From NCBI RefSeq assembly GCF_007858435.1, contig NZ_VIGW01000004.1, positions 1 to 64,000 of the forward strand: 64,000 bases of DNA, given 5' to 3'. The stretch comes from Tsukamurella asaccharolytica. Lineage in GTDB: Bacteria > Actinomycetota > Actinomycetes > Mycobacteriales > Mycobacteriaceae. The position numbers and the translations under genes are program-made. Below, in pieces: positions 1 through 64,000 of the stretch (positions are counted from its first letter, which is position 1; each line of letters begins with the position of its first letter). Below the pieces are notes generated by a model that was not told where the DNA came from, did not search any database, and saw only the letters and a list, made by a program, of their open reading frames with translations.

Positions 1-132
1 CAATCCGAAACCGAACGCCGAAACGAACTACCCGGATGGCTGCACTTCTACAATCACCACCGACCCCACTCCGCCATCGGAGGCCGCCCACCCATCACCA
101 GGCTGACCAACCTCCCTGGACATCACATCTAG
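1..132 (+). CDS. IS481-type transposase, C-terminal fragment (cut by window edge)
   Basis: An open frame enters from the left edge and stops at TAG 130-132, giving the last 43 residues. They contain WLHFYNHHRPHSAIGG followed by RPPITRL, the C-terminal end of an integrase-core (rve, DDE) transposase of the IS481/IS3 kind, where YN.HRPH follows the last catalytic Glu. The catalytic DDE residues would lie outside the window, so I cannot tell whether the element is intact. I did not identify a terminal inverted repeat in the 110 bp before the next gene. Confidence 0.8.
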   Translation, partial: QSETERRNELPGWLHFYNHHRPHSAIGGRPPITRLTNLPGHHI

Positions 133-241
133 AGGGCGAGCGCGGCGCCCGACGTGACTGCGGGCCACCGTGTCGTTCTGGGTTGGACGCGTACGCGACA
201 ACCGTACCTCCCGGCCTTCCACCCGGTAGGTACCGTGGGGC

Positions 242-808
242 GTGCCCACGGAACTCCAGCGGATGCTCACCGGCGAGCGGTACCGCGACAGCGATCCCGC
301 GCTCGTCGCGATGCGGAAGTCGTGCGGACGGTTGCTCGACCGGTTCAACGCCACCGTCGCGGACGACGACGCGGAGCGCTCTCAGATCCTCCACGCACTC
401 CTCGGCGGCATCGGCGACGGCTCGTGGGTCGTGCCGCGCTTCCAGTGCGACTACGGGGCGCACATCACCATCGGTGCCAACAGTTTCCTCAACTACGACG
501 CGATCCTCATGGACTGCGCTCCCATCACGATCGGCGACGACTGCTCGATCGGGCCACGGGTGCAGCTGCTCACGGCGCTGCACCCCGTCGAGGACCACGC
601 GGCGCGCCGGGCGCGGTGGGAGACGGCGGAGCCGATCACGATCGGCGACAACGTCTGGTTCGGCGGCGGCGTCATCGTGTGCCCCGGCGTCACGATCGGG
701 CGGAACGCCGTGATCGGCGCCGGCAGCGTGGTGACCCGCGACGTCCCGGACCACGTCGTCGCCGTCGGCAACCCGTGCCGCGTCGTGCGCTCGCTCCCCG
801 TCGAATAG
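242..808 (+). CDS. Sugar/maltose O-acetyltransferase-like (LbH hexapeptide repeat)
   Basis: The 188-residue product is a left-handed beta-helix acyltransferase of the MAT/GAT group, which moves acetyl from acetyl-CoA to a sugar hydroxyl. The N-terminal Mac-type segment begins TELQRMLTGERYRDSDP. Hexapeptide repeats follow (ITIGANSFLNYDAI, ITIGDDCSIGPRV, ITIGDNVWFGGGVIVCPGVTIG), with the family's late GAGSVVTRDVP and VGNPCRVVR segments. A likely catalytic His is in LTALHP. Length is normal for maltose acetyltransferase (about 185). The GTG start at 242 gives the family N-terminus. It lies beside an IS remnant and is not obviously in an operon. The true acceptor sugar cannot be told from sequence. 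Confidence 0.85.
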   Translation: MPTELQRMLTGERYRDSDPALVAMRKSCGRLLDRFNATVADDDAERSQILHALLGGIGDGSWVVPRFQCDYGAHITIGANSFLNYDAILMDCAPITIGDDCSIGPRVQLLTALHPVEDHAARRARWETAEPITIGDNVWFGGGVIVCPGVTIGRNAVIGAGSVVTRDVPDHVVAVGNPCRVVRSLPVE

Positions 809-946
809 TCGCCTGCGCGCACGCGCGCACCGGTCCTGGATTCGGACCACGCTGAGCGGGACGGTTCCGACACCGTGGCGTACTCGGCAGAGTGTCCTCG
901 CACACCGGACGAGTCCGCTCGTCCGCCCCAGCCGCAGGAGTTCAGC

Positions 947-1900
947 ATGAGTACCCTCGTCATCGTCGCGTTCGTCGGTCTGCTCGGGCAACTCGTGGAC
1001 GGGAGTCTCGGGATGGCCTTCGGTGTGACCGCGACGACCTTCCTCGTCGCGCTCACCACGCTCTCGCCCGCCGCCATCAGCGCGACGATCCACCTCGCCG
1101 AGATCGGCACGAGCGCCGTGTCCGGCGCTTCGCACTGGCGGTTCGGAAACGTCGACTGGAAGGTCGTGCGTCGCATCGGAATCCCCGGGGCGATCGGCGC
1201 CTTCGCCGGGGCGACGGTGCTCTCGAATCTCTCCACCGAGGTCGCCAAGCCGTTGATGTCCTCGATCCTCCTGCTGCTCGGCCTGTACGTGCTGCTGCGC
1301 TTCACGTTCCGCGGTATCGACACCAAGAACCTGGGCAAGCCGCTGCGGTCACGCTTTCTCGCTCCGCTCGGCCTTTTCGGTGGCTTCGTCGACGCCACGG
1401 GCGGTGGCGGCTGGGGCCCCGTCGGCACTCCGGCGCTGCTGGCTTCGGGCCGGATGGAGCCGCGCAAGGTGGTCGGCACGATCGACACCAGCGAGTTCCT
1501 CATCGCCCTGGCGGCTTCGCTCGGGTTCCTGGCGAACCTGGGGGGCGAGGGTGTGAACTTCGCGTACGCCGGGGCGATCCTGCTGGGCGGCGTCATCGCG
1601 GCGCCGTTCGCGGCATGGCTTGTGCGGCACTTCCCGCCGCGACTGCTCGGCGCTTCGGTGGGCGGCCTGATCATCCTCACCAACGCCAGGACGCTCATGG
1701 GCAAAGACGCCCTCGCCCTCGACCCCGGCACTCAGCGCGTCGTCTACATCCTGATCGTCGCGGGCTGGATCGCCGCCTTCGCGTACTCCTTCGTTCAGTA
1801 CCGCCGCGACTCCGCACTCGAGTCCGCCGACTCCATCAGCGATCTGGCAGCCCGCAACGCGACCGCCGCCGGTGAGGAGAAGGCGACCGCGCCCGCCTGA
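947..1900 (+). CDS. TauE/SafE-family membrane permease (sulfite/anion exporter-like)
   Basis: This 317-residue integral membrane protein of the TauE/SafE (DUF81) family has about eight hydrophobic segments in two pseudo-repeats. The hallmark is the paired glycine-rich motif, seen as DGSLGMAFGVTATTFL near residue 18 and as GGFVDATGGGGWGPVGTP near residue 150. Members export sulfite, sulfoacetate or related organosulfur anions; the substrate here is unknown. ATG 947 has an AGGAG ribosome site about ten bases upstream, so I prefer it to an in-frame start at 875. The C-terminal tail (from about residue 285) is hydrophilic and probably cytoplasmic. It is convergent with the next gene, with only 49 bp between stops. 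Confidence 0.85.
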   Translation: MSTLVIVAFVGLLGQLVDGSLGMAFGVTATTFLVALTTLSPAAISATIHLAEIGTSAVSGASHWRFGNVDWKVVRRIGIPGAIGAFAGATVLSNLSTEVAKPLMSSILLLLGLYVLLRFTFRGIDTKNLGKPLRSRFLAPLGLFGGFVDATGGGGWGPVGTPALLASGRMEPRKVVGTIDTSEFLIALAASLGFLANLGGEGVNFAYAGAILLGGVIAAPFAAWLVRHFPPRLLGASVGGLIILTNARTLMGKDALALDPGTQRVVYILIVAGWIAAFAYSFVQYRRDSALESADSISDLAARNATAAGEEKATAPA

Positions 1901-1949
1901 TTCCGCGCCACGTCATCCACGCATCCGCAGGCCGATGGTCTCGTGGAAC

Positions 1950-3191
1950 TCATGGTGTGGGAACCCGGCCCCGCGTCCACGTGGTGATCGCCGCGGGCCC
2001 GCGGCCGCGGTCGAGGCCCCGCACCAGCACTGCGCAACCGATACCGGAGAGCACCATCCCGGTCGCGAAGGCCGCCGGGTAACCGAGCGTGTCGCCCACG
2101 ATGGCGCCGGCGAATCCGGCGAGCCCCTGGGCCGCGACCACGGCGCTCGCGAGCAACGTGTAATCCGCGCCGGCATCGTCGCGCTCGCACGCGTCCATCA
2201 TCAGCGTGAACAGCGCGACGAGCGCGGCGCCGCCGAAGACGTGCTCGAGCACCGTCGCCGAGATCACCATGGCGCTTCCGCCGATCCCGAGCGCCGCCGC
2301 GACGAACAGTCCGACCGCGAGCGTCTGGCTGACGCCGCCGAACAGCAGGGCCGGTCGCCGCCCGTAGCGGTACGCGAGCCAGCCGCCGAGCGCCGATCCG
2401 GCGAGGGCGCCCGCCGAGCTCAGGGCGCCGCTCACCAGGGCGATCTGCTGCAGCGTCAGCCCGGCGTCGTGCAGGAACGGGCCGGCGATCGACGACGCCA
2501 TGGAGTTGCCGAACTTGTAGGCCACGAGGAGGCCGATCAGGGTGATCACCCCGGGCCGGCGGAGTCGGCGCCACCATGCCGTGCCCAGGCGGCCGCGACG
2601 GTCCTGCCCCCTGCTGGACCGCTGCACCTCGCCGGACGGCTCGTCGCGTGCCAGTAGGACCACGGGGACCGTGCACAGGAGGATGAGCCCGCCCAGGGTG
2701 AGCAGCAGCACGCGCCAGCCGCTCTCCGCGTAGATCCACAGCAGCCCGCCGCCCCCGGCGATCATGCCGAGCCGGTAGGCGCCCGTCTGGATGCCGTTGC
2801 CGACTCCTCGTTCGCGCGGGCCGAGGAGGCGGACCGCGAGGCCGTCGGTGGCGACGTCCTGGGTGGCCGAGAGCAGGTTGATGGCGGCGATGGCGACGAA
2901 CAGCCACCGCAGCGAGCCGGCGAGGTCGGTCGCGGCCAGGGCGAAGACCACGCCCGCGGAGCCGAGCTGGGTGGCGAGCAACCATTGCCGTCGGGTGCCG
3001 ATCCGGTCGACGGCGGGCGCCCACAGGAATTTCAGGCCCCAGGGCAGGTAGAGCAGGGAGGTGAGGCTGATCGCTGTCAGGGACAGGCCCGCGTCGCGCA
3101 GTAGCACGGGGATCGCCTGGGTGAAGAAGCCGAAGGGGAGCCCCTGGGCGAAGTACAGCCCTGTCAGGAGGACGAAAACGCGCAGTGGCAC
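1950..3191 (-). CDS. MFS transporter, AmpG/RhtX-like
   Basis: The 413-residue carrier has about twelve hydrophobic segments and a charged central loop at residues 195-215. The N-terminus (LTGLYFAQGLPFGFFTQAIP) and the segment LWAPAVDRIGTRRQW are typical of the PAT/AmpG-like branch of the major facilitator superfamily, which includes AmpG muropeptide permeases and RhtX/FptX siderophore importers. NLLSATQDVATDGLAVRLL is another motif of this branch. The second half has the MFS loop YRYGRRPALLFGG. Start is GTG at 3191. The substrate is not determinable; muropeptide or siderophore uptake are both possible, and the neighbouring Rpf gene makes cell-wall turnover a weak suggestion only. Confidence 0.75.
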   Translation of the reverse strand: MPLRVFVLLTGLYFAQGLPFGFFTQAIPVLLRDAGLSLTAISLTSLLYLPWGLKFLWAPAVDRIGTRRQWLLATQLGSAGVVFALAATDLAGSLRWLFVAIAAINLLSATQDVATDGLAVRLLGPRERGVGNGIQTGAYRLGMIAGGGGLLWIYAESGWRVLLLTLGGLILLCTVPVVLLARDEPSGEVQRSSRGQDRRGRLGTAWWRRLRRPGVITLIGLLVAYKFGNSMASSIAGPFLHDAGLTLQQIALVSGALSSAGALAGSALGGWLAYRYGRRPALLFGGVSQTLAVGLFVAAALGIGGSAMVISATVLEHVFGGAALVALFTLMMDACERDDAGADYTLLASAVVAAQGLAGFAGAIVGDTLGYPAAFATGMVLSGIGCAVLVRGLDRGRGPAAITTWTRGRVPTP

Positions 3192-3254
3192 CCCGCGATT
3201 CTGACAGTCCGCGCGAGGCGAGGCGCGGTCAGGGCGCGGGAGGCGGGACGGAAA

Positions 3255-3301
3255 GACGCCGGTGGCGGCCGATTCACAAGGAATCGACCGCCACCGGCGT
3301 C
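3255..3301 (-). terminator. Hairpin terminator of the Rpf-like gene
   Basis: A 21-bp inverted repeat with one mismatch and a five-base loop (arms 3255-3275 and 3281-3301, beginning GACGCCGGTGGCGG) lies 24 bp past the stop of the minus-strand Rpf gene. On that strand it is followed by TTTCC, as expected for intrinsic termination. It could also end transcripts arriving from the other direction. Confidence 0.75.
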
Positions 3302-3324
3302 AGTCTTAACGCGCTGGGTGCGAC

Positions 3325-3993
<669 letters not shown>

Positions 3994-4130
3994 TTATGCC
4001 AGGTCACGCAGAAGAATGCTAGCAATAGCTCGCATGGGCAATGACCTGCGGAAAGTGACGGCAATCACACGAAAATTGTGGCTCCGGTCACCGAAACGCT
4101 GGATCACGAAACGGTCAAGTCGGACCAGGA

Positions 4131-5480
4131 TCAGGCGGTGCGCGCGGTGCGGTATCGCGCCAGAGTGACCTCGCGCTCGTGCGCGTGGTCGACAATCCGA
4201 GCCGGATAGCCGTGTGCGTAGCCGTCCTCGTGCTTCCACGGCGTGAGGGCTGCCGCACCGTCGAGGTGACGGAGCTCGGGGATGTATCTGCGGACGTAAT
4301 CGCCCTGCGGGTCGAATTTCTCAGCCTGGGCAGTGGGGTTGAACACCCGGAAGTAAGGTGCCGCGTCGGTCCCCGTCCCCGCGACCCACTGCCACCCGTG
4401 AGCGTTCGACGCCGCGTCGCCGTCGATCAGGAGGTCCAGGAAGTGCGCGGCGCCGTGCGGCCACCAGACGTGCAGGTCCTTGGAGAGGAAACTCGCGACC
4501 ACCATGCGCACCCGGTTGTGCATCCAGCCCTCCGAGAGGAGCTGTCGCATGCCCGCGTCGACCAGGGGGAAGCCGGTCTCCCCGCGCTGCCAGGCCGTGA
4601 AATCCTCGCCGGGGTCCGTGTATTCGAGTCCGGCGAGGGCGTCCGTCAGATCCGTGTGCAGCGAGCCCGGGTTGTGATGGAGGACGTCGGCGTAGAAGTC
4701 GCGCCAGCACAGCTCTGAGGAGAACTTCAGCGCGCCCTCGCCGGCACCGAGGTCCGCGAGGAGGGTGCGCGGATGGACGGCGCCCACCTTGAGGTAGGGG
4801 GACAGGCGGGACGAGGCGTCGAGATCCGGCCGGTCGCGCTCCTGTGCGTAGCGCGGCAGGTCGTCGGAGCGGAACCGCTGCCACCGCGCGAGCGCCTCCT
4901 CCTCGCCCGCCGGCGGAAGTTCGACGGGGCTCGAGCCGTGGAGGTTCTTCAGCGAGGTGCGCGCGGCATCCCCCGGCGTCGAAGGGGGGCACCACTGCAC
5001 CGGATCGGACAGGCGGGCGGGCCCGGGCCACCGGTGCTCGCGCCACGCGCGCTGGAAGGCGCTGAAGACGCGGTACGGCGTACCGTCGGCCTTCGTGATC
5101 CGACCGGGGGTTACGGCGTAGGGAGAACCCGTCTCCACCCACTCGATGTCGTTCTCGGCGAGGATTTCTCGTACGACATCATCGCGACGCCTGCCGAAGG
5201 GTGTGGTCTCCCGGCTCACGTGGACGGCGGTCGCTCCCACGGCGCGCGCGGCCGCGAGCACCTCCTCGGCGGGAGAACCCGTGCGCACTTCGAGTCCGCC
5301 GTCGAGCTGCGCGTCGAGCGCGAGCACGTTGGCGGCGAACCAGGATCCGCGCGGGCCGTCGCGCAGCAGTGCCGGATCGAGGACCATCAGCGGCAGCACG
5401 TCGCCGTCCGCCGCTGCTGCGCACAGTGCGGGATTGTCGCCCAGGCGCAGATCGCGCCGCGCCCACCAGATCACGGTCAT
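4131..5480 (-). CDS. phrB: Deoxyribodipyrimidine photo-lyase (CPD photolyase)
   Basis: The 449-residue enzyme belongs to the photolyase/cryptochrome family and reverses cyclobutane pyrimidine dimers with blue light and reduced FADH. The N-terminal Rossmann domain starts MTVIWWARRDLRLGDNPAL. The FAD-binding helical domain begins near residue 195 with SRLSPYLKVGAVHPRTLL and carries ELCWRDFYADVLHH, GFPLVDAGMRQL, GWMHNRVRMVVASFL, the KDLHVWWPHGAAHF segment and DGDAASNAHGWQWVAGTGTDAAP, all class I photolyase signatures. Length and order are normal. The ATG at 5480 gives the usual N-terminus. The gene stands alone, facing the leader of the Rpf-like gene across about 200 bp with no clear regulator nearby. 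Confidence 0.93.
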   Translation of the reverse strand: MTVIWWARRDLRLGDNPALCAAAADGDVLPLMVLDPALLRDGPRGSWFAANVLALDAQLDGGLEVRTGSPAEEVLAAARAVGATAVHVSRETTPFGRRRDDVVREILAENDIEWVETGSPYAVTPGRITKADGTPYRVFSAFQRAWREHRWPGPARLSDPVQWCPPSTPGDAARTSLKNLHGSSPVELPPAGEEEALARWQRFRSDDLPRYAQERDRPDLDASSRLSPYLKVGAVHPRTLLADLGAGEGALKFSSELCWRDFYADVLHHNPGSLHTDLTDALAGLEYTDPGEDFTAWQRGETGFPLVDAGMRQLLSEGWMHNRVRMVVASFLSKDLHVWWPHGAAHFLDLLIDGDAASNAHGWQWVAGTGTDAAPYFRVFNPTAQAEKFDPQGDYVRRYIPELRHLDGAAALTPWKHEDGYAHGYPARIVDHAHEREVTLARYRTARTA

Positions 5481-5552
5481 GCCCGCAACGCTACAGACGC
5501 CGAGCGGGGCGCCGCCAGACGGCGACGCCCCGCTCGACCTGGGTCGACGGTC

Positions 5553-6794
5553 CTACTTCAGCTGTGAGCTGTTGAGGTTGAGGTGTCGGCGCGCGATGAT
5601 CAGCTGCTGGATCTGCTGCGTGCCCTCGAAGATGTCGAGGATCTTCGAGTCGCGGGCCCACTTCTCGAGCAGGGTGCGCTCCGAGTAGCCGAGCGCCCCC
5701 GCGAGTTCGACGGCCTTGAGGGTCACATCGGAGCCGACCCGACCGGCCTTGGCCTTCGCCATCGACGCGTTCATCGAGTTGGGAATCTTGTTGTCCGCCA
5801 TCCAGCCCGACTTCAGCGTCAGCTGGTACGCGGCCTCCCAGTCCGACTCGAGCCGGATGAACTCCGCTGCGGCGTGCGGCAGTGTGTTCACCGGCGCGTC
5901 GTAGTCGATGACGATCCCGGCATCCTCCAGCACGGTGCGCAGCTCCTCGAGCGAGGCGCGGGCGCAGCCGATGGCCATGGCGGCCACCAACGGGCGGGTG
6001 TTGTCGAAGGTCTGCATGACCCCGGCGAAACCCTTCTCCACGTTCACCTCGGGGCTGCCGAGGATGTTCTCGAACGGGATGCGGCAGTCCTCGAACCGGA
6101 TCTCCGCGGTGTCGGAGGCGCGGATGCCGAGCTTGTGCTCGAGCCGGGCCACCGTGACGCCGGGATGCTCGCGGGGCACCACGAAGGACTTGATCGCGGC
6201 GCGGCCGGCGCTCTTGTCGACGGTCGCCCACACGACGATGTGGTCGGCGCGCGCGCCCGAGGTCACGAAGATCTTGGTGCCGTTGAGCACCCACTCGTCA
6301 CCATCGCGGGTCGCCGTGGCGCTGACTGCGGCCGAGTCCGAGCCGAACGAGGGCTCGGTGATCGCCATCGAGGCCCAGACCTTGCCGAAGCGCTCGAGCT
6401 GCTCGTCGGTCGCGACCGCGGCGATGGCAGCGTTGCCGAGCCCCTGGTAGGGGAAGGCGAGCATGAGGCCGGTGTCGCCCCAGCACATCTCGATCGCGTT
6501 GATGATCGACTCCATGGTGCCGCCGTTGCGGCTGCCCGCCGTGACGTCGGGCGGCGTGGGCTTGGGCTTCTCCTCGCCCTCGCTCTTCTTCCGGTCGCCC
6601 GACGCGGCCGACGGCGCCTGGCCCGCATCGGCCAGCCCGTCGTAGAGGGCGGCGATGGTGTCGAGCTCCTTGGGGTACTCGTGCTCGGCGAGGTCGTACT
6701 TGCGCGAGATGGGGCGGAAGATCTCGGCCGCGCCCTGGTGCGACATCTCGGCCGACGCCTTCAGCTTCTTGGGGAGTTCCAGATTGATTGCCAT
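5553..6794 (-). CDS. Acyl-CoA dehydrogenase (FadE23-like subunit)
   Basis: This 413-residue FAD-dependent acyl-CoA dehydrogenase catalyses alpha,beta-desaturation of acyl-CoA in beta-oxidation. Seen: SMAITEPSFGSDSAAVSATA (FAD/substrate loop), WVLNGTKIFVTSGARADHIVVWA, GVTVARLEHKLGIRASDTAEIRFEDCRIP, and near the C-terminus ILDIFEGTQQIQQLIIARR, where the Glu of FEGT is the usual catalytic base. ATG 6794 starts MAINLELPKK. It lies 35 bp behind a second acyl-CoA dehydrogenase on the same strand. The pair matches M. tuberculosis fadE24-fadE23 (Rv3139-Rv3140), so the two products may form one mixed complex; that is inferred from paired fadE genes known to make alpha2beta2 enzymes in Mycobacteriales. 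A low-complexity K/E-rich insert at residues 63-80 is unusual. Confidence 0.88.
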   Translation of the reverse strand: MAINLELPKKLKASAEMSHQGAAEIFRPISRKYDLAEHEYPKELDTIAALYDGLADAGQAPSAASGDRKKSEGEEKPKPTPPDVTAGSRNGGTMESIINAIEMCWGDTGLMLAFPYQGLGNAAIAAVATDEQLERFGKVWASMAITEPSFGSDSAAVSATATRDGDEWVLNGTKIFVTSGARADHIVVWATVDKSAGRAAIKSFVVPREHPGVTVARLEHKLGIRASDTAEIRFEDCRIPFENILGSPEVNVEKGFAGVMQTFDNTRPLVAAMAIGCARASLEELRTVLEDAGIVIDYDAPVNTLPHAAAEFIRLESDWEAAYQLTLKSGWMADNKIPNSMNASMAKAKAGRVGSDVTLKAVELAGALGYSERTLLEKWARDSKILDIFEGTQQIQQLIIARRHLNLNSSQLK

Positions 6795-6829
6795 GAGGGT
6801 TCTTTCTTCTGCTCTGAAGTCGAAGGGGC

Positions 6830-8197
6830 CTAGAGGACGACGACGCCCTCGGCGATGCCGACGGCGCGCAGGTCGCGGTACCAGCGCTCCACGGGGTGCT
6901 CCTTGGTGAACCCGTGCCCGCCGAGGAGCTGGACGCCGTCCAGCCCGATCCGCATGCCCTTGTCGGTGGCGAACTTCCGTGCGAGCGCGGCCTCGCGGCC
7001 GAAGGACAGGCCCTGCTCCGCGCGCGAGGCGCCGCGCCACACGAGCAGCTCCAGGCCGTCGACCTCAGTCGCCATGTCGGCCACGGCGAAGGCCACGGCC
7101 TGGCGATGCGCGATCGGCTCGCCGAAGGCCTCACGCTCCTTGACGTACGGGGTCACGTAGTCGAGCACGGCGCGTGCCGTGCCGAGTGCGAGCGCCGACC
7201 AGCCGAGGCGGGCCAGTCGCACCACGTCGGTGTAGTTCTGGGCGGCGGTGTCCAGGTCGACCTCGCCCAGCAGCGCGGTCCCGGGGACCTTCACGTCGTC
7301 GAGGTTCAGGCGGCCCAGAGAGGCGGCACGCAGGCCCATGCTCGGGTCGCCCTCGACGATCACGCCGTCGGTGCCCGATTCGACGATGAACAGCGCGGGC
7401 TTGCCCTCCAGCTCGGCGCCGACCACGAACAGCTCTGCCGAGCCGGCTTGCGGCACCATCGACTTCACGCCGTTGAGCACGAACCCCTCCGCGGTGCGGG
7501 TGGCCTTGGTGGACAGCGCGAACGGGTTGAACAGCGCGCCGGGCTCGGCGATCACCACGGAGGACTGCGGCACGGACTCGCCCGCGTACTCCTTGAGGTA
7601 GGTCTGCTGCTGGCCGTCGGAGCCGAACTGCGCGAGCGTGACCGCGACGCCGCTCGGGGCGAGGATCGGCAGCGCCAGGCCCATGTCGCCGTGGGCGAGC
7701 GCCGCGGCCACGAGGGCGTTGGTCACCGCGCCGCGGTCGCTGCCCGCACCGTCGAGCTCCTCGGGCACGTTGATCATCGTGATGCCGAGCTCCGTGGCGC
7801 GCTCGAGCAGCGAGGCCGGGGCCGCCGTCGCCGCGTCGGCCTCGGCGGCAGCCGGGCGGACGATCTCGGCGGCGAAGTCCCGCACGGTGTCGACGATCAT
7901 CTGCTGCTCGTCGTCCGGAGTGAGGTCGTAGTTCGACTTCGTGCTCGAGGTCAGCCGCTGGGGCTTACCGGTGCCGGAGACGGCCTTGAACGTGCGGTTC
8001 GCGGCGCCGAGCGCCTTGAAGCCGTGTTTGGTGCCCTCGTAGGCGACGCGGTTCACCACGTCCTGCAGGCCGCGGTTCTGCACGAAGGGGGTCTGCACCA
8101 CGGCCATCAGGGCGCGGATCAGCTGGCCGGTCGGGTTCCGCCGGATCGGGTTCTTCCCGATGGCGCTGGTGTCCCGGGGATCGGTTGACGTGCTCAT
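6830..8197 (-). CDS. Acyl-CoA dehydrogenase (FadE24-like subunit)
   Basis: The 455-residue product is the larger member of the acyl-CoA dehydrogenase pair. An N-terminal extension of about 100 residues (NPIRRNPTGQLIRALMAVVQ, then basic segments) precedes the ACAD fold, which begins near YDLTPDDEQQMIVDTVRDFA. Recognisable parts are INVPEELDGAGSDRGAVTNA, VVIAEPGALFNPFALSTKA, FVLNGVKSMVPQAGSAELFVV and the C-terminal LLGGHGFTKEHPVERWYRDL. The C-terminus ends IAEGVVVL rather than the usual EGT motif, so catalysis may rest mainly on the partner. I chose ATG 8197 (MSTSTDP); ATG 8206 is equally possible. Two matching dyad sites lie upstream at 8261-8299 and probably bind the repressor. Confidence 0.85.
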   Translation of the reverse strand: MSTSTDPRDTSAIGKNPIRRNPTGQLIRALMAVVQTPFVQNRGLQDVVNRVAYEGTKHGFKALGAANRTFKAVSGTGKPQRLTSSTKSNYDLTPDDEQQMIVDTVRDFAAEIVRPAAAEADAATAAPASLLERATELGITMINVPEELDGAGSDRGAVTNALVAAALAHGDMGLALPILAPSGVAVTLAQFGSDGQQQTYLKEYAGESVPQSSVVIAEPGALFNPFALSTKATRTAEGFVLNGVKSMVPQAGSAELFVVGAELEGKPALFIVESGTDGVIVEGDPSMGLRAASLGRLNLDDVKVPGTALLGEVDLDTAAQNYTDVVRLARLGWSALALGTARAVLDYVTPYVKEREAFGEPIAHRQAVAFAVADMATEVDGLELLVWRGASRAEQGLSFGREAALARKFATDKGMRIGLDGVQLLGGHGFTKEHPVERWYRDLRAVGIAEGVVVL

Positions 8198-8260
8198 CTC
8201 CACCATCTCGTCGTCGTGGCGGCGCAGGTCGTGGGCTGGTCCCTGACCCCGCGCCGTCAA

Positions 8261-8299
8261 CTTACTCATCAGTCAGATGGGACCTTACTCCTCGGTAAG
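8261..8299. promoter_or_regulatory. Twin dyad operator upstream of the fadE pair
   Basis: Two near-identical 16-bp sites, CTTACTCATCAGTCAG (8261-8276) and CTTACTCCTCGGTAAG (8284-8299), are spaced 23 bp centre to centre. The second has a clean dyad (CTTAC...GTAAG). Size and spacing fit a TetR-type repressor of fatty-acid genes. They lie between the divergent fadE pair start and the stop of the HisN gene, so they most likely control the fadE genes. Confidence 0.6.
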
Positions 8300-8338
8300 A
8301 TCGGTGCCAAGAGATGGGATGAATCATCCTTCGGCGTA

Positions 8339-9139
8339 TCAGGGAGTCAGACGTCGCAGCACCTGCGGGTGCAGAATCGGGTTCGCCGCGACCGCCGAGC
8401 CCGCGTGCGGGCCAGGCGTCCCGTCCGTGCCCGTGAACAGCCCCCCGGCCTCGCGCACCACGATCTCGACGGCGGCCAGGTCCCAGAGCGAGACCTCCGG
8501 TTCCACCGCGATGTCCACCGCGCCCTCCGCGACCAAGCAGTAGCTCCAGAAGTCGCCGTAGCCGCGCAGGCGCCAGGCGTCCTCGGCCAGCGCGAGGAAT
8601 CGGTCGCGGCCCGCCCGGTCGGCGAAGTAGGACAGGTCCGAGAAGGAGATGCTGGCGTCCCCGATCTCGCCGACCCCGGAAACCGAGATCCGGCGCGGCT
8701 CGCCACCGTCGAACTGCGTGTAGGCGCCGGCTCCCGTGGAGGCGAACCACCGGCGCCGCAGCGCGGGCGCCGAGACCACCCCGACCACGGGCACGCCGTC
8801 CTCGAGCAGTGCGATCAAGGTGGACCAGACCGGGACGGCGCGCACGTAGTTCTTCGTGCCGTCGATCGGGTCGAGCACCCACTGCCGGCCCGCGAAGACG
8901 GCCTCGCCGCCGAACTCCTCGCCGAGCACCGCATCGCCGGGGCGCTCCGCGGCGAGCCGCTCGCGGATCAGGGTCTCGGTGGCGAGGTCCGCGTCGGAGA
9001 CGGGCGTGAGGTCGGGCTTCGCGTCGACCCTGAGGTCCAGGGCGCCGAACCGTGCCATGGTCAGCTCGTCGGCCGCGTCCGCGAGGGCGAGGGCCAGGGT
9101 GAGATCGGGGTGCGGGGGGTTCGACGGTGCGCTCGACAT
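8339..9139 (-). CDS. hisN: Histidinol-phosphatase, inositol-monophosphatase family
   Basis: The 266-residue phosphatase has the IMPase fold, which uses two or three Mg ions. Metal-binding motifs are GEEFGG near residue 75 (Glu), [19 protein letters not shown] near residue 90 (DxxDGT), and [17 protein letters not shown] near residue 215 (WD). The M. tuberculosis neighbour of fadE24 (Rv3137) is the HisN-type histidinol phosphatase of histidine biosynthesis, so orthology by position supports that role; inositol or other phosphate esters remain possible. ATG 9139 ([10 protein letters not shown]) is preferred over an in-frame GTG at 9166 because it begins just before the conserved helix [13 protein letters not shown]. 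It is transcribed divergently from the prfB group. Confidence 0.85.
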
Positions 9140-9201
9140 GCGAGAACGGTAGCGGAGGCCGGACACGGGCGCGGGGCGGTCCCTGTCGGTAATCTGGGCA
9201 T

Positions 9202-9590
9202 ATGGAATGGATCTGGGTGCTCTTGCTCGCCGCCATGCTGGGTGCGCTGGTCGTCATGTGGCAGCGCTCCAAGCGCGGCACGCTCGGCACCGCGCCCGCG
9301 GGCCCCGGCATGGAGGACGGGACTCTCACGCTCAGCGGCGTGAGCCCGCGCCCCGTCGAACCCGACCAGAAGGGCCAGGCCTTCGTGACCGTCTCCGGCA
9401 CCGTCGAGGGCCCGACGACGCCGCCCACGCACGTCTACCGACGGCTGATCGTGGACTTCGCGGAGCGCTGGCCGGAAGTCGGGGACCGGCTGCCCGTGTT
9501 CTACAAGGTGGGCAAGGTCGACAGCTCGTGGCAGCTCGGCAGCCTCACCCCGCCACCGGATCCGTACGGCGGGCCGGGCCAGTATCCTGG

Positions 9591-9594
<4 letters not shown>
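9202..9594 (+). CDS. Small single-pass membrane protein upstream of prfB
   Basis: The 130-residue protein begins [20 protein letters not shown], one transmembrane helix, followed by RSKRG (positive-inside) and a soluble domain of about 105 residues ([39 protein letters not shown]). I do not recognise the soluble domain. ATG 9202 follows a TAATCTGGGCATA stretch closely, so translation may be leaderless. Its TGA overlaps the GTG start of prfB as GTGA, which suggests translational coupling. Such an arrangement points to co-expression, not to a shared biochemical role. Confidence 0.7.
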
Positions 9595-10701
<1,107 letters not shown>

Positions 10702-10712
<11 letters not shown>

Positions 10713-11613
10713 CACGCTGCTCGCGACCTCGATCCTCCCCGATGTCACGGGGTGGCGGCTCCTCATGTTCGAGCGGGTGCTGCCCATCGCGCTCTGGACC
10801 CTCGCCGCGGTCCTGGCGAACCGGTTCGTGAACTGGTTCTCCGTGCGCGTCACGATGCGGATCGACGCACAGTTCAAGAACAGCGACTCACTCGTCCGCT
10901 CGGAGTCCGCCAAGCACCAGCACGCCCTGATCCAGGTGATCAGCTGGGTCGCGATCGCCGCGATCTATCTGTTCGCCGCCTACCAGGTGGTCAAGACGCT
11001 CGGTGTGCCGATCACCGCCCTCGTCGCGCCCGCCACCGTCATCGGTGCGGCGCTCGGCTTCGGCGCGCAGCGCATCGTGCAGGACCTCCTGGCGGGCTTC
11101 TTCCTCATCACCGAACGGCAGTACGGTTTCGGCGACGTGGTGGATCTCGCGCTCACCGGCGGGTCGACGGCCGAGGGCACCGTCTCCGACGTCACGCTGC
11201 GGGTGACGAAGCTGCGTAACACCGACGGTGAGGTCATCACCGTCCCGAACGGACAGATCGTCAAGGCCACCAACCTGTCGAAGGACTGGGCCCGCGCCGT
11301 CGTCGACATCCCGCTGCCGAAGACAGTCGACATGGGCAAGGTCAACTCGCTGCTGCACCGGGTCGGCGAACGGGCCTACCACGACCCGAAGATGTCGACG
11401 CTGTTGCTCGATGAGCCGACGCTCATGGGCGTCGAGTCCATCGACCTGGACCAGGTGAACCTGCGGATGGTCGCGCGCACGCTCCCCGGCAAGCAGTTCG
11501 AGGTGGGGCGCAATCTTCGCGAGCGCATCGTGCGCAGCCTCGCGACGGCCGGCATCGACGTCGCGCCGGTCACCGACACCGTCGAGGACGAGGAGGAGGT
11601 GAAGCCGCAGTGA
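10702..11613 (+). CDS. MscS-family mechanosensitive channel
   Basis: The 303-residue product has a hydrophobic N-terminal helix (about residues 13-35), further helices (about 72-93 and 98-118), and the MscS pore/beta-domain region: [22 protein letters not shown] corresponds to TM3b and the start of the cytoplasmic vestibule, then [28 protein letters not shown] and [18 protein letters not shown]. Such channels open on hypo-osmotic shock. ATG 10702 (MTSSTLL) overlaps the prfB end by 11 bp; an in-frame GTG at 10696 is possible. Its stop overlaps the next GTG (GTGA). It corresponds in position to M. tuberculosis Rv3104c. Confidence 0.85.
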
Positions 11614-12185
11614 CGGACGACCCGAAGCGGCCGCAGGGCGACGAGCCCGACGCCGAGGCCACCACCGAGCTCCCCGCCCGGACGGCGCCCGAGCCGGCTG
11701 CCGCACCGTCGGAGTCCACGCGGCCGCGCCCGTCCGCCTGGCAGCGCGTCCCGAAGACCATCCCGCACACCCGGGCGCGCACCAGCACCGTCGTTCTGGT
11801 GCTGCTGTTCCTCGGGCTGATGTGGTGGTACCTCGACCTGTACGCGCAGTTCGTCCCCGAGGAACAGCGACGCACGGGGCAGACGCCCGTCGCGACCACG
11901 ACCGCGCCCGCCCGGGAGGCACCCACCTACGACGGGCCGACCACGACGCCGTCCCCGACCCCGTCGAGCGCGGTCCCGTCCCGCGGCGAGGTGGGGGAGT
12001 CCGGCGCACCCTCGTCGACGGTGCCGGGCAGCTCGGGTGAGCCGACCACCGCGCCCGCGCGCACGGCGACGACCACCTCCGCGCCGGGCGGGATCGTGCT
12101 GCCTGGCGGTGCGACGCTGCCGGGCGGGACCACGGAGCCGCCCACCTCCGGCGGCGCACCGACGACGACGGTTCCGGCGGGCTAG
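11610..12185 (+). CDS. Pro/Thr-rich single-pass membrane protein (Rv3103c-like position)
   Basis: The 191-residue protein has an acidic N-terminal tail of about 45 residues, one transmembrane helix (TSTVVLVLLFLGLMWWYLDL), then a long low-complexity Pro/Thr/Ser/Gly segment (PTTTPSPTPSSAVPS, GSSGEPTTAPARTATTTSAP, then a GGxxLPGG repeat). The extracytoplasmic part looks unstructured and wall-spanning. It starts at GTG 11610, overlapping the MscS stop, and precedes ftsE by 27 bp. The same kind of protein sits between the MscS-like gene and ftsE in M. tuberculosis. A divisome or wall link is suggested only by position. Confidence 0.65.
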   Translation: MTDDPKRPQGDEPDAEATTELPARTAPEPAAAPSESTRPRPSAWQRVPKTIPHTRARTSTVVLVLLFLGLMWWYLDLYAQFVPEEQRRTGQTPVATTTAPAREAPTYDGPTTTPSPTPSSAVPSRGEVGESGAPSSTVPGSSGEPTTAPARTATTTSAPGGIVLPGGATLPGGTTEPPTSGGAPTTTVPAG

Positions 12186-12212
12186 TCCCCGGCGTCAGTA
12201 GACTGGGCGCTC

Positions 12213-12902
12213 GTGATCACGCTCCAGAACGTCACGATGATGTACAAGGCGTCGGCCCGGCCGGCGCTCCATGACCTGTCGCTCGAGATCGGCAAGGGTG
12301 AGTTCGCCTTCCTGATCGGGCCCTCGGGTTCCGGGAAGTCGACGTTCTTCCGGCTGTTGCTCAAGGAGGACAAGCCGACCAGCGGCGACGTCTACGTGGG
12401 CGACTACCACGTGAACAAGCTCTCCGGGCGGCGCGTCCCGCAGTTGCGGCAGTCGCTGGGATGCGTCTTCCAGGACTTCCGGCTGCTGCAGCAGAAGACG
12501 GTGGCCGAGAACGTGGCCTTCGCGCTCGAGGTCATCGGCAAGCCGCGCACCGTCATCGACCGGACCGTTCCGCAGGTGCTCGACTACGTGGGGCTCGGCG
12601 GCAAGGCGAACCGCATGCCGAGCGAGCTGTCGGGCGGTGAGAAGCAGCGCGTTGCGATCGCCCGCGCCATCGCGAACCGGCCGCTGCTGCTGCTCGCCGA
12701 CGAGCCGACAGGCAACCTCGACCCCGACACGTCGGCCGAGATCGTGGACGTGCTCGACCGGATCAACCGGGCCGGGACCACCGTGGTCATGGCCACGCAC
12801 GACCGGCACATCGTGGATTCGATGCGCCGCCGTGTCATCGAGTTCCGCATGGGCGAGATGGTGCGCGACGACGCCACCGGCGTGTACGGGCTGGGCCGCT
12901 GA
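12213..12902 (+). CDS. ftsE: Cell-division ABC ATPase FtsE
   Basis: The 229-residue ABC ATPase carries Walker [15 protein letters not shown] (residues 37-50), Q-loop [20 protein letters not shown], signature [15 protein letters not shown] and Walker [15 protein letters not shown], then the H-loop VVMATHD. FtsE works with the membrane protein FtsX at the septum to control peptidoglycan hydrolases (RipC in mycobacteria). GTG 12213 gives the standard N-terminus [11 protein letters not shown]. Gene order ftsE-ftsX-smpB-ssrA is conserved across the group. The gap to ftsX is 54 bp. Confidence 0.96.
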
Positions 12903-12956
12903 CGGCGCCCGCCGCGCCCGACGCCGACGACGACGAACCGAAGGACTGAATTCCCA

Positions 12957-13862
12957 GTGCGAGCCAGTTTCATCACCAGCGAGGTCTTCACGGGCCTGCG
13001 CCGGAACGTGAGCATGACGATCGCCATGATCCTGACCACCGCGATCTCGCTCGGCCTCTTCGGCGGTGGTCTGCTCGTGGTGCGGATGGCCGACAAGAGC
13101 CAGGACATCTTCCTGCAGCGCGTCGAGATCCAGGTCTTCGTCGACGACAAGGTCGCCGCCGACGATCCGGACTGCCAGAAGTCCGTGTGCCAGGCGCTCG
13201 AATCGAAGATCAAGGCCCAGCCCGGCGTCGACTCCATCGACTACATCTCCCAGGAGCAGGCGCTCGAGACCGCCAAGACCAAGACCTTCGCCGGGCAGCC
13301 CGAGCTCGCCGACCTGGTGCGTCCCGGCGTGCTGCCCGCGTCCTTCAAAGTGCGCGTCGGCGACGAGAACAGGTTCGCCGCGGTGATCGACGCCGTGAAG
13401 GGGCAGCCCGGCGTCGCCGGGGTGCAGGACCAGCGCGAGCTGGTGGAACGCGTCTTCTCCGTGCTCAACGGCGCGCGGAACGCCGCCTTCTTCGTCGCGC
13501 TGATCCAGGCGGTCGCGGCGGTCCTACTGATCGCGAACATGGTTCAGGTGGCCGCGTACACGCGGCGCACCGAGGTCTCGATCATGCGGCTCGTGGGCGC
13601 CTCCCGCTGGTACACCCAGTTGCCCTTCCTCCTGGAGGCTGTGATCGGCGCGGTGATCGGCGCGGGGCTCGCGATCGCGGGCCTGTTCGCGGGCAAGGCC
13701 CTGTTCTTCGACCGGGCCCTGCGCGAGATGTACGGGGTGAACATCCTGGCGCGGATCACCAACACCGACGTGCTCCTGGTCTCACCGTGGCTGATCCTCG
13801 TGGGCGCCGGCTTCGCCGCCATCACCGCGTACGTGACCCTGCGCTTCTACGTGCGGGAGTAG
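12957..13862 (+). CDS. ftsX: Cell-division protein FtsX
   Basis: The 301-residue membrane protein shows the FtsX layout: a first helix ([20 protein letters not shown], about residues 20-42), an extracytoplasmic domain with a Cys pair (DPDCQKSVC near residues 70-80), then three helices of the FtsX/MacB domain ([20 protein letters not shown], the [20 protein letters not shown] region and [20 protein letters not shown]). [10 protein letters not shown] is the typical cytoplasmic loop contacting the ATPase. It couples FtsE ATP hydrolysis to activation of wall hydrolases outside. Start GTG 12957 ([17 protein letters not shown]) is the family start. Confidence 0.95.
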
Positions 13863-13966
13863 CGCACCGATAAGTCGCTTTCCGCGCACCGTCGCATCCC
13901 CGTAGGATGGAGAGGTTGCCCAGCGTGACCGGCACTCGGTCGCGGCGTACGGAAGGGATGGGGACG

Positions 13967-14446
13967 ATGGCGAAGGAGAAGGGGCGCTCGGTGATCGCGA
14001 GCAACCGCAAGGCGCGCCACAACTACGCCATCCTCGACACCTTCGAGGCCGGGGTCGTGCTGGTGGGGACCGAGGTGAAGGCGCTCCGCGAGGGCAAGGC
14101 CTCCCTGGTCGACGCCTACGCGACCATCGACGACGGTGAGGTCTGGCTGCGCGGCCTGCACATCCCCGAGTACGGCAACGGCTCGTGGATCAACCACACG
14201 CCGCGCCGCACCCGCAAGCTGCTCATGCATAGGCGGGAGATCGACTCGCTGACCGGCAAGATCCGTGAGGGCAACCAGACGCTCGTGCCGCTGTCGATGT
14301 ACTTCAACGAGGGCCGCGTGAAGGTCGAGCTGGCGCTCGCCAAGGGCAAGCAGGACTACGACAAGCGGCACGACATCGCCCGCCGCACCGCCGAGCGCGA
14401 GCTGGTCCGGGAGCTGGGCCGGCGCGTCAAGGGCATGCGCGGCTGA
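13967..14446 (+). CDS. smpB: SsrA-binding protein SmpB
   Basis: The 159-residue protein binds the tRNA-like domain of tmRNA and delivers it to stalled ribosomes. Seen: [92 protein letters not shown] and a basic C-terminal tail (RRVKGMRG). ATG 13967 lies 9 bp after GGAAGGG and gives the normal length (about 160); an earlier ATG at 13907 would add 20 odd residues. A TAGGAT box near 13902 could be a local promoter. Its RNA partner ssrA follows 320 bp downstream. Confidence 0.95.
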
Positions 14447-14557
14447 CGTCTTTCCGACGGTGCCCGGCGTGGCGCGTTGAGTTCCGATCTTCGCGGGCGT
14501 TCACTTGAGGCACGAGTTACTGGTGTGACTTGTGAGACTCAAGTGAGGAGCGAATCC

Positions 14558-14680
14558 ATGAGCGTCGAGAACCGGGCCAAGGTCGTTTCGCTGGCACAGC
14601 GCGTGGGTGGGGTGCTGCTCACCGTGCTGATGAACATGAACGCCTCCGCGGCCGGCGTGCGTCTGCGCGCCGTCGGATAA
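14558..14680 (+). CDS. Possible 40-residue small protein before ssrA
   Basis: ATG 14558 lies seven bases after GAGGAG, a strong ribosome site. The 40-residue product (MSVENRAKVVSLAQRVGGVL, then LTVLMNMNASAAGVRLRAVG) has a short amphipathic or hydrophobic middle and a basic end. It fills most of the space between smpB and the ssrA promoter. I know no family for it. The good ribosome site is the main support; codon use is compatible with coding but the length is too short to be sure. Confidence 0.4.
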   Translation: MSVENRAKVVSLAQRVGGVLLTVLMNMNASAAGVRLRAVG

Positions 14681-14684
14681 TCGC

Positions 14685-14740
14685 TGGACAGAGGCCGATG
14701 CCGGTGCGGTAGTATGGAACTTCCACCCCGCAAGGGGTGG
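14685..14740 (+). promoter_or_regulatory. ssrA promoter and 5' precursor hairpin
   Basis: TGGACA (14685-14690) and TAGTAT (14710-14715) lie 19 bp apart, a slightly long sigma-70 spacing. Transcription would begin near 14722. Directly there a perfect hairpin CCACCCC-GCAA-GGGGTGG (14723-14740) would cap the 5' end of the tmRNA precursor, about 24 nt before the mature 5' end that RNase P should make. Confidence 0.5.
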
Positions 14741-14763
14741 GCTTCCGCTGAGGCGGACGATGA

Positions 14764-15131
14764 GGGGCCGATCGGTTTCGACTTCGTTTGTTGACGCGGG
14801 GGAAGCGTGCCGGTGCAGGCTGGAGACCACCGTAAGCGTCGCAGCAACCCTATAAGCGCCGATTCCAATCAGCGCGACTTCGCTCTCGCTGCCTAAGCAG
14901 CCAGGCGAGTCTGTCAGTCCGGGTTCGCCCTCGGCCCGGGTACTGGCATCAGCTAGAGGGATTCACCCCGCGGTGCGGTCGCGGCATCGCGGGGGACATC
15001 CAACAGCGACTGGGATCGTCATCCTGGCTCGTCCGTGAGACCGGGAGATCCGAGTAGAGGCACAGCGGACTGCGCACGGAGAAGCCCCGTAGAAATGACG
15101 GAGGACCCGGGTTCAATTCCCGGCGGCTCCA
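14764..15131 (+). ncRNA. ssrA: Transfer-messenger RNA (tmRNA); tag ADSNQRDFALAA
   Basis: The 5' end GGGGCCGATCGGTTTCGAC is the tmRNA signature. The 3' end has a T-arm (GGGTTCAATTCCCGG) and acceptor strand CGGCTCC that pairs with GGGGCCG (one G-U). The G-U at the third pair is the alanine identity mark. The resume codon GCC is at 14858 and the reading frame ADSNQRDFALAA ends at TAA 14894-14896. The tag differs from the M. tuberculosis type at a few positions and ends in the protease signal LAA. CCA is not encoded; the base after the discriminator A (15131) begins CGG. Length is 368 nt. The RNA rescues stalled ribosomes together with SmpB. Confidence 0.95.
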
Positions 15132-15135
15132 CGGA

Positions 15136-15174
15136 CCCCCGTTCACCTGAAACGCCAGGTGGGCGGGGGTTTTT
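15136..15174 (+). terminator. Intrinsic terminator of ssrA
   Basis: CCCCCG and CACCTG (15136-15149) pair with CAGGTG and CGGGGG (15156-15169), followed by five T residues and TCT. It starts 5 bp after the tmRNA end, a textbook rho-independent terminator. Confidence 0.9.
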
Positions 15175-15179
15175 CTCTG

Positions 15180-15251
15180 TCATGAGCAGGGTGTCAGCAG
15201 GCATCATGACAACCTCATGACAAGTCAGCGGGATTCGGTGTCATGATGACA
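15180..15251. repeat. Cluster of TCATGA(CA) repeats behind ssrA
   Basis: TCATGAG (15180), TCATGACA (15204-15211), TCATGACA (15215-15222) and the odd palindrome TGTCATGATGACA (15239-15251) occur within 72 bp. The 11-bp spacing of the middle pair puts them on one helix face. They may be operator half-sites or arm-type integrase sites of a lost element at ssrA. Confidence 0.45.
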
Positions 15252-15329
15252 GCGGTGCGGGCGGGCACCCTCGACGGCATGACACAGCGGTACAGGTTCG
15301 TCTGGGATAACAACTCATCGGGGGAGACT

Positions 15330-15627
15330 CTCCGGGAGGGGGGCTGTAGGGCTGAGCGATACCGCTCGGGAGGCGCGGGATGCGATCCCACCGGAGGTCG
15401 CTGGAATAATCCCCTCGGCGGGGGTTATCGAGCAGGACTTGATGGACCACTTCCAGAACCCAGACAACGGGGCAGGCGCGTTCTACTACGCGACCCAGCC
15501 GCCGCTGCGTTTATTCGTGAGCACGGTCTAAGCGGTCGTACAGGATGCGCTGTGTACCGCAGCGCCAGCCTCAGATGGGTCACGCGCCGGTCTACAGGCG
15601 ATTCTGGGCGCGCCTGGACGGGACTAG
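15330..15627 (+). pseudogene. Degenerate coding remnant with an in-frame stop
   Basis: One plus-strand frame reads like protein: LSDTAREARDAIPPEVAGII, then SAGVIEQDLMDHFQNPDNGA and AFYYATQPPLRLFVSTV, ending at TAA 15529-15531. The same frame then continues without a break in character (AVVQDALCTAAPASDGSRAG, LQAILGAPGRD) to TAG 15625-15627. There is no convincing start; a stop lies upstream at 15280. It therefore looks like the C-terminal part of a gene carrying a premature stop. I do not recognise the family. The 15252-15329 stretch before it holds nothing I can identify. Confidence 0.4.
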
Positions 15628-15947
15628 CACTTCGGGCGTTTGCGTCGAACCAGATACGCCCCTGCGACCAAGTACGCGACATAGATCACCGCTGCGAGCA
15701 CGTAAATCAGAGTCGAGACCGTCGATGGCTTGCCGCTCGCCGCGAGCGCCGCGCCGCCGAAAACCACCACGGTGACGACGGGGGCGAGAATCCAGAACGC
15801 AGCCTTCGTCTTTGAGTCCCGGAGGTGCGGCGGGACGGCGGTGGAGAGCAGCAGCTCGATGAGAACCCACCCGGGGTTATCGGACTTCGATTCCTCGTGC
15901 CTACGCGGCTCTGGCGAGTCCTTCGTCAGCTCAGACTCCCTGGACAT
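15624..15947 (-). CDS. Small membrane protein, two predicted helices
   Basis: The 107-residue product has a charged N-terminal half (MSRESELTKDSPEPRRHEES, then WVLIELLLSTAVPPHLRDSK) and two hydrophobic helices in the C-terminal half (AAFWILAPVVTVVVFGGAAL and STLIYVLAAVIYVAYLVAGA), ending in a basic tail RRKRPKC. ATG 15947 follows a GAGG-rich ribosome site. An ATG five codons upstream is also possible. No family is recognised. It is part of the accessory island behind ssrA and converges with the degenerate remnant. Confidence 0.5.
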   Translation of the reverse strand: MSRESELTKDSPEPRRHEESKSDNPGWVLIELLLSTAVPPHLRDSKTKAAFWILAPVVTVVVFGGAALAASGKPSTVSTLIYVLAAVIYVAYLVAGAYLVRRKRPKC

Positions 15948-16064
15948 CCTCGATCCTCTCATTGGGGGTTCACGCGGTCGTACTGAACGTACGCTACCCG
16001 TGGGTCCAGGCACCCACTGTGCGCCGAGCCGGCGAAAGGTGTCCCCATGTCTGGGCACAAGAAA

Positions 16065-16095
16065 ACCCCCGCTCAGCGTTTGTCTGAACGGGGGT
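16065..16095 (-). terminator. Intrinsic terminator for the minus-strand genes at 16.1-16.6 kb
   Basis: Arms ACCCCCG(C/T)TCAG and its complement (16065-16076 and 16084-16095) enclose a 7-nt loop. On the minus strand the hairpin is followed by TTTTCTTG. It lies 15 bp past the stop of the protease remnant. Confidence 0.75.
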
Positions 16096-16110
16096 CTGTG
16101 GGGGCGTCGG

Positions 16111-16371
16111 CTAGCTCGTGAGAACCGTCAAGTTGTATCCCATGCTCTTGGCGGCAGCCAGGACACCGCTCACAGGCTCCGCGACAATCTGACCCGTGGT
16201 GGTCCTCTCCGCGAGGAGGATGCCCACGAGCACCGATCCGGCGTAGATCGCCGTACCGCTGTCGCCGTGGTCGGCTTCCATTCCGGTGATCGTGAATTCA
16301 CTGGTCGAGAAGTCATCCGGCGAGACCGAGCCCAGCTCCCGACCAGGGGAGCTGGGCTCTGTGCGTTGCCG
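16111..16371 (-). pseudogene. Trypsin-like serine protease, C-terminal remnant
   Basis: A minus-strand frame ending at TAG 16111-16113 reads EFTITGMEADHGDSGTAIYA, then GSVLVGILLAERTTTGQIVA, EPVSGVLAAAKSMGYNLTV. The GDSG is the nucleophile motif of S1/chymotrypsin-fold proteases, and the following VGIL and VSGVL fit the last strands and helix. The frame is closed upstream by TGA at 16372-16374, and no start or His/Asp part of the triad is present. A 13-bp hairpin (16328-16359) lies inside the upstream part of the frame, so the fragment seems to have been cut and joined to foreign DNA. Such proteases occur in the secretomes and phages of this group. Confidence 0.6.
16328..16359. terminator. 13-bp perfect hairpin behind the small secreted protein
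   Basis: GAGCCCAGCTCCC (16328-16340) and GGGAGCTGGGCTC (16347-16359) form a perfect stem with a six-base loop. It lies 17 bp past the stop of the minus-strand secreted protein. There is no T tract, so termination is plausible but not sure. Confidence 0.5.
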
Positions 16372-16376
16372 TCAGA

Positions 16377-16634
16377 TCAGCGGCACTCGAACTGCGTCCA
16401 CATCAGCTTGTACGGCGCACCAGTCCGCCCCTGCGCCTTCGCCTTGCGCCACGCGTCCTGCGTCGCCTGCTGCGGTCCGCCGCCGTACCCGTCGAAGATG
16501 TAGTTCCCGAACATGACTCGCGAGTGGTACTGGCACGTCTCCGCGTTCGCCGCCCCCGCAGCGACCGTGCCGAGTCCCGCCAGCACCGCCGCGCCCGCGA
16601 TCACGCCAGCAGTCACTCTCTTGATCTTGCTCAT
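16377..16634 (-). CDS. Small secreted protein with two cysteines
   Basis: The 85-residue precursor has a clear signal peptide (MSKIKRVTAGVIAGAAVLAG, cleavage near ANA-ET) and a mature part of about 55 residues, rich in Gly and aromatic residues, with Cys near both ends (ETCQYHSRVMFGNYIF ... WTQFECR) that could form one disulfide. ATG 16634 has an excellent ribosome site, GGGAGGAG, eleven bases upstream. No family is recognised, though small two-Cys secreted proteins are common in actinobacteria and their phages. It lies upstream of the protease remnant on the same strand. Confidence 0.65.
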   Translation of the reverse strand: MSKIKRVTAGVIAGAAVLAGLGTVAAGAANAETCQYHSRVMFGNYIFDGYGGGPQQATQDAWRKAKAQGRTGAPYKLMWTQFECR

Positions 16635-16796
16635 GTCTTGATCTCCTCCCGTAGCGGCGGACCCTCCCCAGGGTCGGGGACGTGACATCCTCCGCCGCCT
16701 CCGATTGAAGCATCGGGGCGATGATGGAAGCTAGCGAGAATGGCAACGATCAGGTCTCGAAAAGTATTAACACCTTTAATGAAACGGAGGTCAACA

Positions 16797-17243
16797 ATGG
16801 TCCTCGACGCCTGTCGATTGGAGTATCGAGCCCCTTCTGTTAAAGGGTGTCAAGTTTGCCGCTATCGTCCGAGGCGACACCGTACGGGAAGGGGTGGTCT
16901 GATCTACTTCAACGTCCAGGCGGAGGCGACGGATGCTGCTGCAAGGTCGTCCGCTGCTGCCGCCAGCTCATCAGCAGCGGCAGCATCGTCAGCGGTTGCT
17001 GCGGCGGCACTGAGGGATCGAGCGCGCGCTGCTGCCCCTGCGGAGATCGCCGAGGCGGCGCGGGAGCGTGCCAAGTGCGGTCCCGATCCTGCTGAGGGCA
17101 ACTACCACTTCGACGCGTTGGAGACGAGGCTCTGCAAGCTCTCTGTGTTCGAGAAATACGGGACGTGTGACCAGAGCGAGTCGAAGAATCTCACCCTGGA
17201 CAACTGCGTGGACTGGCTCATCGGGAAGGGAAAGGTGAAGTAG
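16797..17243 (+). CDS. Hypothetical protein, Ala-rich helix and Cys-containing C-terminus
   Basis: ATG 16797 has a strong GGAGG site seven bases upstream, so I prefer it to ATG 16740. The 148-residue product has a basic Cys-rich start (DACRLEYRAPSVKGCQVCRY), a long Ala/Ser run (residues about 45-75) that should be helical or coiled, and a C-terminal part with three Cys (AKCGPDPAEGNYHFDALETR, LCKLSVFEKYGTCDQSESKN, LDNCVDWLIGKGKVK). The N-terminal 35 residues are AT-richer than the rest and may not be native to the same gene. No family is recognised. It precedes a truncated lipoprotein by 2 bp. Confidence 0.5.
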   Translation: MVLDACRLEYRAPSVKGCQVCRYRPRRHRTGRGGLIYFNVQAEATDAAARSSAAAASSSAAAASSAVAAAALRDRARAAAPAEIAEAARERAKCGPDPAEGNYHFDALETRLCKLSVFEKYGTCDQSESKNLTLDNCVDWLIGKGKVK

Positions 17244-17245
17244 CA

Positions 17246-17479
17246 ATGAGGAATCGGCGACGGAGTCTTCTCCCCTTCGCGGTCGACAGCGGGTCCGCAG
17301 TCTTGGCAGGCTGCTCGACCACCATCGCTGGAACCGCTGTGCTTGTGGGGACTGGCAGTGGTGCGGCGTCCACTGAGGTGGCATCAGCGCAGAGTGACCA
17401 TGACCGCGCAATCGTCCGCGCCAAACGGTCGCTTGGCGAGCACTTGCACCCGCTCACGAGCGGGACGCTCCCCTGTTAG
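17246..17479 (+). CDS. Short lipoprotein-like precursor, possibly truncated
   Basis: The 77-residue product begins MRNRRRSLLPFAVDSGSAVL and then AGCSTTIAGTAV; LAGC is a lipobox, so the protein should be lipid-anchored if translated. The signal core is weaker than in the next gene (it contains D and S). The rest is low-complexity and ends TSGTLPC. It resembles the first part of the downstream lipoprotein and may be a decayed duplicate of it. ATG 17246 directly follows the previous stop, which suggests read-through translation from that gene. Confidence 0.4.
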   Translation: MRNRRRSLLPFAVDSGSAVLAGCSTTIAGTAVLVGTGSGAASTEVASAQSDHDRAIVRAKRSLGEHLHPLTSGTLPC

Positions 17480-17490
17480 CGTGCCTAGTC

Positions 17491-18699
17491 ATGGGGAGAA
17501 GAAGGACACCTTTCGCGGTGACCGCCGCTGCGCTGTGTGCCGTGCTCGCGGGGTGCTCGACGGTCGAGGGGATACCCGTCGCGGACCCATCGGTGGAGGC
17601 TGCGTTCAAGCTCGACACAGGCAACTACCCGACGACGCCGCGAGTGGTGAAAGCGGTAACTCCCGCCGATGCATGGCAGCAAGAGGGGTTCCGAATCGGC
17701 GACTCCGTTATTTCGCCGTGGGACGTGGACTCGTCGTTGACTGGCACAACCGTTGGGGAGGGTGGCGAGCTTGTGGGTCCCGTGTGGATGCCCGCTCAGC
17801 TCGGTGCGAATGGTCTCGCGCTGCCGATGACGACCGAGATGTTGGACGCGTTCAAGTCCAGCCCGTTCCAGGCGGGGTTCGTCGCAGCCGCGCAGAACGC
17901 AGACAAGACGAAGGTGTTCCGCGCGGCTCTGTTCCGCTACCCGAGCGCCGACGCTGTGCGCACGGTCGTGGACGCCGCTGTTGCGAAGAACCCGACACCT
18001 GGCACGCAGAATTTGGTTCCTGGCGCGGTAACTCTCATGGTCACAGGCACATCAGGCGGGGACACCGTGACGGTCGGCATCGCGAAGGGCGCGATGCTCG
18101 CCTTGCTCAGCCTGACCAGCGCCACCACGAATGTAGACGCGACGAAAGCAATCCTGACGAAAGCCGTGCAACTACAGACTCCGAAGATCGACGAGTACAA
18201 GCCTTCGCCATCATCTGGCGCTATGCCGAACGTGCCGATGGACCGTGACGGGATCATGTCTCGGACGTTGGCTTCGCGCCCTGGCTCGGACTACAACAAC
18301 GCGTTGTCTCCTGAATTCAACTGGACTGACGGGTACTCGACTGCTGGTACTTTCGCGCGGCTTCTAGTCCAGAACCGTGGGGTAGACACGCGATGGGGCG
18401 TTGACCTCGTGGGGCGCACCAGCTTCGTCTCCGTGCTCCGCCTACCGAACGAGCAGAAGGCGGGTGAATACATCCAAACGGACGCGCTGAACCCGTCACC
18501 AGGCAACCCGTTCGCAACAGTGCCTGGGATCAACTCGTCGCTGGCGAGGTGCTACAGCGGCTCGACGCGGGATCGTGTAGTGCATACGTGCGCGGTGCAC
18601 GGACGTTACGTCGCCTACACCGTCGGCACCACGTTGCAGCGAGTCATGCAGGCGGCCAGCGCGGAGTACCTGATCCTCAAGGCAGCGGGGCCGAACTGA
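17491..18699 (+). CDS. Secreted lipoprotein, actinobacterial DUF7373-type
   Basis: The 402-residue lipoprotein begins MGRRRTPFAVTAAALCAVLA followed by GCSTVEGIPV, a good lipobox (LAGC). The mature part has two alpha/beta halves: LDTGNYPTTPRVVKAVTPAD, then ALFRYPSADAVRTVVDAAVA and, in the second half, NWTDGYSTAGTFARLLVQNR and VHTCAVHGRYVAYTVGTTLQ. Large families of such lipoproteins with the LDTGNYPT.PR motif are found in Nocardia, Rhodococcus and Tsukamurella; their function is unknown. GTG is not used; ATG 17491 is 11 bp past the previous stop. It is the only full-length gene with a family I recognise in this accessory stretch. Confidence 0.75.
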   Translation: MGRRRTPFAVTAAALCAVLAGCSTVEGIPVADPSVEAAFKLDTGNYPTTPRVVKAVTPADAWQQEGFRIGDSVISPWDVDSSLTGTTVGEGGELVGPVWMPAQLGANGLALPMTTEMLDAFKSSPFQAGFVAAAQNADKTKVFRAALFRYPSADAVRTVVDAAVAKNPTPGTQNLVPGAVTLMVTGTSGGDTVTVGIAKGAMLALLSLTSATTNVDATKAILTKAVQLQTPKIDEYKPSPSSGAMPNVPMDRDGIMSRTLASRPGSDYNNALSPEFNWTDGYSTAGTFARLLVQNRGVDTRWGVDLVGRTSFVSVLRLPNEQKAGEYIQTDALNPSPGNPFATVPGINSSLARCYSGSTRDRVVHTCAVHGRYVAYTVGTTLQRVMQAASAEYLILKAAGPN

Positions 18700-19035
18700 C
18701 CCACCTGCGCACGGGATGATTGCCGAGCCGTGACGCATTTCGCCTCGCCACATGTCGTTGCTCGCGTGGCATGGTCGTTCGCAGACATGGACACCAGGTG
18801 ACCCATCGCCCTCGTACGGGGCAGTCGTCGCAGGTTGCCCCATTGAGGTCGCGGATCGAAGGCGAAGCAGTTCGAAGTCGAACAGTCATCCGCTCTCACT
18901 TCTGTACATCGGACACCCGCCCTGATGTCCAATTCCGCGCGGCGGTCGATGCAGCTGGTCGGGTGTCGCACCTGGTGTCACGCGCGGAGGTGTCATATCC
19001 CAGCGGCGCGTGGGGTGGGACGCCCTTGGAGGGGG
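18700..19035. other. 336-bp stretch without a clear gene
   Basis: Short minus-strand frames here contain Cys-rich phrases (such as CDDCPVRGRWVTWCPC), but frames are broken and no ribosome site is convincing. I see no RNA hairpin with a T tract. It is probably decayed accessory DNA. Confidence 0.4.
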
Positions 19036-19729
19036 CTACTTCTCCTCGTCGGGCTTGTCACCGAGCACCTGTAGGTCGATGTGGATTCCGTTGACATTTC
19101 CGTCGGCGTCGTAGGATTCGATGATCGGGTAGAAGCCGTCTCCCCATCCTGAGTGGCAGAGGATGATGTTTGTCTGAGGTGACGTAACTGGGAGTTCGAC
19201 GTTGGCTACTCCGTCGAAGTAGTGGTCGGGGTTGTCCATGCGCTCGACCCAGATGTCGTTGAGGGCGTCCCACTCGCCGCCCTCAGGGGTGACGTCGAAC
19301 GCGTCGCCCATCCGCGAGGCCAGGTCACCGAGGTCATTGGGGAACAGGTGTCCGTACTGGTCGAGAGTCATAGACGCGCTCTTATTGCCGAGCTGCCGCT
19401 GGACGGTCTTGACGTGTGCACCGGACGCGATCATCAGGGACGCGGCGGTGTGCCGGAGCTGATGCGCGCTGATCCGAGGGACGGTGGCGGGCCCGGTGGG
19501 CTCGTCGTTCTCGTCGCGGGGGGATCGATGCCTCGAGGCATCTCTCGACCGCCCTGGTGAACCAGTGCGTGGTTGTCGGCGGCATGATCGGCGTCCCATC
19601 GCCACGGGACAATGGAGTTTCCCGATGGACGTGTCGTTCTGAGTACGCCTGCGAATAAGCCCGGCAACGCTCGGTGGAGTGGAAGTCAAGGCTGTTCGTA
19701 CAGCGCTTATTTTCCGAAGAGGTTAACAT
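19036..19729 (-). pseudogene. Tyrosine integrase remnant fused in frame to a DUF4241-like tail
   Basis: A minus-strand frame carries ISAHQLRHTAASLMIASGAH, VKTVQRQLGNKSASMTLDQY and GHLFPNDLGDL: the HxxR, the late Gly-His-equivalent and the catalytic Tyr (LDQYGHLF) of a phage integrase. The preceding conserved part (PLSRGDGTPIMPPTTTHWFT) is in another frame, so there is a frameshift near 19510-19560. The N-terminal domains and first catalytic Arg are missing. After the Tyr helix the frame runs into SPQTNIILCHSGWGDGFYPI and IHIDLQVLGDKPDEEK; the SGWGDG-Y-P pattern resembles DUF4241. The joined frame is seen; whether it is a real fusion or chance read-through is not known. It is the likely relic of the recombinase that built the ssrA island. 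Confidence 0.65.
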
Positions 19730-19762
19730 TGTCGCGAACCGGTAGGGAGGAAGGGTGATCTC

Positions 19763-20536
19763 GTGCTATCCAACGAGCAGATTGCTAGCGCTATTCAGGC
19801 TTCGCCAATTATGAAAGACGTCGACGTGTTTCGGGTCAACCCGGCCGGTGAAGAGTTCGCGGTGCCAGTGGCATGGTTGTCGTTTCCCGAGATGGAACCC
19901 GCTGAACGCGTCGAGGCCGCGCTTGAGTCGTGGAGGCGCGTTCCAGGTGACTCGTTGAGTAATCTGGTCGCAGTCTTGGAAGAATCTGCAGGCGTAGCTC
20001 TGGTTCGGTTGCAGGCTGGTGATCCCTTGTCGACGAAGATCGGGCTCGCTTATGTGATCCTGAATTCAGATGGTGAGCCGAGAATTTTTGTTGGGCATCC
20101 GCCTTCGCTGGAGATTCGCTCGCTTCCGTACAGTGATCTCTTGCCGGAGGACTTCGTGCAGTTTTATTCCACGGTCCACAACGGATTGGTGGTCGAGCCC
20201 TACGAGGGCATGTCGGGGCCGGGTTTGGTCCCAGCTTGCAAGTTCGAGACGTGGGCACAAGAATGCGGTCAGGTGCATACAAGTGATCTTCAGTTCGGAT
20301 GGTTGGACGAGTCGCAACCCTTGGCCGATCCGAACCGTCTCGTAAGTACTTGGAGTGCGGAACGTTCTGCAGCGAGTATTCTGATAAATCTTGATGCCCC
20401 TCAGGTGTTTGATGTAGTGGGAGGTGTCCTGACTGAGAAGACCTACGGCCGGTACTCAGCGCTGGCGATTGCCTGTAGCTACTACCTCGGATTTGTGCGC
20501 ACGTGGGAAGAAGTCGACGCACTGTATCCAACCTGA
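19763..20536 (+). CDS. Hypothetical protein, SUKH/SMI1-like features possible
   Basis: The 257-residue soluble protein starts at GTG 19763 (LSNEQIASAIQASPIMKDVD), shortly after GGGAGGAAGGG. It has a lower GC content than the core genes. The middle segment (YVILNSDGEPRIFVGHPPSL, then LPEDFVQFYSTVHNGLVVEP) resembles the SUKH/SMI1-KNR4 pattern in which LP..y..F....NG occurs; many such proteins are immunity factors against polymorphic toxins. I see no toxin beside it. A bare hypothetical label is safe; the SUKH suggestion is weak. Divergent from the integrase remnant. Confidence 0.5.
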   Translation: MLSNEQIASAIQASPIMKDVDVFRVNPAGEEFAVPVAWLSFPEMEPAERVEAALESWRRVPGDSLSNLVAVLEESAGVALVRLQAGDPLSTKIGLAYVILNSDGEPRIFVGHPPSLEIRSLPYSDLLPEDFVQFYSTVHNGLVVEPYEGMSGPGLVPACKFETWAQECGQVHTSDLQFGWLDESQPLADPNRLVSTWSAERSAASILINLDAPQVFDVVGGVLTEKTYGRYSALAIACSYYLGFVRTWEEVDALYPT

Positions 20537-20681
20537 GTCACGTCGCAGTCGCGGAGAGCGGCACAAAGCCGGCGGCGACTGACGGGGTAGATCGTGGCCT
20601 CAGCAGCGCCAGGGTTCGAATTCCAGGTCAAGTGTGGACCGGAGGGCCTTTCGCGGGTCTTGAGCTGGCACAATCGGGATC

Positions 20682-20990
20682 ATGGACGAGTCGACACCAG
20701 AGGAGCTACAGGAGCGTGTCGAGGCGGCACTCGTTGACAGTCCGGACCTCCTGCAACAGATCGAGGTCAACAGGGCCGGAGGTCCCGCGAGGAGGGGACG
20801 GCCAGCCCGGAGGCCGCACATGGACGCTGCACCAGCACACGACGCATCTCGACATCAGCGGAGCGACTGAGCTACCCGATCACCCCAGCGCTTGCGGCGT
20901 TGAGCGCCGCAAGCACCTCGTCCGGTCCATGGATACGGAGCACGTCCATGGGCCGGCACCTCCGAGCTAGCTGCTGGAGCCAGTGAGCCA
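20682..20990 (+). pseudogene. Short frameshifted remnant
   Basis: ATG 20682 opens MDESTPEELQERVEAALVDS, then PDLLQQIEVNRAGGPARRG, a plausible coding start. After about residue 40 a different frame looks coding (GGRTWTLHQHTTHLDISGAT, then ELPDHPSACGVE). A one-base shift near 20795 would join them into one small soluble protein. No family is recognised and the end is not certain. Confidence 0.3.
20872..20949 (-). CDS. Possible 25-residue peptide
   Basis: The minus strand has GGAGGT eight bases before ATG 20949, then MDVLRIHGPDEVLAALNAAS followed by AGVIG and TAG. It follows the 90-residue gene on the same strand by 17 bp. The ribosome site is good, but 25 codons are too few for confidence. Confidence 0.25.
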   Translation of the reverse strand: MDVLRIHGPDEVLAALNAASAGVIG

Positions 20991-21239
20991 GGCCTGGATC
21001 ACCTGGGGTGCCCAGATCTCGCTCGCGCGGGCAACCACCAAGTCGAGGTCAGCCTGCTGGTCGTTCATGGAGTCCAGCGTCACCGGCGACCCAGGGGTAA
21101 GCAGGCGCGCCCGGAACCTTTCCAGTGACCGACCTGTGGACACGGCTTGGACACGAACAGTGGGGCCCGTAGGGCCACGTAGCGCGTCATAGGGCGGCGT
21201 AATCCCTGTTAAAGCGCCATCCAGGATTCTTGTCCGCAT
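20967..21239 (-). CDS. Hypothetical 90-residue protein
   Basis: ATG 21239 opens MRTRILDGALTGITPPYDAL, then GPTVRVQAVSTGRSLERFR, ending in a helix EIWAPQVIQAWLTGSSS. It reads as a small soluble protein. The C-terminal W..P..I.AWL..S pattern slightly recalls antitoxin C-termini, but I cannot name a family and no toxin follows. It is the last gene of the accessory stretch before the transporter. Confidence 0.35.
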   Translation of the reverse strand: MRTRILDGALTGITPPYDALRGPTGPTVRVQAVSTGRSLERFRARLLTPGSPVTLDSMNDQQADLDLVVARASEIWAPQVIQAWLTGSSS

Positions 21240-21392
21240 CGAGTAACGGTCTCCTGCGGCGACCCGCACCCGACATATGTCTCGTACCTCACCCGCAGAA
21301 GCAGGCATCTGTGAAATGCATCACAGAGCCCTTGCGGCGAAAGATTGCTGAGTATGCGCCTGACCTTCGGAAGCGCACTCAAAGGAGGCTAC

Positions 21393-22757
21393 GTGACCAC
21401 CCCAACCGAAACGACGGGAAAGAACGCCCGCCGAGTGATCGTCGCATCGGCGGCGGGCAATTTCGTCGAATGGTTCGACTTCAGTATTTACGGGCTCGCT
21501 GCCGCCACTCTGGCCACGGTGTTCTTCGCGCCGGGCTCGGAGAGCACGGGCCTGCTCGGCGTCTTCGCGGTCTATGGCGTCGCCTTCCTTGCGAGGCCGG
21601 CCGGTGCCGTCTTCTTCGGTCGCATCGGCGATAGGCTCGGGCGACGGGCGGCGTTGAGCCTGTCGATCATCATCATGGGAGCGTCGACCGCAGCGATCGG
21701 GCTGTTGCCGGGATGGGCCACGGTCGGGGTTGCGGCGCCCGCGCTCCTCGTGCTGTGTCGCTTGATGCAGGGGTTCTCCGCGGGCGGGGAGTATTCCGGA
21801 GCGGTCACGTTCGTGGTCGAGCACGCACCGGAGCGACGGCGCGGGCTCTGGCTCGGGTTGCTCGGTATGTCGACGCTGGCCGGACCGACAGCGGCCACGA
21901 TGGTGATTCTCGGTGCAAAGAGCATTTCCGGGGACGCCTACGCCGATTGGGGGTGGCGCCTTCCCTTTCTTCTGGGCGGCGTGATTGCGATCATTGGACT
22001 GTTCCTCCGCCGCGGGGTGGAGGAATCTCCCGTATTCCAGAAGGCGCAGGCAGAGGAGCCCGTGTCGAACCGTGGGTCGCTCGGCGAGCTGCTGCGCCTC
22101 TATTGGCGTCCGATTGTCGTGGTCGCCGTGTATTTCGCCACGGTCGGCGTGATCGCTCACATGTTCCTGGGTTATATCCCGACGTACATGACGACTGTAG
22201 GCGGAGTCGGAATGCAGGAGGCGCTCGCGATCATGACTGTGCTGTCGATCATCGGAATGGCTCTGACACCCATCACGGGCACGTTGACCGATCGAATCGG
22301 ACGCAGGCCATTGCTCAGACTCGGGCTCGCCGGCGTCGTGGTTCTCATGGTCCCCGCGTACCTCCTCGTCGGCACCGGGCACCCGATACTGATGGGGATC
22401 GGCCTCCTGGGGTTCATGATCCCGATGGGACTGCTCGGTTCGGGCGCCCTCGCGATCCTCGAAATCCTGCCGGCGCGGGTACGGTACTCCGGGATCGCGA
22501 TCCCGTACAACGTTACCTATGCCGTCTTCGCAGGCACGGCGCCCCTGGTCAGCGAGTCTCTCGTAACGTGGACCGGCAATCAATTGTGCCCAGCGTTCTA
22601 CGGTGCGGGCATCGGACTGGTCGGCCTGCTGGTGCTGTGGCGCTGGATCCCGGAGACGCGGGGCGCCGATCTGGTGCAGGGCGCCGGATTCGGGGACTCG
22701 CTCGACGCTCGGCCGGCGGAGCGAGCGACGGAGGGCGGCACCGCGGCCAGCCGCTGA
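21393..22757 (+). CDS. MHS-family MFS transporter (metabolite:H+ symporter)
   Basis: The 454-residue carrier has twelve hydrophobic segments and clear MHS-branch motifs: GNFVEWFDFSIYGLAAATLA at the first helix, FLARPAGAVFFGRIGDRLGR (MFS signature RPxGxxxFGxxGDRxGR), RLMQGFSAGGEYSGAVTFVV and RRGLWLGLLGMSTLAGPTA. Related proteins import proline/betaine, shikimate, citrate or alpha-ketoglutarate with protons. I chose GTG 21393 because AAAGGAGG lies six bases upstream; the earlier in-frame start at 21345 lacks one. It converges on the gamma-glutamyltransferase-like gene across a large palindrome. It may supply substrate for that cluster. Confidence 0.85.
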   Translation: MTTPTETTGKNARRVIVASAAGNFVEWFDFSIYGLAAATLATVFFAPGSESTGLLGVFAVYGVAFLARPAGAVFFGRIGDRLGRRAALSLSIIIMGASTAAIGLLPGWATVGVAAPALLVLCRLMQGFSAGGEYSGAVTFVVEHAPERRRGLWLGLLGMSTLAGPTAATMVILGAKSISGDAYADWGWRLPFLLGGVIAIIGLFLRRGVEESPVFQKAQAEEPVSNRGSLGELLRLYWRPIVVVAVYFATVGVIAHMFLGYIPTYMTTVGGVGMQEALAIMTVLSIIGMALTPITGTLTDRIGRRPLLRLGLAGVVVLMVPAYLLVGTGHPILMGIGLLGFMIPMGLLGSGALAILEILPARVRYSGIAIPYNVTYAVFAGTAPLVSESLVTWTGNQLCPAFYGAGIGLVGLLVLWRWIPETRGADLVQGAGFGDSLDARPAERATEGGTAASR

Positions 22758-22802
22758 TCTCGCGGCGAGCACGGAGCACCCACCTCGGTTGCGCTGCAGA
22801 CC

Positions 22803-22836
22803 ATCGATGACCTCCGCTGCAGCGGAGGTCATCGAT
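22803..22836. repeat. 34-bp perfect palindrome between convergent genes
   Basis: The half-site ATCGATGACCTCCGCTG (22803-22819) is followed at once by its exact complement (22820-22836), with no loop. With one mismatch the symmetry extends to 22797-22842. It lies between the stops of the MHS transporter and the GGT-like gene, so a two-way terminator is likely, but there is no T tract and the zero loop is unusual. Confidence 0.7.
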
Positions 22837-22875
22837 AGTCTGTCCTACAGTCCCGGCGCGAAGGGGACCCACCGG

Positions 22876-24564
22876 TCAGAAGCCGGCGGCCTTTCCTTCG
22901 CGACGAGGGCCGACCGAGGCGTGCAGCCCTCCTGCGGCATCACGCCAGCTGGTCTGGAAACTTCCCATGTGCATGTCGTAGGCGGGCAGCGGGTTGACGA
23001 GCACGCCCATCCGGGCGAGGCCGTCCACCACGGCCGCGGGGACTCGGCTCTCGACCGAGATCACGTGGTCGTCCTGATAGGGGAGGCAGCGGGGCGCATC
23101 CTCGGCCTCGTAGGGGTCCATCCCGAAGTCGAGGATGTTGGAGAGTACCTGGGGCACCGTGCAGTGGACGTTGCCCGGTGAGCCGAGGGCGAGCCACGGT
23201 CGGCCGTCGCGCAGCACCACAGTGTTGCCAATGACTGAGCGGACCCGACCGCCGCCGGTGTGCCAACCGGAGATCGAGGCCTGCAGATCGGGCGTCGCGT
23301 GGCTGCCGACCATCGGAATGCCGGCCACGACCTCGCCCGGGATGCCGCCGCCCTGCAGCGTGTTCATCAGCTGGATCCAGTTGCCGTCGGGGTCGACGAC
23401 GCTGAGTTCGCAGCTCCCCGACGGCTGCATCGACGCGCCGGACGCCGCGACCGCCAAGCGGCCCTTGGTGAGCAGCACGTGGTTACTGAGGTCGCGGTGC
23501 GGTCGGCTCGCCCGGAGGGTGCGGGCGAAGCCGGCGATCTGCTCGCGCGACACCAGCAGCGCCGACGGATCGGCGAAGACCTCGGGGTCATTGATGAAGC
23601 CGCACTCGAGGTGGGCGCGACGCAGCGCGTGCGCCAGGTAGTAGAGCCCCTCCGCGGACTCGGACCAGTGCCCGACGGAGGTGATGTCGAGCTCGTCGAG
23701 GATGCCGAGGACGATCGCACAATAGACGCCCTGCCGCTCCGGCGGCGAGAGCTGCACGATCTCGTCGTCGCCGTGCCGCCAGCGGAATCCGTTGCCCCAG
23801 CGCGGTGGGATGTCGGTCATGTGGTGCGGCTCGATCTGCCAGCCGAGCATGGTGGCGCGCTCGATGAACTGCCGCGCCCAGTTGCCGGAGATGAAGTGGT
23901 CCGGGCCCTCCGCGGAGAGCTGCCGCATCGTCTCGGCCAGGACCGGCCGGCGCCACCGGTCGCCGGCCTGGGGGAGGTGGCCGTCCGGCGCGAAATGCTC
24001 GCGCCCCGAGGCCGTGGAGAGGAAGAACGGGGCCACCTCCCCGAGTACCGCCTGTTCGAAGGGGGAGACGATATGCCCCTCCTCAGCCCACTGGACGGCG
24101 GGCTCGCACAGCCGGCTCCACGGCAGAGTGCCGAAGCGCTCGTGGAGTGCCTTCAGTCCCGGCATGAAGCCCGGGATCACCGCGATCGGCGGGACCAGGC
24201 TGAACAGGCCCTTGCCCTGCGGGACGGGCGAGAACGGCGGCAGGTCCGGGACGATCGTTCCGCCGCTGTTGAGCTCGTGCACCTGTCCGGTAGCGGATTC
24301 GTAGAAGAGCGCGGTCACCGTGCCGGTGTGGTTCGTCATGTCCTGCTGGACCACGGCCTGCACCAGGGCCCCGGCGACGGCCGCGTCGGCCGCGTTGCCG
24401 CGGTCCCGCATCACGGCGAGCATCGTGTCCGTGACGATCGGGTGCTGACTCGAGGCGACCGCCGAGGTGCCCGATGCGGGGGCCTTCGGGCCCACACGAC
24501 CGAAGCCGTCGGGCGTGGCGTACGTCGTGGGGGCGGTACGTCGATCGGGAACGAGATGTGACAT
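22876..24564 (-). CDS. Gamma-glutamyltransferase-family protein, Ser at the nucleophile site
   Basis: The 562-residue Ntn-hydrolase homologue follows GGT order: SGTSAVASSQHPIVTDTMLA and GNAADAAVAGALVQAVV near the N-terminus, DMTNHTGTVTALFYESATGQ, VIPGFMPGLKALHERFGTLP, and the small-subunit segment SCELSVVDPDGNWIQLMNTL. In classical GGT the small subunit starts T-T-H-x-S-V-V-D; here this reads S-C-E-L-S-V-V-D, so the autoprocessing Thr is replaced by Ser. The later GRPWLALGSPGNVHCTVPQV and a Gly-rich loop are kept. ATG 24564 follows GAGGAG; no signal peptide is seen, so it is probably cytoplasmic. It is divergent from the PucR gene with twin dyads between. Substrate is unknown; a gamma-glutamyl compound or related amide is a reasonable guess. 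Confidence 0.8.
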   Translation of the reverse strand: MSHLVPDRRTAPTTYATPDGFGRVGPKAPASGTSAVASSQHPIVTDTMLAVMRDRGNAADAAVAGALVQAVVQQDMTNHTGTVTALFYESATGQVHELNSGGTIVPDLPPFSPVPQGKGLFSLVPPIAVIPGFMPGLKALHERFGTLPWSRLCEPAVQWAEEGHIVSPFEQAVLGEVAPFFLSTASGREHFAPDGHLPQAGDRWRRPVLAETMRQLSAEGPDHFISGNWARQFIERATMLGWQIEPHHMTDIPPRWGNGFRWRHGDDEIVQLSPPERQGVYCAIVLGILDELDITSVGHWSESAEGLYYLAHALRRAHLECGFINDPEVFADPSALLVSREQIAGFARTLRASRPHRDLSNHVLLTKGRLAVAASGASMQPSGSCELSVVDPDGNWIQLMNTLQGGGIPGEVVAGIPMVGSHATPDLQASISGWHTGGGRVRSVIGNTVVLRDGRPWLALGSPGNVHCTVPQVLSNILDFGMDPYEAEDAPRCLPYQDDHVISVESRVPAAVVDGLARMGVLVNPLPAYDMHMGSFQTSWRDAAGGLHASVGPRREGKAAGF

Positions 24565-24627
24565 GGGTCTCCTCTGGTCAGCTGCTGGTGGTGACGAACC
24601 TAACTGCGCGACCGGGCGTCGAGAATC

Positions 24628-24669
24628 GACGATCGTCAACCAGCAGGAGTCCTCCTGGCGACGATCGTC
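24628..24669. promoter_or_regulatory. Twin GACGATCGTC palindromes in the GGT-pucR intergenic region
   Basis: Two identical 10-bp palindromes GACGATCGTC lie at 24628-24637 and 24660-24669, 32 bp centre to centre (about three helical turns). They occupy the 143-bp space between the divergent GGT-like and PucR genes. The most likely ligand is the PucR protein encoded beside them. Confidence 0.6.
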
Positions 24670-24707
24670 GCGCCCCCCAACGGATCTCTTGCTCCTATGC
24701 TGCGGGG

Positions 24708-25934
24708 ATGGAGTCCGAACTGCAGCGGCTCGTCGACGGACTGGGCCGTAGGCTCGACCGATCGGTCGCGATCGACGACCGCAACATCAGATTGCTCGCC
24801 TACAACGCGCACCTGGACGGCGTGGACGATGCCCGGGTCGAGTCGATCCTGCGCCGCAGCGTCCCGCACGAGATGGTGCGCTACATCCAGAGCATCGCGA
24901 TGGCGAAGCCGGACGAGGTGTTCACGCTCCCCGCCCGCCCGGACCTGGGCCTCACGGTCGACCGGGTCGGGGTGCCGATCCGCTACCGGGGCGCCCTTCT
25001 CGGTTTCCTGTGGCTGCTGGCGTCCGACGGCCCCGTCACTGCGGAGCAGGCCGACGCGGCGACGCGGGCCGCCGACACCGCGGCCGAGATCCTGCACCGT
25101 GACCACCTGGTCGGGGAACTGGCCCGCGGCCGGGAGCGCGAGCTGCTGCGCGACCTGATCGCCGAGGAGCCCCGGCTGCACCACGACGCCGCGGAGCGGT
25201 TGATCGAGGAGGACCTGCTCTGCGCCGGCCGCGTCGTCGCGATCGCGGTGACGCTGACGGCCGACGACGATACTCCGCTGCAGGAGCGGGACCGGCTGGC
25301 GTTGGCGACGGGTCTGGAACGGGTCCGGCACACCCTGCCGCCGCGCAGCGCGATCCACCTCGCGCGCCCCGACCACGGCGTGCTGGTGCTGGTCCGCGCC
25401 GACGCGCGCAAGGAGGTGTCCTCGGTGGCGGACGCCATCCATCGAGAGGTCTGCGCCGGAAGCGATGGGAAGCCGTCCGAGTGCCGGGTGGGGATCGGCG
25501 ACCTGCGGCCCCGGCTCGCCGAGGCCCGCGACTCCTACCTGGAGGCGATGCGGGCGGCTGAGGTGGCCGGTGTGGTGCGGGTCCTGGGCTCGGTCGTGTC
25601 CTACGCGGACCTGGGGGTCTACGGTCTGCTCGCCGAGTTGCCCCCCGACCGGCTCCGGCGCAGCGTGCATGCCGGACTGACCCGGCTCCTGGAGGCCGAC
25701 GCCGGTGACGGCATCCTGACCGCCACCCTCGAAGCCTTCCTCGACAACGCCGGGAGCATCAAGAAGACCGCGGAGCAGCTGTGCGTGCACCGCGCCAGCG
25801 TCTACTCCCGGCTCGAGCGCATCGAGCGGATCGCGGGCGTCGATCTGGCGGACGGCGGCGACCGGCTCGCAGTGCACATCGGACTCAAGGTCGCCGAGCT
25901 CGTCGGCGTGCGCGAGGCGGCTCGACGCCGCTGA
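24708..25934 (+). CDS. PucR-family transcriptional regulator
   Basis: The 408-residue protein has an N-terminal sensory region (RLLAYNAHLDGVDDARVESI, then VGVPIRYRGALLGFLWLLAS, a GAF-like fold), a middle region typical of CdaR/PucR proteins (VGIGDLRPRLAEARDSYLEA, the ARxxxxEA helix before the DNA-binding part), and the C-terminal PucR HTH (TLEAFLDNAGSIKKTAEQLC, VHRASVYSRLERIERIAGVD). Such regulators often activate purine, amino-acid or amide catabolism genes. ATG 24708 is chosen; the frame is open far upstream but nothing there looks like protein. It is divergent from the GGT-like gene and upstream of the oxidase operon, so it likely controls both. Confidence 0.88.
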   Translation: MESELQRLVDGLGRRLDRSVAIDDRNIRLLAYNAHLDGVDDARVESILRRSVPHEMVRYIQSIAMAKPDEVFTLPARPDLGLTVDRVGVPIRYRGALLGFLWLLASDGPVTAEQADAATRAADTAAEILHRDHLVGELARGRERELLRDLIAEEPRLHHDAAERLIEEDLLCAGRVVAIAVTLTADDDTPLQERDRLALATGLERVRHTLPPRSAIHLARPDHGVLVLVRADARKEVSSVADAIHREVCAGSDGKPSECRVGIGDLRPRLAEARDSYLEAMRAAEVAGVVRVLGSVVSYADLGVYGLLAELPPDRLRRSVHAGLTRLLEADAGDGILTATLEAFLDNAGSIKKTAEQLCVHRASVYSRLERIERIAGVDLADGGDRLAVHIGLKVAELVGVREAARRR

Positions 25935-26051
25935 GGCCGAACGCACTGTCGTGAACGAAGCGCCGGAGTCCCGACATTCGTCGGTTACTCGACGGCGCGA
26001 AGAAATCTAGCGTTGTCGGAACCGAGGAGATCGAGCGAAGGTGGCGCACGA

Positions 26052-27335
26052 ATGAGCACAGCACGAGACGTCGTCGTGATCGGCGCCGGGGTGATCGGAT
26101 GCTCGATCGCCTACGAGTTCGCCAAGGCGGGACGCCGCGTCGTCGTCCTGGACCGGGCCCAGGGGCCGGGCATGGGCTCGACCAGCGCCTCGTCGGCGGT
26201 GGTCCGCTTCAACTACTCGACCTTCACCGGCGTCGCCGCCGCGTGGGAGTCGAAGCATCTCTGGGTGGACTGGGAAGACCACCTCGGCGGGACCGACGAC
26301 GGTTCCCTCGCACGCTTCCACCGCACCGGTGGTCTGCTGCTCGACGTGCCCGGCATCGACGTCGAGCGGTCCTGCCGCCTGTTCGATGAGGCCGGCGTGC
26401 CCTACGAGCGCTGGACCGCGGCCTACGTCCGCGATCGGGTACCGGGGCTCGCCCCTGGCCGCTACTACCCGCCGAAGGCCGTGACCAGCGACGAGTTCTG
26501 GGCCCCGGCCAGCGGCGAGATCGGCGGCACCTGGACGCCGGACGCGGGCTTCATCGACGATCCCGCGTTCGCGGCGCACAACCTGATGGCGGCTGCCAAG
26601 CGGCGCGGCGCCGAGTTCCGGTTCGGAGCGGCCGTGACGGCGATCGACTCCCGGGGCGGTCGCGTCGTCGGCGTCCGAACGGGTGCGACGACGTACTCGA
26701 GCGACGTGGTCATCAACGTGGCGGGCCCGCACTCCGGCGTCGTCAACGACCTGGCCGGCGTCGGCGAGGAGTTCCGCATCACCACCCGTCCGCTGCGCCA
26801 GGAAGTGCACGAGCTGCCCGGGGACGGCCGCAGCTATCCGCTGGTCGCGGACCTCGACCTCGGTTCCTATTTCCGGACGACGCCCACCGGCAACGTGCTC
26901 GTCGGCGGGGTGGAGCCGGAGTGCGATCCGCTGCACTGGCTGGACGACCCGGACGACTTCGCCGACCGCGCGACGACCGCGGTGTACGAGTCGCAGACCT
27001 ACCGTGTCGCGCGGCGCCTGCCCGACGTCGGCGTGCCACCGTCGCCCCGCGGCGTCGTCGGCGTCTACGACGTCAGCACCGACTGGACGCCGATCTACGA
27101 CAAGACCGGCCTCGACGGCTACTACGTCGCGATCGGCACCAGCGGTAACCAGTTCAAGAACGCTCCGGTCGTCGGCGCGTTCCTGCACGCGATCGTCACC
27201 GGCACCGAGGCAGGGGTCGACCACGACGCCCAGCCGATCGAGCACAAGCTGAGCCGGACCGGGCTCCTGGTGAGCCTCGGGGCCTACTCGCGGTTGCGGG
27301 ATCCGGCCGACTCGGCCGGGAACGTCCTGGGCTGA
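26052..27335 (+). CDS. FAD-dependent amino-acid oxidase (DAO family)
   Basis: The 427-residue flavoprotein starts with a dinucleotide-binding fold, DVVVIGAGVIGCSIAYEFAK, followed by RRVVVLDRAQ. It has DAO-family parts: GSTSASSAVVRFNYSTFTGV, a substrate region with YPPKAVTSDEFWAPASGEIG, VVINVAGPHSGVV and the C-terminal FAD-contact GYYVAIGTSGNQFKNAPVVG. Proteins of this sort oxidise D-amino acids, sarcosine, proline or glycine derivatives. ATG 26052 has GAAGG upstream. It starts the operon that continues with an esterase (30 bp later) and an S9 peptidase (overlapping), downstream of the PucR gene. The substrate is not clear. Confidence 0.82.
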   Translation: MSTARDVVVIGAGVIGCSIAYEFAKAGRRVVVLDRAQGPGMGSTSASSAVVRFNYSTFTGVAAAWESKHLWVDWEDHLGGTDDGSLARFHRTGGLLLDVPGIDVERSCRLFDEAGVPYERWTAAYVRDRVPGLAPGRYYPPKAVTSDEFWAPASGEIGGTWTPDAGFIDDPAFAAHNLMAAAKRRGAEFRFGAAVTAIDSRGGRVVGVRTGATTYSSDVVINVAGPHSGVVNDLAGVGEEFRITTRPLRQEVHELPGDGRSYPLVADLDLGSYFRTTPTGNVLVGGVEPECDPLHWLDDPDDFADRATTAVYESQTYRVARRLPDVGVPPSPRGVVGVYDVSTDWTPIYDKTGLDGYYVAIGTSGNQFKNAPVVGAFLHAIVTGTEAGVDHDAQPIEHKLSRTGLLVSLGAYSRLRDPADSAGNVLG

Positions 27336-27365
27336 CGCGGCCCATCCGTCACGAGGAGAACAGCG

Positions 27366-28337
27366 ATGCTGCACCCCGCCACACCCGAGCTCTCCGCCAT
27401 GCTGCCGAGCACCACCTACTTCGAGGTCGACTCCGCGATCGTCGGCGCCAGGTTCGGCATCTGGGTGACCACGCCGCCCCGGTACGACCTCGAGCTCGAC
27501 GCCGTCTATCCGGTGATCTTCCAGCCCGACGGCAACGCCGCGGTCGCGATGACCGCGCCCGCCACGGCGCTGCTGCGCGACCACCCGGTAGCGCCGATCC
27601 AGCCGTTCATCCAGGTGGGCGTGGGCTATCGCGGGGTCGATGCGGCGCGCTGGCTCGCGGTTCGGGCGCGGGATCTGCTGCCGCCGGGCGAGCCGCTGCT
27701 CCCCGGTGTCGACGAGGAGTCCGTCAACAGCCTGGTGCCCGCAGGTGTGTTGGACCAGGAGGGCGCGGACCTCTACCTCCACCATCTGCGCAACCCGGCG
27801 GGCGAGAAGTTCCTCGCCTTCCTCCTCGACGAGCTGTACCCGCTGATCTCCGCGGAGTTCCGGGTCGACGACAGTGTGACCGGCCTGCACGGCTACTCCT
27901 ACGGCGGCCTGTTCGCGACGTACGCCGCGCTGCAGCGGACCCGGATCAACCGGATCGGCGTCGGCAGCGCGGGCATCCTCGCCGGGGCGTCGACGGTGTT
28001 CGCGTCGTACGAGGCCGAGCTGACCAGTGGCGCCGACCACCACGACCGGATGCTGCACATGACGATCGGTGCGCCGGAGATCACCGACCGCTCGGTGTAC
28101 CAGGCGGCGGTGACGGCCGGTTCGGTCGAGTTCATGCGCCTTGCGCAGCAGACGCCGCTCCGGGGCCTGGCGTTCAGCGCCAAGATCATCGCGGACGAGT
28201 CCCACGCGACCGGGTGGGCGGCGTCGTGGTTCAGCTTCCTGCGCACGTGCTTCCCCGGACAGCAGTCCGGCCTCTTCGGCGACGGAGCCGACGCAGACCC
28301 CACCCCACCCCTCGCGAAAGGATCCGACCATGCTTGA
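27366..28337 (+). CDS. Alpha/beta-hydrolase esterase (IroE/EstD-like)
   Basis: The 323-residue hydrolase belongs to the putative-esterase group (Pfam Esterase_phd / IroE-like). VYPVIFQPDGNAAVAMTAPA is the opening strand segment, FIQVGVGYRGVDAARWLAVR is the usual substrate-proximal region, TGLHGYSYGGLFATYAALQR holds the nucleophile (GYSYGG), and IIADESHATGWAASW holds the likely catalytic His. The acid residue is probably in the stretch before. No signal peptide is seen. ATG 27366 lies 8 bases after GAGGAGAA. The end overlaps the following S9 peptidase start by 8 bp. Relatives cleave siderophore esters or act as ester hydrolases; the target here is unknown. Confidence 0.78.
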   Translation: MLHPATPELSAMLPSTTYFEVDSAIVGARFGIWVTTPPRYDLELDAVYPVIFQPDGNAAVAMTAPATALLRDHPVAPIQPFIQVGVGYRGVDAARWLAVRARDLLPPGEPLLPGVDEESVNSLVPAGVLDQEGADLYLHHLRNPAGEKFLAFLLDELYPLISAEFRVDDSVTGLHGYSYGGLFATYAALQRTRINRIGVGSAGILAGASTVFASYEAELTSGADHHDRMLHMTIGAPEITDRSVYQAAVTAGSVEFMRLAQQTPLRGLAFSAKIIADESHATGWAASWFSFLRTCFPGQQSGLFGDGADADPTPPLAKGSDHA

Positions 28338-30332
28338 GGACCCCAGCGTCCGCGACCTTCGCGGCACCGACGACCACGCCCGCGTCGCGCAGCACTTCGA
28401 GCGCGTCTACGCACCCGCCCTCGGGAAGGTCCGGCACGCCACGACTCCCTCCGCGTCACCCGACGGCGGGCCCATCGCCTTCGCCGGCGAGGTCGTCGCC
28501 GCGCTCGACTCCCCGCCCCGGTCCCGCCTGTGTCTGGCCGACGGCGACGGGGTGCGCGAGCTCACCACGTCGTCGTGCGACGAGCGGAGCCCGCAGTTCT
28601 CCCCGGACGGCGCGACGATCGCGTTCACCTCCGCCCCCGAGGCCGGCGGCGTCCACCAACTCGCGCTGCTCGACGTCGTCAGCGGCACGGTGCGGCAGGC
28701 GCCCACCGTCGACGGCACGATCGAGTACCTGCACTGGTCGCCCGACGGCACCCGGATCCTCCTCGGCGTGGCGGGCTTGGGCGCCGACCGCGCGGGCGGC
28801 CAGGGCTCCGGACCGATCGTGCGCGGCGGCGCGGACGACGCGCCCACGTGGATGCCGGTGGTCGACGACGGCTTCGCCCGCGACGACTGGCGGAGCGTCT
28901 GGATCCACGACCTCGCCGCCGACCGGGTGGAGCGGCTCGCCGTCGGGGAGCTCAACGTCTGGGAGGCCGTCTGGTGCGGCCCGGACGCCGTCCTCGCGGT
29001 GACCAGCCCCTCGCCCGGCGAGGCCGCGTGGTACTCCGCCGATCTGCGCCGGATCCCTCTTCGGACGGCACTTCCCGAGCTGGTCTACGCCGCCGACCGC
29101 CAGCTCGGCCTGCCCGCCGCCAGCCCATCCGGCCGCCGGATCGCCGTCGTGCAGGCGTGCTCGTCCGATCGCTGGGTGGTGGCCGGTGATGTGGTGCTGC
29201 CGGGGCCGGTCCCCGAGCAGTCGACGAGGATCGCGACGCTCGACGTCGATGTGACCCAGCTGCACTGGCTCGACGAGAGCCGACTGGCGTTCCTCGGCCG
29301 GCGCGGCCTCGACACCGTCGCCGGGGTCCACGACGTCGACACCGGGGAGACCACCGAGACCTGGTGCACCGATGGGACCTGCGGCGACCGCTACCCGGTC
29401 GCGTCCTTCCTGCCCGACGGTTCTGCGGCGGTCGTGCACCACAGCTACACCGTGCCACCGGAACTGGCGTGGCTGCGCGACGGCGAGGTCGATCCGGTCG
29501 CGAGCCTGAGCCACGCGGGCACCGACTACCTGCGCGAGGTCGGCGGTGAGATCGCCCCGGTGACCTGGACGGCGCCCGACGGCTGGGAGATCCAGGGGCT
29601 GGTGTGCACGCCCGACGGGCCGGGACCGCATCCGCTGGTCGTTTTCGCGCACGGTGGGCCGGTGTGGTCCTATCGCAACAGCTGGACGATGGGCTACGCC
29701 TACACCCCGCTGCTGGTGAGCCGCGGATACGCCGTACTGCACCCGAATCGCGGGGCAGCAGCGGCCGTGGGCAGGAATTCGCCGAAGCCGTCTTCGGCGA
29801 CATGGGTGGCTCGGACACGCACGACTATCTCAGTGGCATCGACGCATTGGTCGCGGCCGGAGTCGCCGATCCCGACCGCGTCGGCGTCACCGGCGCGTCG
29901 TACGGCGGCTACATCTCGTCCTGGCTGATCACCCAGGACCAGCGGTTCGCCGCCGCGGTGCCGATGGCCCCGGTCACCAACTGGTACTCCCAGCACCTCA
30001 CGTCGAACATCCCGTTCTTCGACCGGATCTTCCTCGGCGACGACCCCTACGCTGCGGGCGGCCGCTACCACGGGCGCAGCCCGGTGATGTTCGCCCACCG
30101 CGTGCGGACCCCGACCCTGCAGACGACCGGTCTCGAGGACCGGTGCACGCCGCCGGGGCAGGCGACGGAGTTCCACAACGCCCTGCTGGAGGCGGGCGTC
30201 CCGTCGGTGTGCGTGACCTATCCGACCGAGGGCCACGGAATCAAGGGACTCCCGGCGTTGGTCGACCAGTGCACGCGCATGCTCGACTGGTTCGACCGCC
30301 ACATGCCCGCGAACCCCGGGAACCGGCAATGA
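28330..30332 (+). pseudogene. S9-family peptidase (acylaminoacyl-type), one-base frameshift
   Basis: Two frames together make one prolyl-oligopeptidase-like enzyme. The first frame (28330-29749) begins MLEDPSVRDLRG and carries the beta-propeller (TSSCDERSPQFSPDGATIAF, YLHWSPDGTRILLGVAG) and the start of the hydrolase domain (LVVFAHGGPVWSYRNSWTMG, YAVLHPN). The expected PRGSSGRGQEFAEAVFG then continues in another frame to 30332, with nucleophile GVTGASYGGYISSW, acid GLEDRCTPP and His EGHGIKG. Adding one C at 29749 (AAT-CCG-CGG) restores the family motif HPNPRGSSG exactly. So this is either a recent inactivating mutation or a sequencing error. The unshifted first frame would stop at 29928 without a catalytic triad. 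Confidence 0.85.
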
Positions 30333-30390
30333 CCCGTGGGGCCGACGCATCGACGCCGTCCTCCTCGCCGACCCTTCGGCGGCGTTCCGT

Positions 30391-31662
30391 TCACCCCCGG
30401 TAGTCCACTTTCAGGCCGTTGACCAGGGAGGTCAGCAGCTGGGGTAGGGACGCGAGGGGGCGATGCGACTGCATTTGCACCTCGTAGGGGGTGCGGAAGG
30501 TGCGTTCCAACGACGGCCAGTCGTGTGCGACCGCCCACTCGTACTTCGGCACCAGCTGCTCGGTGATGTACAGCCAGCGTTCGGGGAAGACGGACCAGTT
30601 CCAGTTCGGGAGCGGCAGCGTCACCACCGCCGTGCGGCCGTTCTGGGCGATCACGGTGTACTTGACGGATCGGAACTCGCGCAGGGGGATCACGCCGGCC
30701 ACCGACGGTGACCCGGCCACCGTCGACAGGTAGGTGATGGCTTCGCCGATGTCGCCCTTGTAGTTGCGAACCTGGTCCCACTGCGCGCCGATGTTGTCCT
30801 GCTGCTCCCGCCGGAGCAGGGCGGCGTTGCCGCGGGTGATCCGCGCCCCGTCGCCGGACGCCACATCGCGCCAGGCGCTCATGGTCTTGTCGTCGAGGAG
30901 CCCGGCCCGACGCATCTCTTCGAGTGCCGCGATTCCCTTGTCCACGTACGCGATGTGCATGGGCATGAGGTCCGAGAAGATGTTCTTCTGCATCACCAGG
31001 ATCATGCCGATGCTCCACGAGATGTCCTGCGGGGAGATGGATCGCGCTGCGCGCAGGACGGCCGCGAGCCCGTCGGGCAGCATCGAGATCGCCTGCGGCC
31101 CGAGCTGGTCCACCAGCGTCTTGTCGATCTGGTTGACGGCGGCCTGCAGCCCCGGCAGGTCGAAGACCTGACCGGCGAGCTCGAAGTCGAGGAGGCCACC
31201 GCCGAAGTCGGCGCCGACCAGCCCGCCCTGGCCCGACCAGCGCAGCTCGCGGTGCTCGAGCTGCAGCTTCTGGTACAGCGCGTACGACCGGTTGAGGTTG
31301 GTGTAGTTGGCGCTGACGCCGGCGCGGGGGTTCCACGACGCCAGGTCGATGCCCGCGCGTTCGGTGGCACGGGTCAGCCAGTACTGCTGCAGCAGTGCGG
31401 CGTACCGGGTGGGTGCGACGCCGCTCGCACGTGCGGCGTTCAGGGCCCGGCCCAGGGCGGCGCTCGACGTCGGCAGTGCCGGGTTGACGCCGCCCGGAGA
31501 GACGGACGCATCCCGGTTGGGCATCGTCAGGTCGAGGTACGCCGGCGCCGCCCCCGCGGCCGCGGCCTGCGGAAGCAGCATGCCGACTGCGAGCGCGACC
31601 GCGGCGCCGAGGCGTCGCACGCGATTCTTCGCCTTTCGCGAAGTGAATACTTCGGTTGTCAT
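30391..31662 (-). CDS. Exported protein of unknown function
   Basis: The 423-residue precursor has a basic n-region (KAKNRVRRLGAAVALAVGML) and a cleavage site near GAAPA-YL, so it is secreted, perhaps by Tat (RR) or Sec. The mature part is mostly helical (ALGRALNAARASGVAPTRYA, ALYQKLQLEHRELRWSGQGG, LPDGLAAVLRAARSISPQDI) with an aromatic-rich C-terminal region (LPLPNWNWSVFPERWLYITE). I do not recognise a domain. It is divergent from the lipase homologue with 58 bp between starts, so the two probably share a control region. ATG 31662 is used. Confidence 0.6.
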   Translation of the reverse strand: MTTEVFTSRKAKNRVRRLGAAVALAVGMLLPQAAAAGAAPAYLDLTMPNRDASVSPGGVNPALPTSSAALGRALNAARASGVAPTRYAALLQQYWLTRATERAGIDLASWNPRAGVSANYTNLNRSYALYQKLQLEHRELRWSGQGGLVGADFGGGLLDFELAGQVFDLPGLQAAVNQIDKTLVDQLGPQAISMLPDGLAAVLRAARSISPQDISWSIGMILVMQKNIFSDLMPMHIAYVDKGIAALEEMRRAGLLDDKTMSAWRDVASGDGARITRGNAALLRREQQDNIGAQWDQVRNYKGDIGEAITYLSTVAGSPSVAGVIPLREFRSVKYTVIAQNGRTAVVTLPLPNWNWSVFPERWLYITEQLVPKYEWAVAHDWPSLERTFRTPYEVQMQSHRPLASLPQLLTSLVNGLKVDYRG

Positions 31663-31720
31663 GGCGGCTACTATCTACTATCGCGCCGCAACGCGGACCC
31701 TCATTGGTGGGAGAATGTTC

Positions 31721-33145
31721 ATGCGAATCCAGGTGACGCCGCCGGTGCGCGGCCGTCGCGCGCTGCTCGCGGCTCTCGTGGCGGTCCTGATCGCCGCCGT
31801 GGGCGTCACGCCTGCCCGCGCCGTACCGACACCGTCGCCCCGGCCGACGCCCGGCCAGCCGGCCGCGCCCACCACGCCGAGCCCGCCTGCGGAGCCCAGC
31901 ACGCCCGGCTTGGACAAGGTCTTCAACGGCTACGTCCTCGGGACCTTCGCCACCGCGCGGCTCGGCAGCCCCGAGGAGATCTTCACGGCGCTCACCAAGA
32001 CCGACCCGTTCTACCGTGAGCCCGCGCTGCGGCCGTCGGACGTGCCGGGAACGCTGCTCAAGGCCATGAAAGTCGACGTGATGTTCCTGGGCGTCAAGCC
32101 CGGAAAGCTGCAGGCCTGGCGCACCATGTACGTCACCACCGGCATCGACGGGACGACGCGCAAGATCTCGACCGGCATCGTCATGATCCCCGAGACGGGT
32201 CCGCGCGCCGCTGACAAGTCGATCATCGGCTACCAGCAGGCGAACGACTCCGTGGGCGCGGGCTGTCACCCGAGCACGCAGTGGACGGGCCGCAACCCGC
32301 TCGACGGCGCGTCCTGGTCGGCGCTGGGCCCGCTCGCCCTGATGCTCGGCCAGGGGGATGCCGTCGCGATCAGCGACGTGGGTAACGACGCGGACCCCAA
32401 GCCCCACGGAGTCTTCGCCGGGAAGTTCGCCGGGCACGCGCTCCTCGACGGGGTCCGCGCGGCGCAATCGCTGCGGGACGCGGGACTGTCGAAGGACGCG
32501 CGGGTCGGGCTGTTCGGGATCGCCGGCGGCGGCGTCGGTGCGGCCACGGCGGCGCTCGCCGCGCAGAAGTACGCACCCGAGCTGAACATCAGGGCGACGG
32601 TGCTGCAAGGAATGGTGGTCGATCAGCGCACGTTCATGGAGATGTCGTCCGGCTCGCTGGGTGCCGGGTTCGCGTTCGCGACGCTCCTGGGGCTCGAGCC
32701 CGAGTACCCCGAGATGAAGGTGAACGAGCAGCTCAACCCCGCCGGGCGTGCGCTGGCCGACGTCTTCCGGTCGCAGTGCCAGGACATCTACTTCCTAACG
32801 CCGCTCGTCCCGCTCGGCGTGCTGTTCGCCAACGGGAAGCCTCCGTCGCAGCAACCCACCTTCCAACGGGCCTTCGACGACAACGACCTGCTGCGCCGCG
32901 AGGGCCCCGGTCCCTCCTCACCGGTGTTGATCGCGTCCTGTGCGAAGGACGATTCCTCCATGTCGCTGGTGCCGGCCGCGGACGCGCGCAAGCTGGCCGA
33001 CAAGTGGCGAGCCTCCGGCACCGACGTGACCTACCGCCCCACCGACTGCAGCATGACCAAGATGATCACCGACATCTACGGCTGGGGCACCGACCTGTTC
33101 GGCATGCAGACGGTGGTGTGGCTGCATGACCGCCTCGCCCGGTAG
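31721..33145 (+). CDS. Secreted LIP-family lipase homologue lacking the catalytic Ser
   Basis: The 474-residue precursor has a signal peptide (RRALLAALVAVLIAAVGVTP, cleavage near ARA-VP), a Pro-rich linker, and the secretory-lipase (LIP) fold: TRKISTGIVMIPETGPRAAD, IIGYQQANDSVGAGCHPSTQ, LLDGVRAAQSLRDAGLSKDA. Where the family has GYSQGG, this protein reads FGIAGGGVGAATAAL, so the nucleophile Ser is Ala. The acid region (SCAKDDSSMSLVPAADARK) is recognisable, but the usual GH near the C-terminus is not (GWGTDLFGMQTVVWLHDRL). It is probably not an active lipase. ATG 31721 lies seven bases after GGGAGA; ATG 31715 is close behind. Its end overlaps the next gene by 20 bp. Confidence 0.78.
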   Translation: MRIQVTPPVRGRRALLAALVAVLIAAVGVTPARAVPTPSPRPTPGQPAAPTTPSPPAEPSTPGLDKVFNGYVLGTFATARLGSPEEIFTALTKTDPFYREPALRPSDVPGTLLKAMKVDVMFLGVKPGKLQAWRTMYVTTGIDGTTRKISTGIVMIPETGPRAADKSIIGYQQANDSVGAGCHPSTQWTGRNPLDGASWSALGPLALMLGQGDAVAISDVGNDADPKPHGVFAGKFAGHALLDGVRAAQSLRDAGLSKDARVGLFGIAGGGVGAATAALAAQKYAPELNIRATVLQGMVVDQRTFMEMSSGSLGAGFAFATLLGLEPEYPEMKVNEQLNPAGRALADVFRSQCQDIYFLTPLVPLGVLFANGKPPSQQPTFQRAFDDNDLLRREGPGPSSPVLIASCAKDDSSMSLVPAADARKLADKWRASGTDVTYRPTDCSMTKMITDIYGWGTDLFGMQTVVWLHDRLAR

Positions 33146-34412
33146 CTCGCGCAGCACGTTGGCCGGCGGGAACGGCGCGCGGCCGGCGGTACTGAGCGTG
33201 CTCGACAAGGCGGTGCCCGCGTGGGCGCACGGCATGACGACGGCCGGCTTCCTCGCCCGCGGGCCGCGCCTGGCGGACCTCTCGACGCCGGTGCTCGTGC
33301 TCGACCGCGCGGCGATCGCCGATAACGTCGCCGAGTTCGCGCGCTGGACCGCCGCGCACGGCTTCGACCTCGAGCCGCACGGGAAGACCACGATGGCGCC
33401 CGCGCTGTGGCAGGAACAGCTCGACGCGGGTTCCACGGCGATCACCGTCGCGAACCTGCCGCAGCTGCAGGCCGCGGTCGCCACCGGCTTCCGGCGCCTG
33501 CACGTGGCGAACGCGATCGCCGATCCGGCCGGTATTCGGTGGCTCGGTGAGGCGCTCGACGCCGATCCGGGGCTCGAGGTCACCCTCTGGGCCGACGGGG
33601 TCGCCACCGTCGAAGCGCTCGAGCGCGGCCTCGCTGCCGCGGACCGGCAGCCCACCGTGCTCGTCGAGCTGGGCGGACCCGGCGGCCGCACCGGAGCGCG
33701 CACCGTCGACGAGGCCGTCGCGATCGGGGAACGCATCGCCGCCTCCCCGCGACTGCGCCTCGGCGGCGTCACCGGCTACGAGGGCGCCTTCGCGCACGAC
33801 TCCTCGGCGGCGGCCCTCGGCACCGTCGACGACTACCTGCGCACCCTGAAGGAACTGCACGCCCGCCTGCGTCCGCTGTACCCGGAGGGGCGCATCGTCG
33901 TCTCCGCCGGCGGCAGCGCGTACTTCGACCGCGTCGCCGCGATCCTGGGCGGCATCGACGGCGCCCGGGTCGTGGTCCGCTCGGGCGCGTACATCATCCA
34001 CGACGACGGCTTCTACCGCGGCATCACGCCGTCCGGCCGCGGGGCCGATGCGCCGCGACTGCGGTCCGCCATGCACGTCTGGGCCCGCGTCATCTCGCGC
34101 CCCGAGCCCGGCCTCGCCCTACTCGACGTGGGCCGCCGCGACGTCTCCTTCGACGACGGCCTGCCCGAGCCGCAGGTCGCCGCGGCGGGGCTCGGGGCAC
34201 CTTCGCGTCCGCTCCCGGCGGAGATCTCGGCGGTCAACGATCAGCACGCCTTCCTGCGCCTGCCGCCGGGCGACCCGCTCGCGGTCGGGGACGTCGTGCG
34301 CCTCGGCCTGAGCCATCCGTGCACCGTCTTCGACAAGTGGCGCGTGATCCCCGTGGTCGCCGACGGTGCCGAGGACCCGCGGATCGTCGACATGATCTCC
34401 ACCTACTTCTGA
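33126..34412 (+). CDS. D-serine dehydratase / D-threonine aldolase-like PLP enzyme
   Basis: The 428-residue enzyme has an alanine-racemase-type PLP barrel. The PLP Lys is in FDLEPHGKTTMAPALWQEQL; before it lies STPVLVLDRAAIADNVAEFA. The C-terminal D-ser_dehydrat domain is seen as EISAVNDQHAFLRLPPGDPL and LGLSHPCTVFDKWRVIPVV; the HxC pair (SHPC) is the metal site of this family, which binds Zn or another divalent ion. Substrates include D-serine, D-threonine and other hydroxy amino acids. The start ATG 33126 overlaps the lipase homologue end; a later in-frame start is possible because the first 20 residues are not conserved-looking. Confidence 0.85.
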   Translation: MTASPGSSRSTLAGGNGARPAVLSVLDKAVPAWAHGMTTAGFLARGPRLADLSTPVLVLDRAAIADNVAEFARWTAAHGFDLEPHGKTTMAPALWQEQLDAGSTAITVANLPQLQAAVATGFRRLHVANAIADPAGIRWLGEALDADPGLEVTLWADGVATVEALERGLAAADRQPTVLVELGGPGGRTGARTVDEAVAIGERIAASPRLRLGGVTGYEGAFAHDSSAAALGTVDDYLRTLKELHARLRPLYPEGRIVVSAGGSAYFDRVAAILGGIDGARVVVRSGAYIIHDDGFYRGITPSGRGADAPRLRSAMHVWARVISRPEPGLALLDVGRRDVSFDDGLPEPQVAAAGLGAPSRPLPAEISAVNDQHAFLRLPPGDPLAVGDVVRLGLSHPCTVFDKWRVIPVVADGAEDPRIVDMISTYF

Positions 34413-34571
34413 GCCCGGATCCCGCGCGCCCGCTGCGGATCACGCAGATTTCGCCTCCGAAAGCAACCGTCCGCTCGGACGGTTTATCCCGCGCAGAGTC
34501 GGGTCCGGCGATACGTTGGACGCCGGGCCGCGAGATCCGCGGCCCCGTTCCGGACAGACGAGGTGACCACC

Positions 34572-36215
34572 ATGGCGCATGCGCGTGCCGGCCAGCCGGC
34601 TCTTCCCGAGGACCTGATCGACGTCGAAACCGTTCGTGCTGCGTACTATTCGGTCGCGCCGGACCCCGGTGATCCGGATCAGCGGGTCGCCTTCGGCACG
34701 TCGGGTCATCGCGGCACGTCGCGCAACGGCAGCTTCAACGACAATCACATCGCGGCCACCACCCAGGCCATCGTCGAGTACCGCGCGGCCGAGGGTGTTC
34801 GCGGGCCCCTGTACCTCGCCAAGGACACGCATCTGCTGTCCGGCCCCGCGTGGGAGACGGCCGTCGAGGTGCTCGCGGCCAACGGCGTCGACACCCTCAT
34901 CGACCACGACGACCGGTACACGCCCACCCCCGCGCTCAGCCATGCGATCCTCACCTTCAACCGTCAGCACGGAGGCGGCGTCCAGGCCGACGGCATCGTC
35001 GTCACCCCGTCGCACAACCCGCCCGCGGACGGCGGCTTCAAGTACAACCCGCCCACCGGCGGGCCCGCCGATACCGACGCGACGTCGGCGATCGCGGCCC
35101 GCGCCAACGAGATCCTCGAGGGCGGCCTGCGCGACGTGCGTCGCATCCCGCTCGCGCGGGCACTCGCGTCGGACGCGGTGCAGCGCTTCGATTTCCTCGA
35201 TTCCTACGTCGCGGACCTGCCGTCGGTCCTGCACCTCGACCGGATCCGCGACGCCGGCATCCGCATCGGCGCGGACCCGCTCGGCGGCGCCGCCGTCGGC
35301 TACTGGGGCGCGATCGGCGATAGGTACAACCTCGACCTCACCGTGGTCAATCCGACGGTGGACCCGCAGTTCGCGTTCATGACGCTCGACACCGATGGCA
35401 ACATCCGGATGGACTGCAGTTCGCCGAACGCGATGGCCTCGCTCATCGCGAACAGGGACCAGTACGACATCGCGACCGGCAACGACGCCGACTCCGACCG
35501 GCACGGCATCGTCACCCCCGACGGCGGGCTGATGAATCCGAACCACTACCTCGCCGTCGCCATCGACTATCTTTTCGCCTCGCGCGGCGGCTGGCGCGAC
35601 GACGCCGCAGTCGGCAAGACGCTGGTCAGCTCGTCCATGATCGACCGGGTGGTGGCGGAGCAGCGGCGCACGCTCCTCGAGGTCCCTGTCGGCTTCAAGT
35701 GGTTCGTGCCGGGCCTGCTCGACGGCAGCGTGGGGTTCGGCGGCGAGGAATCGGCCGGCGCGTCCTTCCTGCGCCACGACGGTTCCGTCTGGACCACCGA
35801 CAAGGACGGGATCATCCTGGCGCTGTTGGCCTCGGAGATCCTCGCCGTCACGGGCACGAGCCCGTCGCAGCATTTCGCCGTGCTGGGGGAGCAGTACGGG
35901 GTGCCCTTCTACGCCCGCACCGACGCCCCCGCCGGGCGCGAGCAGAAGGCCGTGCTGGCGAAGCTCTCGCCCGAGCAGGTCACGGCCGACGAACTCGCGG
36001 GGGAGCCGATCACCGCCAAACTCACCCGTGCGCCGGGCAACGGCGCGCCCATCGGTGGCCTCAAGGTGACCACCGAGAGTGCGTGGTTCGCGGCGCGGCC
36101 GTCGGGCACGGAGGACGTGTACAAGATCTACGCGGAATCGTTCCGGGGCGCCGAGCACCTCGCGCAGGTCCAGGCGGAGGCGAAGGCGCTCATCGACGGT
36201 GTTCTCGGGTCCTGA
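34572..36215 (+). CDS. pgm: Phosphoglucomutase (alpha-D-glucose)
   Basis: The 547-residue enzyme interconverts glucose-1-phosphate and glucose-6-phosphate. Family motifs in order: [20 protein letters not shown], active-site loop [20 protein letters not shown] (phospho-Ser in TPSHNPP), Mg-binding loop [18 protein letters not shown] (DxDxD-type), sugar loop [13 protein letters not shown] and phosphate loop [19 protein letters not shown]. This is the E. coli-type Pgm (about 546 residues). ATG 34572 is preferred with GAGGTG eight bases upstream; GTG 34563 is in frame. The upstream 150 bp contain an imperfect dyad (CCGTCCGCTCGGACGG) of unknown role. Confidence 0.93.
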
Positions 36216-36261
36216 CCCCGCCTGACCTGCGCAGTCATCGGCAGCCGCTATTGTGGTCCGC

Positions 36262-37002
36262 GTGAGCAAGGGTAAGAACGCGAAGTACGTTCCCGTGAAG
36301 CAGTCCAACACCATGACCTACGTGCTGGCCGTCATCGCCGTGGTGGTGGTCATCGTGGTCGTCATCGGCGGCGTGCTGCTACTGAGCAGCAAGGAGGGCA
36401 CTCCGGCCGACAAGGCACAGGAGGCCATCGACAAGGCCACCCCGGCCTTCGTGCTCGGCAAGGCCGACGCCCCCACGAAGCTGACCTTCTTCGAGGACCC
36501 GTACTGCCCCGCCTGCGGCAACATGGAGCGCCAGTACGGCGAGCAGATCACCAAGGCGATCGAGGACGGCAAGCTCCAGGTGAAGTTCTTCATGCTCTCC
36601 TTCCTGAACCGCCAGAGCCCGTCGGGCGACTACTCCGACCGCGCCGCCGGCGGCCTCCTCGCCATCGCGAAGTCCTCGCTGCCCGACGACCAGAAGCAGA
36701 AGGCCTGGATGGGCGCCCACACCGCGATGTACGCGAACCAGCCCAGCGAGGGCCAGGGCGACAAGACCAACGCCGAGATCGCGACGGTGCTCGCCGCCGG
36801 GGCCAAGGACAAGGGCGTCGACCTGCCCGCAGACGTCGTCAGCGCGATCAGCGAGGGCAAGTACACGGTCGAGTCCGCGCAGAACGCGGGTGCCGGCAGT
36901 CAGCTGATGCAGGAAATCGGTGGCACCGGTACGCCCACGGTCGTGCACAACGGTGAGAAGCTCACCGTCCAGGGCGATTGGCTGACGCCGCTCCTTCAGT
37001 GA
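36262..37002 (+). CDS. Membrane-anchored DsbA-family thioredoxin-fold protein
   Basis: The 246-residue protein has a basic cytoplasmic tail (MSKGKNAKYVPVKQSNTMTY), one transmembrane helix (VLAVIAVVVVIVVVIGGVLL) and an extracytoplasmic thioredoxin-like DsbA domain with active site FEDPYCPACGNMERQYGEQI (CPAC). The cis-Pro is in GGTGTPTVVHNG. This matches the actinobacterial DsbA-like proteins that make disulfides in exported proteins. GTG 36262 gives the natural MSKGKN start; GTG 36253 is also in frame. TATTGT lies just upstream, so the message may be leaderless. It ends about 90 bp before the tRNA-Ala gene. Confidence 0.85.
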   Translation: MSKGKNAKYVPVKQSNTMTYVLAVIAVVVVIVVVIGGVLLLSSKEGTPADKAQEAIDKATPAFVLGKADAPTKLTFFEDPYCPACGNMERQYGEQITKAIEDGKLQVKFFMLSFLNRQSPSGDYSDRAAGGLLAIAKSSLPDDQKQKAWMGAHTAMYANQPSEGQGDKTNAEIATVLAAGAKDKGVDLPADVVSAISEGKYTVESAQNAGAGSQLMQEIGGTGTPTVVHNGEKLTVQGDWLTPLLQ

Positions 37003-37090
37003 TAGCGGTACTGACCAGCCGATTTGGTGCACGTGAGCTGCCTCCTGTAATGTTCTCCGGGCGGGAAACCGCAGGTGAACAACCGAATAC

Positions 37091-37163
37091 GGGGCTATGG
37101 CGCAGCTGGTAGCGCACCACACTGGCAGTGTGGGGGTCAGGGGTTCGAGTCCCCTTAGCTCCA
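37091..37163 (+). tRNA. tRNA-Ala (anticodon GGC)
   Basis: A full cloverleaf: acceptor GGGGCTA (37091-37097) with TAGCTCC (37156-37162), D-stem GCGC/GCGC, anticodon stem CCACA/TGTGG with loop CTGGCAG (anticodon GGC at 37124-37126), variable GGGTC, T-arm AGGGG-TTCGAGT-CCCCT, discriminator A 37163. The G-U at the third acceptor pair is the alanine identity mark. CCA is not encoded. Its 3' part serves as the integration site of the element that follows. Confidence 0.97.
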
Positions 37164-37164
37164 C
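37121..37164 (+). repeat. attL: 44-bp direct repeat, 3' part of tRNA-Ala
   Basis: Begins ACTGGCAGTGTGGGGGTCAG in the anticodon loop and ends one base past the discriminator. Identical to 44947-44990; flanking bases differ on both sides. Confidence 0.95.
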
Positions 37165-37181
37165 AGAGAAAATAGCAGGTC

Positions 37182-37216
37182 AGAGGCGGTTTCCGGGTCA
37201 ACCGGAGACCGCCTCT
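37182..37216 (+). terminator. Element-borne replacement terminator for tRNA-Ala
   Basis: AGAGGCGGTTTCCGG (37182-37196) and CCGGAGACCGCCTCT (37202-37216) form a 15-bp stem with one G-T pair and a five-base loop, 18 bp past the tRNA; CCTCGTTT follows. The old chromosomal terminator now lies at 44995-45030 beyond the element. Confidence 0.65.
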
Positions 37217-37225
37217 CCTCGTTTC

Positions 37226-37296
37226 AGACCGCACAGAGACCGCACGATTTCCCAGAGCCCCCGTTTCAGGCCGCACGACTGCGGTCTGGGACCGCA
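37226..37296. repeat. Left-end AGACCGCA repeats (candidate integrase arm sites)
   Basis: AGACCGCAC at 37226-37234 and 37237-37245 (11-bp step), AGGCCGCAC at 37268-37276, and an inverted copy TGCGGTCT at 37280-37287 followed by GGACCGCA. The same motif is clustered near the right end (44789-44836), as expected for arm-type sites of a lambda-like integrase. Confidence 0.65.
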
Positions 37297-37327
37297 GAGG
37301 CCGCGCGCGGCTACGTGCGCAGCGGGG

Positions 37328-38629
37328 TCAGTCGTCCTCACCGATCGCGGTCAGGTTGTCCGGCCACTCGTGGGAGTAGATGTCGAGCGTGATCGACGGC
37401 TTCGAGTGCCCGAGGATGCGCGCGACCTGAACCGGCGTCATTCCCTCACGGATCGCGGCCGTCGCCGCGCTGTGGCGCAGGCCGTGCACGTTGAGATCCA
37501 CACCCGCGAGCGCCACGGCCGGGCGAAACACCCGCTTGCTCCAGTTCCGCAATCGGAGCGCGCCGCCGTCGCTCTGGGAGAACACGAAGGCAGCATCGTC
37601 ATCGAGGATGCCCGCGTGCTCCAGATGTGTGCGCAGCGGCTCCACCAGCGACCGGCGGAACGGCACCCGGCGGATCGACTCCGTGGTCTTCGGCAGACCG
37701 ACGTGCATCACGCCGTTGACCTCCACAGCGGCCTCACGGACGAACAGCGACGGTGCGCGGCCCGGCTCCGGGTCGAGATCGAGGCGACCCACGCGGAGCG
37801 CGGCCATTTCGCCGAACCGGCACCCCGTGGCGCCCAGCAGGCGGATCAACAGCCCATCGCCCGACACCGGCACGTCCTCGCGCGCCCAATCGACCGGTGC
37901 GCTGCCCGTGGTCTCCGTGCGATCTGCTGGCGCTTCGCGGTCGGTACGGCGCCCCGGTCGCTTCGGCTGTGACGCGAGCCAGTCGGCGGCCTTCGCGACC
38001 CGCTCCACTTCCTCCGGGCTGGCGAACCGCTCACGGCCGGACGTCGCCGTGGCCTTCGCGACCTTGACACCCGACGTCGGGTCGACGGTGATGATCGGGT
38101 CCGAGGGGTCGAGGGCCACCGCGAAGATCTGCCGCACGAGCTTCAGCGCGTGGGTCGCCGTCGCCGCTGACACCGGATCGCCCGGTTCGCCGTTCTTGCG
38201 CTGGCTGGCCGTCGGCTTCTTGCGGAGGCCGCGAAGCCACTGCTCCACGTCGCGCCGCTTGATCGCCTGCACGGGGGTGTCTTTCCACACCGGCAGGACT
38301 CGCGCGTCGATCTGCTCGCTGTAGGCCGCGATCGTGGACGGACGTAGGCCGCTGAGCCCTTCGCGCCACCGCGCCTCTACCTGGCCGAACGTGATCGCGG
38401 CCTTCGTCGGGGCGATGTAACCGCCGGTCGCCGCTGCCGCTGTCTGCGCGTTGAGCCACACCGTCGCGGCCTTCTTCGTGGGGAACGATTTCCCCACCTC
38501 GCGGCCGTTCGGGTCGACGTATCGAGCCTGGTACTGGAGGCCCTTACCGTCGCGCGCGGTCGGGTTGCCGTCGCGGTCGTGCCAGCGGTCGATGATGTTC
38601 CGGGTGCCCGGGGTCCGTCGTGTTGCCAT
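37328..38629 (-). CDS. int: Tyrosine-family site-specific integrase
   Basis: The 433-residue recombinase has an N-terminal arm-binding region (QYQARYVDPNGREVGKSFPT), a SAM-like core-binding domain (AITFGQVEARWREGLSGLRP, STIAAYSEQIDARVLPVWKD) and a catalytic domain with the first Arg in LLGATGCRFGEMAALRVGRL, HGLRHSAATAAIREGMTPVQ (HxxR), ARILGHSKPSITL and the nucleophile Tyr in DIYSHEW. ATG 38629 (MATRRTPGTRN) is preferred over an upstream in-frame start at 38656. It points toward attL, which is usual for tRNA-targeting integrases. The set of catalytic residues is complete, so the element may still move. Confidence 0.95.
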   Translation of the reverse strand: MATRRTPGTRNIIDRWHDRDGNPTARDGKGLQYQARYVDPNGREVGKSFPTKKAATVWLNAQTAAAATGGYIAPTKAAITFGQVEARWREGLSGLRPSTIAAYSEQIDARVLPVWKDTPVQAIKRRDVEQWLRGLRKKPTASQRKNGEPGDPVSAATATHALKLVRQIFAVALDPSDPIITVDPTSGVKVAKATATSGRERFASPEEVERVAKAADWLASQPKRPGRRTDREAPADRTETTGSAPVDWAREDVPVSGDGLLIRLLGATGCRFGEMAALRVGRLDLDPEPGRAPSLFVREAAVEVNGVMHVGLPKTTESIRRVPFRRSLVEPLRTHLEHAGILDDDAAFVFSQSDGGALRLRNWSKRVFRPAVALAGVDLNVHGLRHSAATAAIREGMTPVQVARILGHSKPSITLDIYSHEWPDNLTAIGEDD

Positions 38630-38890
38630 GCCGCCAAGATACCGCATGGTGACCACTTAACCTACTGCGGTCTGATAGGTCACGGTTCGATAACGAATGC
38701 TTACGACGGTCCTTCGCGGCCTTGGCCTGGGGTTTCTTGCAGCGGCTGCCGGAATGCCGCGCGAACGCTGCACCCCCTCTGACCTGCGCATGTCACGGTT
38801 GGTGTCAACGTAAACACAAGGGGCACAGTGGATTTCGTGATCTACTGATGTCAGTCACGAGTTACCACGAACTTGCACGAGGAGGACACC

Positions 38891-39142
38891 ATGTCGACCG
38901 TTACCGACCACATCACCGACCTGCCGCCCGCTGACCCCGGCCCGATGCCTGAGCGGTTCACGCCGGTCACGCTGGCGGCCTACTTCGGCCTGAGCCGACA
39001 AACCGTCTATGGGTGGATTCACCGAGGTCAGGGGCCCGCGAGCTACCGCGTCGGTGGCCGCCGGTTCTTCGACCGCGTGGACGTCGAGGCGTGGGTGTCG
39101 GTGCAGAAGGCCGAGGACGTCGCCCGACGGCTCACGGCCTGA
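38891..39142 (+). CDS. MerR-type helix-turn-helix protein, excisionase candidate
   Basis: The 83-residue protein has a single winged HTH of the HTH_17/excisionase type: FTPVTLAAYFGLSRQTVYGW, then SYRVGGRRFFDRVDVEAWVS. ATG 38891 follows GAGGAGG by five bases. It is divergent from the integrase across 261 bp and is the first gene of the rightward operon. Its size and place fit an Xis or AlpA-like activator. The upstream DNA carries several CACGA-type repeats (38840-38880: GTCACGAG, ACCACGAA, TGCACGAG) that may be its binding sites. Confidence 0.8.
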   Translation: MSTVTDHITDLPPADPGPMPERFTPVTLAAYFGLSRQTVYGWIHRGQGPASYRVGGRRFFDRVDVEAWVSVQKAEDVARRLTA

Positions 39143-39223
39143 CTGTCTGCTCGATCGCGTTGCTGTGGCGCGGACTCTGCACGAGACGAAATCCACTACC
39201 GCGCAATGAAAGAGGAACAACAC

Positions 39224-39802
39224 GTGTCCACAAACGCCAAGCGGGGCGATGCCCTGCACGACATCGCCCCGCCTACTTCATCACCCGTCTCACCCGCTAG
39301 AAAGAGACAGCCCCAGGGTACCAATTCCCGCCGACAACTCCCGATTCCTGCGGACTTCAGCGACCTTGGCCGCGCCGCTCTGCGGTACGCCGCACGCGGT
39401 TGGTCCGTGTTCCCGCTTGTCCCAGGGCAGAAGAATCCCCTGACGAGCCACGGCTTTCACGACGCATCGAGGAACCTCGACCGGATCGTGCAGTGGTGGA
39501 CCGAGACACCGGCCGCGAACATCGGTGTGCCGGTGCCCGTCGGCTTCATCGTGATCGACGCGGACCTGTACAAGCCAGGCGCCCGTGAGGACTTGATCCG
39601 GCTGGAGGAGCAGTGCGGGCCGCTGCCCGCCGGGCCGACGGTGCGCACGGCGCGCGGTGGCCTCCAATTCTGGCTTCGCTGCTCGGCGGGTGACTACCGC
39701 GCGAAGGCCGGGCCCACGATCGACATTCGCGCCGGGGGCAAGCACTATGTCGTGGCGCCGCCGAGCGTGTTCGAGGGGGGCCGCTATGAGTGGATCGCCT
39801 GA
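39224..39802 (+). CDS. Bifunctional DNA primase/polymerase (Prim-Pol domain)
   Basis: The 192-residue protein is essentially one Prim-Pol domain of the archaeo-eukaryotic primase type: AALRYAARGWSVFPLVPGQK, then TETPAANIGVPVPVGFIVID and DADLYKPG (the metal-binding DxD), ARGGLQFWLRCSAG (usual GGxH/Y position), and IDIRAGGKHYVVAPPSVFEG. In plasmids and integrative elements this domain primes replication. GTG 39224 has AGAGGA seven bases upstream; ATG 39206 is also in frame. An 11-bp inverted repeat lies at codons 6-16. Its end overlaps the next gene by 17 bp. The helicase that is often fused to such domains is here a separate downstream gene. Confidence 0.85.
   Translation: MSTNAKRGDALHDIAPPTSSPVSPARKRQPQGTNSRRQLPIPADFSDLGRAALRYAARGWSVFPLVPGQKNPLTSHGFHDASRNLDRIVQWWTETPAANIGVPVPVGFIVIDADLYKPGAREDLIRLEEQCGPLPAGPTVRTARGGLQFWLRCSAGDYRAKAGPTIDIRAGGKHYVVAPPSVFEGGRYEWIA
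39241..39272 (+). promoter_or_regulatory. Perfect hairpin at the start of the Prim-Pol gene
   Basis: GCGGGGCGATG (39241-39251) and CATCGCCCCGC (39262-39272) form an 11-bp stem around a 10-nt loop, 18 bp inside the coding region. It could limit translation or end the excisionase transcript. Confidence 0.5.
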
Positions 39803-40322
39803 GCCGCTGCCGTTCGACTTCCCGGACGCTGAGCGGCCCGTGCCGCCGCCGTTGCCGTCCGGGTGGGTCGAGTACCTCACGCGGCCCACGTACGCGGTCA
39901 GCGGCCCTCGTGCGGTGCCGTCGAGCTGGGCTGACTTCGCCGCTGCCAGCGCGCCCGAGCGGGACCCGGAGGCCCTCGCGCGGCTACTGGGCGACGTGCC
40001 CGGCGCCGATGAGCCGATGGACGCCGACATGGCCGAGGTCGTCGGCTACGCCACGCTGGCGTGGCGGATGCAGCGCGAGATGCACGAGACGCTGAGCGCG
40101 GTCACGTGGCGCGTGCTGATGCTGTCGACCGAGGGGCACAGTGGCGCCACGTTCGCCCTGCGGCAGGTGGTCGGCGCCTTCCTCGCGGAGAACGATCGCA
40201 GGGCCCGGCGCGGTCTGCCCGGTGTCCGCGAGCAGTGGCAGCTGGACCGTGAGATCGAGCGGGCAGTGTTCGGCGGCATCACCAAGCTGGGCGCGTCTGC
40301 GCAGGTAGGGGGTGCCGCATGA
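39786..40322 (+). CDS. Element protein of unknown function, 178 residues
   Basis: ATG 39786 lies inside the end of the Prim-Pol gene, and the stop overlaps the next ATG (ATGA), so translation is coupled on both sides. The N-terminal 60 residues are Pro-rich (PLPFDFPDAERPVPPPLPSG), the rest helical (ATLAWRMQREMHETLSAVTW, RVLMLSTEGHSGATFALRQV, VGAFLAENDRRARRGLPGVR). No domain is recognised. Its place between primase and helicase suggests a replication accessory role, for instance helicase loading, but this is inference from position only. Confidence 0.6.
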   Translation: MSGSPEPLPFDFPDAERPVPPPLPSGWVEYLTRPTYAVSGPRAVPSSWADFAAASAPERDPEALARLLGDVPGADEPMDADMAEVVGYATLAWRMQREMHETLSAVTWRVLMLSTEGHSGATFALRQVVGAFLAENDRRARRGLPGVREQWQLDREIERAVFGGITKLGASAQVGGAA

Positions 40323-41572
40323 GCCGCAAGCTGACGCTGAGCGTCGGTCTGGCCGCTGCCGAGCTGGAGGCCCGCAGCGGCCATTTCGACCACGCCGGGA
40401 AGTACGTGCCCCCGACCGAGACCACCGAGCAGACCGAGGAACCGACCACCGTGAGCGAGGACAAGCCGGAGCCGTCGAACTGGCGTGAGTACGCCGGGAT
40501 CGCCGCGCCGGACACGACCGAGGAGGGCGAGACGCGCTCCGCTAGGTCCGCGCTGGTGGACCTGAAGGCGCTACGCGCGCAACCGTTACCGCCGCGTGAG
40601 TGGCTGGAGGAGGGCCTATTCGAGCTGCACGCCGTGAACAAGCTCACGGCCGCGTCGGGCACCGGGAAGTCGGTGCTGTTGGCTGACATGGCTATCCGCT
40701 GGTCGCTGGGCTCCTCCGCCCTCGACCGAGACGACGAAGGCCGCCCCCGTGCGCTCGCACGGCCGCTGTCCGTGCTGTACATCGACGGCGAGCTGGGTGA
40801 GCGCTGGTGGCACAAGTACACGGACGCCAACGCGGCGCCGATGGACCTCCCGGACTTCCACCTGGTGACGCTGAATGACCAGGCGCCGACCTGGGGTGCG
40901 CTGTGCACCGAGCATGGCGCCGCTGAGTTCGTCGGCTTCGTGCTGGAGCTGCACGAGGAGATCGGCATCGACGTCGTCGTGCTGGACACCCTGAGCGCGT
41001 TCGTCGGCGGCGAGGAGATCGACAACGACACGTGGCTGACGTTCGACCGCCTGGTGACGCTGAAGCTGAAGAAGGTGGGCCTCACGCTCGTGTACGTCGA
41101 TCACACCGGGCACAGCAACCAGCGGGCACGCGGCGCGTCGGCGAAGAAGGCGAAGTTGGACGTCGAGGTGGTCATGACGCTGCCCGGCGAGGACCCGCAC
41201 CTACTGGAGCTGTCCACCAAAATGCCCGAAGGCAAGATGCGCAACGGCCACGACGGGCACCCGCTGGAAGTGCGGGTCCGGCGGATGCTCAATCCGCTGA
41301 GCCATGAGCGGGTGCCCGTCGGCAAGCTCGCGGCGTCCGCCGATCCGGTCGCGGAGCTGACCAAGGAGCTACACGAGATCCTCGCGCGGCACCCCGACGG
41401 CATGGCCCGGGATGAGCTTCTGAAGGACACCAAGACCGCTCTGGGGATCACCGCCAAACGCGCCACCCTGGACCGCCTCATCGACGCGGGGCAGATCACT
41501 CAGGACGAAGAGCGGCGGCCTAGCGGCCGACGGGCGAAGGTCTGCCGTTCGAGGGTCGAGACGGCCTCATGA
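40319..41572 (+). CDS. RecA-fold replicative ATPase (RepA/AAA_25-like) with C-terminal winged helix
   Basis: The 417-residue protein has Walker A in KLTAASGTGKSVLLADMAIR (residues about 110-125), then PLSVLYIDGELGERWWHKYT, Walker B IDVVVLDTLSAFVGGEEIDN and a further motif LTLVYVDHTGHSNQRARGAS (sensor-type H-x-G-H), all typical of the AAA_25/RepA hexameric ATPases of plasmids and phages. The last 80 residues look like a winged helix (LHEILARHPDGMARDELLKD, TLDRLIDAGQITQDEERRPS) that could bind the adjacent iterons. ATG 40319 overlaps the previous stop. Together with the Prim-Pol it forms a self-contained replication module. Confidence 0.85.
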   Translation: MSRKLTLSVGLAAAELEARSGHFDHAGKYVPPTETTEQTEEPTTVSEDKPEPSNWREYAGIAAPDTTEEGETRSARSALVDLKALRAQPLPPREWLEEGLFELHAVNKLTAASGTGKSVLLADMAIRWSLGSSALDRDDEGRPRALARPLSVLYIDGELGERWWHKYTDANAAPMDLPDFHLVTLNDQAPTWGALCTEHGAAEFVGFVLELHEEIGIDVVVLDTLSAFVGGEEIDNDTWLTFDRLVTLKLKKVGLTLVYVDHTGHSNQRARGASAKKAKLDVEVVMTLPGEDPHLLELSTKMPEGKMRNGHDGHPLEVRVRRMLNPLSHERVPVGKLAASADPVAELTKELHEILARHPDGMARDELLKDTKTALGITAKRATLDRLIDAGQITQDEERRPSGRRAKVCRSRVETAS

Positions 41573-41862
41573 GCGTCAATTCGCACATACCCCCTGTCGG
41601 TCAGCCTGTCGGTTACAGCTCTAGCCGTCCGGCTCGCGGTCGGCTCCAGACGGTTACATGCCCGGACGGTCACATCCGTGCAGGTCCAGGCACGTTTTCT
41701 AGCCGTCCCGACCCCCGGTCGGCTCCAGTCGGTCAGACCTGTGGTGGTGGACGGGAACCTGTGACCGTCCCACCGTCTCTACCTATAGGGACGGCTACGT
41801 CTGTCGGTTACACAGGTTTTTCTCAGAAATCACCCTCAACCCACCGAAAAGAGGACCCATGA
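41569..41862 (+). CDS. 97-residue frame spanning the iteron field; coding status uncertain
   Basis: The frame starts with an ATGA overlap at the ATPase stop and ends with an ATGA overlap at the next start, which argues for real translation. The product is low-complexity (PPVGQPVGYSSSRPARGRLQ, then PGTFSSRPDPRSAPVGQTCG) with repeated PVG/VGY phrases that simply reflect the DNA repeats beneath it. I recognise no domain. It may be a translated stretch of the origin that keeps ribosomes moving between the replication and late genes, or not a protein gene at all. Confidence 0.4.
   Translation: MSVNSHIPPVGQPVGYSSSRPARGRLQTVTCPDGHIRAGPGTFSSRPDPRSAPVGQTCGGGREPVTVPPSLPIGTATSVGYTGFSQKSPSTHRKEDP
41596..41813. 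repeat. Iteron-like repeat field (candidate replication origin)
   Basis: An 11-bp motif G(T/A)CGGT(T/C)A(C)A(G/T) recurs at 41596, 41608, 41649, 41665, 41728 and 41803, with an inverted copy at 41759-41769. Related GTCGGCTCCAG occurs twice (41639-41649 and 41718-41728), and AGCCGTCC three times (41623, 41701, inverted near 41788). It lies directly behind the RepA-like ATPase gene, where plasmid-type origins usually are, and before a T-rich patch (GTTTTTCTCAG, 41816-41826). Confidence 0.65.
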
Positions 41863-42201
41863 CCACCCGCACCACCACCCACGCCATGCCGATGCGCACC
41901 GACGCCGTCAGCGGCGAGAAGCTCTACCCCGGCATGCAGCGGGATCGAGACCAACGCCGGTGTCCGCTGGATCGTGCAGGGCAGCGGCCCACGCAACCAC
42001 AGCCGCTCATACGTCGGCACCTTCGCCACCCACGGCGCAGCGGCCCACGCCGCCCTCAGCGCCCGCGCGAAGGCCTGCGAGGAGGAAGCCGCGCGACTCC
42101 GCGTGCAGGCGGCCCAGCTCCGCGCACAGGCCAAGCAGTACAAGCGTGGCGCGCCGCTGCGGAACACCGGCCGACCGGCCACCACGACCACCACCAAGTA
42201 G
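41859..42201 (+). pseudogene. Frameshifted small coiled-coil protein of the element
   Basis: ATG 41859 (after AGAGGA) opens MTTRTTTHAMPMRTDAVSGE, KLYPGM. After about 41940 the natural-looking protein is in the next frame: GIETNAGVRWIVQGSGPRNH, SRSYVGTFATHGAAAHAALS, then a coiled coil (AKACEEEAARLRVQAAQLRA) and stop TAG 42199-42201. Skipping one C at 41940 would join them into about 113 residues. The next gene has its own strong ribosome site at 42200. So this is a one-base frameshift: a real mutation, a programmed shift, or a sequencing error. The original frame instead runs on to 43445 but reads as arginine/proline nonsense until 42210. Confidence 0.6.
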
Positions 42202-42209
42202 GAGGACCC

Positions 42210-43445
42210 ATGACCGAGAACACCCCCGACAACCACAACACCGACCGCCGCCCCCGGATCGACGGGCCGCGCGTCCGGCCGCTGGAGGAGACCCCCGGCC
42301 TGTACCTTGACCGGCCCCCGTCGGCCCGCGTCGAGCAGGAGGAGCGGAACCGGCTCACACAGGAGCGCGCGAGCGACGAGCGGCTGGCTGTGGAGGTCGC
42401 CCGCACCAACCAGAGCGTCCGCGCGGCCCAGGAGGCGCGCACGGCCCTGTACGGGGCGCAGAAGACCGACGGCCTCGCACCGGGCGAGCGGCACCCGTCG
42501 CCGGAGCTCCCCGCCGGGGAGCTGGGAGACGCGATCCGGGGACTGCTGAAGCTGGAGCGGATCGAGGGCGCCTACAGCCGCGCGCTCGCACGCCTCGATG
42601 AGGAGCGGCTTAGCCACGCCCAGGACAGTGAGCGCGGTTGGGAGGCCGCTGCGGAGGCCGTGGCAGCGGAGGCCGTCCGCGCGGGGATGCGCAAGGAGGC
42701 CGTGCCGCCGATCTGCGGCCCCGTCTTCGACGCGCTGACCGAGCAGGCCGACGCGGCGCTGTTCACCTACCGGCACTTCGAGAGAATCCAGCGGTTCATC
42801 GAGGCCAAGGCCGTCATCGCGGCACCGGCCGCGATGGGCCGCGCGTACGACGACGCCGACGCGACGGTCTGTGACGCGGCCAGCGCAGCGATCGCTCTCG
42901 CGGGTGAGGCCCGGGACGCGCTGGGAGCCGCCGGGCTCACCGTCGACGCGGACCTGGAACAGGTGGTCGACGCGGGAGTCGAGGGCACCGTCGAGGCCCT
43001 GAGCAAGTGGCGCAGATCCGTGCAGCAGTGGCGCGACGTGCAGCAGATCCGCGCGTGGTGGCGCGCCGCGATCGTGCGCGGCTTCGAGTTCGACCGAGCG
43101 GGGCACATCCGAGTGGTGCCGCCGCCGCGTATCCCCAGCGGTCCGCATGCACGGCAGCACGCGATCGACGCGGCCGCGCGGCTGGCAGGGGTCGAGGCAG
43201 GGGTCCTGTTGGACCAGGTGGTCTGGTACCCGCCGGAGCACTACCAGGAAGGCCGGGACATGGGGGTGACCACGCCACCCACAGGGGTCCGAGGGCTAGG
43301 GGTCGCTGTGGATGCGCACAGCACGTTGCGCACGTGGCTCACCACCACGCGGCTCCTCGACCCCGACGGGCCCGAGGAGGAGCGGTGGGCCGTCGGTCCG
43401 AACGGTCTGGACGCGATCAAGTTGAGCGACACGGAGGAGAAGTGA
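42210..43445 (+). CDS. Large helical element protein, unknown function
   Basis: ATG 42210 has AGGAGG five bases upstream, which decides the start. The 411-residue product has an acidic, disordered N-terminus, long helices (EQEERNRLTQERASDERLAV, SRALARLDEERLSHAQDSER, AAAEAVAAEAVRAGMRKEAV), a central helical domain and a tryptophan-rich part (KWRRSVQQWRDVQQIRAWWR), then a C-terminal region with GPHARQHAIDAAARLAGVEA. No family is recognised. It is the longest gene of the late half of the element. Its stop overlaps the next start (TGATG). Confidence 0.6.
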   Translation: MTENTPDNHNTDRRPRIDGPRVRPLEETPGLYLDRPPSARVEQEERNRLTQERASDERLAVEVARTNQSVRAAQEARTALYGAQKTDGLAPGERHPSPELPAGELGDAIRGLLKLERIEGAYSRALARLDEERLSHAQDSERGWEAAAEAVAAEAVRAGMRKEAVPPICGPVFDALTEQADAALFTYRHFERIQRFIEAKAVIAAPAAMGRAYDDADATVCDAASAAIALAGEARDALGAAGLTVDADLEQVVDAGVEGTVEALSKWRRSVQQWRDVQQIRAWWRAAIVRGFEFDRAGHIRVVPPPRIPSGPHARQHAIDAAARLAGVEAGVLLDQVVWYPPEHYQEGRDMGVTTPPTGVRGLGVAVDAHSTLRTWLTTTRLLDPDGPEEERWAVGPNGLDAIKLSDTEEK

Positions 43446-43663
43446 TGAGCGAGCACAAGGGCATCGACAACGGCTTCGGCAAGTATTTGGACGGCGCCTA
43501 CGCGTCCCGAAAGGGCATCGCCGGGACACGAGGGCAGGGGTCCGACACGACCGAGGACCAGGACGGCCAGCGACCGACGCCCGAGGACATGAGCAAGCCG
43601 CCGAGCACCGGCAAGCCGGACGGCCGGACGGACACCGGTTTCGGGAAGTACCTGCGGAGGTAG
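43445..43663 (+). CDS. Small protein with a GFGKYL motif at both ends
   Basis: The 72-residue product starts MSEHKGIDNGFGKYLDGAYA and ends GRTDTGFGKYLRR; the middle is charged and probably disordered (QGSDTTEDQDGQRPTPEDMS). The same short motif G-F-G-K-Y-L at both termini with a flexible linker suggests a two-point binding peptide, for example a bridge or scaffold. No family is recognised. ATG 43445 overlaps the previous stop, so it is translated with the 411-residue protein. Confidence 0.6.
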   Translation: MSEHKGIDNGFGKYLDGAYASRKGIAGTRGQGSDTTEDQDGQRPTPEDMSKPPSTGKPDGRTDTGFGKYLRR

Positions 43664-43966
43664 GCCCGGACGGGAGAACTGCGCTCAGCGTGGCGCTCAG
43701 GGGCAGCAACGGCATCGCCGAGAGGCAGACGTCGAGCTGCACCCCTGGGGTAGGGGCCCCTCCTGGGGCATCGCACGGAACCCCGCCGCGTACTGCCCCC
43801 ACGGATTCGTCCCACCTTTAAAGCAATCGCAAACATCCTGTTTTCGCAGGTCGGAGGGCATATTGGGGCCCACCAGGCACGCGCAGGCGGCCAGTAGAGC
43901 GGCCCTCAGTGCCACGTAGACGAACGAAATGCACACCCGCGCAACGTAATTCAGATTGGAGAGATC
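43664..43966. other. 303-bp gap between element genes
   Basis: No convincing gene. A GC-rich inverted patch (CCCCTGGGGTAGGGGCCCCTCCTGGGG region near 43743-43779) could fold, and TTTAAAG near 43816 and an AT-richer tail before 43967 may hold a promoter for the two downstream genes. Confidence 0.4.
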
Positions 43967-44434
43967 ATGACCAAGAGGAAGCCCCCAGCGGGCACGACCG
44001 GAGCGGCCTTGACTGCGCACTACACCGGGTGGGCTGCCGACGAGGGGGTGCAGCTCGACCCGTCGGACGTTGCGCTGCTGGAGCGGCTGGCGCGGGCCAC
44101 GGACGCCGTGATCGAGCTGGACAAGGCCCTGAGTAGCGGCGTGACGGAGACCGGCCCGACCGGTGCCGTCAAGGTGCACCCGGCGCTCAGCGCGCGCCGC
44201 GCCGAGGTCGAGCAGATCGCGCGCCTGGTCGTGCTGCTCGACCGGCGGATCGAGGAGGCCAGCGCCGGGCTCGACCCGGCGGACCGCCCCGGCGTGCGTG
44301 GCGTCAAGCCGTTCGAGACGCGCGGGTCATACGGGCCGCGCAGTACCGGTACCGACGGCACCGCGTCCGCGCTGCCGCGCCGCGAGCACCATTCCCGAGC
44401 TGGCGGCCGTCGGCCGGGCAACGGGGGTCGATGA
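43967..44434 (+). CDS. Terminase small-subunit-like protein (P27-type pattern)
   Basis: The 155-residue protein starts at ATG 43967 after GGAGAG. Its core (DVALLERLARATDAVIELDK, then ALSSGVTETGPTGAVKVHPA, LSARRAEVEQIARLVVLLDR) matches the P27-type small terminase layout: two helices, a G-x-x-x-x-G turn, then hPal..r..a...l..L. The tail is basic and disordered. In tailed phages this protein picks the DNA to be packaged; in satellites a private copy diverts the helper's packaging motor. No large terminase is present here. The assignment rests on pattern only and needs a profile search. Confidence 0.55.
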   Translation: MTKRKPPAGTTGAALTAHYTGWAADEGVQLDPSDVALLERLARATDAVIELDKALSSGVTETGPTGAVKVHPALSARRAEVEQIARLVVLLDRRIEEASAGLDPADRPGVRGVKPFETRGSYGPRSTGTDGTASALPRREHHSRAGGRRPGNGGR

Positions 44435-44435
44435 G

Positions 44436-44777
44436 ATGGCGCGCAAGATGCAGCACCCACCAGCGGCGGCGACAGCGGCCACGGAGCACCGACCGACGAT
44501 CGCCCCGCACCCGGCGGCGCCCAAGGGCATCGTCGGCACGGAGCCGTTCGACGTGCAGTTGCGCGCGGCGTGCGCCGACTCGTGGCCGACGCTCAGCTTC
44601 GAGGAGGTCGAGAGCGGCTACATCGCCGGTAACCCGTTCCGGCGCGACGGCGAGCACCAGGTGCGCCCGCTGGAGCGCGGGGAGCTGGGGCCGCTGGCCG
44701 GGTGGCGATACCGGCACTGGAGCCACCGAGCAGCGATCACGGAGTGGTGCGCCGAGCGCCCCTGGATCTACCGCTGA
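44436..44777 (+). CDS. Element protein of unknown function, 113 residues
   Basis: ATG 44436 lies one base after the stop of the terminase-like gene. The N-terminal 35 residues are Ala/Pro-rich and disordered; the rest is compact (FDVQLRAACADSWPTLSFEE, VESGYIAGNPFRRDGEHQVR, GWRYRHWSHRAAITEWCAER, PWIYR) and Trp-rich. No family is recognised. It is the last gene before the right-end recombination sites. Confidence 0.55.
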   Translation: MARKMQHPPAAATAATEHRPTIAPHPAAPKGIVGTEPFDVQLRAACADSWPTLSFEEVESGYIAGNPFRRDGEHQVRPLERGELGPLAGWRYRHWSHRAAITEWCAERPWIYR

Positions 44778-44788
44778 CGCCGTCGCTC

Positions 44789-44853
44789 AGACCGCACGAG
44801 ACCGCACAGAGACCGCAGGAATCTAGATAGACCGCGATAGACGGTGAAAGATC
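44789..44853. repeat. Right-end AGACCGCA repeats (candidate integrase arm sites)
   Basis: AGACCGCAC at 44789-44797 and 44799-44807, AGACCGCA at 44810-44817 and AGACCGCG at 44829-44836, in 10-11-bp steps, followed by ACGGTGAAAGAT (44842-44853), a motif repeated once more near 44896. They mirror the left-end sites. Confidence 0.65.
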
Positions 44854-44946
44854 GAGAGAGGTTGTGACAGACTTAGTGCAGGTCAAGGGCTAAGCGGTGA
44901 AAGATTCCGACAAACGGAGAAAGCCCAGGATAGAGAGATTTACATA

Positions 44947-44990
44947 ACTGGCAGTGTGGGGGTCAGGGGTTCGAGTCCCCTTAGCTCCAC
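44947..44990 (+). repeat. attR: 44-bp direct repeat of the tRNA-Ala 3' part
   Basis: Identical to 37121-37164. It has no 5' half, so it is not a working tRNA gene. Confidence 0.95.
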
Positions 44991-44994
44991 CCGC

Positions 44995-45030
44995 GAAGAA
45001 CCCCTCCGGCATCGGCCGGAGGGGTTCTTC
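44995..45030 (+). terminator. Original chromosomal terminator of tRNA-Ala, displaced by the element
   Basis: GAAGAACCCCTCCGG (44995-45009) and CCGGAGGGGTTCTTC (45016-45030) form a perfect 15-bp stem with a six-base loop, 4 bp after attR. Before integration it would have followed the tRNA directly. Confidence 0.7.
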
Positions 45031-45246
45031 GTCGTCGGCGCGCCTGATCTGCGCCGGGCTGTCAACCGGAGCCGCTCGTGATGAGAATCACCTGCCTGTG
45101 ATTGCGGTATCAACACCTCTCTGGCCTGCGTCAATAGGTATTTCCGATGGGTGTTCCAGGTCGAATCGATTGGCCCGATAAATTCGTCGGACCTAACCTT
45201 GAGCACGGACCCACAGGTACCCCCGAACAACGAAACGAGGACGCAC

Positions 45247-45810
45247 GTGTCGCTGATCAACAAGAAGATCAAGCCCTTCACCGCGGAGGCTTTCCAGGAC
45301 GGCAACTTCGTCACCGTCTCCGACCAGGACATCGCGGGCAAGTGGGCCGTCTTCTACTTCTACCCGGCCGACTTCACGTTCGTGTGCCCCACCGAGCTCG
45401 GCGATCTCGCCGATCACTACGAGGAGCTGCAGGCTCTCGGCGTCGAGGTGTTCTCGGTCTCGACCGACACGCACTTCACCCACAAGGCGTGGCACGCCTC
45501 GTCGGACACCATCGCCAAGATCAAGTACGCGATGATCGGCGATCCGAGCCTGCAGATCAGCACCGATTTCGAGGTGCTCCGCGACGGCCAGGGCCTCGCC
45601 GACCGCGGCACCTTCCTGGTGGATCCCGACGGCGTCGTCCAGTTCACCGAGGTCACCGCTGAGGGCATCGGCCGCAACGCCGCCGAGCTCGTCCGCAAGG
45701 TGAAGGCCGCCCAGTACGTGCGCTCGCACCCGGGCGAGGTCTGCCCCGCCAAGTGGGAAGAGGGCGCCGACTCCCTGGCTCCGTCGCTGGAGCTCGTCGG
45801 CAAGATCTAG
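45247..45810 (+). CDS. ahpC: Alkyl hydroperoxide reductase subunit C (peroxiredoxin)
   Basis: The 187-residue 2-Cys peroxiredoxin reduces H2O2 and organic peroxides. The peroxidatic Cys is in [20 protein letters not shown], the resolving Cys in [18 protein letters not shown]. Both motifs and the length are those of the E. coli-type AhpC, which is reduced by AhpF, and not of the mycobacterial AhpC-AhpD type. GTG 45247 follows CGAGGA and gives [11 protein letters not shown]. AhpF follows 96 bp later. The 215 bp upstream contain possible LysR/OxyR-like dyads (ATAGGTATTTCCGAT near 45134) but no regulator gene is adjacent. Confidence 0.95.
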
Positions 45811-45906
45811 TCGGTTTCCGACGGGGAGCGGGGCGGGACTCACCTCCCGCCCCGCTGCCGTTCACACCTCGCTCGAAGCTGAAGAAGATAAGAGGATCGG
45901 ATCACC

Positions 45907-47487
45907 ATGCTCGAAGCTGCGCTCGCCACCCAACTCAAGGGCCTGCTCACCAACGTCACGATGCCGGTCGAGCTCGTCTCGACGCTCGACGAGGGTGCCA
46001 AGTCCGCCGAACTCGCGGAGCTGCTCGACGAGATCGCGGGCATGTCCGAGCACATCCACCACGACCGGACCGGCGATGACCCGCGGACCCCGTCGTTCCT
46101 GATCCGGCGCGCCGGCACCGACATCGCGGTGCAGTTCGCCGGAATCCCGCTGGGGCACGAGTTCTCGTCGCTGGTGCTCGCGCTCCTCCAGGTGGGGGGC
46201 CACCCGTCCAAGGAGGCCGCCGATCTGCTCGAGCAGGTGCGCGACCTCGAGGGCGACTACCACTTCGAGACCTACTTCTCGCTGTCCTGCCAGAACTGCC
46301 CCGACGTGGTCCAGGCGCTCAACCTGATGGCGGTCCTCAACGCGCGGATCACCCACACCGCGATCGACGGTTCGCTGTTCCAGGACGAGGTCGACAGCCG
46401 CCAGGTGATGGCCGTGCCGACCGTCTTCGTCAACGGCGAGCTGTTCGACTCGGGCCGGATGAACCTCGAGCAGATCGTCGGCAAGCTCGACTCCGGCGCC
46501 GCCAAGCGCACCGCGGCGTCGCTGTCGGAGAAGGATCGGTTCGACGTGCTCGTCGTCGGCGGCGGCCCGTCGGGCGCGACCGCCTCGGTCTACGCGGCCC
46601 GCAAGGGGATCCGCACCGGCATCGTGGCGGAGCGGTTCGGCGGCCAGGTGCTCGACACGATGGCGATCGAGAACTTCACCTCGGTCTCGTACACCGAGGG
46701 GCCGAAGTTCGCGGCCGAGCTCGAGAACCAGGTGCGGCAGTACGACGTCGACATCATGAACTCCCAGCGCGGCGCGACCCTGAACCGCGACGAGGAGACC
46801 GGTGTCATCTCGGTGGGGCTGGCGAGCGGCGCCGAGCTGCAGTCGCGCACCGTCGTGATCTCCACCGGCGCCCGGTGGCGCTCGATGGACGTGCCCGGTG
46901 AGGCCGAGTACCGCAACAAGGGCGTCACCTACTGCCCCCACTGCGACGGTCCACTGTTCAAGGGCAAGCGCGTGGCCGTGATCGGCGGCGGCAACTCGGG
47001 CGTCGAGGCCGCGATCGACCTCGCGGGCATCGTCTCCCACGTCACGCTCGTCGAGTTCGACGCGGAGCTGCGCGCCGACCAGGTGCTGCAGCGCAAGCTG
47101 CGCAGCCTGCCCAACGTCGATGTCCTCGTCAGCGCGATGACCACCGAGGTCGTCGGCGACGGCGGCAAGGTCACCGGCCTGACGTACACGAGCCGCACGA
47201 CCGACGAGTCGCACTCGCTCGACCTGGACGGGGTCTTCGTCCAGATCGGTCTCCTGCCGAACACGGAGTGGCTCGAGGGCACCCTCGAGCTCAGCCCGCG
47301 TGGCGAGATCGTCGTCGACGAGGCCGGGCGCACCTCGCTTCCCGGCGTCTTCGCGGCCGGCGACTGCACGACGGTCCCGTTCAAGCAGATCGTGGTCGCC
47401 GCCGGTGCCGGTGCGACCGCGGCGCTGAGCGCCTTCGATCACCTCATCCGCACGGACGTTCCGGCGGAGGCGGCCGCGGTCTCCTGA
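45907..47487 (+). CDS. ahpF: Alkyl hydroperoxide reductase subunit F
   Basis: The 526-residue flavoprotein passes electrons from NAD(P)H to AhpC. The N-terminal double-thioredoxin domain has the redox pair in [20 protein letters not shown]; the C-terminal thioredoxin-reductase domain has [20 protein letters not shown] (FAD), [20 protein letters not shown] (CxxC plus NAD fold), [15 protein letters not shown] and [20 protein letters not shown]. All four Cys are present and the length is normal (E. coli 521). ATG 45907 follows AAGAGGA. It forms an operon with ahpC. Confidence 0.95.
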
Positions 47488-47539
47488 CGGCGTGCCCGGG
47501 AGACGGGCTGCTCCGCCGTATCGGTGGCAGGATCGAGTC

Positions 47540-47785
47540 ATGACCGACGATGCACTGCACACCCGGATCGACGCCCTCATCGCGGAGGAGCACGCGCTGC
47601 GAGACAAGCTCGGCGCGGGCGAGATCAGCGCGAGCGAGGAGCACGCGCGGCTCCAAGCGCTCGAGACGCAGCTCGACCAGGCCTGGGACCTGCTGCGCCA
47701 GCGTCGCGCGCGACGCGAGTTCGGCGAGAATCCGGACGACGCCGCCGTCCGTTCGGCGACGACGGTGGAGGACTACCGGAACTGA
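47540..47785 (+). CDS. DUF2630-family small protein
   Basis: The 81-residue acidic helical protein (ALHTRIDALIAEEHALRDKL, GEISASEEHARLQALETQLD, QAWDLLRQRRARREFGENPD) has the pattern of the DUF2630 family, common in actinobacteria and of unknown function. It should be a helical hairpin or coiled coil. ATG 47540 is chosen; the in-frame 47492 start would add unconserved residues. It follows ahpF by 52 bp but the link may be chance. Confidence 0.7.
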   Translation: MTDDALHTRIDALIAEEHALRDKLGAGEISASEEHARLQALETQLDQAWDLLRQRRARREFGENPDDAAVRSATTVEDYRN

Positions 47786-47849
47786 CGCCCCGGCCCTGGC
47801 ACACGCCGCCGCCGGGCCTCGCTCGCCTGTGCGCTGGGCGTCGCCGTGC

Positions 47850-48314
47850 TCACGCTCCGGACAGGTGCTCCCGCAGCCGGTCGAGGAACGCCGACTGCGC
47901 CTTCACCAGCTTCTCCGCGGCCTCCTCGGGGGTGAACCAGCCGGCCCGGTCGATCTCCGGGAAGGTCTGCATCCGGCCCGAGCCGCGCGGCCACTCCAGC
48001 GCGAACTCGTTGGAACGGATCGCCGTCGCGTCGAGATCGCCCTCGCGGGCGTAGACGGTCACCGTCTTGCCGCCCGACTGCCGGACGGAGCCCAGGGGCA
48101 CCGTCGGGCCGGGCGGGGCGGGGGAGCCCAGCTCCTCCGCGAACTCGCGCTCGGCGGCGGCCAGGGGCTCCTCGTCGGTGTACAGGCCCTTGGGGATCGA
48201 CCAGGCGTGCGCGTCCTTGCGGCTCCAGAACGGGCCGCCCATGTGCCCCAGCAGCACCTCGACCGCGCCGTCGGTGCGGCGGAAGAGCAGGAGTCCGGCG
48301 CTCGTCGTGGTCAT
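47850..48314 (-). CDS. NUDIX hydrolase
   Basis: The 154-residue protein carries the NUDIX signature: SIPKGLYTDEEPLAAAEREF followed by AEELG (GX5EX7REUXEEXGU form, with the REFAEELG catalytic helix). It should split a nucleoside diphosphate-X substrate with Mg. The opening SAGLLLFRRTDGAVEVLLGH and WSRKDAHAWSIPKG resemble the bacterial NUDIX proteins that act on Ap4A or NTPs. ATG 48314 is the natural start. The next gene on the same strand ends 14 bp upstream, so the two are likely co-transcribed. Confidence 0.85.
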   Translation of the reverse strand: MTTTSAGLLLFRRTDGAVEVLLGHMGGPFWSRKDAHAWSIPKGLYTDEEPLAAAEREFAEELGSPAPPGPTVPLGSVRQSGGKTVTVYAREGDLDATAIRSNEFALEWPRGSGRMQTFPEIDRAGWFTPEEAAEKLVKAQSAFLDRLREHLSGA

Positions 48315-48328
48315 GCCCCGGAGCGTAG

Positions 48329-49582
48329 CTACGCCGCGGGCTGACGGCGGACGAGCACCGCGTTCGCCACGCCCGCGCCCAGCACGACGAGGGCGGCGAT
48401 CAGTGGCGCGAACTGCGCCGCGGCGGTGCCGACGCTCTCCGCCAGCGCGCCGTTCACGGCCGAAGCCAGGGACTGGCCGAGGATCAGGCTGCTGCCGAGG
48501 ATCGTCATCACGGTGGCGGAGCGGCCCACCGGGCTGCGTTCGGCGCCGAGGCTGAACTCGGTCACGAGGGTCGGGCCCACCCCGATGCCGGCGACCGCGA
48601 GGCCGGCCACGAGGAGCGGCAGCGACGGCGCGGCGGCGATGAGCACCGCGCCGAGGACGAGCACCGTCGCGAAGCTCACCCACCGCGCCGCGATGCTGAA
48701 CTTCTCCGGCAGCAGCGCCGAGCCCAGGGCGAGCGCTGCGGAGCCGACGCCCAAGACGCCGTAGAACAACCCGGCGGAGGCGGCGTTGCCCGCGTCGCGC
48801 ATGAAGGCCGTCAGGCCGGTCAGGGTGGAGCCGAAGAACAGGCCCATGCCGAAGACGCCGACGATCACGGTGAACAGCAAGGGGGTGGCGAGCTCCCGCG
48901 CCGGCGCCTGGACGACCGCGCCGTCGGCGTTCTGCTCCGCGGCGCGCCCGGTGCGGTGCAGGGCGAACGCGGAGACGAACATCGCGGTCAGCACTGCGGC
49001 GCCGATCATCGGCGCCGCGGGCGACATCGTCGTCGCGAGCAGACCGACGATCACCGGGCCGAAGACGAAGATCACCTCGTCGGCGGCGGATTCGTAGGCC
49101 ATGACGGACAGCAGCGTCCGTACCCGACGCCCCTCGGGGAGCTTCGTGGTGACCATCGTGACCAGGCGGCTGCGCGACATCGGCCCGACCTGCGGGGCGC
49201 TCGCGCCGACCAGCGCCGCCGACGCGAGCACCGCCCAGCCGGGGAGCGGGCTGAAGACGACCCACGTCATGAGCAGCAGCGCAAGGCTGTTCACGATGCC
49301 CGCCGCGAGCACCGCCCGGCGCTGGCCGAACCGGTCCGCGGCGGCGCCGACGAGCGGGCCGACGGCGGCGGAGCCGATGCCGACCATCGCCGAGCTCAGG
49401 CCGCCGAAGGCGAGCGAGTCGCGGCCGGCGACCACCAGGGTGAGCACGCCGACCACCATCATGGCGAAGGGGAGCCGCGCGACGAAGGCGATGGGGAAGT
49501 AACTGCGCCCCGCGACCGACAGCAGAGTCGGTGCGGAGGAGGAATTCCGGTGGGACGTCTCGGGGGGCATGGTGGCGGTCAC
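48329..49582 (-). CDS. MFS transporter (drug-exporter-like)
   Basis: The 417-residue carrier has twelve hydrophobic segments. It has the MFS loop GAAADRFGQRRAVLAAGIVN after helix 2, an acidic membrane-facing motif MAYESAADEVIFVFGPVIVG in the middle of the first half, and FSLGAERSPVGRSATVMTIL in the second. This looks like actinobacterial Bcr/MFS_1 exporters. GTG 49582 gives a short tail before the first helix; ATG 49570 is possible. Substrate unknown. It is followed closely by the NUDIX gene. Confidence 0.75.
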   Translation of the reverse strand: MTATMPPETSHRNSSSAPTLLSVAGRSYFPIAFVARLPFAMMVVGVLTLVVAGRDSLAFGGLSSAMVGIGSAAVGPLVGAAADRFGQRRAVLAAGIVNSLALLLMTWVVFSPLPGWAVLASAALVGASAPQVGPMSRSRLVTMVTTKLPEGRRVRTLLSVMAYESAADEVIFVFGPVIVGLLATTMSPAAPMIGAAVLTAMFVSAFALHRTGRAAEQNADGAVVQAPARELATPLLFTVIVGVFGMGLFFGSTLTGLTAFMRDAGNAASAGLFYGVLGVGSAALALGSALLPEKFSIAARWVSFATVLVLGAVLIAAAPSLPLLVAGLAVAGIGVGPTLVTEFSLGAERSPVGRSATVMTILGSSLILGQSLASAVNGALAESVGTAAAQFAPLIAALVVLGAGVANAVLVRRQPAA

Positions 49583-49778
49583 CGTCGTGGGGCCTTTCCG
49601 CGGCGCGAGCCGCATCGTGTCGACGTGCCGCCTTGGATGCCCGGAGGCCCTACCAGGTAGATACACGGAGCTGTCGCTGCGACGTCGTTCGCAGCCGAAT
49701 CATCCTATCAATTTCGGGCCGCGGCTGCTCGCAGGCGGACCGTCGGCCTCGGCGCGCTGCCGGTCGCGGCCCGAGCTT

Positions 49779-50585
49779 TCACCTCCGCGGCGCCTCGAGG
49801 ACGTCGTTGAGTGTCACGAGCTGCAGGTTCCGGGACCGAATGATCTCGGTGAGCTGCCCGTAGACGCGCGTCACGGGCGGATGATTCGCGTGCCCGATCA
49901 CGATGGCCTGTTCCCGGAGGTACTTGCGCGCGCAGTCGAGGAGGTACTGCTCGGTGATCAGGCCGGAGTCCGAGAGGGAGCCCTGCCACATCGTGGGGAC
50001 GGTGTAGCCGAGATCTGCCGCCGCGGCGTCCACCGCGGCGTTGCGGTAGCCGAACGGTGGGCGGTAGTACGGCGTGCCGTCGACGCCGAACGTCTGCCAC
50101 AGGAAGTCCTTCGTGCGCTTCAGCTCGTTCGCCACGCCTCGCGAGGAGAGGGAGGTCAACGCCGGATGGCTCCAGGTGTGATTGCCGAGCTGGACCTGAC
50201 CCGAGTCGACGAGTGGGCGCAGGGTGTCCCGGTGCGCGGTCCATCCGTCGTAACTCCCGGTCACGAAGAAGGTCAGGCGTGCGCCGGTGTCGTGGGCGAA
50301 CCGCGCATACGCGCCCACGACGTCGGCGTCGGCGCCGTCGTCGACCGTCAGCGCGAGGTGCCTGCCGGGCCCGGGGAGGCGGGTGATCGGCGCCGCGGGA
50401 ATGGGCGTGCGCGTCACTCCCGGCGGCGGCGGGCCGAAGATCCGGGGAACCGTCGACGGTGCGCCCGAGCTCGCCTCCTCCTGCGGGGCGGCGGTCGTCT
50501 CGGGGGCGCAGCCCGTCATGGCGCCGAGCGCGCCGGCGGCGACCAGCGCGAGCAGGCCGCGCCGGCCGATACGTGGATCGCTCAC
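49779..50585 (-). CDS. Lipoprotein polysaccharide deacetylase (NodB homology)
   Basis: The 268-residue protein has a lipoprotein signal (RIGRRGLLALVAAGALGAMT then GC; twin Arg and a lipobox MTGC) and a NodB domain: HLALTVDDGADADVVGAYAR (first metal Asp in VDDG), QVQLGNHTWSHPALTSL (H-x-x-x-H metal motif), TPYYRPPFGYRNAAVD (Arg/Pro active-site loop) and a late His region (AIVIGHANHPP). Such enzymes remove acetyl groups from peptidoglycan or other N-acetyl polysaccharides. GTG 50585 overlaps the stop of the GNAT gene (GTGA), so the two are translationally coupled. Confidence 0.88.
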   Translation of the reverse strand: MSDPRIGRRGLLALVAAGALGAMTGCAPETTAAPQEEASSGAPSTVPRIFGPPPPGVTRTPIPAAPITRLPGPGRHLALTVDDGADADVVGAYARFAHDTGARLTFFVTGSYDGWTAHRDTLRPLVDSGQVQLGNHTWSHPALTSLSSRGVANELKRTKDFLWQTFGVDGTPYYRPPFGYRNAAVDAAAADLGYTVPTMWQGSLSDSGLITEQYLLDCARKYLREQAIVIGHANHPPVTRVYGQLTEIIRSRNLQLVTLNDVLEAPRR

Positions 50586-51271
50586 CGGATCGCGCCGACG
50601 TGCACGATCTCGAGCGGCACCGTTCTCGTGTGGTGGAAGCCCATCGCGTCGTAGAGCTTCTGCGCCGGGTTGTCGTCCGACGTGTGCAGGAACGGGAGGT
50701 CGCCGCGCTCGCGGATGCCGTGGGCGACGGCCCGGATCAGCCGGGAGGCCAGCCCCCGCCCGCGTGCCTCGGGAGCGGTGCACACCGCGCTGATCTCGGT
50801 CCAACCCTGTGGGTGCATGCGCTCACCGGCCATCGCGACGAGGGCCCCGTCGGCGCCGCGGATGCCGAGGTAGGTGCCCAGCTCGATGGTGCGCGGCAGG
50901 AACGGCCCGGGCTTGGTCCGCTCGACGAGGGCCGTCATCTCGGGCACGTCGGCGGCGGTGAGGCGGACGGCCTCGGGCTCGGGCGCGGTCTCCACGGCGC
51001 TGCCGTCGTACTGCACGAGCCCGATCGTCTCGACCACGGACCACCCGGCGGGGAGCGGCGCCGCCCGGTCGCGGAGCGAGGCGATCCGGTCCGGTCCGGT
51101 CAGGCGGGCGACGTCGGCGTAGTCCTCCTCGGTGAGCTCGCGCGGGTGGCCGTAGAACACGGAGACGTCGGGGTGGTACCTCTGAATCCGGCCCGCGGAC
51201 AAGCGGAATCGCGTGTGCGGGCCGGAGAGTGAGGAGTTGACGGGGTCGGCGAGGACGGAGCGCTCGGTCAC
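50582..51271 (-). CDS. GNAT-family N-acetyltransferase
   Basis: The 229-residue protein has the GNAT acetyl-CoA loop in ISAVCTAPEARGRGLASRLI (R-G-x-G-x-A pattern with A.GRGLA), plus the closing AQKLYDAMGFHHTR typical of the C-terminal strand. An additional N-terminal half of about 110 residues (LTEEDYADVARLTGPDRIAS) is probably a second degenerate GNAT-like lobe. GTG 51271 (MTERSVLADP) is preferred. It is translationally coupled to the downstream deacetylase, so it may act on wall glycans or on small amines. Confidence 0.78.
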   Translation of the reverse strand: MTERSVLADPVNSSLSGPHTRFRLSAGRIQRYHPDVSVFYGHPRELTEEDYADVARLTGPDRIASLRDRAAPLPAGWSVVETIGLVQYDGSAVETAPEPEAVRLTAADVPEMTALVERTKPGPFLPRTIELGTYLGIRGADGALVAMAGERMHPQGWTEISAVCTAPEARGRGLASRLIRAVAHGIRERGDLPFLHTSDDNPAQKLYDAMGFHHTRTVPLEIVHVGAIR

Positions 51272-51400
51272 GAGCAGATCATGGCAGACGGGTGCGGATG
51301 GGAGTGCGGTGCGGTCTCGGTGAGCGTCGGCGATCGTGGATTCCCGGCCAACGAGTGGATTCACCTCAGATCCTCTCATCGCGCCCTACGATGGGCGGCT

Positions 51401-52330
51401 ATGGACCTCAAGGGCATCGTCACCACACCGCTGCGCGTCGCCTTCTCGACCGCGGACGCCGCGATGTCGGCGATCGAGGGCGGCGTCGCCGTCACCCGAT
51501 TCGCCGTGCAGAACGTCGATGCGGAGGTGAGCAACGCCCTCCACGTCGAGGCGGGCATGTCCTCCGCCACGCCGATGCAGCTGCTGCAGCGCCTGGCTTC
51601 CCTGCTCGAGCCGGACCGCCCCGTCGGCATCATCCTCTCGCGCGGCGGTCCGCTCGACCGGGTGCTCAAGCCCGGCGGCGTCGTCGACCGGCTCACCGAG
51701 CCCGGCGGCATGCTGGAGAAGCTCACCGCCCCCGGCGGTCTCCTGGACCAGGCCACCAAGGAGGACAGCCCCGTCACCCGCCTGACCACCGAGGGCGGCC
51801 CCCTGGACCGGCTGACCCGCCCCGGCGGCGTCGTCGACCAGATCACGGAGTCCGAGGGCGTGCTCGAGCGCCTCACCTCTGAGGGCGGCGTGATCGACAA
51901 GCTCACCGCGCCCGACGGTGTGCTCGAGAAGCTGATGTCCAAGGACGGCGTGCTGGACAAGCTCACGGAGAAGGGCGGCGTGCTCGACAAGCTGGCTGCC
52001 AAGGACGGCGTCCTCGACAAGCTCACCGGCCAGGACGGCCTCATCGACAAACTCACCGAGCCCAACGGGGTCATCGACCGGGCGATCGCCGACGGCGGCA
52101 TCGTCGACCAGCTCCTCGGCCAGGAGGGCGCCATCGAACGCGCCATCGCCCCAGGCGGCACGCTGGACGCCGTCTCCCAGCTTCCCGACGTCGTCGCCGA
52201 GCTCAACGAGGCCGTCGCGCTGATGACCGCCGCCGTCAACCCGATGAGTGACCTGGTCAACCGGCTGCCGAAGCGCATCCTCAAGGGCCGCGAGGGCCGG
52301 GAGCCGCGCGCCGCCGACCCGACGCAGTAA
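51401..52330 (+). CDS. Protein of 18 tandem ten-residue repeats
   Basis: The 309-residue protein has an N-terminal part (MDLKGIVTTPLRVAFSTADA, AEVSNALHVEAGMSSATPMQ), then 18 units of exactly ten residues over residues 81-260, with the consensus x-G/D-G-V/L-L/I/V-D/E-K/R-L-T-x (for example PGGVVDRLTE and KDGVLDKLTE), then a helix (PDVVAELNEAVALMTAAVNP) and a basic tail. One unit (EDSPVTRLTT) is irregular. The repeats should form a regular solenoid or a long amphipathic surface. I know no family with this unit. A TACGAT box lies seven bases before the ATG, so the message is probably leaderless. It is divergent from the GNAT gene. Confidence 0.8.
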   Translation: MDLKGIVTTPLRVAFSTADAAMSAIEGGVAVTRFAVQNVDAEVSNALHVEAGMSSATPMQLLQRLASLLEPDRPVGIILSRGGPLDRVLKPGGVVDRLTEPGGMLEKLTAPGGLLDQATKEDSPVTRLTTEGGPLDRLTRPGGVVDQITESEGVLERLTSEGGVIDKLTAPDGVLEKLMSKDGVLDKLTEKGGVLDKLAAKDGVLDKLTGQDGLIDKLTEPNGVIDRAIADGGIVDQLLGQEGAIERAIAPGGTLDAVSQLPDVVAELNEAVALMTAAVNPMSDLVNRLPKRILKGREGREPRAADPTQ

Positions 52331-52469
52331 CGCCGAGGCGAATCGGAGGCCACTCCGAGGCGAACGCGGGGGATCGCGGCGGGCCCGCTCGTGAATCTCC
52401 GCGTAACCCTTGCCCAACTCCGGCGCGCGAGCCTTCCGTGTCCACCCTGCGCCGACCTACCTTCGGCAC

Positions 52470-53774
52470 ATGAAGATCACAGTGCTGGGTACGGGGTACC
52501 TGGGAGCCACGCACGCGGCGTGCATGGCGGAGCTGGGCCACGACGTGCTCGGTGTCGACGTCAACCTCAGCAAGATCGCCGCGCTGTCGGAGGGCAAGGT
52601 GCCCTTCCACGAGCCGGGCCTCCCCGCAGTGCTCAAGCGCAACATCGACGCGGGCCGCCTGCGCTTCACCGACTCCTACGAGGAGGCCGGCGCGTTCGGC
52701 GACGTGCACTTCATCGCCGTCGGCACACCGCAGCGCAAGGGCGAGTTCGCGGCGGACCTGACGTACGTGAACTCCGTGATCGATTCGCTCGTGCCGCATC
52801 TGCGCCGCGACGCCGTGATCCTGGGCAAGTCGACGGTCCCCGTCGGCACCACCGACCTGCTCCGCGCCCGCGCCGCCGAACTGGTGCCGGACGGCGTGGC
52901 CGTCGAGTTCGCCTGGAACCCCGAGTTCCTCCGCGAGGGCCACGCCGTCAAGGACACCCTCGAGCCCGACCGCCTCGTCCTCGGCGTCGAGCCCGGTGGC
53001 CGCGCCGAGGAGGTCGCCCGCGAGGTCTACGCGGAGATCCTGGCCCGTGACACCCCGTTCTTCGTCACCGACACCGCGACCGCCGAGTTGGTGAAGATCT
53101 CCGCGAACGCCTTCCTGGCCACGAAGATCTCCTTCATCAACGCCGTCGCCGAGGTGTGCGAGGCCGCGGGCGCCGACGTCGTCGCCCTCGCCGACGCGAT
53201 CGGCGTCGACTCCCGCATCGGCCGGAAGTTCCTCGGCGCGGGCATCGGCTTCGGCGGCGGTTGCCTGCCCAAGGACATCCGCGCGTTCATGGCGCGCTCG
53301 GGTGAACTCGGCGCAGGCCACATGCACGGGCTGCTCCGCGAGGTCGACGCGATCAACATGAGCCGCCGCACCCGGATGGTGGATCTGGCCCGCGAGGCCT
53401 GCGGAGGCTCGCTGCTCGGCGCCAAGGTGGCCGTGCTGGGCGCTGCGTTCAAGCCGGATTCCGACGATGTGCGTGACTCGCCGGCGCTCAACATCGCCGG
53501 CCAGATCCAGCTGCAGGGCGCTGCGGTCTCGGTCTACGACCCCGAGGCCATGGACAACTCGCGCCGCGTCTTCCCGACGCTCGACTACGCCACCACGGCG
53601 CTCGAGGCGTGCGCGGGCGCCGATGTGGTGCTGGTCCTCACCGAGTGGGCCCAGTTCCGCGAGTTGGACCCCGCCGTCGTCGGCGCGGTGGTGCGCAACC
53701 CCGTGCTGCTCGACGGCCGCAACTGCATGCCGTCCGCCGACTGGGTCGCCGCCGGCTGGGAGTACCGCGCCTGA
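52470..53774 (+). CDS. UDP-glucose 6-dehydrogenase
   Basis: The 434-residue enzyme belongs to the UDP-glucose/GDP-mannose dehydrogenase family and makes a UDP-uronic acid from UDP-glucose with two NAD. Seen: MKITVLGTGYLGATHAACMA (NAD fold), GVDVNLSKIAALSEGKVPFH, HFIAVGTPQRKGEFAADLTY, VILGKSTVPVGTTDLL, EFAWNPEFLREGHAVKD, KISANAFLATKISFINAVAE, and the catalytic Cys in GIGFGGGCLPKDIRAFM; the C-terminal domain begins VAVLGAAFKPDSDDVRDSPA. ATG 52470 is the natural start. Mycobacterial UdgA (Rv0322) is the same type. Product likely serves wall or capsule sugars. Confidence 0.92.
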   Translation: MKITVLGTGYLGATHAACMAELGHDVLGVDVNLSKIAALSEGKVPFHEPGLPAVLKRNIDAGRLRFTDSYEEAGAFGDVHFIAVGTPQRKGEFAADLTYVNSVIDSLVPHLRRDAVILGKSTVPVGTTDLLRARAAELVPDGVAVEFAWNPEFLREGHAVKDTLEPDRLVLGVEPGGRAEEVAREVYAEILARDTPFFVTDTATAELVKISANAFLATKISFINAVAEVCEAAGADVVALADAIGVDSRIGRKFLGAGIGFGGGCLPKDIRAFMARSGELGAGHMHGLLREVDAINMSRRTRMVDLAREACGGSLLGAKVAVLGAAFKPDSDDVRDSPALNIAGQIQLQGAAVSVYDPEAMDNSRRVFPTLDYATTALEACAGADVVLVLTEWAQFRELDPAVVGAVVRNPVLLDGRNCMPSADWVAAGWEYRA

Positions 53775-53780
53775 CCTCGG

Positions 53781-54698
53781 TCAGCCGCGCGAGCGCGAGG
53801 GGGTCACGGGCGAGTAGTCCGAGGCGTCGCCCTTGAGCGCCACGCCCTCGCGGCCGTCGACGCCGACGGGCAGGTCGCCGGCGAGCGTCACGCGGCGCAG
53901 CAGGCGCTTGTTGTCGCCGTAGTCGTTGATGCCGAAGTGCTGGGTCGAGCGGTTGTCCCAGATCGCGACGTCGCCGAGCTGCCACGACCAGCGGACGGTG
54001 TTGTCGGGGTTCTCGATCCGTCGCTGGAGCAGCGCCAGGATCGGTGCCGAGTCCTGCGTGCTCAGGCCGGCGAAGGACTTCACGAAGTGCCCGAGCAGGA
54101 GCGAGCGCCGGCCGGTCTCCGGATGCACGCGCACCACGGGGTGCTCGGACTCGAAGATGTTCCGCACGAACTCGCGGTGGTACTCGGCGCGCTGGTAGGT
54201 GGCGTTGTGCCCGGCGTAGTCGTAGTCGTTGGTGTGGATCGCGCGGAGGTTCTCGGCGAGCGCCTTCAGCGGCGCCGGCAGTCGGTCGTAGGCCTGGGTC
54301 GTGGAGGCCCAGGCGGTGTTCCCGCCGTGCGGGGGCAGCTCGATGGGCCGCAGGATCGAGGCCTTGGGCACACGGTCGACGAAGGAGACGTCGGTGTGCC
54401 AGCTGTTCGCCGCGCCCTCGATGGGTAGCAGGTCCGAGTCCGAGCGGACCGTCGGGTGCGGGGTGGTCTGCACGCCCAGGCGCCCGGCGAAGGCGTGCTG
54501 GCCGGCGTCGTCGAGGTGGTGCTGGTCGCGGAAGAAGATCACCTCGTGCTCGGCGAGCAGGTCGAGGATCGCGTCCGCGGTCGCGTCGTCGATGTCGCCG
54601 CCGAGGCGCACGCCGTGCACGATCGCTCCGATGTGTTCGCCCAGCTTGGTCACGCTGATCTCGGGCGCGGTGGTCGTGGGCTCGAGCGTTGCGGTCAT
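53781..54698 (-). CDS. TauD/TfdA-family Fe(II)/2-oxoglutarate dioxygenase
   Basis: The 305-residue oxygenase has the facial triad in [19 protein letters not shown] (HxD) and [16 protein letters not shown] (distal His), with the 2-oxoglutarate Arg in [30 protein letters not shown] is the typical N-terminal segment. Closest in character to bacterial alkyl-sulfatase AtsK and M. tuberculosis Rv3406, which release sulfate from alkyl sulfate esters; taurine or aryloxy acid oxidation are alternatives. ATG 54698 is used. It converges on the dehydrogenase gene with six bases between stops. No ABC sulfonate importer is adjacent. Confidence 0.88.
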
Positions 54699-54875
54699 GG
54701 CTGCCTCCGGGTGCGTCGCGTGCGTGGTCCGTCCACCTCACCCGATCGGCAGCGACGGGGCCAGGGTTGCGTTCAGCGCGGACGCAATCCGCTCCGCGCA
54801 CGTCGTGCTCGGGACGCCGGCCGGGCGCCCGAGGTCCCCCGGAGGGATACGCCCCTCGATAGAATGGTGGGCGTC

Positions 54876-55724
54876 ATGGGCAAGGTCGTACTGTTCTACG
54901 TGTTCGCCCCGCTGGCCGATCCGGAGGCGATCCGGCTGTGGCAGCGGGCGCTGTGTGAGGCGAACGGCCTCCGCGGCCGGATCATCGTGTCGCGCCACGG
55001 GATCAACGCCACCGTCGGCGGCGAGATCCGCGCGGTCAAACGGTACGTCCGCGCCCTGCGGGAGTACGCGGCCTTCAAGGACGCGGACGTGAAGTGGTCC
55101 GACGGCTCCGCCGAGGACTTCCCGAAGCTCTCGGTCAAGGTTCGCGACGAGATCGTCACCTTCGGCGTCCCCGACGAGGTGGAGGTCGACGGGGACGGCG
55201 TCCGCGGCGGCGGAGTGCGTCTGAGCCCCGACGCGGTGCACGCACTGCTCGACGAGAAGCCCGACGCCGTCTTCTTCGACGGTCGCAACGCCATCGAGGC
55301 CGAGATCGGCCGGTTCGCCGGCGCTGTGGTCACCCCGGCGAAGACGACCCGCGACTTCGTCGCCCTGCTCGACGCGGGGGAGTACGACCACCTCAAGGAC
55401 CGCCCGGTGATCACCTACTGCACCGGCGGTGTGCGTTGCGAGGTGCTCAGCGCGGTGATGCGTCGCCGCGGCTTCGGTGAGGTCTACCAGCTCGACGGCG
55501 GGATCGCCCGGTACGGCGAACGGTTCGGCGACCGCGGGCTCTGGGAGGGCTCGATGTACGTCTTCGACCGCCGCATGCACCTCGACTTCTCCGACGCGAC
55601 CACGCGGATCGGCCGGTGCGCGGAGTGCGGCGCGCCGACCTCCAACGTCGCCAACCTCGCGCCCCCGCAGGACCGGGAGCTGGCGGTGCTGTGCGAGGAC
55701 TGCGCCCCGGCGGTGGCTCCGTGA
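54876..55724 (+). CDS. tRNA uridine hydroxylase-type rhodanese protein (TrhO/UPF0176)
   Basis: The 282-residue protein matches TrhO (YceA): an N-terminal acylphosphatase-like part ([40 protein letters not shown]), a rhodanese domain with the catalytic Cys in [20 protein letters not shown] and a C-terminal Cys cluster ([29 protein letters not shown]) that may bind Zn. In E. coli it makes 5-hydroxyuridine in tRNA wobble sites. TAGAAT lies ten bases before ATG 54876, so leaderless translation is likely; ATG 54864 is an alternative. Its stop overlaps the CobW-type GTPase start (GTGA). Confidence 0.85.
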
Positions 55725-56788
55725 GCGTTCGACCCGTGCCCGTGGTGGTGGTCGCGGGGTACCTCGGGGCGGGCAAGTCGACGCTGCTCAACCACCTCCT
55801 GTCCGGAGCCGGTGACGCCCGCATCGGCGTCGTGGTCAACGACTTCGGTGCGGTGAACATCGACGCGATGCTCGTCTCCGGTGCGTCCGGGGGAGGGGCG
55901 GTGCGCACCGTCTCGCTGAGCAACGGCTGCGTGTGCTGCACCGTCGACGACGACGAACTCGAGGACGTCCTCGGTGCGCCCGCGGCCCGCGATCTCGACC
56001 TCGTGGTGGTCGAGGCCTCCGGGCTCGCCGAACCGGCGGCGATGGTGCGGCGCGTGGTACTCGCGCAGGATCCGCGGATCGATTACGGCGGACTCGTGTA
56101 CGTCGCCGATGCGGCGCACCTCGTCGGCACCATGGAACGGCACCCCTCCCTGCGACACCACCTCGCCCTCGCCGACCTGGTCGTGCTCAACAAGATCGAC
56201 CTCGCCGCCGACCCCGGGGCCGCGCGGGAGCTGGTGCGCGCGCACGCGCCGTCCACCCCGGTGATCGGGACCGTCGACGCCGCCGTGCCGGTGGAACTGC
56301 TCATCGACGCGGACGTACTGGCGCGGCGCGCCGCGCAGCGGCGGGACTCCCCGCGCCAGCTCACTCTCGACGAGGCGCTGCGCGAGCACGACCACGACCA
56401 CACGGGACCGCACGGCCACCTCCACGACGACTACGCCGCAGTCACCGTCGAGACCGGGCGGCTGGATGCCCGCGCGACCGCCGATCTGCTCGCCGATCCG
56501 CCGCGAGGCGTGTACCGGACGAAGGGCTTCGTCACCGCGGCGGACGGCACCCGGCTCGAGGTGCACGCCGTCGGGCGGCACGTGCGGACGGCGCCGGAGC
56601 GCGGACGCCGGGACGGCGCGGCCTCGGTGCTCGTCTTCCTCGGTATCGGGCTCGACGAGGAGGCCGTCCGGACGAGGGTCGAGGGCTGCTCGGCGGACCC
56701 GGACGCTCCCGCGGATCCGCAGGCGGTGCTGTCCCTGCTGCGGTACTCCGCTGCCGCGCAATCTGATTCGTGGATCCTCGAAGACTGA
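55721..56788 (+). CDS. CobW/G3E-family GTPase, metallochaperone-type
   Basis: The 355-residue P-loop protein has Walker [21 protein letters not shown], switch region [14 protein letters not shown], the metal-binding [12 protein letters not shown] (CxCC), [19 protein letters not shown] (Walker B-like), guanine motif [12 protein letters not shown] and a His-rich loop ([19 protein letters not shown], near residue 225) followed by the CobW_C domain. Such proteins deliver Zn or Co under metal stress. GTG 55721 overlaps the stop of the TrhO gene, so they are coupled. No Zur-type gene is beside it. The His-rich loop favours a Zn role. Confidence 0.88.
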
Positions 56789-56947
56789 GCGAGCCGCGCG
56801 GTAGATAACGATCCGGTAACGATCGATCATGAGATTTTCCTAAAGTCTCAATTGATGGTTGACTGTTTCTCGTGTGACTGAAGTGACGAAAGTTGCACAA
56901 GAGACTTGGAAGGAGAGCGGCGCCACTTCCCCGGCGCCCAGCTGCCC

Positions 56948-58369
56948 ATGAAGAAGACCCGTGTCCTCGCCGGCTCGCTCGCAGCGGCGGCCGTCGCGCT
57001 GTTCAGCGCGCCCGGCCTCGCGTTCGCCGATCCCGCCCCCGCCGCCCCGGCCCAGCCGCTGTCCGGCAAGACCGTGTTCCTCGACGCCGGCTCCTCCGTC
57101 GCGTCGGCCGTCGAGCAGGCTCGCAAGGTGGCCGATGGTCGCGGCGGCCAGGTGCCCTGCGTCAACCCCGTGGCGATCGCCTCCAACGGCACCGCCGATC
57201 ACTCCGTGAACTTCGCCGTGGCCAAGATGGTCGAGGCGGCGCTCAAGACCCAGGGCGCGAAGGTCATCCTGTCCCGCGCCGACGACGCCGGCTTCGGCGG
57301 TTGCGTCGATCAGCGCGCCGCTGCCGCCAACAAGTCCGGCGCCGACCTCGCGGTCAGCATCAACAGCGCGATCCAGGACGCGGCGCAGCGTGGCTTCCTG
57401 CTCGAGACGGCCGCCCCGGGCGCGACCGACTCCAAGGTGACGGCGCAGCAGGCGGTCAGCGACCCCGCGACCACCGTGATCCGCGACGCGACCCGCGCCG
57501 GCGGCTTCGTGCCGGCCCAGTACCTCGGTGGCCAGGACGGCATCGCGAAGACCGCCAACGCCCTGGCGTCGTTGGTGAACATCCCGCTCGTCTACGCGAA
57601 CCTCGGCAACCTGGCGAACGCCGAGGATGCGGCGCTGCTCACCTCCCGCGAGGGGCAGACCCAGTACGCCTCCGTGCTGACCAACGGGGTCATCCAGCAG
57701 CTGACCGGCAAGGTCACGCCCGGCGGCGTCGTCGAGCAGCCCGTCGTGGCGCAGCCCGTCGCTCCGCAGGTCGATCCCGCGGTGCCGGTGACCCCCGCCG
57801 CCCCCGCTCCCGCTGCGACGGCTCCGGCCGCCACTGCCCCTGCCGCCACTGCCCCTGCCGCGACGGCTCCTGCCGCGACGGCTCCGGCCGCCACCGCCCC
57901 GGTGGCGCCGGCGCAGACCCCGATCGTCCCGGCCGTGCCGGGCGCCCCCGCTGCGGCCGCGCCCGTCACCCCGACCACCGGCACGGGTACCTCCCCGATC
58001 GTCCCGGGCGTGCCCCTGCTGCAGGGCGGTGCGACCGCGCCCGCCGCCACGGCGCCGCAGGCCGTCGCTCCCGCGGCGACCGCGCCGCAGGGCACCTCGG
58101 TGAACATCCCGGGCCTGGGGCAGCTGGCGCTGCCGCAGCTCCCGACGATCACCATTCCCGGCCAGGCCCAGCCGCTCGGCGTGAACTCACTGTTCGAGAT
58201 GGGGCCCAAGGCGGCGGAGTTCCTCTCCAGCTCGCAGGGGTCGCAGCTCGTCAACGCGCTGATCTCCAGCCCGCAGGCCTTCAACTCCCTGCAGTCCGCG
58301 CAGGGTCCTGCCGCCGCGCAGGAGATCCTCAAGGCGATCCTCAGCGCCGGCGCGCTGCTGCCGAAGTAG
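56948..58369 (+). CDS. Secreted amidase-3 homologue with lost zinc ligands (pseudo-amidase)
   Basis: The 473-residue precursor has a signal peptide (KKTRVLAGSLAAAAVALFSA, cleavage near AFA-DP), an N-acetylmuramoyl-L-alanine amidase (Amidase_3) fold, a Pro/Ala linker with six AATAP repeats, and a C-terminal helical part (QAQPLGVNSLFEMGPKAAEF). In active enzymes the zinc is held by LDPGHGG, a Glu, SIH and a later Glu. Here the first reads VFLDAGSSVASAVE (no His), the second position is ADHSVNF (Asp), the third AVSINSA (Asn for His) and the fourth VYANLGN (no Glu). The Rv3717-type segment GRGGQVPC and CVDQRAAAANKS shows clear kinship. It is probably a peptidoglycan-binding or regulatory pseudoenzyme. 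ATG 56948 is chosen. Confidence 0.8.
   Translation: MKKTRVLAGSLAAAAVALFSAPGLAFADPAPAAPAQPLSGKTVFLDAGSSVASAVEQARKVADGRGGQVPCVNPVAIASNGTADHSVNFAVAKMVEAALKTQGAKVILSRADDAGFGGCVDQRAAAANKSGADLAVSINSAIQDAAQRGFLLETAAPGATDSKVTAQQAVSDPATTVIRDATRAGGFVPAQYLGGQDGIAKTANALASLVNIPLVYANLGNLANAEDAALLTSREGQTQYASVLTNGVIQQLTGKVTPGGVVEQPVVAQPVAPQVDPAVPVTPAAPAPAATAPAATAPAATAPAATAPAATAPAATAPVAPAQTPIVPAVPGAPAAAAPVTPTTGTGTSPIVPGVPLLQGGATAPAATAPQAVAPAATAPQGTSVNIPGLGQLALPQLPTITIPGQAQPLGVNSLFEMGPKAAEFLSSSQGSQLVNALISSPQAFNSLQSAQGPAAAQEILKAILSAGALLPK
57812..57901 (+). repeat. 15-bp minisatellite encoding six AATAP units
   Basis: Six direct 15-bp units (such as GCCGCCACTGCCCCT) in the linker of the pseudo-amidase. The near-identity of neighbouring units suggests copy number may vary between strains. 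Confidence 0.85.
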
Positions 58370-58453
58370 GGATCACTCCGCACCGACTTCCGTCGGGGAC
58401 GTCACGCCCCGGCGGAAAGCGGTAGCGCGGCCCGATCTGGCAAGCTGGTAGAT

Positions 58454-59347
58454 ATGGCACTTCGCGATATCGTCCGGCTCGTCCACATGGCCCCGCCGAT
58501 CAAGGACCTGAAGGGGAAGAAGGTCCTCGTCACCGGCGCCGCCAGCGGGATCGGCCGCGCTACCGCGAATCTCCTCGCGGCGCACGACGCAGAGCTGGTG
58601 TTGACCGACATCAACGCCGAACAGCTCGACGCCGTCACTCGCCACGTCACGGCCCTGGGCGCGAAAGTTCTCGCGTCCAGGGCCTTCGACGTGTCCGACT
58701 ACGACGCGGTGCGGGCCTTCGCCGACGAGGTGCACGCGGCCGTGGGGCCGCTCGACGTGGTGATGAACGTCGCGGGCATCGCCGTGTGGGGCACCGTCGA
58801 GAACCTCACCCACGAGCAGTGGCGCAAGACCGTCGACGTCAATCTCATGGGGCCGATCCACGTGATCGAGACCTTCCTCCCGCCGATGATCGCGGCGGGC
58901 CGCGGCGGCCAGCTGGTGAACGTCTCGTCCACCGCCGGCCTGATCGCGCTGCCGTGGCACGCCGCCTACTCGGCCGCGAAGTTCGGCCTCGTCGGCGTCT
59001 CGGAGGTGCTCCGCTACGACTTGCGTCGGCACGGCATCGGGGTGTCGGTGGTCGTGCCGGGGGCCGTGGAGACCGGCCTGGTGAAGACCGTCGAGATCAA
59101 CGGGGTGGATCGGTCGAATCCCAAGGTGAACAAGGGGATCGACGGCTTCCCGAAGGTCACTGCGGAGAAGGCCGCGCAGGCGATCATCGACGGGGTGCTG
59201 CACAACAGGTTCATCGTGTACACCTCGTTCGACACGCGCTTCGGCTACTTCTGGAAGAGGAAGTTCGCGCTGCCCTACGAGATCGCGATGCGCGTGGCCA
59301 ACGACCGGTTCGCGTACCTGGCGAAGATCTCAGAGCGCGGTCACTAG
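58454..59347 (+). CDS. Short-chain dehydrogenase/reductase
   Basis: The 297-residue SDR has the cofactor loop KKVLVTGAASGIGRATANLL (TGxxxGIG), VVMNVAGIAVWG (NAG-type), catalytic Ser in GQLVNVSSTAGLIALP and the YxxxK in AAYSAAKFGLVGVSEVLRY. LTDINAEQLDA after the second strand suggests NAD(H) preference (Asp). A C-terminal extension (RFIVYTSFDTRFGYFWKRKF) is typical of mycobacterial SDRs near fatty-acid genes. Substrate unknown. ATG 58454 is used; ATG 58487 is in frame. It overlaps the TetR gene end by 18 bp (convergent). Confidence 0.85.
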   Translation: MALRDIVRLVHMAPPIKDLKGKKVLVTGAASGIGRATANLLAAHDAELVLTDINAEQLDAVTRHVTALGAKVLASRAFDVSDYDAVRAFADEVHAAVGPLDVVMNVAGIAVWGTVENLTHEQWRKTVDVNLMGPIHVIETFLPPMIAAGRGGQLVNVSSTAGLIALPWHAAYSAAKFGLVGVSEVLRYDLRRHGIGVSVVVPGAVETGLVKTVEINGVDRSNPKVNKGIDGFPKVTAEKAAQAIIDGVLHNRFIVYTSFDTRFGYFWKRKFALPYEIAMRVANDRFAYLAKISERGH

Positions 59348-59926
59348 GCGGACGTGCTCCGTCCACACCGCCTCGAGCTCGCCCTGCGAGACGCCGGAGG
59401 CGAGCTGGTGGAGCACCCACGCGGGGCTGAGCGTCGCCATCAGCGCGGCCGCCCACACGTCTGCCTGCGCCGCGCGACCCGCCTCGACCAGCATCGCGCG
59501 CACGGTCATCGTCGACACCCGCCAGGGCGGGGCGTCGTACGGGTCACGGGCCGCCTGCTCCGCACCCCGGAGCAGATCGCCGTGGCGCTCGATGAGCTGC
59601 ATCCGGGCCTTTCCGTACTCGGTGAGCCGATGCACGGGGTCGCCGCCCGGGCCGAGCGGAGGCGGGCCGAACATGAAGCGGTGCTGCAGCTCGGTCTCGT
59701 CGTGATCGAGGAGGGCCTGCAGCAGGCCGGCACGCGAGCCGAAGCGGCGGAAGACAGTGCCCTTGCCCACGCCCGCCGCCTGGGCCACCGCGTCCATGCT
59801 CACCGCGTCGACGCCGTGCTCGGCGAACAGCCGCTGCGCCGCGTCGATCAGCAGCTCGCGGTTGCGGGCCGCGTCACGGCGCGGCTCGCTCTGCGACTGC
59901 GCGAGGGGCAGGAGTGGTCCGGTCAT
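59330..59926 (-). CDS. TetR-family transcriptional regulator
   Basis: The 198-residue protein has the N-terminal TetR HTH: RELLIDAAQRLFAEHGVDAV, SMDAVAQAAGVGKGTVFRRF, GSRAGLLQALLDHDE. The ligand domain is not diagnostic. ATG 59926 is used. It is divergent from the FMN-reductase gene with 130 bp between; an inverted repeat ACGGAC-CGAA-GTCCGT (59981-59996) in that space is its likely operator. It may thus control itself and the reductase. Confidence 0.88.
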   Translation of the reverse strand: MTGPLLPLAQSQSEPRRDAARNRELLIDAAQRLFAEHGVDAVSMDAVAQAAGVGKGTVFRRFGSRAGLLQALLDHDETELQHRFMFGPPPLGPGGDPVHRLTEYGKARMQLIERHGDLLRGAEQAARDPYDAPPWRVSTMTVRAMLVEAGRAAQADVWAAALMATLSPAWVLHQLASGVSQGELEAVWTEHVRLVTAL

Positions 59927-59980
59927 CGGATGGAGCCTACCGTGCGGGTTTTCGGCTCACCATGATCCCGGGGAAGAAAT

Positions 59981-59996
59981 ACGGACCGAAGTCCGT
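59981..59996. promoter_or_regulatory. Likely TetR operator (ACGGAC-CGAA-GTCCGT)
   Basis: A perfect 6-bp inverted repeat with a 4-bp spacer lies between the divergent TetR and FMN-reductase genes. Size suits a TetR dimer site. Confidence 0.55.
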
Positions 59997-60056
59997 TACC
60001 GTCGACGAACGCGGTCCGGTGGGGCCGCGCACAGAACGTCAGGAGAACTGAGGACT

Positions 60057-60590
60057 ATGTCGGACATCACCGTGCTCGCCGTCGTCGGATCGCTGCGCAG
60101 CAGCTCGCTCAATCGTGAACTGGCCGAGGTCGCCGTCGCGAACGCGCCCGACGGGGTGCGGGTCGAGATCGCCGAGGGTATCGCGGACGTGCCCTTCTAC
60201 AACGAGGACATCGACGGCGATGCCGCGCCGGCGACCGCCGCGGCGCTCCGCGACCGGATCGCCGCCGCGGACGCCCTGCTGCTGCTCGCGCCGCCGAACA
60301 ACGGCACCGTGAGCGCCGTGCTCAAGAACGTCATCGACTGGGGCTCGCGGCCCTACGGGGCGAGCGCGCTGTCGGGCAAGCGGGTCGCCCTCGCGGGGGT
60401 GGGGCACCGCCTGGACACCACCCTGGCCGACGTCGAGCGCGCCGTCACCATCGCCGGCGGCGAGGTGCCCGAGGGGCTCGTCGAGGAGTTCCCCATCTCC
60501 GGCCTGGACGGCAAGTCGGTGCGGGAGCACGAGGTCGTCGCGCAGCGCGCGGGTGATCTCCTCGAGCGGCTCGTAGCGCCGGTCCGGTAA
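60057..60590 (+). CDS. NADPH-dependent FMN reductase (flavodoxin fold)
   Basis: The 177-residue protein has the FMN_red fold: AVVGSLRSSSLNRELAEVAV (phosphate-binding GSLRxxSxNR), DVPFYNEDIDGD, DALLLLAPPNNGTVSAVLKN, VIDWGSRPYGASALSGKRVA and a late glycine segment. It should reduce FMN or quinone/azo compounds with NAD(P)H. ATG 60057 follows AGGAGAACTGAGG. It is divergent from the TetR gene, whose operator lies in its promoter region, so induction by an electrophile or quinone is a reasonable guess. Confidence 0.88.
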   Translation: MSDITVLAVVGSLRSSSLNRELAEVAVANAPDGVRVEIAEGIADVPFYNEDIDGDAAPATAAALRDRIAAADALLLLAPPNNGTVSAVLKNVIDWGSRPYGASALSGKRVALAGVGHRLDTTLADVERAVTIAGGEVPEGLVEEFPISGLDGKSVREHEVVAQRAGDLLERLVAPVR

Positions 60591-60975
60591 GGCGGCCCGA
60601 CCCGCCCGCACGGGCGTCGCGGGCGGGTGTCCGACGGTGCCGGGCGTGTCGGTTCGGCGTGTCGCCGATCCTCGGCGTGTCCTGGGGATTCACGATGAAA
60701 AACGCCCGGACGGACGTCTTGCGAGCTGGTAATTCCACGAATGTGGTTCGCAAGTGGTTGTGTCGCTTCCTCGGGGCCACCACTAGGTGTAGTGTTCAGT
60801 CCACTGCGAGAGCGGGCGGGCCGAGAGGTCGCCCGGGAGGTATGAGGGCGTCGCTGAGGGGTCCGCTGTCCGGCCGAGTTCACGCAGGTAAACGTGGCGA
60901 GAAAACTTGTCAGTCCGCAGGTCGATAATCGGGTTCCGAGCAGTTTCGGGACCGTTCAGCGAAGGGGAGCCGTCC
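60591..60975 (+). promoter_or_regulatory. Long control region upstream of nrdH
   Basis: No gene is supported in these 385 bp. It contains an inverted repeat CTTGCGA/TCGCAAG (60718-60724 and 60748-60754) enclosing CCACGAATGTGG (60735-60746), the NrdR-like box at 60779-60796, and a GC-rich foldable stretch (60815-60880). The nrdH ribosome site GAAGGGGAG ends at 60969. Confidence 0.5.
60779..60796. promoter_or_regulatory. Candidate NrdR box
   Basis: ACCACTAGGTGTAGTGTT has the CACTA-n4-TAGTG dyad of NrdR boxes (consensus near acaCtAtATaTaGTGt). NrdR represses ribonucleotide reductase genes. The second dyad CCACGAATGTGG is 47 bp upstream centre to centre, not the usual 30-31, so its role is less sure. 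Confidence 0.6.
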
Positions 60976-61224
60976 ATGAGCCAGGTCGCGATCACCGTCT
61001 ACACCAAGCCCGCGTGCGTGCAGTGCAACGCAACGTACAAGGCGCTCGACAAGGCCGGCCTCGAGTACCGCGTGGTGGACATCACCGAGGATTCCGATGC
61101 GCGCGACTACGTCATGGCGCTCGGCTACCTGCAGGCTCCCGTCGTCGTCGCCGGTGATGCGCACTGGTCGGGCTTCCGCCCGGACCGGGTCAAGGCGCTC
61201 GCCGCCGTCGCCGCCACGGCGTAG
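60976..61224 (+). CDS. nrdH: Glutaredoxin-like protein NrdH
   Basis: The 82-residue redoxin has the active site VYTKPACVQCNATYKAL (C-V-Q-C) and the NrdH C-terminal motif VAGDAHWSGFRPDRVKAL (WSGFRP), which marks thioredoxin-reductase-dependent NrdH. It supplies electrons to the class Ib ribonucleotide reductase NrdEF. ATG 60976 has GAAGGGGAG seven bases upstream. First gene of nrdHIE. Confidence 0.96.
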   Translation: MSQVAITVYTKPACVQCNATYKALDKAGLEYRVVDITEDSDARDYVMALGYLQAPVVVAGDAHWSGFRPDRVKALAAVAATA

Positions 61225-61227
61225 CGA

Positions 61228-61677
61228 ATGGTCTCGCCGCTCGTCGTCTACTTCTCGTCGGTGTCGGAGAACACGCACCGATTCGTCGAGAAGCTCGGGA
61301 TGCGCGCCCTGCGCATCCCGGTGGCGCGAGTCGCGGAACCGTTCTCGGTCGACGAGCCCTTCGTACTGATCACGCCCACCTACGGCGGGGGAAAGCAGGC
61401 CACCGCCGTCTCCGGCGGGGGATACGTCCCCAAGCAGGTGATCCGGTTCCTCAACGACCAGCACAACCGCTCCCTGCTCCGCGGCGTCGTCGCGGCGGGG
61501 AACACGAACTTCGGCGAAGAGTTCTGCTACGCGGGGAACATCATCTCCCGCAAATGCCGGGTCCCGTACCTGTACCGCTTCGAGCTGATGGGCACCACTG
61601 AGGACGTCGAGCGCGTCCGCACCGGTCTCGTCGACTTCTTCACCCGCAACGATCTCAAGGAAAGCGCGCGCTCATGA
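61228..61677 (+). CDS. nrdI: Flavodoxin-like NrdI
   Basis: The 149-residue flavodoxin delivers oxidant to the NrdF dimanganese centre. Family parts: [20 protein letters not shown] (FMN phosphate loop), [53 protein letters not shown] and [18 protein letters not shown]. Starts 3 bp after the nrdH stop and overlaps nrdE by four bases (ATGA). Confidence 0.95.
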
Positions 61678-63854
61678 CCGCAATTCAGGAAGACCTCGTC
61701 CCGTCCGCGAGCCAGTCGGGTGTCCATGCGGGCCCCGGTCACGGTGAGCTCGACTTCCACGCGCTGAACGCGATGCTGAACCTGTACGACAAGGACGGCC
61801 GCATCCAGTTCGACAAGGACCGGGAGGCGGCGCGGCAGTACTTCCTGCAGCACGTCAACCAGAACACGGTCTTCTTCCACGACCTGGACGAGAAGCTGGA
61901 CTACCTCGTCGAGGAGAACTACTACGAGCCCGAGGTGCTGGACAAGTACAGCCGCGAGTTCGTCAGGGGCCTGTTCGACGCCGCCTACGCCAAGAAGTTC
62001 CGGTTCCCCACCTTCCTGGGCGCGTTCAAGTACTACACCAGCTACACGCTGAAGACCTTCGACGGCAAGCGCTACCTGGAGCGCTTCGAGGACCGCGTCT
62101 GCATGGTCGCGCTGACCCTCGCCGACGGCGACGAGAAGCTCGCCGTCAACCTGGTGGACGAGATCATCGCCGGCCGGTTCCAGCCCGCGACCCCCACCTT
62201 CCTCAACTCGGGCAAGAAGCAGCGCGGCGAGCCCGTCTCCTGCTTCCTGCTCCGCATCGAGGACAACATGGAGTCGATCGGCCGCTCGATCAACTCGGCA
62301 CTGCAGCTGTCCAAGCGCGGTGGCGGCGTCGCGCTGCTGCTGTCGAACATCCGCGAGCACGGCGCGCCGATCAAGAAGATCGAGAATCAGAGCTCGGGCG
62401 TCATCCCGATCATGAAGCTGCTCGAGGACTCGTTCAGCTACGCCAACCAGTTGGGCGCGCGGCAGGGGGCGGGCGCCGTGTACCTGCACGCGCACCACCC
62501 GGACATCTACCGCTTCCTCGACACCAAGCGCGAGAACGCGGACGAGAAGATCCGCATCAAGACCCTCTCGCTGGGCGTCGTGATCCCGGACATCACGTTC
62601 GAGCTCGCCAAGAACAACGACGACATGTACCTGTTCTCCCCGTACGACGTGGAGCGGGTGTACGGCGTGCCCTTCGCGGACGTCAACGTCTCGGAGAAGT
62701 ACCACGAGATGGTCGACGACTCGCGGATCCGCAAGACCAAGATCAACGCCCGCGAGTTCTTCCAGACCCTCGCCGAGCTGCAGTTCGAGTCCGGCTACCC
62801 GTACATCATGTACGAGGACACGGTGAACCGGGCGAACCCGATCGCGGGCAAGATCACGCACTCCAACCTGTGCAGCGAGATCCTGCAGGTCTCCACCCCG
62901 TCGACCTACAACGACGACCTGTCGTACGCCGAGGTCGGCAAGGACATCTCCTGCAACCTGGGCTCGCTGAACATCGCGAAGACGATGGACAGCCCTGACT
63001 TCGGCGCCACCATCGAGACCGCGATCCGCGGCCTCACCGCCGTCTCGGACCAGACCGACATCAGCTCCGTGCCGTCGATCGAGTACGGGAACAAGCTCTC
63101 CCACGCCATCGGCCTGGGCCAGATGAACCTGCACGGCTACCTGGCCCGCGAGCGGGTGTTCTACGGCTCCGACGAGGGCGTCGACTTCACGAACATCTAC
63201 TTCTACACCGTGCTGTTCCATGCGATCCGCGCGTCGAACCGCATCGCGCGGGAGCGCGGCCAGTCCTTCGGCGGCTTCGAGAACAGCAAGTACGCCTCGG
63301 GCGAGTTCTTCGACAAGTACACCGAGCAGGAGTGGAAGCCGGCCACCGACAAGGTCGCGCAGCTCTTCGCCGACGCCGAGATCCACGTGCCCACCCAGCA
63401 CGATTGGCGCGAGCTCAAAGCCGACGTGCAGGCGCACGGCCTGTACAACCAGAACCTGCAGGCGGTGCCGCCCACCGGGTCGATCAGCTACATCAACCAC
63501 TCCACGAGCTCGATCCACCCCGTCGCGGCGAAGATCGAGATCCGCAAGGAGGGCAAGATCGGCCGCGTGTACTACCCGGCGCCGTACATGGACAACGACA
63601 ACCTGGAGTACTACCAGGACGCGTACGAGATCGGCTACGAGAAGATCATCGACACCTACGCCGCCGCCACGCAGCACGTGGATCAGGGCCTGTCGCTGAC
63701 GCTGTTCTTCAAGGACACCGCCACCACGCGCGACGTGAACCGCGCGCAGATCTACGCCTGGCGCAAGGGAATCAAGACCCTCTACTACATCCGCCTGCGC
63801 CAGATGGCGTTGCAGGGTACTGAGGTGGAGAATTGCGTTTCATGCATGCTGTAG
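61674..63854 (+). CDS. nrdE: Ribonucleoside-diphosphate reductase class Ib, alpha subunit
   Basis: The 726-residue catalytic subunit reduces ribonucleoside diphosphates. Motifs include [40 protein letters not shown] (first active Cys), the glycyl loop [40 protein letters not shown] (the radical Cys in NLCSEI), and the C-terminal redox pair VENCVSCML. The N-terminal allosteric ATP cone is short, as in NrdE. It is in one operon with nrdH and nrdI; the beta subunit NrdF should lie outside the window. A weak hairpin (CGTCCT/AGGACG near 63882) follows. Confidence 0.96.
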
Positions 63855-63927
63855 CTCCACCGCACCAACGGGGCGCCGTGCGGGACGTCCTGTAGGACGG
63901 TGTGGGTCGTCGTGGTGCGCGGGAGTT

Positions 63928-64000
63928 CTACTGCAGGCGGAACCGCAGGGTCGCGACCACGTCGTCCAGCGCCTCGGTGAGCACCCGTACCCGATCCGCC
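63928..64000 (-). CDS. C-terminal end of a minus-strand gene (cut by window edge)
   Basis: The minus-strand frame ending at TAG 63928-63930 reads ADRVRVLTEALDDVVATLRF then RLQ, a convincing protein C-terminus that is helical. The rest lies outside the window. No family can be named from 23 residues. It converges on nrdE. Confidence 0.5.
   Translation of the reverse strand, partial: ADRVRVLTEALDDVVATLRFRLQ

Follow-up and report, generated by a model that had tools for sequence, protein, structure and literature searches.

A mobile element of 7.8 kb, which appears intact, sits in the tRNA-Ala(GGC) gene of Tsukamurella asaccharolytica; its features are collected in Table 1, with positions in the window, the whole 64,000-nucleotide stretch of DNA that was analysed. 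The 44-bp att repeats that bound the element are 100% identical, as the original prediction had claimed, and 37 bp of this core are identical to the att core adjoining the integrase of Tsukamurella phage TPA4. Repeats of AGACCGCA are found at both ends of the element and are probably the arm sites of its integrase. An extra copy of the repeat lies at 38666 on the minus strand. The integrase, rightly predicted to be intact, is 60-63% identical to that of an element in Rhodococcus sp. KRD197 (L194/L214), and the Xis-like protein has counterparts adjoining the integrase in related elements. Its HTH was also matched by a small-terminase-type profile (phrog_141, 5e-4) and, as the sole defence match of a PADLOC run on nine element proteins, by mad1 (7.7e-11), which we attribute to the shared HTH and not to a defence gene. 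The same protein was the sole regulator-type match in family scans of the element proteins. Fifteen further genomes of the genus were compared. Four of them (L039, L040, L041 and L046) have an empty site, with both flanks no more than 0.6 kb apart and no element between them; in the remaining 11 the right flank was unmatched within the stretch examined, and the gene lists of three of these, taken with about 4 kb, hold no integrase.

Table 1. Features of the element in tRNA-Ala(GGC), in window coordinates.
Feature	Position	Strand	Evidence or remark
tRNA-Ala (GGC), attB host gene	37091..37164	+	ARAGORN
attL core, 44 bp	37121..37164	+	perfect direct repeat; 3' end of tRNA-Ala(GGC)
AGACCGCA repeats, left end	37226..37244	+	copies at 37226 and 37237 (+) and 37280 (-)
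Tyrosine integrase, 433 aa	37328..38629	-	Pfam Phage_integrase, 3e-16
Xis-like HTH protein, 83 aa	38891..39142	+	HTH_17, 3.8e-12; excisionase TIGR01764, 4.3e-8
Prim-Pol, 198 aa	39206..39802	+	PF09250, 2.6e-36
orf4, 178 aa	39786..40322	+	counterpart of the Prim-Pol C-terminal part in relatives; fused to Prim-Pol in L195, L234, L235
RepA-type hexameric ATPase, 417 aa	40319..41572	+	AAA_25, 3.9e-21
Iteron region	41573..41858	.	7 copies of GWCGGTYA
Small ORF(s)	41859..42201	+	split over two frames, start ambiguous
ORF412, 411 aa, putative partner of orf72	42210..43445	+	gene through which the family was found; profile matches in 9/381 genomes, 5 of the 9 being the profile's own source
orf72, 72 aa, putative phage scaffold-tail mimic	43445..43663	+	GFGKYL near both ends; TGATG overlap with ORF412
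TerS-like, 155 aa	43967..44434	+	phrog_1496, 3.8e-5; counterpart in 7/9 elements
ORF113, 113 aa	44436..44777	+	small protein after TerS; counterpart in 6/9 elements
AGACCGCA repeats, right end	44789..44817	+	copies at 44789, 44799, 44810
attR core, 44 bp	44947..44990	+	perfect direct repeat, partner of attL

The replication genes had been predicted as a separate Prim-Pol and RepA-like ATPase, and both were recovered, the latter also through a five-sequence profile that matches RepA (1g8y) at 7e-13. The view of orf4 as an orphan had to be abandoned, since its counterpart is fused to Prim-Pol in three related elements. The expected iterons are present as well: GWCGGTYA is absent from the rest of the element, and none of 500 dinucleotide shuffles reached the seven copies found, which make this region the probable replication origin. 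Other repeats lie in or adjoining the equivalent gap in L194, L233 and L234. As a single query, the ATPase had no confirmed match in viral contigs or genome contigs and none in plasmids; it matched one Streptomyces phage (two records) and, in a set of 397 genomes, distant relatives in 15 further ones. An alignment search with the ATPase matched 76 viral contigs, in which tblastn at 1e-3 found no ORF412, orf72, TerS or ORF113.

Scans of 10 element proteins against Pfam, PHROGs and NCBIfam returned no capsid, tail, lysis or conjugation family at E 0.001, in agreement with the predicted lack of structural, lysis and conjugation genes; the exceptions at this threshold were two small-terminase profiles on the TerS-like protein and phrog_141 on the Xis-like HTH. 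Neither a major capsid gene, as expected of capsid-forming PICIs and phiRv-like elements, nor an FtsK-type DNA transfer gene was found among them, and the only matches to virion or lysis functions were weak, namely a spanin profile on the small ORF at 41974-42198 (0.0079) and a head scaffolding profile, phrog_12880, on orf72 (0.19). The terminase-small-like gene is weak by itself, with Terminase_4 at 0.0015, below that family's cut-off, and a single phage record in tblastn (the small terminase subunit of a Klebsiella phage, 2e-4), and its identity is backed by family alignments. Profile searches of the PDB gave no usable match for the TerS-like protein or ORF412. The TerS relative in L234 had no phage match at E 0.01, and TerS therefore cannot identify a helper. 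Searches of phages and plasmids by blastn matched only the tRNA/att part and, on a Rhodococcus plasmid, a single stretch of 78 bp. The element combines site-specific integration and its own replication module and predicted origin with candidate packaging-hijack genes, the TerS-like gene assigned by family and the putative scaffold-tail mimic.

ORF412 occurs in nine elements from five genera, all flanked by tRNA-derived repeats of 44-46 bp. Eight of them are 7.3-7.9 kb long (7826, 7916, 7723, 7558, 7602, 7879, 7538 and 7280 bp), and L235, at 14694 bp, has about twice the usual span. The conserved gene order, sought as a check on the original prediction, recurs at tRNA-Pro, -Val, -Met and -Thr, and the gene lists and partial family scans of the nine elements showed neither tra genes nor genes for capsid, portal or large terminase. 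TerS is absent from L195 and L235. Neither a single ORF412 query nor an alignment found a match in viral contigs. One weak ORF412 match, in G011 (5e-4), was unconfirmed by the profile and was dropped. Together, gene content and the nine-element family uphold the earlier view of a small, non-conjugative satellite-type element; judged by homology and gene order, it belongs to an apparently undescribed family, probably of small phage parasites.

The protein encoded directly 3' of ORF412, orf72 in the window, has a motif of particular interest. The pattern G-[FVLM]-[GA]-x-Y-[LV] is present near the N-end as well as near the C-end of this protein in eight of the nine elements; in the ninth, L217, the motif is degenerate (GMGRHL and GMARYA). 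The pattern is shared with the scaffolding proteins of Zierdtviridae, eight of which were examined out of 68 phage records with the scaffold family: six end in GFGRYL, 3-4 residues from the C-end, and the others deviate (MacGully GMAQYL, GuyFagieri GMGQWA). The two Rhodococcus phage scaffold tails that were read do not have GFGRYL. Among 2092 other called proteins only six carry the pattern, none of them at both ends. When a profile of the eight phage tails was run against 17,482 six-frame ORFs, the top matches were nine ORFs from eight of the nine elements (E 1e-6 to 0.08). The window's own orf72 scored poorly in this blind search (rank 191, E 54; best domain i-E 0.29), behind a spurious ORF of the window that ranked 130; the argument for it comes from the family and from the directly seen motif. 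The C-end of the twin-motif protein in L195 matches phrog_12880 at 8e-4, while tblastn of this protein in phages gave nothing at E 10 and PHROGs gave no scaffold match for the counterparts in L194, L217, L234 and L235. L217 also encodes, directly before TerS, a longer scaffold-tail protein (3.9e-17), which matches named phage scaffolds. No CpmB-named family was matched by orf72 in Pfam, PHROGs or NCBIfam.

Our reading of orf72 is that it copies the capsid-binding tail of the scaffold in a two-headed form, CpmB-like in action and with ORF412 as its constant partner, which would redirect or block helper heads; capsid binding and small heads are predicted by this reading. The element resembles SaPI-type PICIs (SaPI1 and phage 80alpha) in its integrase, replication module, TerS and lack of structural genes. 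SaPIs carry a divergent master repressor pair, whereas no SaPI-type pair was seen in our element, and hosts and helper are different. CpmB has been described as bridging capsomers and as having its C-terminal motif in common with the 80alpha scaffold, and cpmA and cpmB, in the available text of these reports, always co-occur (PMC5644958, PMC6893505). On that description orf72 may be similar, as a 72-residue protein with a putative capsid-binding motif, shared at family level with the C-terminal tails of Zierdtviridae scaffolds, that is paired with ORF412 as cpmB is with cpmA. The proposed likeness is one of action. CpmB forms dimers in which each chain has a single motif (RIIK), and orf72 has two (GFGKYL) in one chain. 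The latter also differs from the Zierdtviridae scaffolds, which in the eight examined are 224-238 aa long with one C-end motif, in having the motif at both ends of a short linker.

We consider it probable that the element is a PICI-type phage satellite without capsid genes of its own, with orf72 acting on helper heads and TerS and ORF113 serving packaging. Int and Xis would insert the element at the 3' end of tRNA-Ala and excise it again, and Prim-Pol/orf4 and the RepA-type ATPase would replicate it, starting at the iterons. Once a helper infects, orf72 could join head assembly through the C-terminal peptide of the helper scaffold, which it carries twice, and together with ORF412, encoded just upstream in every element found, it may bridge or cap capsid subunits and leave helper heads smaller or failing, while TerS and ORF113 would steer satellite DNA into the pirated heads. 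More tentatively, we propose that this apparently undescribed actinobacterial family of about 7.6 kb hijacks zierdtvirid-like phages by a single-chain, double-headed scaffold-tail copy, that its ORF412 pairing is CpmA/CpmB-like but independently evolved, and that two peptides on one chain take the place of a dimer and fix head size at a new, small value.

We infer that the helper is zierdtvirid-like and that the element is mobilised. A Zierdtviridae-type scaffold profile matched none of 16 genomes of the host genus, in a search whose control genomes were equally silent. In the KRD197 genus, 37 genomes gave two matches, of which one is the satellite L217 itself. TPA4 was considered as helper and is not favoured, since the integrases have no blastp match at E<=1 and its scaffold tail is different (GRDRYAAANKK), despite the shared att core.

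It is less likely that orf72 chiefly blocks helper head assembly by scaffold competition, a defence-like interference, and that satellite DNA is carried as concatemers inside heads of normal size. The same peptide data fit this and the roughly doubled span of L235 is in its favour, but the narrow range of the other eight elements suggests a size constraint. AICEs are actinomycete tRNA elements with int, xis, replication genes and an FtsK-type transfer gene. An AICE relative without the transfer gene, a non-conjugative, plasmid-like integrative element moved by chance transduction in which TerS and orf72 are relics, is improbable: plasmids and AICEs likewise have Int, Xis, Prim-Pol, a RepA-type ATPase and iterons, and the helper is so far a candidate, but the element has TerS-like and putative scaffold-mimic genes and, among the 10 proteins scanned, no FtsK-type one, and a twin-motif protein adjoining ORF412 across nine elements (one degenerate) and TerS in seven are not expected of relics. 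Least probable, and largely refuted, is a remnant of a larger prophage or capsid-bearing, phiRv-like satellite, for although TerS relatives lie beside major head proteins in L068 and L069 and the ATPase relative L024 carries a head protease and TerS, nine same-plan elements in five genera, eight alike in length and all with tRNA-derived repeats and no capsid gene seen, make a prophage or AICE remnant unlikely.

The capsid-less satellite that we favour differs from those described in related hosts. In the available text of a Mycobacterium survey, candidate PICIs were elements with an integrase and a major capsid gene, complemented by a SatelliteFinder run; the genomes were those of Mycobacterium and a small number from Hoyosella (PMC10654092). 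These candidates, phiRv1/phiRv2-like ones included, are similar in their integrases, some at tRNA genes, but our element has no capsid gene; the capsid-bearing L068 and L069 found here have a related TerS. The Streptomyces satellites MulchRoom and MiniFlayer, likewise actinobacterial, are described as encoding capsid, portal and both terminase subunits without a recognisable primase, while our element has a primase and lacks capsid, portal and large terminase (PMC10690885, as far as its text is available).

Much is known of phage satellites from staphylococci, enterobacteria and Vibrio, but experimental validation lags in actinobacteria, according to the available text of PMC10023795. A definition by integrase and capsid gene, as for Mycobacterium, would miss elements such as these. 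For this family a candidate helper group can be named, and its short peptide lends itself to testing. The scaffold-tail peptide near both ends of orf72 suggests how a satellite could steal or spoil phage shells. Should the mechanism prove true, different satellites would have come to copy the tail of the helper's scaffold on at least two occasions, and a single chain with two short peptides would suffice to govern or disrupt the assembly of phage heads.

Profile scans of 10 proteins of the window element against Pfam, PHROGs and NCBIfam recovered the gene set of the original prediction, namely an integrase, an Xis-like HTH protein, a Prim-Pol and an AAA_25 ATPase, with a weak small-terminase match for the terminase-small-like gene (TerS), which had one match among phages by tblastn, to a terminase small subunit (2e-4). 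None of these 10 proteins matched a family of capsid, tail, lysis or transfer proteins at an E value of 0.001, in agreement with the claimed lack of structural, lysis and conjugation genes; one small ORF gave a weak spanin match (0.0079). The RepA-like character of the ATPase was corroborated by a five-sequence profile that matches RepA (1g8y, 7e-13), and the expected iterons proved to be seven copies of GWCGGTYA between the ATPase gene and ORF412, which are every copy in the element, a count reached in 0 of 500 shuffles. The genes for Prim-Pol and orf4, read in different frames, have 17 bases in common.

The two att repeats are identical over 44 bp, as described before, and the left copy forms the 3' end of tRNA-Ala(GGC). 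The octamer AGACCGCA is found at both element ends, and these copies are putative integrase arm sites. The host genome comprises 4.12 Mb in 81 contigs. Each of the 15 further genomes of this genus matches the tRNA and the stretch preceding it, some of them only partly, and in four (L039, L040, L041, L046) the site is empty, with the flanks less than 0.6 kb apart and the element absent; the right flank had no match in the examined stretch of the remaining 11. The att core is shared with Tsukamurella phage TPA4, which has 37 bp of it adjoining the phage integrase, although blastp finds no match between the two integrases. Matches at 100% over the 44-bp core also lie in a record of Nocardia farcinica and in a plasmid record of Rhodococcus erythropolis (30.9 kb).

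A search with ORF412 of the window retrieved four family relatives (loci L194 to L197 of other genomes); one weak further match was dropped after a search with a five-sequence profile of the window ORF412 and these four relatives, which found 9 of 381 genomes, four of them new. The gene order was found again at other tRNA sites, a check proposed with the original prediction: besides Ala(GGC) in the window, the nine elements occupy tRNA genes for Pro(GGG), Val(GAC) (two elements), Val(TAC) (two), Met and Thr(CGT) (two). One member belongs to Rhodococcus sp. KRD197 (L194, the same as L214), with an integrase 60-63% identical to that of the window; L196, L197, L217 and L233 come from the genus of KRD197, and L195, L234 and L235 from three further genera. 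From the start of one att copy to the start of the other, eight elements measure 7826 (window), 7916, 7723, 7558, 7602, 7879, 7538 and 7280 bp. L235, with 14694 bp, is about twice the usual size and has extra genes of 902, 657 and 400 aa.

In the family, int and xis come first, then the replication genes, ORF412 and a twin-motif protein (orf72 in the window), and in most elements TerS and ORF113 follow. By profiles derived partly from the very elements counted, TerS is present in 7/9 elements (absent from L195 and L235) and ORF113 in 6/9. By eye, L195 and L235 have a similar probable membrane protein at the place of TerS, on the opposite strand. The replication module differs across the family: Prim-Pol and orf4 are separate in the window and fused in L195, L234 and L235; a RepA-type ATPase occurs in the window, L194, L217 and L233, with a primase-helicase instead in L197 and, by eye, L196; and L194, L233 and L234 have different repeats within or adjoining the gap equivalent to the window iteron gap. 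No capsid, portal or large terminase gene was seen in the nine elements, by PHROGs for the main proteins of the window and some proteins of its relatives and otherwise by gene lists, that of L235 covering all but its last 1.6 kb.

Coordinates of features in the window element and in loci from other genomes
Locus	Position	Feature	Remark
Window	37121-37164	att, left
Window	37226, 37237 (+); 37280 (minus strand)	AGACCGCA, left end
Window	38666	AGACCGCA, extra copy	immediately upstream of int
Window	39206-40322	Prim-Pol/orf4
Window	41859-42201	small ORF region	two open frames, tentative start
Window	42210-43445 (+)	ORF412
Window	43445-43663 (+)	orf72	72 aa
Window	44789, 44799, 44810	AGACCGCA, right end
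Window	44947-44990	att, right
L235	4414-19153	whole element
L195	7941-8579	probable membrane protein
L235	10830-11414	probable membrane protein
L217	11351-11776	longer scaffold-tail protein	directly 5' of TerS
L072	5490-9149, 9483-9854	TerS and tape-measure protein
L073	6459-9428, 9589-9948	TerS and tape-measure protein
L082	3723-8663, 9926-10270	TerS and tape-measure protein
L205	6195-8204, 9994-10503, 16982-17290	element with TerS and minor tail protein
L206	near 3261-3560	element with TerS and minor tail protein
L068	8201-9064	small capsid-bearing element
L069	7394-8662	small capsid-bearing element
L024	4618-5571	small capsid-bearing element

The twin-motif protein (61-121 aa) lies directly 3' of ORF412, its start overlapping the ORF412 stop, and has G[FVLM][GA]xY[LV] near both ends in 8/9 elements, the motifs of L217 being degenerate (GMGRHL, GMARYA). 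The last residues of the head scaffolding profile phrog_12880 are matched by the proteins of L195 (0.0008) and the window (0.19) and, more weakly, of L197 (0.45), L233 (0.47) and L196 (0.86); PHROGs gave no phrog_12880 match for those of L194, L234 and L235 or the 121-aa protein of L217. Eight of the 68 phage records matching the GRU1 scaffold were examined, all classed as Zierdtviridae of 65-69 kb: GFGRYL stands 3 or 4 residues from the scaffold end in P69, Arti, GRU1, Outis, KidneyBean and IDyn, while MacGully has GMAQYL and GuyFagieri GMGQWA; the scaffold tail of TPA4, the other actinophage compared, also differs from GFGRYL. A second, longer protein of L217, with RGVGRYREQGARG at its end, matches phrog_12880 positions 139-226 (3.9e-17). 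A search with this protein gave 59 records, 56 from Gordonia, 2 from Nocardia and 1 from Rhodococcus, the annotation "scaffolding protein" being frequent among the 30 listed. It retains a larger C-terminal piece of a phage scaffold and may be an evolutionary link between such scaffolds and the twin-motif protein. A weaker phrog_12880 match in the genus of KRD197 (L219, genome G482, match at L216; 0.0016) covers positions 19-96, not the tail.

As a control, the pattern occurred anywhere in 6 of 2092 called proteins and at both ends in none (loci of at least 4 kb, listed elements excluded); one of the six, in L205, belongs to another satellite-like element of the host genus, and the twin form in L206, also of the host genus, was missed by the gene caller. 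The C-terminal 32 residues of the eight phage scaffolds served as a profile in a search of 17,482 six-frame ORFs, 731 of them within the nine elements. The top nine matches were all element ORFs, from 8/9 elements (E 1e-6 to 0.08), and the first control stood at 0.17. The window orf72 was outside these nine (whole ORF rank 191, E 54; best stretch i-E 0.29), below a spurious window ORF (rank 130). For orf72, the proposal of scaffold tails is based on three observations: GFGKYL is visible at either end, the gene follows ORF412, and the protein is 36% identical to its L195 counterpart.

Related elements were met alongside. L072, L073 and L082, small elements or contigs, each combine a single tape-measure protein (phrog_13339, 7.8e-172 and 1.6e-165; phrog_10780, 4.8e-195) with a TerS of the window's family, with no further recognised head or tail genes in the gene list of the examined stretch, and elements of this type may be satellites setting tail length. 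The host-genus elements L205 (minor tail protein phrog_746, 2e-79) and L206, which by eye begins with an apparent serine recombinase, have a GFGKYL protein 3' of a 295-304 aa protein. L068 and L069, with a major head protein, and L024, with a head protease, also carry TerS of that family, and the Prim-Pol of L068 is 34% identical to that of the window.

A mycobacterial survey took the joint presence of an integrase and a major capsid gene as its definition of a candidate PICI, besides running SatelliteFinder (PMC10654092). A survey of actinobacterial prophages, in whose text Tsukamurella does not appear, presumes many small elements to be satellites (PMC10023795), and the word "satellite" is absent from a Rhodococcus phage survey (PMC13313380). 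No description of the ORF412 satellites was found in the open-licence literature, partly covered, and we classify the window element as a member of a new, apparently undescribed family within phage satellites.

According to two reports, SaPI1 CpmB is a 72-residue dimer whose C-terminal motif is common with the phage 80alpha scaffold; it binds capsid protein at the scaffold's place, bridges capsomers and shrinks heads, and cpmA and cpmB are invariably found together (PMC5644958, PMC6893505). The likeness of orf72 is close, as a short protein with a scaffold tail and a fixed partner gene, ORF412, but orf72 has two tails on a single chain. No phrog_12880 scaffold was found in 16 host-genus genomes, the search's control genomes being silent too, and this absence decides nothing, since the scaffold gene of a lytic helper would not remain in host genomes. 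Starting from the observed peptide identity and gene order, we infer the remainder by analogy: given the CpmB parallel and two tails per chain, orf72 would bridge or cap capsid subunits of a zierdtvirid-like helper, ORF412 may act alongside it as antagonist or co-factor of the helper scaffold, and TerS and ORF113 would serve packaging.
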